In this document: one piece after another, positions 1 to 28,422 of the stretch | Layout: every line of letters starts with the position of its first letter | Numbering within the stretch: the stretch's first letter is position 1 | DNA from: an uncultured Eubacterium sp. | GTDB lineage: Bacteria > Bacillota > Clostridia > Lachnospirales > Lachnospiraceae | Direction of reading: 5' to 3' | NCBI GenBank assembly: GCA_900548465.1 | Contig: URKY01000032.1 | Location: forward strand, 1 to 28,422 | Length of the DNA: 28,422 nt | The notes under the pieces: model-generated | The model's database searches: none | The model's input: only the letters and a program-made list of their open reading frames with translations | Told to the model about the DNA's origin: nothing | Position numbers and translations under genes: made by a program

Positions 1-21
1 AGACGTGTGCTCTTCCGATCT
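1..21. other. Illumina adapter remnant at contig end
   Basis: The first 21 bases are identical to the 3' end of the Illumina TruSeq read-2 adapter (the part ending GCTCTTCCGATCT). They are library sequence, not genome. They interrupt the minus-strand transporter gene that follows, so the true continuation of that gene is lost here. The match is from memory of the adapter and covers all 21 bases. Confidence 0.97.
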
Positions 22-676
22 CAGGAGAAAAGAGAACTAATTCCTTGAGATTTTTTATTATCTGAAGAACAGGTTCTTTTACAAGAAACAGTGCTACGAC
101 AATGGCAACAGAGGAGTCAATGTATGGTATTATGAATTTAAGTTTTGTATTTACCAAAAAAAGCTGACATAGAAAAGCAACGGATATACCCAATGTACTT
201 ACAATATCAACCTTCCACAAATATAGCTCTGACTGTATAATCATAGAAGAATATTTTCGGCTTAAATGTTTTAACGCAAAATACATAAGAATGCAGCCAC
301 CACAAAGTGATGCCTCATAAATCAATACATTTAATGCATTAACAGTATGTCCTCCATGTAAAAGTACAACAACGTTAGAGGCAATCATATTAATAACTAC
401 AACCAAAAGTACAACATATTTAATTAGCACTAAAAGTGATTCTATTTGTGAACAGCCATAGGGCTTGTCTTCTGAAACAGGTTTGTAGAGAAATGGAACC
501 AATACAAACATTGGAAGTAAGAGAAGCAAGTCAAATAAATCGAATATTCCGTCTGTCATAACGGTTTTTGAACCTAACAGAAATGAGGCTATAATCTCTA
601 ATAATGTAAAGGCAACTGTGCCTCCTAAGGAAAGTTTTAAGATTTTATTTTCTATTTTATATTTTTTGTCTTTCAT
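22..676 (-). CDS. Cation diffusion facilitator (CDF) family transporter, 3' end missing
   Basis: Reading from ATG at 676 gives about 218 residues before the adapter. The chain starts MKDKKYKIENKILKLSLGG and holds several hydrophobic segments. Family marks are the TM2 metal-site motif DGIFD (DxxxD), then KPYGCSQIE, which corresponds to the PYG..R.E loop of CDF metal exporters, and a TM5 stretch ELYLWKVDIVSTLG. CDF proteins are usually near 300 residues with a cytoplasmic C-terminal domain; that part is lost. At the TM5 site the usual [H/D]xxxD appears to read LWKVD, with Leu at the first ligand position, so metal choice or activity may be unusual. It is divergent from the MerR-type gene at 861, a common arrangement for a regulator and its target, but nothing in the sequence proves control. 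An AAAGGA stands about 15 bases upstream of the ATG, rather far. Confidence 0.8.
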
Positions 677-749
677 AATGAATAAAAGTAATCCTTTCTA
701 AAGAACAATAATTTTTTCTGCCTTTTTTATCCTAAAATATAATAAAGTC

Positions 750-758
750 TGGTATAAT
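750..758 (+). promoter_or_regulatory. Extended -10 promoter element upstream of the MerR-type gene
   Basis: TGGTATAAT is a perfect extended -10 (TGnTATAAT) about 100 bases before the MerR start. No good -35 is visible 16-19 bases upstream. A second TATAAT lies at 820-825, closer to the gene, and could be an alternative start site. Confidence 0.45.
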
Positions 759-860
759 ACTAATGTCAATAGAATATATACAAGATAAATATAGTAAAAT
801 AACAAACATTATTAGTGTATATAATAATAAAACATTAGCATAATACAAGGAAGAACGAAT

Positions 861-1676
861 ATGAAAAGAAAAAAAGTATTTAACATAGGTGAATTATCAA
901 GATTATTTAATGTAAGTACGGATTCTATAAGGTACTACGAAAAAATAGGAATATTGAATCCTGTGCGTAATGAGGAGAATAATTATAGAGTGTATACATT
1001 GTCAGATATACGTCAGCTTACAATGATAAGGGAACTGCTGGGACTTGATTTTTCCACGGAACAGATTAAAAAATTTGATAAAAATCAGAATGTGGAAACA
1101 ACTAAAACATTGCTTACTGAAGAGTTAAATATTGTTAACCAAAACATAGTTGAACTTTTTGAAAAAAGAATAAGTATTGAAGCCAGAATAAAATCTTTAG
1201 AAGAAAACATGAATTATACCGATTTGGAAAATATCAGACTTAAACATTTTGAGGAAAGACATTGTGTAATGATAAGTGAATCAAATTTAGATGACGAGGA
1301 TGTTGATTATTACCTTGTTAAATATATGCAGTCCCACAAAAATAAGGTAGACACTATTGGCGCCTGCGACTGTTATGTACTGGATACTGAACATATAAAT
1401 GATGAGGATAACTCTTACATGACAAAGGGTGTGTTTTTCTATTCCGACACACTTCTTTATAATAGCAATTACTCTCTTCCTGCAGGAAAATATCTGTCAT
1501 TGTTTTATAAAGGCTCATCCACAAGAACAAAACAGGGAGTGGATAAGCTGATAGCTTACGCAAAAGAACACCATTTAAAAATAGTCGGGGATCCCATAGA
1601 ATTTTGCCATATTGATGACTATGAAACATCAGTGGAAGAGGAGTGCCTGACAGAAATTCAACTCCCTGTAAAGTAA
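861..1676 (+). CDS. MerR-family regulator with GyrI-like effector domain (BmrR-like)
   Basis: This 271-residue protein is built like multidrug-sensing MerR activators such as BmrR. Residues 7-75 form the winged helix (FNIGELSRLFNVSTDSIRYY, then a wing with NNYRVY). A coiled-coil linker runs to about residue 125. The C-terminal half ends in a GyrI-like small-molecule-binding domain (LPAGKYLSLFYKG..., with an acidic end EEECLTEIQLPV). Such proteins bend and realign a promoter with a long spacer when they bind a hydrophobic or cationic ligand. The divergent CDF transporter is the natural candidate target; this is inference. The start ATG at 861 has only a weak AAGGAAG 8-14 bases upstream. The gene ends 31 bases before the end of the convergent methyltransferase gene. 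Confidence 0.88.
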   Translation: MKRKKVFNIGELSRLFNVSTDSIRYYEKIGILNPVRNEENNYRVYTLSDIRQLTMIRELLGLDFSTEQIKKFDKNQNVETTKTLLTEELNIVNQNIVELFEKRISIEARIKSLEENMNYTDLENIRLKHFEERHCVMISESNLDDEDVDYYLVKYMQSHKNKVDTIGACDCYVLDTEHINDEDNSYMTKGVFFYSDTLLYNSNYSLPAGKYLSLFYKGSSTRTKQGVDKLIAYAKEHHLKIVGDPIEFCHIDDYETSVEEECLTEIQLPVK

Positions 1677-1707
1677 TATATTTATATAGTGGAAAAATTG
1701 GTTGGCA

Positions 1708-2403
1708 TTACTTTTTCTGAAGTAAAAAAAGGCGGTTCATGCCTTCCTGCCATGGATATGGAAATTCCAGATAACGCAAAATATTATAAGACTTTTCAAA
1801 ACTTTGTTTCCAGGATGCAGTATCAAGTTCACGGTATCTTAAAACACCATCTTCTTCGAAAAGATTGTCTTTAATCTGAGTCATATTCCATTCTTCCATA
1901 TCAGCCTTATCGTAATATGGATTTAATTTTACAAACATAAGTCCCTTTGGAGACAAAAGTTCTGTAAGACGGTTGAAAGTTTTTACAGCAACATCTTTAG
2001 GCATAACGTCTAACACATTTGAAAGAATTATTCCGTCAAAAGAACCTTCCTCATAACCGTCAAAATAGGATATGTCCCCTATATCAAAGTTCAGACCTTT
2101 ATAATTGTTGACAGTAGTCATTTTACGGGCAAATTCAATGCCGGCAGATGATAAGTCAACACCTAAACCAAAGTCCATATTTCCAAATTCGTAACATTGG
2201 AAAATAATATCTCCGGTGCCACAACCAAAGTCTAAAATATTTTTGCACTTGCTGGCAAAAATATCCAGACATATATCAAACATAGGCTCCACGGAAAGTG
2301 ATTTTCCCTTTAAATCAACTATTTTACACTTCGAATAAGTTTCGTTCCACATATTAACGGCACGATTATAATCTTGTCTTATTATTTCATCTTCTTTATT
2401 CAT
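1708..2403 (-). CDS. Class I SAM-dependent methyltransferase
   Basis: The 231-residue protein has the Rossmann-type AdoMet-binding motif I at residues 56-65 (ILDFGCGTGD), followed by a plausible motif II acid (LGVDLS) and a motif IV/post-IV stretch GSFDGIILSNVLDVMP. The C-terminal part (LLSPKGLMFVKLNPYYDKADMEEW) is typical of Methyltransf_11/25-like enzymes that act on small molecules. The substrate cannot be told from sequence. The start is supported by AGAGG 7-11 bases upstream on the minus strand. It is convergent with the MerR-type gene and shares the 31-base gap with it; no strong hairpin was found in that gap. Confidence 0.85.
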   Translation of the reverse strand: MNKEDEIIRQDYNRAVNMWNETYSKCKIVDLKGKSLSVEPMFDICLDIFASKCKNILDFGCGTGDIIFQCYEFGNMDFGLGVDLSSAGIEFARKMTTVNNYKGLNFDIGDISYFDGYEEGSFDGIILSNVLDVMPKDVAVKTFNRLTELLSPKGLMFVKLNPYYDKADMEEWNMTQIKDNLFEEDGVLRYRELDTASWKQSFEKSYNILRYLEFPYPWQEGMNRLFLLQKK

Positions 2404-2485
2404 TTATATAGACCTCTTTTCTTTTTATATTTCTCAGTACTAAATAATTATAATAAATAATTTAATTTTGGGGAAGTAGGAAATA

Positions 2486-2890
2486 TTAAAAGAATGATTT
2501 AAGCATTCCAGCAAAATCTTCTATATAATATCCTGAATTATCTTTTTTCCAAAATGCACAGTAGGTTTTTCTAACGGACTCATTATTTCTGGTAAGGGGG
2601 ATGCGGCATACAGCAGTGTCAAACCAGATTTGTTCCTCAATAACGTCTACAGGCATATATCCCTGCCCGGTTATAATTTTTAGCCTTGCTTCCTGTATAT
2701 TATCAGCAAATAAAAATTCACCCTTTAAGCAAACAATTGTTTCGTAATATTCCTGTTCTTCTTTTTGACCTGCCTTATTAATAACAAGAATGCAGGGAAT
2801 ATTTTTTAAATCCTTAACATCAAGATTTTGTAATTTGCTGAGAGGATTTTTAGATGATAATTCAATGTATGCGTTGTAATGAAAAGCGTG
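2486..2890 (-). pseudogene. LysR-type regulator, C-terminal fragment
   Basis: The minus strand is open from a TAA at 2891-2893 down to the stop at 2486-2488, without a start codon near the upstream end. It encodes about 130 residues that read like the effector-binding half of a LysR regulator: YNAYIELSSKNPL, then LKNIPCILVINK, ARLKIITGQGYMPVD, IWFDTAVCRIPLTR and finally KKDNSGYYIEDFAGMLKSFF. The N-terminal HTH and first half of the effector domain are missing. The break point coincides with the break point of the SDR fragment on the other strand. The family call rests on the typical 'G.GY.P..V' and C-terminal 'I..F..ML' pattern and is moderate. Confidence 0.7.
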
Positions 2891-3183
2891 TTATGGCACG
2901 GTCAGTAGAATGGGGAAGACGTGGTGCATGACTGAATGATATAGCACCGGGAATTATCGTGACCCCACTTGCTATTGATGAGTTCAATGGACCATGAGGA
3001 GATTTTTATAAAAATATGTTTGCAAAATGTCCTGCAGGAAGACCGAAAACAGCGGATGAAGTGGCAAATGTTGCAGAACTTTTGATGAGTGATAAAGGCG
3101 CATCTATCACAGGTTCTACATTTTTAATTGCTGGTGGTGCAACATCATCTTACTATTACGGTCCGTTAAAGCTGGAAAAATAA
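2872..3183 (+). pseudogene. Short-chain dehydrogenase (SDR), C-terminal fragment with two stops
   Basis: From about 2872 the plus strand encodes RCNEKRVMARSVEWGRRGA, which matches the stretch just after the catalytic YxxxK of SDR enzymes, then LNDIAPGIIVTPLA, the conserved cofactor-side loop, and later RPKTADEVANVAELLMSD and ITGSTFLIAGG, the normal SDR C-terminus. Two in-frame TGA codons (2929-2931 and 2995-2997) sit where close relatives have Arg; each can arise from CGA by one C-to-T change. The N-terminal NAD(P)-binding half and the catalytic Tyr are absent. It cannot make a working enzyme. Confidence 0.85.
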
Positions 3184-3256
3184 AATCGATGAGTGGATTG
3201 CTGAAATAAAACGTAGTTTGTAAAAATTTTTTATTTTAATAAGACCTTTATTGCTG

Positions 3257-3262
3257 TATACT
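3257..3262 (+). promoter_or_regulatory. -10 box before the HEPN-like gene
   Basis: TATACT lies 25 bases before the start codon. The -35 region (around 3233-3239) is only T/A-rich. The short leader holds the ATAGGAG ribosome binding site. Confidence 0.3.
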
Positions 3263-3286
3263 TAATAAATATAGGAGTGGTACGGC

Positions 3287-3784
3287 ATGGATAATATAGA
3301 AATTTTATTTTTTGAAGAATACAAAAAACTAGATAACTTATGTAAGGATTTATTTAAAAGCGATAGAGGTGTTTCACAATACATAGAGGAAATGGAATGC
3401 ACACCATTGTCGAAGAGCAGACTGGTTGGGTTATGGCAGGATGATTATAAAATGCTTAAACATGTAAGATGGATACGTAATAATATAGCTCATAATAATG
3501 ACTATTCAGGGTGCAACAAAAGTGATGTAAAAAGTGTACAGAATTTTTATCAAAAGATAATTAATCAAAAGGATCCATTTTCGGTAATTGCTCAAAATAG
3601 CAGAGAATTACAGAGACGTAATAACAAAAATTATAATACGAGAAGAACTGACGAAACAGCTGTATATAGAGAAAATAACAGTAACGCCGACAATGAGTTG
3701 AAAAGTATTATTATAAAAATTTTCGCAATTATCTGGGTGATATGTGTTTTGATACTTTTTATTTTGGTGGCAAATAATATTTAA
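3287..3784 (+). CDS. HEPN-like domain protein with C-terminal membrane anchor
   Basis: The product has 165 residues. Residues 1-95 are alpha-helical in character and carry HVRWIRNNIAH (59-69), which contains R64-N-N-I-A-H69, a fit to the RxxxxH signature of HEPN domains. I recall small Clostridial proteins of this type (DUF6548-like), with unknown function. Residues 100-138 are a polar, Asn/Arg-rich linker. Residues 141-161 form one hydrophobic helix (IIIKIFAIIWVICVLILFIL) with almost no residues after it, so the protein is probably tail-anchored with the HEPN part in the cytoplasm. The ribosome site is ATAGGAG, 12 bases before ATG. It stands alone, with no paired nucleotidyltransferase gene next to it, so a MNT/HEPN toxin pair is not supported. 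HEPN identity is inferred from one motif. Confidence 0.6.
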   Translation: MDNIEILFFEEYKKLDNLCKDLFKSDRGVSQYIEEMECTPLSKSRLVGLWQDDYKMLKHVRWIRNNIAHNNDYSGCNKSDVKSVQNFYQKIINQKDPFSVIAQNSRELQRRNNKNYNTRRTDETAVYRENNSNADNELKSIIIKIFAIIWVICVLILFILVANNI

Positions 3785-3919
3785 CCATGTAAAGTTAAGA
3801 GGAATAGTTGGCAGTGTGTTGATAGGTGTTATATGGAATTTAGATATATGAATTTGTAATTGTGAGTTGTAGCGTTTGATTATTTTAGATGTAATAAGAA
3901 CTATATATTATATAAATCC

Positions 3920-3950
3920 AATATACATCAAAGTGAAAATTTGATATATT
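3920..3950. promoter_or_regulatory. Imperfect inverted repeat upstream of the LytTR two-component genes
   Basis: AATATACATCAAA (3920-3932) faces TTTGATATATT (3940-3950) across a 7-base spacer, with a 2-base bulge. It is about 35 bases before the response regulator start and near AT-rich -10-like stretches, so it may be an operator or part of the promoter. LytTR regulators usually bind direct repeats, which I could not identify here with confidence. Confidence 0.3.
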
Positions 3951-3982
3951 AATAAAAAGTATCACAGGTAAGGGGGATTACA

Positions 3983-4708
3983 ATGAAAATTAATATTGCA
4001 GTATGTGATGATGATCGAAATTTTTTAGATGTGATTCAAAAAGAATTATATAAAATAGCAGAAAAAATGAATATTGATATTGAAATTTATTCATATACAG
4101 ATGGAAATAATGTTGTACATTTAATTAGTGACAATAAAGAAGACTTTGATATTTTATTTTTAGACATTGATATGCCCAATACTTCGGGTATGGAGGTTGC
4201 AAAAAAAATTCGAGATAATGAAGCTGAAATCATGCTGGTTTTTGTTTCCGCACATGAGCAGTATGTATTTGAGTCTATAGAATATAGTCCGTTTCGTTAT
4301 ATTAGAAAGAGTAGAATTGATAGAGAACTTTTTTTAGCCATGAAAGCAGCATATGCATGCCTTGAAAAAACGAGAGAAAATTATATTTTTGTAAAAACAG
4401 AGGAGTCTGAAGTGAGAATAAAATATTCGGATATTATGTATTTTGAAACCGTATCAAGAAAGATTGGAATTTTTTTGAGCAATGGAGAAGTACTAGTTGT
4501 GAGAAAAACAATTAAAGAATTGTTTAAAGAGTTAAGCAATGAAAGTTTTGTAAGGATACATAGTGGATGTGTTGCAAACTTAAAATATATCGAAAGATTT
4601 TCTAACAGTAATATTACATTAGATAATGGAAAAATATTGCCGGTAAGTAGGGGAAGGGGTAAAAATATAAAGATTGCATTAATGAATTATTGGGGAGATA
4701 AAGTATGA
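3983..4708 (+). CDS. LytTR-family response regulator (AgrA/ComE-like)
   Basis: The 241-residue protein has a receiver domain (residues 1-125) with the acidic pocket CDDD (8-11) and phospho-acceptor D61 in LFLDIDMPN. The C-terminal part, about 140-235, is a LytTR DNA-binding domain: VRIKYSDIMYFETVSRKI, then the FVRIHSGCVANLKYI stretch and LPVSRG. This architecture is used by AgrA, ComE and similar regulators of peptide-sensing circuits. The ribosome site is AAGGGGGA about 10 bases before ATG. The stop overlaps the kinase start by 4 bases (ATGA), which means coupled translation. Likely targets are the secreted-protein genes at 6222 and 6596, by position only. Confidence 0.93.
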   Translation: MKINIAVCDDDRNFLDVIQKELYKIAEKMNIDIEIYSYTDGNNVVHLISDNKEDFDILFLDIDMPNTSGMEVAKKIRDNEAEIMLVFVSAHEQYVFESIEYSPFRYIRKSRIDRELFLAMKAAYACLEKTRENYIFVKTEESEVRIKYSDIMYFETVSRKIGIFLSNGEVLVVRKTIKELFKELSNESFVRIHSGCVANLKYIERFSNSNITLDNGKILPVSRGRGKNIKIALMNYWGDKV

Positions 4709-6015
4709 CGGTATTTACTGTAATTATGAAATGTTTAGCAATGTTTATTGAAATTTTTATGTGTTGTATTTTTTGTAACACATTTTTAGCAAAGGAAGGA
4801 TTAAAAGTTGATAAAATAGTGTTATGCGTATGGTCAATTGTTGGAACGCTGTTTGTAACTGTTACAGATGCAATACAAATATTTCCGTATGTAAATTCAA
4901 TTTTGATATTTTTAATATTAGTACTTATACAATTATTAAATTATAGGGCACGAATTGGATTGTCAATTTTATTTACATTAATATATTCAGTAATTTTGAA
5001 GGCTGTAGATTTTACTATTGCATATTTTTCCGCATTTGTCGTAGGCTTTGATGTAAGATATTTGCTTGAAAATAAAGGGGTAGGGCAAACTGTATGGCTA
5101 TTTTTGTCAAGAGCAATATTAGTATTGATAGTATTGACTATTAATAAAATATTTGAAAAAAACACGAAATTTATAAAAAAATATGTTATAATTATGTGCA
5201 TTTACTCAATATTTATTTTAATTTCAATATTTGTGATGGTAGAACTTAATATTGAAAAAGGAAATGCAGAGACAGAATTATTTCTTACAATTTTTTTTGT
5301 CGCTATTATTGTAATAGAACTGATAATGTTTTACTTTGTTATAAAGACCGGGGAAGTATATGAACAAAAGCAGCAGGTCAAATTGATTAAACTAAAAAAT
5401 GCTATGCTTCAAAAATCGTTAGATGAAACAGAGCAAACATTTAGATTATGGCGCAACAGTGTACATGATTATAAGAACAACATTATTGTGTTGAGACAAC
5501 TTTGCGAAGATGGAAATATCGATGAAATAACTAAATATTTGACTCGTGAAAGTGAATTGATTAATAAAAAGATGTTTTATATACATACAGGAAATTCAAG
5601 TGTTGATGCCATTGTAAATATAAAACAAAATATTGCAGAGAAAAAAGGAATTGTTTTTATGATTAACGCATCCATTCCGCAAAAGTGTTACATTCGTGAA
5701 ATGGATATAGCAGGAATATTAGGAAATCTCATAGATAATGCGATTGAGGCATGCGAAGGTGAGAGTGAACCATATATAGACATAACAATCCGTCAGGAAA
5801 AGTCATTTGTTATAATTAAGATTGTTAATAAATTTAGTAGGAAAATTTCAAAGAAATTGGAAACAACAAAGCATAAAAAGATATTTCATGGGGTTGGAAT
5901 AGGAAGTGTAAAAAGTATTGTGGAAAGTTATGAAGGTGAGTTTACCATTGAAAAAAATGGTAATGAGGTTATTGCTAAAATATTGATTCCAAATTATAAA
6001 AAAGAATATCAGTGA
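4705..6015 (+). CDS. AgrC-like sensor histidine kinase (GHKL group)
   Basis: The 436-residue protein begins with about 215 residues of hydrophobic sequence, enough for six or seven membrane helices, followed by a short coiled coil (220-248). The histidine box is NSVHDYKNN with H254; the ATP-binding domain shows the N box GNLIDNAIEAC (340-350) and the G box HGVGIG (395-400). This is the layout of AgrC-type kinases that sense peptides through a polytopic membrane domain. No AgrB processing protease and no AgrD-like precursor were seen nearby, so the signal is unknown. The gene starts inside the end of the response regulator gene and ends just before a terminator. Confidence 0.92.
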   Translation: MTVFTVIMKCLAMFIEIFMCCIFCNTFLAKEGLKVDKIVLCVWSIVGTLFVTVTDAIQIFPYVNSILIFLILVLIQLLNYRARIGLSILFTLIYSVILKAVDFTIAYFSAFVVGFDVRYLLENKGVGQTVWLFLSRAILVLIVLTINKIFEKNTKFIKKYVIIMCIYSIFILISIFVMVELNIEKGNAETELFLTIFFVAIIVIELIMFYFVIKTGEVYEQKQQVKLIKLKNAMLQKSLDETEQTFRLWRNSVHDYKNNIIVLRQLCEDGNIDEITKYLTRESELINKKMFYIHTGNSSVDAIVNIKQNIAEKKGIVFMINASIPQKCYIREMDIAGILGNLIDNAIEACEGESEPYIDITIRQEKSFVIIKIVNKFSRKISKKLETTKHKKIFHGVGIGSVKSIVESYEGEFTIEKNGNEVIAKILIPNYKKEYQ

Positions 6016-6020
6016 AAATG

Positions 6021-6047
6021 ATGTCGATGTAATATCGGCATTTTTTT
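6021..6047 (+). terminator. Rho-independent terminator after the kinase gene
   Basis: ATGTCGAT (6021-6028) pairs with ATCGGCAT (6034-6041), an 8-bp stem with one G-U pair and a 5-base loop, directly followed by seven T. It starts 6 bases after the kinase stop, so the two-component operon ends here and the next gene should have its own promoter. Confidence 0.85.
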
Positions 6048-6221
6048 ATTAAAAACTGCAAAATAAACACAAAAACATACAGAATAAGCAAACTTTTTTT
6101 GTGAACTAGATATTTGGGTTATTATGTCTAAGTGCAATGAATAAAAAGTGCGTGCGTAAAAAATCTTAGCACAATAACGAAATTAATTTCAATAAAAATT
6201 TTATATGCAAAGGAGATTAAA

Positions 6222-6587
6222 ATGAGAAAAAAAACCTTTATTAAGAGTTTGCTTGTTATTGCAGGAGTTGGAATTTTGACAGCAGGGATGTATTTTGGCG
6301 ATATTACGTCTAAAGCACAAGTAGCAGTTAAAAATGAAAACAATCACATAGAAACGGAGGATGTAGATGAAATTATTCCGAATGAAACGATAGAAGCAGA
6401 CAATACGGATAATTTGTATGTTGAATTAAATAATAAGTTGATAGAGGCAATGGATGATTATAGTAAAGGAAAAATTGATGAGGAAGAATATTTGGATATT
6501 TGTAAGTCTGTAAATAAACAAATTGACTCAAAAAGTGAATATAAGGAACTTAAGAAAAGTGAATCGGAATTCAAAAGTGAAAAATAG
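6222..6587 (+). CDS. Small secreted or anchored acidic protein, SHOCT-like C-terminus
   Basis: The 121-residue product starts MRKKTFIKSLLVIAGVGILTAG, a signal peptide or signal anchor. Residues 38-65 are very acidic (NHIETEDVDEIIPNETIEAD). Residues 70-106 (LNNKLIEAMDDYSKGKIDEEEY) resemble a SHOCT motif, a short helical pair with Gly-x-Ile-[TD]-x-E-E-[FY] found at the ends of many membrane or surface proteins. The ribosome site is AAAGGAG 8 bases upstream. Only 8 bases separate it from the next secreted protein gene, so the two are co-transcribed. Function is unknown; position after a LytTR/AgrC-like pair suggests that it belongs to that regulon or acts as a signal-related factor. Confidence 0.72.
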   Translation: MRKKTFIKSLLVIAGVGILTAGMYFGDITSKAQVAVKNENNHIETEDVDEIIPNETIEADNTDNLYVELNNKLIEAMDDYSKGKIDEEEYLDICKSVNKQIDSKSEYKELKKSESEFKSEK

Positions 6588-6595
6588 GGGGAAGT

Positions 6596-7195
6596 ATGAA
6601 GAATAAGATTATTATGCCGTTAATGGCTCTTTTTATGACAATTGCTGGAAGTTGTATTTGGGGAGAAATGAATGTTTATGCCTATTCGGGAACGTCATTG
6701 ACAAGTCAGGAGATTTCGTTGTATTCGGCACATCCTAAATATGCAGTAAAGGTAAAAAGTTGTGCAGATAAAGCAACACGTGCATCGCAAAATTTATATA
6801 AGGAATATACTTTATGGCAAGGAAATGGGGATGCGCATAGACATGCATATTGGTCAGCATTGATGACAAGGGAAACGACCGAAAATTTTGCTTGGAAAGC
6901 AGGGCTTGCACATGAAGGCTTAGAACCAGGGTATAAATTTGAAAAACAGGACGACGACACGAAAATGGATATTCAAAATAATTATTCCGGAAGAATGCTG
7001 GGACAAAAATATCCATCAAAATCAGATGATTATATGTCTGTTTTTATAAAGAATATTTGTAGTTCTGGAGGACTAAAAAGAATAAGAATATACACAGACA
7101 AAAAAAGTAAAAATGATAAGACTATTTCTGGAACAATGACACAATATGTCGGATATTATGTAAAAACTACTGATGGAGGGTTGAAAAAGAAATAA
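6596..7195 (+). CDS. Secreted protein with DUF6973-like domain
   Basis: The 199-residue protein has a signal peptide (residues 1-29, cleavage likely after VYA). The core carries GNGDAHRHAYWSALM (77-90), then KAGLAHEG (101-108) and KMDIQNNYSGRMLG (123-136). These three blocks (D-A-x-R-H-A-x-W, A-H-E, M-D-x-x-N-N-x-x-G) are what I recall of the DUF6973 family of secreted or toxin-associated domains. The invariant His/Asp/Asn residues look like a metal or catalytic centre, but no activity is established. It follows the SHOCT-like gene by 8 bases and has a GGGGGA ribosome site. A Cys at 20 is not in a good lipobox, so lipidation is doubtful. Alternative: an effector released under the control of the upstream two-component system. 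Confidence 0.65.
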   Translation: MKNKIIMPLMALFMTIAGSCIWGEMNVYAYSGTSLTSQEISLYSAHPKYAVKVKSCADKATRASQNLYKEYTLWQGNGDAHRHAYWSALMTRETTENFAWKAGLAHEGLEPGYKFEKQDDDTKMDIQNNYSGRMLGQKYPSKSDDYMSVFIKNICSSGGLKRIRIYTDKKSKNDKTISGTMTQYVGYYVKTTDGGLKKK

Positions 7196-7203
7196 TTTAT
7201 ATA

Positions 7204-7251
7204 AAATATACCAAATATGATATAATATATCGTATTTGGTATATTTGGTAT
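7204..7251. promoter_or_regulatory. Long hairpin plus a repeated TATTTGGTAT half-site
   Basis: Arms 7204-7217 and 7233-7246 are perfect inverted repeats of 14 bp. Inside them, GATAT (7219-7223) pairs with ATATC (7227-7231), and the T/G pair between the two blocks is a wobble in RNA, so the transcript can form a 20-bp stem with a 3-base loop. A further direct copy of TATTTGGTAT follows at 7242-7251. There is no T-tract. It ends 18 bases before the metallophosphoesterase start, and a TATAAT sits at its centre (7221-7226). It may be an operator, an attenuator or an mRNA end structure. Confidence 0.6.
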
Positions 7252-7268
7252 GTAAATGGAAGTATATA

Positions 7269-8081
7269 ATGAAAAAGAAAAAATATATAAAAAACGGATT
7301 AATTATAGCAATAACAATTATTGTAGCAATTTGCTTTTGTTATTATGAAAACAATCATATAGTACTGACGAAATATCAATACAAGACAAAGAAATTGCAA
7401 CAAAAAAGTTATAAGATAATACAAATTTCAGATTTTCATAATAAAGAAAATACAAAAACTAATAAAAGGCTGATTAGCATTGTTAGCAAAGAAAATCCCG
7501 ATATAATCGCAATTACAGGTGATTTTATTGATTCATTTAGCATGAATACGGAGATATCCCTGAATCTTGCAAAACAACTGGTCAAAATCGCACCGGTTTA
7601 TTATGTTACAGGAAATCATGAACATGCAGATGAAGAAAAATTATATAGTTTTCAGGATAAACTGGTAAATGCGGGAGTTCATATAATGGATAATGAAGTA
7701 GAGGTGATTTCTGACAAAATTACTTTAATTGGGTTGGGAGATTTAAGTCTTAACGATGACACGCTAAATCAATTAATGAAGAAAGTTGATAAAGAAAATT
7801 TAAGTGTATTATTGGCACATGAACCGCAATATCTTCAAAATTATGCTGATGCGGGTGTAGACATTGTTTTATCCGGACACGCACATGGTGGACAAATAAG
7901 AATACCATTTACAAATGTAGGATTGGTTGCTCCTAACCAGGGTTTTTTACCGAAATATACTTCCGGTCAGTATAGTAGTGATAACACATCTATGTTTGTC
8001 AGCAGAGGAATAGGAAACAGTATTTTGCCGTTAAGAATTTTTAATTGTCCGGAAATAGTTGAAGTGGAAATAATGGCGTAG
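7269..8081 (+). CDS. Membrane-anchored metallophosphoesterase (YaeI/YkuE type)
   Basis: From ATG 7269 (GGAAG 6 bases upstream) the protein has 270 residues. A TTG in the same frame at 7236 lies within the hairpin and lacks a ribosome site, so I reject it. Residues 8-25 are a membrane anchor. The dinuclear metal motifs of calcineurin-like phosphoesterases follow in order: ISDFH (DxH), ITGDFID (GDxxD), TGNHEH (GNHE), LLAHEP and LSGHAHGGQ (GHxH). Relatives near 270 residues with one N-terminal helix include YkuE and YaeI, some of which cleave the UDP bond in lipid A precursors; in Gram-positives the substrate is not settled. The enzyme should act at the membrane surface. The following gene begins 87 bases later. 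Confidence 0.9.
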   Translation: MKKKKYIKNGLIIAITIIVAICFCYYENNHIVLTKYQYKTKKLQQKSYKIIQISDFHNKENTKTNKRLISIVSKENPDIIAITGDFIDSFSMNTEISLNLAKQLVKIAPVYYVTGNHEHADEEKLYSFQDKLVNAGVHIMDNEVEVISDKITLIGLGDLSLNDDTLNQLMKKVDKENLSVLLAHEPQYLQNYADAGVDIVLSGHAHGGQIRIPFTNVGLVAPNQGFLPKYTSGQYSSDNTSMFVSRGIGNSILPLRIFNCPEIVEVEIMA

Positions 8082-8126
8082 AAGTAATGATATTTTATTC
8101 TTTAATCATTTATAGTTGTACATTGA

Positions 8127-8149
8127 GCAAATATAGGAGCGTTACAATA
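8127..8149. repeat. Short dispersed repeat, copy 1
   Basis: The 23 bases starting GCAAATATAGGAGC recur at 9362-9384 with one mismatch. ATTTTATTCT precedes both copies, 25 bases away here (8092-8101) and directly adjacent in copy 2 (9352-9361). This copy lies just before the DUF4186 gene and contains a ribosome-site-like AGGAG. Confidence 0.5.
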
Positions 8150-8168
8150 GGTGTAAGTGGAGTTAAAA

Positions 8169-8543
8169 ATGACGAAGGAAGAATGGTACAAACAATTATT
8201 TAGCAGACTTAATAATTCAAAATTTCGCAGCAGTTTTCATCTAAAACAAAAGGACATTAATTACATAAATGAAAAAGGAATGGAAACCATAAAGGAACAT
8301 GCAAGAGAATTTATTTTTAAAAGAGAAGCTCCGGCATTTATTCCTAATGACGGAAAGCAGACTCCAACTAAAGGTCATCCGGTGTTTATTGCCCAACATG
8401 CAACAGCAACATGCTGCAGAGAGTGTATTAGAAAGTGGCATAAAATTCAGCAGGGTAAGGAATTAAGCAGGATTCAACAGGATTATCTGGTAGACGTAAT
8501 TATGAAATGGATTAAAAATGAAGTAGACAGGCATAAAAATTGA
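8169..8543 (+). CDS. DUF4186 family protein
   Basis: From ATG 8169 the product has 124 residues. The upstream GTG at 8157 is less likely because GGAG (8159-8162) sits 6 bases before 8169. The family pattern is clear: LNNSKFRSSFHL, AREFIFKREAPAFIPNDGKQ, TPTKGHPVFIAQHATATCCREC, then a WHKI and a helical end. The Cys/His cluster (H-A-T-A-T-C-C-x-x-C, plus GHP) suggests metal binding. DUF4186 has no assigned function that I know. It heads a tight run with the genes at 8561 (17 bases on) and 8783 (33 bases on). Confidence 0.85.
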   Translation: MTKEEWYKQLFSRLNNSKFRSSFHLKQKDINYINEKGMETIKEHAREFIFKREAPAFIPNDGKQTPTKGHPVFIAQHATATCCRECIRKWHKIQQGKELSRIQQDYLVDVIMKWIKNEVDRHKN

Positions 8544-8560
8544 AGTAATGGAGAAACAAA

Positions 8561-8749
8561 ATGTGGAAGATTAAGCATATATTTGATGGCGATTATGGAT
8601 GTGAAGAACGTTTGGAAAGTGAAAATCCAAAGGTGACAGTAACACTTGTAAATGAAAATGACAAGAAAAAAATAGTCTCAGTAGAGGACAAGTGGCTTAT
8701 GGAAAATAACTTAGATGAAGGCGGTGAATGGCCTGAGAATTTGCTATAG
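8561..8749 (+). CDS. Small conserved hypothetical protein (62 residues)
   Basis: MWKIKHIFDGDYGCEERL begins a 62-residue cytoplasmic protein with no membrane segment. I recall similar short Clostridial proteins with the opening MWK(I/V)K.IFDGDYGCEER and ending in a W-x-E-N/x-L segment, but no function. A GGAG lies about 8 bases before ATG. It is probably in the same transcript as the DUF4186 and GNAT genes. Confidence 0.7.
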   Translation: MWKIKHIFDGDYGCEERLESENPKVTVTLVNENDKKKIVSVEDKWLMENNLDEGGEWPENLL

Positions 8750-8782
8750 TATTAAAAGGTTATATAAACACGAGGACTTTAT

Positions 8783-9238
8783 ATGATTAGAAAATTCAGA
8801 GAAAATGATTTACCCTCAATTATGCAAATATGGTTCGATTCAAATGTAGAAGCGCATAGTTTTATTCCAGCTAAATATTGGAGGGATAATTTTGAAATGG
8901 TTAAGGATATGCTTCCTAAGGCAGAAATATATATATATGAAAGTTTAGGAAAAATAAGTGGTTTTATAGGATTAAACAAAGATTATATAGAAGGAATTTT
9001 TGTTGAAAAGAATATGAGGTCAAAGGGTATAGGAAAACAGTTATTGAATTATGTTAAGAAATTGAAAGAAGAAATGTGTTTAAGCGTATACCAAAAAAAC
9101 TACAAAGCAATTTCGTTTTATAAAAGAGAACATTTTGTGGTCAAGTCGGAAAGTATTGATAATGATACAAATGAAAAAGAACTCCTTATGGTTTGGAATA
9201 AAAGATTGGTCAAATATAAAAGAAAGGGTAATTTATAA
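8783..9238 (+). CDS. GNAT family N-acetyltransferase
   Basis: The 151-residue protein is a single GNAT domain. It opens with IRKFRENDLPSIMQIWFDSN and has the acetyl-CoA pyrophosphate loop R79-S-K-G-I-G84 after the beta strand IEGIFVEK, and the C-terminal motif NYKAISFYKREHFV, typical of YiaC/RimI-like enzymes. It transfers an acetyl group to an amine on a small molecule or protein; the substrate is unknown. The ribosome site is weak (CGAGGAC, 6-12 bases upstream). It is the third gene of a small run with the DUF4186 and 62-residue genes. Confidence 0.85.
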   Translation: MIRKFRENDLPSIMQIWFDSNVEAHSFIPAKYWRDNFEMVKDMLPKAEIYIYESLGKISGFIGLNKDYIEGIFVEKNMRSKGIGKQLLNYVKKLKEEMCLSVYQKNYKAISFYKREHFVVKSESIDNDTNEKELLMVWNKRLVKYKRKGNL

Positions 9239-9254
9239 TCGAGGTGTTGGGGGA

Positions 9255-9397
9255 TTGAACACAGATGAGTTTTTGGAGAACATTAATACGTTGCATTTAG
9301 ACCTTGAACCACAAAAGATAGTATTCCTGATGCAGAAATTTATATAATGGCATTTTATTCTGCAAATATAGGAGCATTACAATATGGAAAATATTAA
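9255..9397 (+). pseudogene. Possible decayed gene remnant
   Basis: Two overlapping frames hold protein-like sequence: LNTDEFLENINTLHLDLEPQK in one (from TTG 9255 to a stop at 9347) and IPDAEIYIMAFYSANIGALQ in the other (9323-9397). One frameshift would join them into a short protein tail. I do not recognise the family. The second stretch includes the short repeat shared with 8127. This is weak evidence, based only on the look of the translation. Confidence 0.3.
9362..9384. repeat. Short dispersed repeat, copy 2
   Basis: This matches 8127-8149 at 22 of 23 bases. Here the preceding ATTTTATTCT block is directly joined, so 25 bases present in copy 1 are absent. Confidence 0.5.
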
Positions 9398-9419
9398 TGA
9401 AAAAGTAGCATAAAAGTGA

Positions 9420-9425
9420 TATAAT
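9420..9425 (+). promoter_or_regulatory. -10 box before the large secreted protein
   Basis: TATAAT lies 98 bases before the start of the secreted protein gene and 27 bases before a small leader ORF. No convincing -35 is seen. Confidence 0.4.
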
Positions 9426-9451
9426 AACTATTAGACAAGGAGACGATGTTT

Positions 9452-9502
9452 ATGCATTATGAGATGTCAGACATCAGCGAACGGAACACGAAAATAAAAT
9501 AG
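9452..9502 (+). CDS. Possible 16-residue leader ORF
   Basis: ATG 9452 opens MHYEMSDISERNTKIK and stops at 9500-9502. It has a good AAGGAG 9 bases upstream and ends 15 bases before the next ATG, overlapping none of it. A 13-base palindrome GATGTCAGACATC (9463-9475) sits within it. It could be a leader peptide or chance; it is charged, has no signal peptide and shows no run of one amino acid. Confidence 0.3.
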   Translation: MHYEMSDISERNTKIK

Positions 9503-9517
9503 AGAAAGGAGATGTGT

Positions 9518-11185
9518 ATGAGCAAAATCCAAAGGCATTTTAAGATGATGATTGGTGGCTTTCTGTTTTTCACAGTTTTTCTTATAGGAATGAGATGTAT
9601 GAGAGAGTCTGTCTATGCACTGGGAGATGTGTCAAGATATCATACTGAATTTATTAATCAGGCATGTCCAAATATAAAAGTAATAGGTAGGGCATATTTG
9701 GTTGGTCCTGACAATGTGGCACATTGGAAAAATCATATTGCCATGGATGTAATACCTGCAGGAACAAAGATTCAGGGTAAAACAGTAGATCCTAAGTATC
9801 TGCCACAGGATAATATTGAAAATTTAAAGGCACTGTATTCAAGTGTTACAGGATATCAAAATTTCACATGGATTAACGGTGCGTATTTGGAAAGTGAAAC
9901 AGCCAATTTACAGGTGGTAGCTTATGATAAGTATACTGTTACTTTTTGGAGTAATGGATATAAAAGTTTTACAGGAGCACCGGTTATGTGTGCCCAGTAT
10001 TTACTACAAGCTTCACATCCACCGGGATTTTATAGAACATCCAGAAACAATGTCTGGATTGATCTTGACAAAGAATATAACCGTATACCAGAAGGCACAA
10101 ATATTACATATGTTGCTGAGGGAAAAGTAACATGTGGATTTATTGGTATTAGTCCAATACCGGGAACAGCAGACAGTGGTGATGTATACAGAGTAGGAAT
10201 AAACAAAAAAATATATATAGTTACCACAAGAAGACTTTATTCTAATACACCAGATACAGATGATTTGTATTACAAAGTTATATTCCAGGGGAACAACAGT
10301 ACCAACTATCTAATGAACGGATATGGTTACTATTATGTAAAAAGTAAGTACATAAACCTTTACAAAAATGGAACAAAAGTGCCAAATGATGCTGTAATGA
10401 AAAAAGTTTATAACTTGAAAACATTAAAGGAAATTGGTGTTAGAAAATCAAAGGATGAGTCGAATAATGACAATGTTGTAGGGTTTCTTCAGGCAAATGC
10501 AGAGATAGAAACATTGCCAAAGGAAAGTGATTCAAATTGGACCACGGTATGGTTTAACAGTGAAAGAGCTTATGTTAGAACCAAATATCTGACAAATGTA
10601 GAGCTGGTTGAAAAGAAAACTAAAGTGAAAAATCTTTTTGTAAGCAATGTAAAAAATAATCAATATGTATTGTCATGGTCTAAGTCTCCTGGATGTACAG
10701 GTTACAACATTACATATACCGGTATTGGGAAAAAATCGAAAGCTTTCTTTAAAAAGACCAATTATAAGAAAACAACAATTACTGTAAACAGATCTTATTT
10801 TAAAAATAACAGAAATACTATTCTGGTGAATATTGCAGCAAATTATAAAACAGGAGCAACGGAAGCTACACAGATAGTTCTTTCGTTGGACAACAGACCA
10901 CCAAAGATGAAGAAGAAGCGTCTTAACATAAAGAAAAACCAGATATCCTTTAAAAAAATGGTGATACCTGTTGAGATTGTTCAATATTCAACAAATAAAT
11001 CATTTAAGAATGCTAAAACTGTATGGGACAAAAAGGGTGGTGGACTTAAGGCAATTAAAAAGTTAAAGTCTAACACAACTTACTACATAAGATATAGTAT
11101 TACAGCTGACGTATCCACTCTAAAAGGATATAAGAAAATTGGTGGAATTTGGTCCAAGACGGTAAAGGTAAAGACAAAAAAATAA
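9518..11185 (+). CDS. Secreted multi-domain protein with SH3-like and FN3-like regions
   Basis: I choose ATG 9518 because AAAGGAG lies 6 bases before it; the in-frame ATG at 9512 would touch the ribosome site. The 555-residue product has a signal peptide (residues 1-34, MIGGFLFFTVFLIG core, cleavage near VYALG). Residues about 35-290 are a Tyr/Asn-rich beta region I do not recognise. Around 300-365 (VYNLKTLKEIGVRKSKDES, then WTTVWFNSERAYVRTKYL) resembles a bacterial SH3-type repeat. From about 370 two FN3-like units follow (YVLSWSKSPGCTGYNITYTG; TTYYIRYSITA), and the end is Lys-rich. No LPXTG, SLH or other anchor is visible, so it is probably released or held by the basic tail. Function unknown; a surface or matrix role is inferred. 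Confidence 0.8.
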   Translation: MSKIQRHFKMMIGGFLFFTVFLIGMRCMRESVYALGDVSRYHTEFINQACPNIKVIGRAYLVGPDNVAHWKNHIAMDVIPAGTKIQGKTVDPKYLPQDNIENLKALYSSVTGYQNFTWINGAYLESETANLQVVAYDKYTVTFWSNGYKSFTGAPVMCAQYLLQASHPPGFYRTSRNNVWIDLDKEYNRIPEGTNITYVAEGKVTCGFIGISPIPGTADSGDVYRVGINKKIYIVTTRRLYSNTPDTDDLYYKVIFQGNNSTNYLMNGYGYYYVKSKYINLYKNGTKVPNDAVMKKVYNLKTLKEIGVRKSKDESNNDNVVGFLQANAEIETLPKESDSNWTTVWFNSERAYVRTKYLTNVELVEKKTKVKNLFVSNVKNNQYVLSWSKSPGCTGYNITYTGIGKKSKAFFKKTNYKKTTITVNRSYFKNNRNTILVNIAANYKTGATEATQIVLSLDNRPPKMKKKRLNIKKNQISFKKMVIPVEIVQYSTNKSFKNAKTVWDKKGGGLKAIKKLKSNTTYYIRYSITADVSTLKGYKKIGGIWSKTVKVKTKK

Positions 11186-11209
11186 TACTTTTACGTCCGA
11201 TACACAGTC

Positions 11210-11227
11210 ACTATTAAATTTAATAGT
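11210..11227. repeat. 18-bp perfect palindrome
   Basis: ACTATTAAATTTAATAGT is self-complementary. It lies 24 bases after the secreted protein stop and just before the strong hairpin at 11240. It may be part of a compound 3'-end structure or a protein site. Confidence 0.5.
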
Positions 11228-11239
11228 AGCTATAAAAAT

Positions 11240-11287
11240 AATCACCTTCAAGCTATAATTGAAAAAATATAGTTTGAAGGTGATTTT
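11240..11287. terminator. Hairpin overlapping the ribosome site of the next gene
   Basis: Arms 11240-11257 and 11268-11285 pair over 18 bp (one G-U), with a 10-base loop and a short TTTT run at 11284-11287. It can end transcription of the secreted protein gene. The right arm contains GAAGGTGA, the likely ribosome site of the broken gene starting at 11290, so the hairpin would also hide that site. Confidence 0.65.
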
Positions 11288-11289
11288 AT

Positions 11290-11563
11290 ATGGCTAGATA
11301 CAAAAAAATTAGATGATGATAAAGCCCAGTGTTGGGAAGAATTTATTAAGAAACACTTAGAAGTAGAATATTGGAACGAATATTTGGCAGAAAGTAAGGT
11401 TATTTTTCTGTTTAATCTACCTGACGGTTTCAAAAGGTATGAAGTAATAGATTATGAAAATGATGAAGTTTTAAGTTTAGGTGAAAAATTATGCGAGTGC
11501 AAATTTGAATCAATTAAAAAAATGTTGTCGGATAATTCATTTTATAAAAGTGTAATTAAGTAA
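11290..11563 (+). pseudogene. Hypothetical protein gene with a frameshift in an A7 run
   Basis: ATG 11290 (MARYKK...) runs into TGA after 8 codons, because of the A7 run at 11302-11308. With six A instead of seven, one continuous 90-residue protein results: MARYKKLDDDKAQCWEEFI, VEYWNEYLAESKVIFLFNLP, then GEKLCECKFESIKKMLSD and a stop at 11561-11563. The downstream part has no start codon of its own. The protein is soluble and charged; I do not recognise the family. Either the gene is broken, or the A-run is a sequencing error, or polymerase slippage restores the frame. Confidence 0.55.
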
Positions 11564-11750
11564 ATGTATTATAAAAAATAGAAAGAGATTATCAGTATTG
11601 TCTATCTTACAATAATATTGAAATTGAGATATAATAATGCCAATTTTACACCGTGCAAAAGAGATAATTGACGCATATAACTTATAAAATTTAATTTTTA
11701 TTTTTGAAATATAAATGAGAAAAGTGGGAAAAATAATATAAAATCAAGGC

Positions 11751-11787
11751 AAAAAAGCACTGTTTTTTGAAAAAACAGTGCTTTTTT
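11751..11787. terminator. Strong bidirectional terminator
   Basis: AAAAAAGCACTGTTTTTT (11751-11768) and its exact complement (11770-11787) form an 18-bp perfect stem around one base, with T-tracts on both strands. It isolates the upstream hypothetical gene from the Fic gene. The 180 bases before it (11564-11750) show nothing I can name. Confidence 0.9.
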
Positions 11788-11839
11788 CTTAAAAAAATGG
11801 TATGATTTTACCATAAATGAAAAAAGGAGAGAGAATAAT

Positions 11840-12919
11840 ATGGAACCATATAAAGCAAAATTTATGCCATTAGATTATAAAATAGATAAAGAAATCCTTA
11901 AACTGATATCTGAAGCAAACGTGAAATATGGAGAGTATAAGTCTATACTAAAGACATTAGAATTTGATGCAGGTTTTTTCTTAAATTCTGTTATCCTAAA
12001 CGAAAGTTACAAATCTACTCAAATTGAAGGCACACAAATATCTCAAGATGAAATGTATTATTTAAAGTATATGGAAAATACGGATGATAATAAAGAGATA
12101 CAAAATTTGAAGAAAACAATAGAATATGCGTCTTCAGTTTTAAAAGAGGGAAATATAATAAATTTTGAACTAGTAAATGAGATGCATAGAATTATTATAG
12201 ATAGCGTAAGGGGCTCACAAAAAACTCCGGGACAAATCAGAACAACACAAAACTGGATTGGACCTAGAGGATGTACAATAGAAGATGCAATTTTTGTACC
12301 TCCTGCGCCAGAGGATGTGTATAGTTTGCTTATCAATTTATATGAATACATGAATGACGCATTTATAGATCCGTTGTTAGTGAATGTTGCTTTATCCCAT
12401 GTGCAGTTTGAAACAATACATGCGTATAAGGATGGAAATGGACGACTTGGAAGAGCATTAATACCGGTACAAATGGCATTGCTTGATGATAGTACACCAA
12501 TTTTGTATATGTCAGAAATTTTGGAATTGTATAAACCGTCTTATCAGAGAAACCTTATGGAATGTAGAAGGGGAAATGTGGCAGGTTATATTAAATTCTT
12601 TTTGCAATGCACAATTGATCAGTGTAATGCATATATTTATAAACTTGAAAAAGTAAAACAGATTTATAAAGAAGATATGAAAAAAATAGAGAGTATAAAA
12701 GGAAATTCGGTATATCGAATTATGCCGGTTATTATGAAACAGATTGTGTTTACCAAAAAAGAAGTAGAAGAGATGTCTGGAGTATCTAAAAATGTTGTGA
12801 GCAGAATAGTAAATCAGTTAGTAGAGTTAGAGGTAATTGTTCCCGATTCGTCAATTATAAAAAAAGGGTTTAGATATCAAAGAATTTATGATGTTTTCAT
12901 TGGTAAAAATGAACTATAA
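11840..12919 (+). CDS. Fic family protein with C-terminal winged helix
   Basis: The 359-residue protein is a full-length class II Fic enzyme. The N-terminal Fic_N region contains the self-inhibition motif S59-T-Q-I-E63-G64 ([S/T]xxxE[G/N]). The catalytic motif is H194-A-Y-K-D-G-N-G-R-L-G-R205, matching HxFx[D/E]GNGRxxR with Tyr for Phe. Residues 285-350 look like a winged helix (FTKKEVEEMSGVSKNVVSRI). Such proteins transfer AMP from ATP to hydroxyl side chains; many housekeeping copies have unknown targets. All catalytic residues are present, and the Glu should keep the enzyme low in activity until relieved. The ribosome site AAAGGAG is 11 bases upstream. It stands alone between a strong terminator and a GNAT remnant, without an antitoxin partner. 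Confidence 0.93.
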   Translation: MEPYKAKFMPLDYKIDKEILKLISEANVKYGEYKSILKTLEFDAGFFLNSVILNESYKSTQIEGTQISQDEMYYLKYMENTDDNKEIQNLKKTIEYASSVLKEGNIINFELVNEMHRIIIDSVRGSQKTPGQIRTTQNWIGPRGCTIEDAIFVPPAPEDVYSLLINLYEYMNDAFIDPLLVNVALSHVQFETIHAYKDGNGRLGRALIPVQMALLDDSTPILYMSEILELYKPSYQRNLMECRRGNVAGYIKFFLQCTIDQCNAYIYKLEKVKQIYKEDMKKIESIKGNSVYRIMPVIMKQIVFTKKEVEEMSGVSKNVVSRIVNQLVELEVIVPDSSIIKKGFRYQRIYDVFIGKNEL

Positions 12920-12995
12920 AAGTGAAATGGGCAATTTTTACTTTGAAATGAAAGACAAATGAAACAATTAAGAAAGTGCAGGTTTTTTAGATAAT

Positions 12996-13121
12996 ATGAA
13001 AATAATTACATTTGAAGAAAAGTATAGAAACGACCTTATTTTTATGATTTTGGAAGCAAAAAACGCTTTGGGTAGAGTTCCGGGTTTGAATGAAGATTGT
13101 GTTATGAGAAAAGAAGTTTGA
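12996..13121 (+). pseudogene. GNAT acetyltransferase, N-terminal stump
   Basis: MKIITFEEKYRNDLIFMILEAKNALGRVPG and onward is the normal opening of a Clostridial GNAT acetyltransferase, in particular the 'FMILEAKNALGR.P.LNED' block. After LNED the reading goes on only to CVMRKEV and a stop, giving 41 residues without the acetyl-CoA loop. The rest of the gene has been lost by a deletion that joined it to the region before 13175. No good ribosome site. Confidence 0.7.
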
Positions 13122-13174
13122 TTTATTATAATATTGACGATTGATCGTTATCAATTGCAACACAAGGAGAAAAT

Positions 13175-13819
13175 ATGGCACAAAGATTAATACATTATTT
13201 ATTAGGAGAAATTTTTTCAAAAGAAATTGAACTAAAAAGCAAAGAAAGATTTCTATTGGGAAGCATAATACCTGATGCATATATGGATTTAAAGGACAGA
13301 GACAAAACCCATTTTGCCAATAGAACAGAAGAAACAACATATTTTGATTTTAACTTATTTAGGGAGAAGTTTGACAGGCAGATTAATGAAGATAGCTTGT
13401 ATCTTGGCTATTATATGCATTTGGTTGAAGACGTTTTTTACAGACAATTTATACATAGGGATGAGTTTAGAGTACCGAGAGGTCAGGAAGAAGTTTCAAT
13501 GTTACACAACGATTATCATATTTTAAATTCTTATATAGTTAGTAAATACAATTGTCAAAATATTTTACAGGAGAAAATCAACCTTGATTCAGAAAAAATC
13601 ATGGAAATTGCAGAGTTTAGAATAGAAGGATTTTTGAGAGATTTTGCAGGAGATTTTTCAGATAAAACTCAGGGTGAAACAGTTTTTGTAACGGAAAATA
13701 TATTGGACCAATTTATAGAAGAATATGTGCCTTTGATGCTGGAAGAATTAAGAGCAGTAAAAAAAGGTAACTATATTCTGGTAGCAAAAGATTATAAATG
13801 GAAAAGAGTGAAGAGATGA
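13175..13819 (+). CDS. Zinc-dependent phospholipase C-like protein
   Basis: The 214-residue protein has the spacing of His and Asp residues seen in the bacterial zinc-dependent phospholipase C / S1-P1 nuclease fold: H7 (MAQRLIHYLLG), D34 (GSIIPDA), H46 (DKTHF), H82 and D86 (YYMHLVEDVFY) and H111/H115 (MLHNDYH). No signal peptide is present, so it is cytoplasmic, unlike secreted phospholipases, and the substrate is open. AAGGAGA stands before ATG 13175. Its last bases overlap the Nudix start (ATGA), so the two are translated together. Confidence 0.7.
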   Translation: MAQRLIHYLLGEIFSKEIELKSKERFLLGSIIPDAYMDLKDRDKTHFANRTEETTYFDFNLFREKFDRQINEDSLYLGYYMHLVEDVFYRQFIHRDEFRVPRGQEEVSMLHNDYHILNSYIVSKYNCQNILQEKINLDSEKIMEIAEFRIEGFLRDFAGDFSDKTQGETVFVTENILDQFIEEYVPLMLEELRAVKKGNYILVAKDYKWKRVKR

Positions 13820-14250
13820 TTGAAGTAAATTTTTATGATGAAATAGATGATTCTTTACTGGAATTTGCCGTTATTATTTCAAAAACAAATGGTAAATGGG
13901 TATTTTGTAAGCATAAAGAAAGGGATACATTTGAATCACCGGGAGGTCATAGAGAACCCGGTGAGAAAATTGAAGATACCGCAGTAAGAGAATTAAAAGA
14001 AGAAACAGGAGCTGTAGAATTTAACATAAAACCAGTCTGTGTATATTCAGTAAAAGGAAAAACGCGTGTGAATGAAAGTGCTACAAAAGAATCTTTTGGA
14101 ATGCTTTATGTAGCAGAGATTTTTTCTTTTGAGGAAATACATAGTGAAATTGAAAAGATAGTTTTAAGCGATGACTTAATACAGGAGTGGACATACCCTA
14201 TGATTCAGCCTAAGTTAATTGAGGAAGCGAAGAAAAGAAACTATATATAA
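13816..14250 (+). CDS. Nudix hydrolase
   Basis: The Nudix box is complete: G-H-R-E-P-G-E-K-I-E-D and on to R-E-L-K-E-E-T-G-A (GX5EX7REUXEEXGU), preceded by WVFCKHKERDTFESPGG. I start at ATG 13816, which forms an ATGA overlap with the previous gene; ATG 13798 is in frame and would add six residues but overlaps more. Nudix enzymes cleave nucleoside diphosphates linked to another group. The C-terminal part (ESFGMLYVAEIFSFEEI) resembles 8-oxo-dGTP-type or 'NTP pyrophosphohydrolase' relatives, but no substrate can be claimed. Coupling with the Zn-PLC-like gene suggests a joint task in nucleotide or phosphoester metabolism. Confidence 0.9.
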   Translation: MIEVNFYDEIDDSLLEFAVIISKTNGKWVFCKHKERDTFESPGGHREPGEKIEDTAVRELKEETGAVEFNIKPVCVYSVKGKTRVNESATKESFGMLYVAEIFSFEEIHSEIEKIVLSDDLIQEWTYPMIQPKLIEEAKKRNYI

Positions 14251-14288
14251 GAACAGAACAAAAATGCAAACATACGGAGGAACCCAAT

Positions 14289-14654
14289 TTGGATATTGAA
14301 AAAACAAAAATGTGCTATAAACAATTAAGCAGTCGCGATTTATGCAACTGCGAATATTGTCAAAATTATATTAGAGAAATCAAAACAACATATTCCAAAG
14401 TATCTGAATATCTATTTTCTTTGGGGGTAGATATAGAAAAGCCGTTGGAAACAATTCCACTTGAGCCGGATGAAAAAGGAAATATAGAATATTTATCAGC
14501 ACAATATATTGTTTGGGGAAAATCAAAAGATTTTGTTAAAACAACTATAGAATCTGTAACTGTGGATATTGCAAAATCACATCCGGAAACACAGATAGGA
14601 GTAGAGCATTTTGTTATTGAAATATATCCTATTGAGTTGAAGTGGGTAATGTAA
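14289..14654 (+). CDS. Conserved hypothetical protein with TTG start
   Basis: A CGGAGG stands 8 bases before TTG 14289, whereas the next in-frame ATG (seven codons on) lacks any, so TTG is the likely start. The 121-residue protein begins MDIEKTKMCYKQLSSRDLCN and shows a Cys set C9, C19, C21, C24 (CNCEYCQNY) that could bind metal. Later blocks are VSEYLFSLGVDIEKP and EHFVIEIYPIELKWVM. I recall similar Clostridial proteins with this C-terminus but no function. It lies 38 bases after the Nudix gene and ahead of a terminator. Confidence 0.7.
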   Translation: MDIEKTKMCYKQLSSRDLCNCEYCQNYIREIKTTYSKVSEYLFSLGVDIEKPLETIPLEPDEKGNIEYLSAQYIVWGKSKDFVKTTIESVTVDIAKSHPETQIGVEHFVIEIYPIELKWVM

Positions 14655-14680
14655 ACAATTAACATTTAAGTGAAAAAAAG

Positions 14681-14725
14681 CGACTAATCCATATTCTGAT
14701 TATGGATTGGTCGTTTGTTTGTTGA
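14681..14725 (+). terminator. Rho-independent terminator
   Basis: CGACTAATCCATA (14681-14693) pairs with TATGGATTGGTCG (14701-14713) with one G-U pair and a 7-base loop, followed by TTTGTTTGTTG. It ends the run of genes from 13175. Between it and the next gene at 14910 there is only a TATAAT-like stretch near 14787. Confidence 0.85.
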
Positions 14726-14909
14726 TAAAAAATATTTTGGAGTGAAAATAAGGCATCATACTAATAGAGCAAGAACGAAAAGTTATGGTACAGTATAATA
14801 ATATCTGAGTATAAATACACATCTATTTATTGTATATAGCACAAATCTACGATATGATTTAGTTATACGCGCAGAAAACTAGAATGACAAAAATTAAGGA
14901 GGTTCCACA

Positions 14910-15398
14910 ATGGCTGAGTTATGGGATGCATACGACAAGAATTTTAATAAAATAGAAAATATGACCTTGATCCGGGGTGAATCTATTCCCAATGGAGTGT
15001 ATCATCTGGTAGGCGAAGTTGTGGTAATGCATACGGACGGCACATATTTGCTTATGCAGCGTGATTTAAGAAAACATCATGGTGGAAAATGGGAATTAAC
15101 AGCAGGTGGTTCGGCGTTAAAGGGAGAAAATGAACTAGAATCTGCAATAAGAGAATTAAAAGAAGAAACAGGTTTATGTGGTGAAATGAAGGAGATTGGT
15201 CGTGTGGTTCATGATGGGCATCATTCACTTTATGTAATATATATGTGTGTGTCTGATTTTGAAAAGAACTCAGTTGTTTTACAGGAAGGCGAAACAATCG
15301 ACTACAAGTGGGTGGACAAGGAAACGTTGCTAAAGATAGACGAGAAGGAGTTATCCGCAAGTAGAACATTGGCGTTAGTTAAGAAACTGGATTTGTAA
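14910..15398 (+). CDS. Nudix hydrolase (isopentenyl-diphosphate isomerase-like group)
   Basis: The 162-residue protein opens MAELWDAYDKNFNKIENMTL, an opening shared with small Nudix proteins of the IDI/YfcD type (E-x-W-D-x-Y-D). The Nudix box runs GGSALKGENELESAIREL and KEETGL, with the REUXEE helix intact. LLMQRDLRKHHGGKWELTAGG is the usual substrate-side loop. The ribosome site is AAGGAGG 9 bases before ATG. It starts a new run with the HIT gene 42 bases on and the kinase gene after that; all three handle nucleotides or phosphates. Confidence 0.9.
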   Translation: MAELWDAYDKNFNKIENMTLIRGESIPNGVYHLVGEVVVMHTDGTYLLMQRDLRKHHGGKWELTAGGSALKGENELESAIRELKEETGLCGEMKEIGRVVHDGHHSLYVIYMCVSDFEKNSVVLQEGETIDYKWVDKETLLKIDEKELSASRTLALVKKLDL

Positions 15399-15440
15399 TA
15401 AAAATAATCAAGGAAGAAATTAGAATTTAGGAGGGGCGTT

Positions 15441-15902
15441 ATGTGTTTAATATGTGACAGAATAGAGATGATAAAGAAGGGAAGTAATCCATATTTTGTA
15501 AAAGAATTAGAAACGGGATATGTTGTTATTGGAGATAATCAGCATTTTTATGGGTATACATTATTTTTATATAAGAATCATGAAAAGACAGAACTGTTTC
15601 AATTAGATATGGATGAACGAAAAGCATTTTTGGAAGAAATGTCAATAGTAGCAGAAGCAGCAGCAAATGCTTTTGGACCAGAAAAAATGAATTATGAGTT
15701 GTTAGGAATGGGCGACTCACATCTTCATTGGCATTTATATCCACGCAGAAAAGGTGATATTGACAATTATGGTAACAATGGTGTCGGACCGGTTTGGTGG
15801 TATCCAATGGAAAAGATGTATAGCGATAATAACAGACCGTCAGAGGATGAGTTAGATAAGATGAAAGAAAGACTTCTGGAGGAATTAGAAAAACTTATCT
15901 AA
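15441..15902 (+). CDS. HIT family hydrolase
   Basis: The 153-residue protein carries the histidine triad H94-L-H96-W-H98-L-Y-P-R, with H96 or H98 the nucleophile by family knowledge. The N-terminus MCLICDRI is the usual HIT opening, with a Cys pair. HIT proteins cleave nucleoside phosphoramidates, dinucleoside polyphosphates or AMP-conjugates. The insertion YGNNGVGPVWWYPMEKMY after the triad is a mark of a Clostridial subgroup. The ribosome site GGAGGGG precedes ATG. It stands between the Nudix and P-loop kinase genes. Fic-made AMP adducts are not a typical substrate; a link to the Fic protein would be speculation. Confidence 0.9.
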   Translation: MCLICDRIEMIKKGSNPYFVKELETGYVVIGDNQHFYGYTLFLYKNHEKTELFQLDMDERKAFLEEMSIVAEAAANAFGPEKMNYELLGMGDSHLHWHLYPRRKGDIDNYGNNGVGPVWWYPMEKMYSDNNRPSEDELDKMKERLLEELEKLI

Positions 15903-15919
15903 ATATATGGAGGTTACAT

Positions 15920-16413
15920 ATGCAACAAAGAATAATGATAATTGGTAGCCCCGCTCTGGAAAAAGTACGTTTGCAAGAAAATTAAGGGATAAAACAGGGT
16001 TGCCATTATATTATTTAGACATGATAAAACACAAACCTGACAGAACAACAATTTCATCAGAAGAATTTGATAAAAAACTAGACGAGATACTTAATAAAGA
16101 TAAATGGATTATCGATGGAAATTATCAGAGAACATTGGAAGTCAGAATGGAGAAAAGTGACACCATAATATTATTTGATTTGCCGACAGAGGTGTGTTTG
16201 GAAGGAGCTAAATCAAGAATAGGAACAAAAAGAGAGGATTTACCTTGGATTGAAACAGAAAAGACTTTTGAAAGTGAATTTAAACAATGGATTGTGGAAT
16301 TCTCGGAGAAGAGTCTGCCGGAGATATATAATCTTCTTGAAAAATACAAAGATAAAGAAATAGTAATTTTTAAATCAAGGGAAGATGAAAAGTTCTATTT
16401 AAATAATTTATAA
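15920..16413 (+). pseudogene. P-loop kinase (adenylate kinase/topology modulation-like), frameshifted
   Basis: ATG 15920 with a perfect TGGAGG ribosome site gives MQQRIMIIGSP, after which the frame goes wrong. Adding one G near 15953 (CCCCG to CCCCGG) yields GSPGSGKSTFARKLRDKTGL, an exact Walker A motif, and joins the open frame that runs to 16413 (LYYLDMIKHKPDRT, DKWIIDGNYQRTL, then ILFDLPTEVCLEGAKSRIG). The full protein would be about 165 residues, normal for the AAA_17/'topology modulation' family (FlaR-like) of small kinases. As it stands the gene is dead, with the break inside the ATP-binding loop. A sequencing error in the C/G run is an equal possibility. It lies 17 bases after the HIT gene. 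Confidence 0.8.
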
Positions 16414-16559
16414 AAAATAATATACATTTAACTCAATGTTCAGTTGCGTTTAATAAACACCTCATTGTTTGATACAGTGGGTTTTCCATGTTATATTTTA
16501 GACACGGTACCGAATTAAAAAATAATGAGGAGGAAGCTGTTAGACAGCGATAATAAAAT

Positions 16560-17699
16560 ATGAATTCAATAGGAAATAACATAAAATCAATCAGAAAACA
16601 GGTAGGGTTAACGCAGGAAGAACTTGCATTGCATATAGGTGTAACGCCACAAGCTGTTAGTAGGTGGGAAAATGGAACAGGAATGCCTGATATTTCACTG
16701 GTCGTGCCTTTGGCTAAGACACTTAATGTATCAACAGACTATTTATTTGGATTAGAAGAAAATAAGATTGACGATGATATTTATGTTAATTTGAAAAGAC
16801 AAATAGAAAAGATAGAAAAGGAATCGGAAACAAAGTCGGAAGCTGCTCTTGCTTCATGTCAATTTATGTTGAAGAAGGTGTATGAATCTCCAGACAATTA
16901 TATTTATTCAGTTGTTTATGTTGAACAGGTTGCGAATTTAAGTAGATTTGTTGACTTGGAGAATTTTGCGCAGGATAAATGGTCAGAATATAGAGGATTA
17001 GCTATAAAATATGGTTCAAATGCCATAAGATTTACAAATGCCAAAGAGTGGGTTGAACGTGCTCATTTTGCATTAGCGTGGATTTATATACATGACAGAA
17101 ATTATGTATATGCAAGGGAACATATTGAACAACTTCCATCAGTAGCATCAAACAGGCTTCAAGAAAGCATTTTGGCACAGCTTGAAGACTTTGAGAACGG
17201 AATTGATGCAATGGATGAGACGGTTACTAAGAATCTTCAGAATTTTGTACGTGCTATTAATAAGGAAAATATGTATGCAATGGAATCTTTTTCGTGGAAT
17301 AAACCTTTGCGTGCGGTAGAATTCGGAGAGTGGGCAATTAGGTTAATGAATGTGTTTGGGGAAAATATATATTTAAAATCATACTGTAGAGGCTTTTTGA
17401 GGGACATTTATAAATACCTAATTAATGCAGAGGTGAATTTGAACAGATTTGATGATGCCGCAAAGCATTTTGAAGAATTGAAGAGACAAATGAAAATGCA
17501 ATATAAATATCATCAGGGAGTGCTTTCTAATGAAGAAAAAAAATCAAAGTATAATGCAAGACAGATAGGATATATGGAAGCTTATACAGAGGAGTTTATG
17601 AAGGAAAAACAGCAGGACATAATTGAGTATGTCTTGGGGTGTTGGCACGGAGAAAAGGCAGAAAAATTTGCAGGAGCAATAGGATACAGTTTGCGATAA
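16560..17699 (+). CDS. XRE-family regulator with helical repeat C-terminus
   Basis: Residues 1-65 are an XRE helix-turn-helix (LTQEELALHIGVTPQAVSRW at the core). The remaining 310 residues are helical, with TPR-like pairs around HFALAWIYIHDRNYVYAREH and DDAAKHFEELKRQ, as in many Clostridial XRE-TPR regulators that sense a peptide or metabolite. The start ATG 16560 has no close ribosome site; GAGGAGGA is almost 25 bases upstream, and an in-frame TAA rules out a longer protein. The gene is followed after 3 bases by the transglutaminase gene and then by the acetyltransferase gene, so all three seem to share a transcript. Confidence 0.87.
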   Translation: MNSIGNNIKSIRKQVGLTQEELALHIGVTPQAVSRWENGTGMPDISLVVPLAKTLNVSTDYLFGLEENKIDDDIYVNLKRQIEKIEKESETKSEAALASCQFMLKKVYESPDNYIYSVVYVEQVANLSRFVDLENFAQDKWSEYRGLAIKYGSNAIRFTNAKEWVERAHFALAWIYIHDRNYVYAREHIEQLPSVASNRLQESILAQLEDFENGIDAMDETVTKNLQNFVRAINKENMYAMESFSWNKPLRAVEFGEWAIRLMNVFGENIYLKSYCRGFLRDIYKYLINAEVNLNRFDDAAKHFEELKRQMKMQYKYHQGVLSNEEKKSKYNARQIGYMEAYTEEFMKEKQQDIIEYVLGCWHGEKAEKFAGAIGYSLR

Positions 17700-17702
17700 A
17701 AA

Positions 17703-18413
17703 ATGGTACTAAACATGGAAAGATATTTAAAAGAAACAAAAATGCTGAATTACTCAAATTCCAGAATTCAGCAGTTGATTAAGAAAAGAAAATGGAATGA
17801 GTTAGACAACTTCCAACGAATAAAGGCAATTTATAATTTTGTCAGAGATGAAATATTGTTTGGATATAACGTGGATGACAGCATTACGGCGTCAGAGGTT
17901 TTAGCAGATGGTTATGGGCAATGCAATACCAAGGGTACATTATTTATGGCGTTATTAAGAGCCTGTCGTATTCCGTGTAGAATTCACGGATTTACCATTG
18001 ATAAGAAATTGCAAAAAGGGGCAATGACCGGGCTTGTATACAAAAAGGCTCCACAAAATATATTTCACAGCTGGGTGGAAGTCTTTTTTGAAAATAAATG
18101 GTATGAGCTGGAGGCATTTATTCTGGATACAATGTATTTAAACAAACTTCAGGAAATGAATGGCAATTGTGCTGGTGCATTTTGTGGTTATGGTGTGGCA
18201 GTAAATGATTTCAGAAATCCTATTATAGATTTTAACAGGAATAATACATACATTCAGAGTGAAGGAATTAATCAGGATTTTGGAGTGTATGATTCGCCGG
18301 ATGATTTGCTGAAGGAGCATCATCAGGAGATGCCAAAAGTGAAGGCTTTTTTATACAGAAATTTTGGCAGGAGAGTTATGAATCATAATGTAAGCAAAAT
18401 AAGAAAAAGTTAA
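17703..18413 (+). CDS. Transglutaminase-like protein
   Basis: The 236-residue protein has the transglutaminase-like cysteine protease core. The nucleophile lies in GYGQCNTKGTLF (C74), the histidine in HSWVEVFF (H122), and an acid at E137 or D142 follows in WYELEAFILD; the usual third residue is Asp, so Glu at 137 would be a conservative change. IRDE-type helices precede it (IYNFVRDEILFGY). No signal peptide, so it acts in the cytoplasm, perhaps as a protease or amidase. ATG 17703 is 3 bases after the XRE stop and lacks a ribosome site; ATG 17715 is an alternative. Re-initiation from the XRE gene is likely. Confidence 0.85.
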   Translation: MVLNMERYLKETKMLNYSNSRIQQLIKKRKWNELDNFQRIKAIYNFVRDEILFGYNVDDSITASEVLADGYGQCNTKGTLFMALLRACRIPCRIHGFTIDKKLQKGAMTGLVYKKAPQNIFHSWVEVFFENKWYELEAFILDTMYLNKLQEMNGNCAGAFCGYGVAVNDFRNPIIDFNRNNTYIQSEGINQDFGVYDSPDDLLKEHHQEMPKVKAFLYRNFGRRVMNHNVSKIRKS

Positions 18414-18447
18414 AAATGTAGAATTGTAATAAAGGAGAGTGTTACTA

Positions 18448-19041
18448 ATGAATTTAGAAGAACAAAAGGAGTATGTTTTAAGTGGAAAAATGTATAACGA
18501 TCTAACTGACGAGTTAGTTAAAGCCCGTGAAAACACAGTGTTTTTAACAAATGAGTATAATGCAAGTTTTGGCAAGCCGGCAGAAGAGAGGGAAGCTATT
18601 CTAAAAAAAATTTTGAAATCCATAGGCAAGGGAGTTTATTTTGAACCAAATTTCAGATGCGAATTTGGCTACAATATTTCTATTGGAAATAATTTTTATG
18701 CCAATTTTGATTGCATCATGTTAGATGGAGGAGGCATTGAAATCGGTGACAATGTACTTTTTGGACCGAGAGTTGGAATATATACATCCAATCATGCTGT
18801 GGATGTATGGGAGAGAGTTAATGGCGCATGCTACGCTAAGCCGGTGAAAATTGGAAATAATGTATGGGTAGGCGCAGGTGTACATATAAATCAGGGTGTA
18901 ACCATAGGTGACAATACAATTATCGGATCGGGTAGTGTTATTACAAAGGATATTCCTGCCAATGTGGTTGCAGCAGGCGTTCCATGTAAAGTAATAAGAA
19001 AAATTACGGAGGAAGATAAAACAAGTTATCGCCCATATTAA
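18448..19041 (+). CDS. Hexapeptide-repeat sugar O-acetyltransferase (maltose/galactoside type)
   Basis: From ATG 18448 the protein has 197 residues; AAAGGAGAG sits 8 bases before, while the in-frame GTG at 18439 lies inside that site. The N-terminal Mac region (EEQKEYVLSGKMYNDLTDEL) is followed by left-handed beta-helix turns (IGNNFYANFDCIMLDGGG, VKIGNNVWVGAGVHINQGVT, IGDNTIIGSGSVITKDIPAN). The active His lies in YTSNHAVDVWER. Enzymes of this kind acetylate the 6-OH of sugars or thio-galactosides using acetyl-CoA. It closes the XRE-transglutaminase run. After it, 19042-19156 holds no clear terminator. Confidence 0.93.
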   Translation: MNLEEQKEYVLSGKMYNDLTDELVKARENTVFLTNEYNASFGKPAEEREAILKKILKSIGKGVYFEPNFRCEFGYNISIGNNFYANFDCIMLDGGGIEIGDNVLFGPRVGIYTSNHAVDVWERVNGACYAKPVKIGNNVWVGAGVHINQGVTIGDNTIIGSGSVITKDIPANVVAAGVPCKVIRKITEEDKTSYRPY

Positions 19042-19156
19042 AATTAGGATATCATCACTTACACAAGGTGTTTGATATAAAAATATAAAGTTATGCATTA
19101 TATATGTATATTGGACAGGAAACAGCTGGTTGCTTTTTTTTAAACTTATTCTTCTG

Positions 19157-19162
19157 TATAAT
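19157..19162 (+). promoter_or_regulatory. -10 box before the methyltransferase remnant
   Basis: TATAAT lies 20 bases before the TTG start at 19182 and is followed by a full AAGGAGG. No -35 at a good distance is seen. The signals seem to belong to the original, longer gene. Confidence 0.4.
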
Positions 19163-19181
19163 ATGGATATAAGGAGGAAGA

Positions 19182-19394
19182 TTGATTCTTCGAGATGTAA
19201 CAAGCGACAACAAACTACTTTTATGGTTTATGGATAACATAGAACTTCCTCTTGCAAATCTGTGCGGTCACGGAGATGTGAAGATTGCAAAAAGAGCAAT
19301 GGTTATGGAATGTTGCAAAAAGGCAGGTTTAAAAGTTGAAAAATTTGAAATCCGTAAAGGAATGCGTATGCATTGTGTTGTGAGAAAAATCTAA
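19182..19394 (+). pseudogene. Class I methyltransferase, C-terminal fragment
   Basis: The 70 residues (LRDVTSDNKLLLWFMDNIEL, LPLANLCGHGDVKIAKRAMV, AGLKVEKFEIRKGMRMHCVV) look like the last third of a class I SAM methyltransferase, from the strand after motif IV to the end. Motif I and the AdoMet-binding domain are absent. An AAGGAGG is placed 4 bases before TTG 19182, so the gene's own promoter and ribosome site appear joined to its tail by an internal deletion. It ends 14 bases before the next methyltransferase start. Confidence 0.65.
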
Positions 19395-19408
19395 AGGAGC
19401 ATATGATT

Positions 19409-20206
19409 ATGAAAGAAAAAATAAAGGTAACAGGCGTACCTGAAACAATGATTCAGACTTTATATGCAAGAGCTAAGGAAACAAAGAAAGATAATGCAAA
19501 AATCAGAGATGATATAGCAGTGGAGATTGTGGAAAAACTTGATTATGACTTTTCGAAAGCTGATAGTGATAAGGCTATGGAAAGTGGTGTAATCGCAAGA
19601 ACAATTGTGTTGGATAGTATGGTGGAAAAGTATTTAAATGAACATCCTGACACCATAGTTATAAATATCGGATGTGGTCTGGATACACGGTGTTACCGAA
19701 TGAAAGAAAAATATATTTCATGGTACAATGTGGACTTACCGGAAACCATAGAGATAAGAGGTCGTTTTCTTGAAGAAAAAGGACCAATTTATCAGATTGC
19801 AAAGTCTGCAATGGATATTTCTTACACAGGCAGCATTACATATAATGGAGATAATGTGCTTGTAATAGTAGAGGGATTATCTATGTATCTCAGTGAAAAT
19901 GATGTTAAACAGATATTTTCCATTATTGAAAAATCCTTTAAGACAGCTACGGTAATGATTGAAACAATGTCACCGTTTTGTGTAAAACATATAAAGGAAA
20001 AGTCAATTGAAGGCAGTAATGCTAAGTTTAAGTGGGGAGTTAAGAAGGGAAGAGAACTGGAGAAAATAGTTCCTGAATTTACATGGAAAAAAGACATAAG
20101 CCTGGTAGAAGGAATGAAAAAGATGATGCCAATCTATAATGTAATTGGAAAGATACCAGTGGTTAAAAATATTTCTAATAAAATTGTAGTTATGGAAAAA
20201 TTATAG
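19409..20206 (+). CDS. Leucine carboxyl methyltransferase (LCM)-like SAM methyltransferase
   Basis: I start at ATG 19409 (AAAGGAG 9 bases upstream); ATG 19403 is too close. The 265-residue protein shows LCM/PPM family marks: VINIGCGLDTR (84-94, motif I), YNVDLPE (107-112) and VLVIVEGLSMYL with the LSxN stretch. Bacterial members such as polyketide and tetracenomycin O-methyltransferase relatives (TcmP-like) methylate carboxyl or hydroxyl groups on small molecules; the substrate here is unknown. KAMESGVIARTIVLD is the substrate-side helix. It is the last gene of the same-strand accessory run and ends before a convergent terminator. Confidence 0.88.
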   Translation: MKEKIKVTGVPETMIQTLYARAKETKKDNAKIRDDIAVEIVEKLDYDFSKADSDKAMESGVIARTIVLDSMVEKYLNEHPDTIVINIGCGLDTRCYRMKEKYISWYNVDLPETIEIRGRFLEEKGPIYQIAKSAMDISYTGSITYNGDNVLVIVEGLSMYLSENDVKQIFSIIEKSFKTATVMIETMSPFCVKHIKEKSIEGSNAKFKWGVKKGRELEKIVPEFTWKKDISLVEGMKKMMPIYNVIGKIPVVKNISNKIVVMEKL

Positions 20207-20286
20207 AAGAATAATATATAATCGAATGTAATAATGCGTACTAAGAGAAAGTGGGTAATAATGATATTTGATGGTAATGGTACAAA

Positions 20287-20340
20287 AAATCCTTTATGAA
20301 TACAGGGTTGCAAGCCTTGTATATCATAAAGGATTTATTA
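20287..20340. terminator. Bidirectional terminator between convergent genes
   Basis: AAATCCTTTATGA (20287-20299) and its complement (20324-20336) form a 13-bp stem; inside, ATACAGGG and CCTTGTAT extend it with one wobble and a one-base bulge. It serves the plus-strand methyltransferase and the minus-strand CAP protein gene. Confidence 0.85.
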
Positions 20341-20348
20341 ATTATGTT

Positions 20349-22559
20349 TTATTTTACCATTACTCTGCAGACAACTTTCTTCGTACCTGAAATTACAGTA
20401 ATCTTAGCCTTTCCTTTTTTCAGTGCTTTGATTCTACCATTTCTGTAGACTTTGACAACCTTTTTATTTGAAGTTACGTAAGTGATTTTGTCGCGACTGT
20501 TTATTGGTGTTAAAGTAACTTTAAATTTAAAACTCTTACCCTTTTTCAAAGTCAGTTTCTTGCGGTTTAGTTTAATCTTTTTAGTAGTAATTTGGCCTGC
20601 CTGTGATTTATGAGCCGAATTTGCAGGTGTTTTTGTAGTTGTCTTAGAAGAAGCTATTTTTGCAAGTGTTACAGAATATACTTTTCCACAAGTGCTGCAG
20701 GTCTTGGATTTTAACCCCTTTTCTGTGGTTGTAGGTTCTTTTACGACTACATATTCTCCGTAACTATGTCCTGTTGCCTTTATGCTTCTTGTTTTTGTTT
20801 TGCCACATACAGTGCAGGTAAAAGTTGTTACGCCGTTTGCTGTACATGTAGGCTCTTTTGTTACTTTTCCGTCATCCCAGGTATGGTTGCCGGTTTTTTT
20901 AATGGTTTGACCATATGCCAGTCTCCTTCCACAATCAGTACAATATGTGTCTCCGGTATAACCATCTTCGCCACAGGTAACGTCTTTTTTCCTGCGGATT
21001 TCAGTATGTTGATGTCCTGTTGCATCAATGCTCGCAGTTTTGGTTTTGGCACATATACTACAAGTAAATGTTCGAACACCTTTCGCTGTACAAGTAGGTT
21101 CTGTTGTGACCTTTCCTTCATCCCAAGTATGAGTAGTTAATTTTGCAATGGTCTTACCGGATGAAATTTTTGTTCCACAATCAGTACAATATGTATCTCC
21201 TGTATAACCGGTTTCACCACAGGTAGCAGCTTTTTTATTACGGATTTCAGTATGAAGATGTTTTGTTGTTTTTGCAATGTTTTCTGTTTTTGTCTTACTA
21301 CAAATGCTACAAGTATAGGTCTTTACGCCTGTCTCTGCACATGTAGGTTTTTTAGTGATTACTCCCTTATTCCAACTATGATTTTCTGTTTTTGCAATAG
21401 TATTGCCTGATGAAAGTTTAGTTCCACAGTCAGGGCAATATTTATCACCGGTATATCCTTCCTCTTTGCAGGAAGCTTTCTTTTGATTTCGAATTTCAGA
21501 GTGGAGGTGATTTGTTGCATCTATGCCAATTTTTTCAATTTTTGTATTATTACAAATAGTGCAGGTATAAGTTTTTTCACCTTCCTTTATACAAGTTGGA
21601 ATCTTTGTAACTACACCCTGATTCCAATGATTATCACAGTCATGTACAATAATTGTTGCCGAAGTTGTTGATGGCAATCCGTACAGTGATGTGGTTAACG
21701 TGGTGGTACCTTCTTTAAGACCTATAATCTTTCCATCACTATAGGTGGCAATAGAAGGGTCATTAATGGAAACGGTTGGAGTATCTAACACGGTACCGAC
21801 TGATCCAAATTGATTTATAAGAGAAATTATAGGTGTAATATTTGGAGTTACTGTTTCTCCTAATCTTAGAACATATGAATCTTGGTCAAAATATGTCTTA
21901 TAATTTGTAATCCAACTTTTAGTTACTGAAACAGTAACAGTTTGTTCATTGTCATTTGCCGGTGTTTCTGTTGTATTAATGGAAGGTCTGGAGGCAAATT
22001 CTTCAACCCAGTAGTCATAGCCGTTGTAAGTGACATGACCAACTCCAACGCAGGTAAATTTATAATCTAACATATTTCTACGGTGCCCCTGACCGGCATA
22101 AGGTTCGTTATCTTCACGCCATCCGTTATTTACTGCTTCTGCCTTAGAATAAACATTAGGACTTGCTACTGCAATATTCTCACCTGTATCCAGTCTGGTT
22201 ATATTTTCTTCAGTATAAATAGTAAAAGGACTTTGACCATTTGGGCGGGTGTGTTCGTAGGATAGTGCAATTTCTGCTGCACGTTTCATTGCAAGTCGCT
22301 CTAAATCATAGTCATAGACAAGTTCTTTTAAACCGGGATATGCAACTTGTTTGGTATCAGTTTTGTCCCAAGCCCATGCGTCAGTAGGACTGGTTCTCAG
22401 TTCATTAATCATATCTAAGATTCTTCGGGCTTCTGTCTGGCCATATTTTACAGATATATTGACCGGAATGATTTCTTCTGCATTTACCTTTGTAGGAATT
22501 ATCATAAGTAAACTCATAACAAAGGAAAATAGCAGTAATTTTAAAGATGTTTTTTTCAT
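20349..22559 (-). CDS. Secreted CAP-domain protein with alternating CxxC modules
   Basis: The 736-residue protein begins with a signal peptide (1-27, cleavage after VNA). Residues 42-190 form a CAP/SCP domain: INELRTSPTDAWAWD, HTRPNG, GENIA, GQGHRRNML and YDYWVEEFA carry the family's conserved His/Glu residues. Residues 235-308 are a BIG2-like immunoglobulin domain. From 311 to 597 two modules alternate, a 39-40 residue one (HxWxxGxxTxxPTC...CxxC) four times and a 43-residue one (HxHxEIRxxKxxxC...GYTGDxYCxxCG) three times; a related unit without the first Cys closes the array near 633. A Thr/Ser/Ala linker and a C-terminal BIG2-like domain (KIKLNRKKLTLKKGKSFKFK...) end the chain. No sortase or SLH anchor. 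GGAAGG lies before ATG. It is probably a cell-surface or released protein; the activity of bacterial CAP domains is unsettled. Confidence 0.92.
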   Translation of the reverse strand: MKKTSLKLLLFSFVMSLLMIIPTKVNAEEIIPVNISVKYGQTEARRILDMINELRTSPTDAWAWDKTDTKQVAYPGLKELVYDYDLERLAMKRAAEIALSYEHTRPNGQSPFTIYTEENITRLDTGENIAVASPNVYSKAEAVNNGWREDNEPYAGQGHRRNMLDYKFTCVGVGHVTYNGYDYWVEEFASRPSINTTETPANDNEQTVTVSVTKSWITNYKTYFDQDSYVLRLGETVTPNITPIISLINQFGSVGTVLDTPTVSINDPSIATYSDGKIIGLKEGTTTLTTSLYGLPSTTSATIIVHDCDNHWNQGVVTKIPTCIKEGEKTYTCTICNNTKIEKIGIDATNHLHSEIRNQKKASCKEEGYTGDKYCPDCGTKLSSGNTIAKTENHSWNKGVITKKPTCAETGVKTYTCSICSKTKTENIAKTTKHLHTEIRNKKAATCGETGYTGDTYCTDCGTKISSGKTIAKLTTHTWDEGKVTTEPTCTAKGVRTFTCSICAKTKTASIDATGHQHTEIRRKKDVTCGEDGYTGDTYCTDCGRRLAYGQTIKKTGNHTWDDGKVTKEPTCTANGVTTFTCTVCGKTKTRSIKATGHSYGEYVVVKEPTTTEKGLKSKTCSTCGKVYSVTLAKIASSKTTTKTPANSAHKSQAGQITTKKIKLNRKKLTLKKGKSFKFKVTLTPINSRDKITYVTSNKKVVKVYRNGRIKALKKGKAKITVISGTKKVVCRVMVK
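20661..21629 (-). repeat. Coding repeats: alternating CxxC modules of the CAP protein
   Basis: Residues 311-633. Short modules begin at residues 311, 394, 477 and 559; long ones at 351, 434 and 516; a variant one at 598. The short-plus-long pair has a period of 82-83 residues (about 248 bp). The second to fourth short modules are closest to each other, which suggests recent duplication. Each module has a CxxC that could bind zinc (PTC...YTCTIC, YCPDCG). Confidence 0.9.
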
Positions 22560-22765
22560 ATATTCACCGTTCCTTCCATAAATAAAATATTGTTAAGGGA
22601 AAATGGCTTTCCCGCTGTATAAAATTTAAAAAAATTGGTTAAATTATATAATTATATTTTATTACATTTTTTTGCGCCTGTATATGACATTTTAGGTATT
22701 ATATTAAAAATTTAGTTTTTGTGGTAAAATTAAGTATAACATAGTTGTACAAGGAGATGAGGTAT

Positions 22766-23161
22766 ATGAATGAACATGTAGAGAAAGCTATGACGTTTAG
22801 GAATGAAGTACCTATGATTAGTAATTGTGCTCAGGCGGTTCTTAGAGCGTATGCACCGCAAATAGGAATGTCTGATGAGTTGGCACTTGCCATAGGAAAG
22901 AATTTCGGTCGTGGAATGAAATGCGGTGAAACGTGTGGCGCAATAACAGGAGCCTTAATGGTGCTAGGAGCATTGGGATTGGATACTCCTAATAAGGCTA
23001 ACGAGTTTAGAAAAAGAATAGCAGACAAACATAATGGAATGACAAGATGTGCGGATTTGCTTAGAGCAAATGCCCAGACGTATACACCGATGAAAGAACA
23101 TTGTAACGGTTTAATAGTGGAAGCAATAGAAGCTATTGATGAGATGGTTAAAGAAAACTAA
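22766..23161 (+). CDS. C_GCAxxG_C_C family redox protein
   Basis: From ATG 22766 (AAGGAG 9 bases upstream; the TTG and ATG further up lie in or before that site) the protein has 131 residues. Conserved Cys are C21 (NCAQAVLRAYA), C53 and C57 (FGRGMKCGETCGAITGALM), C95 and C113 (KEHCNGLI). This is the pattern of the C_GCAxxG_C_C family, which is linked to redox or iron-sulphur chemistry in anaerobes. The GxG before the first Cys is N-N here rather than the common G-x-x-C. No membrane segment. It is divergent from the CAP protein gene; TGGTAAAAT (22722-22730) may be its extended -10. Confidence 0.88.
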   Translation: MNEHVEKAMTFRNEVPMISNCAQAVLRAYAPQIGMSDELALAIGKNFGRGMKCGETCGAITGALMVLGALGLDTPNKANEFRKRIADKHNGMTRCADLLRANAQTYTPMKEHCNGLIVEAIEAIDEMVKEN

Positions 23162-23390
23162 TAATATTACTGGATTTTGAAAAGGCGATGTAAATGCTTA
23201 AATATGGAATTATTGTTAAGGTTGTGGAATTGATGTGTTTTAAATGTGCATTAAATAGGTTTGCACAGGTATGTACGAAAATTAATATTGAAGAGTATTA
23301 GAAGAAAACAAAACGTGAGTATAAATGATAGTAAAAATGTAAAATTTAAATACAAAGTCTGAATGGATAGAAAATTGAAATTCATTAAGG

Positions 23391-23427
23391 AAAAACAGCG
23401 TAGAAAGTCTTTTCTTATGCTGTTTTT
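23391..23427. terminator. Rho-independent terminator
   Basis: AAAAACAGCGTA (23391-23402) pairs with TATGCTGTTTTT (23416-23427) with one G-U pair and a 13-base loop. Both strands carry a T-tract. It lies 230 bases after the redox protein gene and may end its transcript. Confidence 0.75.
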
Positions 23428-23585
23428 GTTGATATATAAAAATTTTATATTAATCTTATATTTTGGCAAATAAATACAAAAAGCAAAAACAATAATAAAT
23501 AATAACGAATAGGAAAAATGCCAAAAACCTAGAAAAAATGAACAATTATATTAAAAAATAAGACAATAAAAGAAAAGAAGTAAAC

Positions 23586-23614
23586 TTAAATTAGTTTTAC
23601 AAATATGGTATAAT
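23586..23614 (+). promoter_or_regulatory. Promoter of the chitinase gene
   Basis: TGGTATAAT (23606-23614) is a perfect extended -10. A -35 around 23585-23591 (CTTAAAT) is weak, which extended -10 promoters tolerate. Transcription would start near 23621 and leave a leader of about 95 bases. Confidence 0.6.
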
Positions 23615-23637
23615 ATGGAATTGAAATGGTTTTATAT

Positions 23638-23662
23638 AAAAGTGCGAAAAAACACTTTTTTT
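23638..23662 (+). terminator. Leader hairpin with T-run before the chitinase gene
   Basis: AAAAGTG (23638-23644) and CACTTTT (23653-23659) pair around CGAAAAAA, followed by further T. It sits in the presumed 5' leader, so it could act as a weak attenuator; the stem has only 7 bp, mostly A-T. Confidence 0.4.
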
Positions 23663-23715
23663 AACAGGAATATTATAAAAAATATATATATTAATTAAAT
23701 TAAAAGGAGGAAAAA

Positions 23716-26700
23716 ATGAAAGTAAAAAAAATTACTTTTAAGAAGAGATTTACCCGTAAAGTCTCAAGTCTGGCAATGGCATTTATGATGGTTGCAAACC
23801 TTTTAGGTGGGTATTGTGCAGCGTCAGAAGTGTCAACAAAAAAAGTCAGCGCAGCAACTACGAAACAGACACAGGTTCCTTACCGTAATGTAATGTATTA
23901 TGGCGACTGGTCAATTTATGCAGGTCAGAAGAATTTTACACCTGACAAAATTGATGGTAGTTTAATTACACATTTGAATTTCGCATTTTTGGATGCAGAT
24001 GAAAATGGTGATTTAATTACAACGGATACATGGGCAGACTACGAAAATCCAAATGTAGGATATTCAGTAGGCACTGACAACAAGTATGCGGGAGTTTTAG
24101 GAGCAATGTTACTCTTAAGGCAGAAGTATCCTAATATGAAAATTGGTATTTCAGTTGGTGGATGGACAAGATCAGGAGATTTTCCTAAAATAGCAGCATC
24201 AGATAAGACAAGAAAAAATTTCGCAAACAATGTGGCAAAGTTTGTTCATTATTATGGATATGATTTTGTAGATATTGATTGGGAATATCCGACCGCAGAC
24301 AGAGATCCTGATCCGGAAGGAAATGGCGTAGCTATTGATAAAGGATGTAAAGGGTCACCGGCTGACACACAAAACTTTACATTATTATTACAGGAAATTA
24401 GAAATTCGTTAGACAGCTATGGTACTAAGGATAGTAAACACTATGAATTGTCAGTAGCAATGTCTGCATCACCAAAAATGATGTCAGCAATAGAGTATGA
24501 TAAAGTATTAAATATTGTAGATTTTGCCAATATGATGACTTATGACCTAAACGGTGCATGGGAAGGTTTTACAGCTCATCAGACAGCGCTTTATACAAAT
24601 CCTGCTTATAGTGAAGGTGATGCAGGACTTTCAGTTGATTCCTGTATTAAATATTTGGAAAATAAATACGGAGATAACATTGACTATTCGAAAATAGTAG
24701 TAGGTGTTGCTCCTTATACAAGAGGATGGAAAGAAGTAAAGAAAGATACCGGTAGAGATTCAAAGAACCCGGGATTATACGCAGATGCAACAGGTGAAAA
24801 TGGTGTAACTTATGCATACTCGGACATTGACTCATTAGTTAGTAAGTACAACTTAAAGAAATACTGGGACGATGTGGCTAAGGCAAATTATTTTTATAGT
24901 GAATCATCAGGAATGTTCTTTACATGTGACACTGAAGAATCAGTTGCAGAAAAAGGAAAATATGTAAAACAGAAACATTTAGGTGGACTTATTTCATGGA
25001 TGGCTTCTCTTGATGCGGCTAATTCCATTACTAAGACAATGAAAGAGTCTCTCTATGGATCATCTTCTATTCCGAATCAGGATATAATTGTGCCTGGAAA
25101 TGATGGAGTTACGACAGATGTTACAACATCAGGAGATGCTTATACAATTACAGTTAAGAATACAAATTCTTCAGTAACAAAAGCCAGTGGTTCAAAGGAT
25201 ATTACAATTATGCCATGGGCAGAATATTTTGGAAAAACATTAAGTTATCCATCTATATCAATAGAAACACAAAATGGAGAAACTTTGAGCGGTGATTGGA
25301 GTTCAGGTGGAACAATTACAAGTGAAAATGGAAATACAGTTGTTACTCCGCCTGAATGGAGTTCAAAAACATTAGAGCCCGGTAGTTCTTTAACTTTTAC
25401 ATTGAAATCAGGAAAAGGAACGGCCAGCCAGGCAAACATTAAGAAAATTACTTTGAGACAGAGAGCAGTTTCAGGTGGAGAGATTCTTTTCTCAACAGTA
25501 GTATATGAAAATGGTGCGTCTGTTGAAACGACAAAAACTCAGGAAGATGCAACAACGAAGGAGCAGACACCTACAACAAAAGCATCTGAACAGCAGACAA
25601 CAAAGAATGAAACTCAGACAACGAAGAAGACTGAACAGTCTACAACAAAGAAAGTTTCAACTGGAACCTACCCTGAATGGTCACCAAATAGTGTAAGCTA
25701 CAAATCGGGAGACTTGGTTCAGTATCAGAGAAGAGTATATGAATGTATATATCCACACGTTTCAAATTCAGCATGGACACCGACAGCAGCATTTACCTTA
25801 TGGAAAGAAAGAACAGATTTAGTAGCAGGAGATGTAGAGACAACAAAAGCCGGTGGAAGTGAACAGGGAACAACAGAAAATAATTATACAGTAAATTCTA
25901 AACTACCTGAACATATGGTAACAGGATATTGGCATAATTTTCTCAATGGATCAAAAGCACTTAAATTATCAGATGTTCCATCGTATTACGATATGATTTG
26001 TGTAGCTTTTGCAAATTCATCAACAACTCCGGGAAAGGTTACATTTGAACTTGATAAGGATTTAAGCAACTCTTTAGGAGGATATACAAAGGCTCAGTTT
26101 ATTCAGGACATAAAAGATGCTAAGGCAAAAGGACAGCATGTAATTATTTCAGTAGGTGGAGCAGAAGGTACAACTTACATAACTAATCAGGAAGCAGCAA
26201 ATCAGTTTGCTACAAGCCTTATATCAATGATAGAAGAATATGGGTTTGAAGGCGTAGATATTGACTTTGAAGGTGGCGCAGTATCAGGAACCGACTATAT
26301 TGCGGAAGCTCTAAGAGAAGTCCATGATCATTTTGGAGATGACTTCATTATAACTATGGCTCCTGAAACATACTATTTCCAGGATGTAAATCCTAATGGA
26401 ACAGCGGCAACATCTGCATATTACAGATTGGCATACAAGATTAGAGATATTCTTACAATTTGTTACCCACAGTTCTACAATACAGGTGGAATGACTGGTT
26501 ATAACGGATTTAATGCCCGGGTCGGAAATGCAGACTTCTTGACATCACTTTCAACATTATTATTGGAAAATGGACTAAGAGCAGATCAGGTAGCATTAGG
26601 ATTGCCATCAACACCTAACGCAGCTTCAAGCGGATATGTTTCAACAGATGTAATTTCTACAGCAGTGAAATCACTTGTTAATGGAACATCATCAGGCAGC

Positions 26701-28422
26701 TTTACAGCACCAAAGGCTTATCCAACATTCAGAGGTGTAATGACATGGTCAATTAACTGGGATGCTACAAATGGTTATGCATGGGCTAAAACAATGGATA
26801 CTCTTATGGATTCATTGGAAACACATGAGCAGCCAACAACAAAGGCAAATACGACGACAACAAAAGAAAATATTACAACAAAGAAAAATGAAACTACAAC
26901 TGTTCAGCCGGTTGTTAAGCCAACTGAAGTTATTGGATTAACACTTAATGAACAGAAAGACGGAACAGTAAAATATTCATGGGGTCAGACTGAAGAGCAG
27001 ATTGCCAGCGGTCAGATATATAAAGTATATATTGATGGAAAATATGTTGAATCTTACAATTTAGCAACAACAGCATCATATACATTTACAACAAATGGAA
27101 ATCATACAATTAAGATAACAGCAAATCTGAACGGATATGAAACAGAAGGTAAAGTACTTAATGTTGTTATCACAGGTTTAAACACACCTACAACAGTAAC
27201 TACAACTAAGGCAACAGAGACAAACCCTGGTACAACAACAGATGGATTGTCATCAAGACTTATGATTGGTTACTATCATACATGGAATAATGACGGAAAT
27301 CCGTTTATTAAACTTAGAGATGTAGACAAAAACTGGGATGTAATTAACATTTCATTTGCTGAACCGGTACAGGCAGGAAGTACAGATGGTAAAATGCAGT
27401 TTAACATTAGTGGTCTTTCATCAACATACACAAAGGAAGACTTTAAGAAAGATGTTAAGAATTTACAGGCTCAGGGCAAGAAGATTGTATTGTCAATTGG
27501 TGGATATGAAGGATACTTCTCATTAACATCAGACAGTGCAGTAAATCAGTTCGTGAGTGATATTAAATCTTTTGTAGATGAATATGGATTTGATGGAATT
27601 GATATTGACCTTGAACAGTCTTCAGTACAGTTTGAGAGTGGAAATGACAAAGATATTAATAACCCGACATCACCAAAGGTTGTAAATATGATAAAGGCTA
27701 TTCGTACAATTTGCGACAGCTATGGAGATGATTTCATTCTTTCATGGGCACCTGAAACATTCTATGTACAGTTAGGATATTCATTCTATGGCGGAATTAA
27801 TCAGTATTGCGATGCAAGAGCAGGTGTATATCTTCCAATGATAAATGCATTGAGAGATAAAACATCATATGTACATGTTCAGTTATACAATTCATCACCT
27901 GTTACAGGACTGGATGGAAAATCATATAATATGGGAACAAAAGAAGGCATTGTGGCAATGTGTGAAATGCTTCTGAAAGGTTTCCATGTCGGAGCATATT
28001 ACACAAATTCAACAGATGCTTCTACATATTTTGCACCACTTAGACCGGATCAGGTAGTAATTGGTGTACCTTCATCACAGGGTGCTGCAGGAAGTGGACA
28101 AGTTGCAAATTCAGTACTTCAGAGCGCATTTACGGAACTTAATAACAACTATCCGGGAATACGAGGAATTATGGCATGGTCTATTAACTGGGATTCATCA
28201 CAGAATAACAATTCTTTTGTAGATGAAAATGCCGCTTTCCTTGAAACATTAAAGAACGATAAACCAACAACTGTGGCGCCAACAACAAAAGCCCCTACAA
28301 CAGTAGCGCCTACTACAAAGGTAACACCAACAACGGTAGCCCCAACTACAACAGGTGGAGCTTTAGAAGGATATACAGAAGCAACAGTTAATCAGTGGAC
28401 ACCATCAGGTAAATGGGGATGT
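23716..28422 (+). CDS. Secreted multi-modular chitinase with three GH18 domains (3' end beyond window)
   Basis: The open frame covers 1569 codons and is still open at the window end. AAAGGAGG stands 6 bases before ATG. Order of parts: signal peptide (about 1-47); GH18 domain 1 (56-445; D183-F-V-D-I-D-W-E190, E190 being the proton donor by family rule; SVGGW and MMTYD blocks present); a beta-sandwich CBM2-like region (476-600); a Thr-rich linker; a CBM5/12-type chitin-binding module (652-699; YPEWSPNSVSYKSGDLVQY, then Y-x-C and LWKER); GH18 domain 2 (733-1015; E852 in GVDIDFE); a TTK linker; an FN3-like domain (1069-1155); GH18 domain 3 (1179-1510; E1300 in DGIDIDLE); a Thr/Pro linker; and the first residues of another module (TEATVNQWTPSGKW), perhaps a second CBM5/12. 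Substrate: chitin or similar beta-1,4-GlcNAc polymers. Domains 2 and 3 resemble each other more than domain 1. No anchor motif seen. Confidence 0.93.
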   Translation, partial: MKVKKITFKKRFTRKVSSLAMAFMMVANLLGGYCAASEVSTKKVSAATTKQTQVPYRNVMYYGDWSIYAGQKNFTPDKIDGSLITHLNFAFLDADENGDLITTDTWADYENPNVGYSVGTDNKYAGVLGAMLLLRQKYPNMKIGISVGGWTRSGDFPKIAASDKTRKNFANNVAKFVHYYGYDFVDIDWEYPTADRDPDPEGNGVAIDKGCKGSPADTQNFTLLLQEIRNSLDSYGTKDSKHYELSVAMSASPKMMSAIEYDKVLNIVDFANMMTYDLNGAWEGFTAHQTALYTNPAYSEGDAGLSVDSCIKYLENKYGDNIDYSKIVVGVAPYTRGWKEVKKDTGRDSKNPGLYADATGENGVTYAYSDIDSLVSKYNLKKYWDDVAKANYFYSESSGMFFTCDTEESVAEKGKYVKQKHLGGLISWMASLDAANSITKTMKESLYGSSSIPNQDIIVPGNDGVTTDVTTSGDAYTITVKNTNSSVTKASGSKDITIMPWAEYFGKTLSYPSISIETQNGETLSGDWSSGGTITSENGNTVVTPPEWSSKTLEPGSSLTFTLKSGKGTASQANIKKITLRQRAVSGGEILFSTVVYENGASVETTKTQEDATTKEQTPTTKASEQQTTKNETQTTKKTEQSTTKKVSTGTYPEWSPNSVSYKSGDLVQYQRRVYECIYPHVSNSAWTPTAAFTLWKERTDLVAGDVETTKAGGSEQGTTENNYTVNSKLPEHMVTGYWHNFLNGSKALKLSDVPSYYDMICVAFANSSTTPGKVTFELDKDLSNSLGGYTKAQFIQDIKDAKAKGQHVIISVGGAEGTTYITNQEAANQFATSLISMIEEYGFEGVDIDFEGGAVSGTDYIAEALREVHDHFGDDFIITMAPETYYFQDVNPNGTAATSAYYRLAYKIRDILTICYPQFYNTGGMTGYNGFNARVGNADFLTSLSTLLLENGLRADQVALGLPSTPNAASSGYVSTDVISTAVKSLVNGTSSGSFTAPKAYPTFRGVMTWSINWDATNGYAWAKTMDTLMDSLETHEQPTTKANTTTTKENITTKKNETTTVQPVVKPTEVIGLTLNEQKDGTVKYSWGQTEEQIASGQIYKVYIDGKYVESYNLATTASYTFTTNGNHTIKITANLNGYETEGKVLNVVITGLNTPTTVTTTKATETNPGTTTDGLSSRLMIGYYHTWNNDGNPFIKLRDVDKNWDVINISFAEPVQAGSTDGKMQFNISGLSSTYTKEDFKKDVKNLQAQGKKIVLSIGGYEGYFSLTSDSAVNQFVSDIKSFVDEYGFDGIDIDLEQSSVQFESGNDKDINNPTSPKVVNMIKAIRTICDSYGDDFILSWAPETFYVQLGYSFYGGINQYCDARAGVYLPMINALRDKTSYVHVQLYNSSPVTGLDGKSYNMGTKEGIVAMCEMLLKGFHVGAYYTNSTDASTYFAPLRPDQVVIGVPSSQGAAGSGQVANSVLQSAFTELNNNYPGIRGIMAWSINWDSSQNNNSFVDENAAFLETLKNDKPTTVAPTTKAPTTVAPTTKVTPTTVAPTTTGGALEGYTEATVNQWTPSGKWGC

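Follow-up and report, generated by a model that had tools for sequence, protein, structure and literature searches.

A single reading frame with three unlike GH18 domains in an uncultured Eubacterium sp., and a C-terminal end that differs from those of its close relatives

Several bacterial chitinases are known to carry more than one GH18 domain in a chain. ChiW of Paenibacillus sp. FPU-7 (PDB 5gzu) is a cell-surface protein that, in the available portion of its description, has two GH18 domains of the same type (56% identical) together with CBM54 and Ig-like spacers, and is endo-acting in character (PMC5132251). CmChi3 of Chitinolyticbacter meiyuanensis combines CBM5 modules with two GH18 domains, one of which was tested as endo-acting and the other as exo-acting; one chain can thus hold heads of both the endo and the exo type, as far as the available text goes (PMC8908422). 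In Clostridium perfringens ChiB (8ovr/8c6z), described with a single GH18 domain, the cleavage of 4-MU-GlcNAc2 and 4-MU-GlcNAc3 but not 4-MU-GlcNAc led to its classification as endo-acting, and its structure was interpreted as that of an enzyme which processes chitin starting at the reducing end, according to the accessible part of the report (PMC11426533). Also, Talamantes et al. (2016) counted 16 proteins for xylan and chitin that have three GH domains each, 10 of which were homo-GH, and the part of that survey available to us does not specify a triple GH18 (PMC4928363). Our searches of the open-licence literature yielded no paper describing a chitinase with a GH18 triple like the one presented here and none on a chitinase of Lachnospiraceae with two GH18 domains.

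The chain in this study resembles each of these systems in part. Its first GH18 domain (D1) is like those of ChiW, and D1 together with the following module (module X) is like C. perfringens ChiB over the whole length; unlike ChiB, nonetheless, it has two more GH18 domains (D2 and D3), and it has three heads in contrast to the two of CmChi3. Where ChiW has CBM54 and two GH18 domains of the same type, we find three unlike GH18 domains, and CBM54 was absent among the Pfam matches of P0001 and P0002, for which the Pfam copy used may hold no CBM54 model. The same three domains, CBM and linkers are present in P0002 and P0003, two proteins of Eubacterium sp. registered as “Glycosyl hydrolase family 18 protein”, which differ in having FN3-like repeats and a Lys-rich tail in place of the NQWTPSGKW module of our chain.

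The first-pass annotation had pointed to most bacterial chitinases having one GH18 and some two, and had named a routine occurrence of the three-domain order in relatives as counting against its reading; the comparison across homologues showed just such an occurrence. In the HMM tally, 39 of 121 proteins (the query and 120 of 144 homologues, among the matches listed) were D1-D2-D3, and the remainder of the same set comprised 44 D1-D2, 12 D2-D3, 11 D3-D3, 4 D1-D3, 2 D1-D3-D2, 2 D1-D2-D2, 2 D3-D2-D1, 1 D1-D3-D3, 2 D1, and 2 D3. These homologues came from 7986 scored candidates picked by shared words, so that the tally is a sample and not a census; it also includes proteins cut by contig ends and a few weak D2 labels that are doubtful (e.g., P0115, with a tree branch of 5.8). 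Furthermore, with about two candidates scored per genome, at least 21 of the 299 genomes from the family of G001 had a match at 1e-30, and four of those 21 (G001, G286, G301, and G011; loci L081-L084) had the triple in a single frame. All three domains were found in one frame also in G002 and G003 via other loci, giving six genomes in total. Multi-headed GH18 chitinases are already known and are well represented in the databases under generic names, and the architecture itself is unsurprising.

In the window (i.e., the whole stretch of 28,422 nucleotides that was analysed), the chain is encoded by a stop-free frame of 1569 residues at 23716-28422 on the forward strand, to which all coordinates below refer unless noted. 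The frame is still open at the contig end, in agreement with the earlier description of a chain of at least 1569 residues. A basic and then hydrophobic stretch opens the chain (about residues 1-49, 23716-23862) and looks like a signal peptide when the sequence and translation are read by eye; the protein would hence be secreted, as had been proposed. By eye, we also noticed AGGAGG at 23705-23710, 5 bases upstream of the ATG. An Rfam scan of the window at gathering scores gave no match, and a promoter scan of 23100-23800 gave 2 sites against 5.1 in shuffled sequences, that is, fewer than in the shuffles. Two further proteins of the window have a leader-like start: a CAP-domain protein at 20349-22559 on the reverse strand, with repeats and a Lys-rich Big_2 end, and a 557-aa protein at 9512-11185 on the forward strand, with a Lys-rich FN3-like end seen by eye and no Pfam family at 0.001.

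The Pfam family PF00704 (GH18) matched the chain in three stretches, with 353 bits over the entire protein against a cut-off of 29.6. The DxxDxDxE motif is intact in all three, namely DFVDIDWE (residues 183-190), EGVDIDFE (845-852), and DGIDIDLE (1293-1300), which places the catalytic Glu at residues 190, 852, and 1300 in D1, D2, and D3, respectively; SxGG is intact as well (SVGG from 146, SVGG from 812, and SIGG from 1260). The earlier call of three complete GH18 signatures with these Glu residues is hence confirmed by both the Pfam stretches and the motif positions. In terms of fold, the model of D1 matched the TIM barrel of 8ovr, and that of D2-D3, which is of moderate confidence and weak in its statistics (pLDDT 71, pTM 0.45, alignment of 5 sequences), matched 3ebv and the structures of NCTU2 chitinase. 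Besides GH18, CBM5/12, and the related EndoS barrel, no Pfam family exceeded its cut-off.

D1 (23872-25065; PF00704 at residues 57-433) is of the C. perfringens ChiB/ChiW type, ChiB being the nearest by sequence (8c6z, E 1.7e-106) and ChiW the next, and 8ovr is the top fold match of its model (mean pLDDT 80). An alpha+beta insertion at about residues 334-404, between late barrel strands, was seen only in the D1 model and not in D2 or D3 when the strand order was read. Directly after SxGG, D1 has Trp, D2 has Ala, and D3 has Tyr, and we take this position to be that of Trp275 in SmChiA. In the portion of the source available, Trp275 of SmChiA is given as +1 (PMC5132251). The insertion and the Trp residue would fit a cleft that is walled in D1 but open in the other two domains. 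D1 is followed by the beta-rich module X (residues 455-610, 25078-25545), in which no Pfam family was above its cut-off. The D1 and module X model aligned with 8ovr over 588 columns (TM 0.87 by query length, 39% identity), and because its fold is like that of the domain at the C-terminus of C. perfringens ChiB, module X is a putative second carbohydrate-binding module. Of the carbohydrate-binding modules noted previously in the plural, therefore, one is assigned by Pfam, namely a CBM5/12 at residues 654-697 (25675-25806; PF02839, 38.7 bits against a cut-off of 26.2), and the other is a candidate by fold similarity.

Thr-rich linkers, also described before, lie on both sides of CBM5/12 and past D3. 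D2 (25897-26844) is a compact GH18 domain of the Streptomyces coelicolor ChiA type, as supported by sequence (3ebv, E 7.2e-82), fold (3ebv, TMt 0.94), and tree, and D3 (27241-28269) is a compact GH18 domain of the Bacillus cereus NCTU2 ChiA type by sequence (3n11, E 7.6e-77) and tree; each of the two matches single-domain chitinases. Between them is a spacer (residues about 1060-1160, 26893-27195) that had no Pfam family above cut-off and was named FN3-like by eye; other large open frames of G001, G002, and G003 contain numerous separate matches to the region around it (residues ~1019-1190).

D1 had been assigned to a class unlike that of D2 and D3, and both the nearest relatives and the clades in our tree indeed differ. 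The pairwise identities are 24.4% (D1-D2), 25.1% (D1-D3), and 37.5% (D2-D3). The tree was made from 88 chosen domains, for which we took 13 out of 39 triples, six out of 44 doubles, and 23 of the loci; it has rough bootstrap and several long branches, and a few HMM-labelled D3 rows fall outside the D3 clade; in this tree, D1 was placed with Paenibacillus and a treponeme, D2 with Actinomycetota, Chloroflexota, and spirochaetes, and D3 with Paenibacillus and spirochaetes. Given that each class clusters with other phyla, the chain would have been assembled from different GH18 lines, and D1, D2, and D3 look separately recruited and not like tandem copies. A recent tandem duplication was considered and rejected in light of the above identities and the separate clades. 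Also, D3 is not fixed, since 44 of the 121 proteins are D1-D2 (among the matches listed, and including some cut sequences), and triples and D1-D2 doubles are intermingled in the D1 part of the tree, which suggests repeated gain or loss of D3.

The same three GH18 classes are found side by side in Treponema bryantii XBD1002 (L009, 9857-14794), but as two genes with two leaders: a D1 gene, with a CBM5/12-like end seen by eye, lies just a few codons ahead of a D2-D3 gene having its own lipoprotein-like leader. In P0085 and P0086 from kin of T. bryantii, D1, D2, and D3 are fused in one chain. The occurrence of the same set in both split and fused forms supports a joint action of the three domains. 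Alternatively, the domains might be redundant and serve to raise the dose with no division of labour, for which an insect chitinase whose two GH18 domains are described in the accessible text as nonsynergistic offers a precedent (PMC5786006), and the lack of D3 in the 44 D1-D2 proteins (out of 121, among the matches listed and with some cut sequences) would also be in line with this possibility; nonetheless, an inter-domain identity of 24-38% and separate ancestry are unlike a simple duplication for dose, and we regard redundancy as unlikely.

We favour the reading, which is probably correct, that a gut Eubacterium or its close kin secretes the chain as a multi-modular chitinase, whose binding modules would dock the protein and whose three heads would cut chitin in complementary ways. 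CBM5/12 and module X would dock the protein on chitin such as fungal walls or insect and crustacean particles in the gut. D1, with its presumed walled cleft and own putative binding module, might then move along single chains to release mainly GlcNAc2, while D2 and D3, which lack the insertion and would have open clefts, could cleave exposed internal bonds and thereby create new ends; flexible linkers would keep the three heads close enough to act around a single docking point, after which the soluble products might be taken up. As to the pairing of endo- and exo-acting domains suggested in the first-pass annotation, the nearest D1 relatives that have been characterised, ChiB of C. perfringens (PMC11426533) and ChiW of Paenibacillus (PMC5132251), are both reported as endo-acting in the portions of those papers available, which contradicts an endo/exo division as far as these relatives go; such a division among the heads is hence a guess. 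A natural one-chain set of three unlike chitinase heads, which recurs in bacteria with Eubacterium or Lachnospiraceae labels, lends itself well to asking whether tethered unlike GH18 domains synergise on crystalline chitin.

In terms of physiology, the chain had been considered a self-contained chitin degrader, which now appears doubtful. Our gene searches covered five of the six triple-bearing genomes (G011 was left out), and in four of these five, GH20 was not found. The triple chain should release GlcNAc2 or longer products, and the later steps would therefore need other genes. Genes of the GH3 and GH94 families were present in all five genomes, where they are not necessarily for chitobiose, and nagA was above cut-off in three of the five; given the gaps in GH20 and nagA, chitin as food is no more than a possibility. 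In G286, PF00704 matched only the triple chitinase and one other frame of 604 aa, so that the triple chain is the main GH18 enzyme by count. Among the gut genome bins of ant- and termite-eating mammals, furthermore, Lachnospiraceae is reported as the main family carrying GH18 in the part of the study available (PMC10654083). The chain could plausibly give gut commensals access to chitin from the diet or from fungi.

It is also conceivable, if quite improbable, that the true substrate is not chitin but a host or microbial glycan such as mucin, the N-glycan core, or peptidoglycan. PF23916 (EndoS TIM barrel) passed its cut-off with 40.7 bits against 27, with its best match on D3, and the Endo H model NF045482 matched at 47.8, below its threshold of 300; PF00704 is nonetheless far stronger at 353, and neither an EndoS- nor an Endo H-type model is the best on this protein. 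While a GH18 enzyme of C. perfringens favours branched substrates, for example carbohydrates of chicken mucus, this enzyme is ChiA, and D1 is similar instead to ChiB, an enzyme with a preference for linear substrates like chitin, according to the accessible text (PMC11426533). The presence of CBM5/12 and the fact that the nearest solved relatives are named chitinases likewise argue for chitin.

The four nearest full-length proteins, P0002-P0005 (2127-2255 aa, with P0002 and P0003 being 2130 aa), are from separate assemblies and differ from the window over residues 1-1525 at 2 (P0002), 2 (P0003), 16 (P0004), and 12 (P0005) positions; the three domains hence belong together. The labelling of two of the four as Eubacterium sp. 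also makes the earlier description of a gut-type anaerobe plausible. That the three-domain chain is an assembly artefact is scarcely credible: while the last 57 nt are a module found in our searches only in GH5, GH92, and GH16 proteins and the shared sequence is still running where the window stops, residues 1-1525 occur in the four full-length proteins on other contigs with 2-16 differences, and 39 of 121 proteins show the triple order (the query and 120 of 144, among the matches listed). A join between the GH18 domains, raised in the first-pass annotation, was looked for and not found, and is rejected for residues 1-1525. By these sequence comparisons, an artefact is refuted for the three GH18 domains, and doubt is confined to the tail past residue 1525.

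Past that residue, all four full-length proteins continue with repeats and a Lys-rich tail, the repeats in P0002 and P0003 being the FN3-like ones mentioned above. A Thr-Pro-Val-Ala linker follows D3 in the window (28270-28365) and is unlike all four near-identical proteins from residue 1526 (nt 28291), a point inside the Thr-rich linker from which the window instead leads to the NQWTPSGKW module. The start of this module (GYTEATVNQWTPSGKWGC..., 28366-28422) is cut by the contig end and matches a GH5 gene and a GH92 gene of G286 exactly, over 57 and 55 nt; G286, with these two places, was the only one of 23 genus genomes searched that had an exact nucleotide match to the window end. A protein search with residues 1526-1569 hit 12 proteins, namely five GH5 and four GH92 with the module and three GH16 with a close version, and none of the 12 had the GH18 motif; also, no NQWTPSGKW module was found by pattern among the 120 homologues listed of 144. 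With the end module otherwise found in our searches only in GH5, GH92, and GH16 proteins, the end of the window would represent either a strain-specific module swap or a misjoin. The contig stops inside a sequence that is repeated in a close genome, and this is how assemblers typically behave at repeats. The linker TTTGGALEG before the module occurs in no other protein compared, which slightly favours a genuine junction.

A more interesting side line than the chitinase architecture is that unrelated secreted enzymes have end cassettes in common. The C-terminal tail of P0002 (residues 1931-2130) is rich in Lys (52 K+R against 10 D+E per 200 residues), and when compared with the above 12 GH5, GH92, and GH16 proteins, it matched six at 93-97% identity, one at 67%, and the three GH16 proteins at 48%, with two unmatched. 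G286 has three strong copies of this tail in other frames, and its chitinase locus was not among the matches. The Lys-rich tail hence appears to be a swappable end cassette, and in kin of our chain it may retain the enzyme at the cell surface. More broadly, one might envisage a genus-wide plug-in secretome, in which Thr-rich linkers are the exchange points for end cassettes (a binding module, an FN3-like repeat, or a Lys-rich tail) among GH18, GH5, GH92, and GH16 enzymes, with the triple chitinase as one product, the tail of the window as a recent swap, and the Lys-rich tail as a common anchor that binds the surface non-covalently; this is a tentative idea, and somewhat unlikely to hold as a whole. 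No LPxTG was found within the last 60 residues of the eight relatives examined, so that the surface anchoring is a guess. Another C-terminal domain, mutually alike and reading approximately EGYQ...GGSRVVGSVEP...YKEVDYNW, was noticed in the triples P0025, P0028, P0032, P0036, P0039, and P0041.
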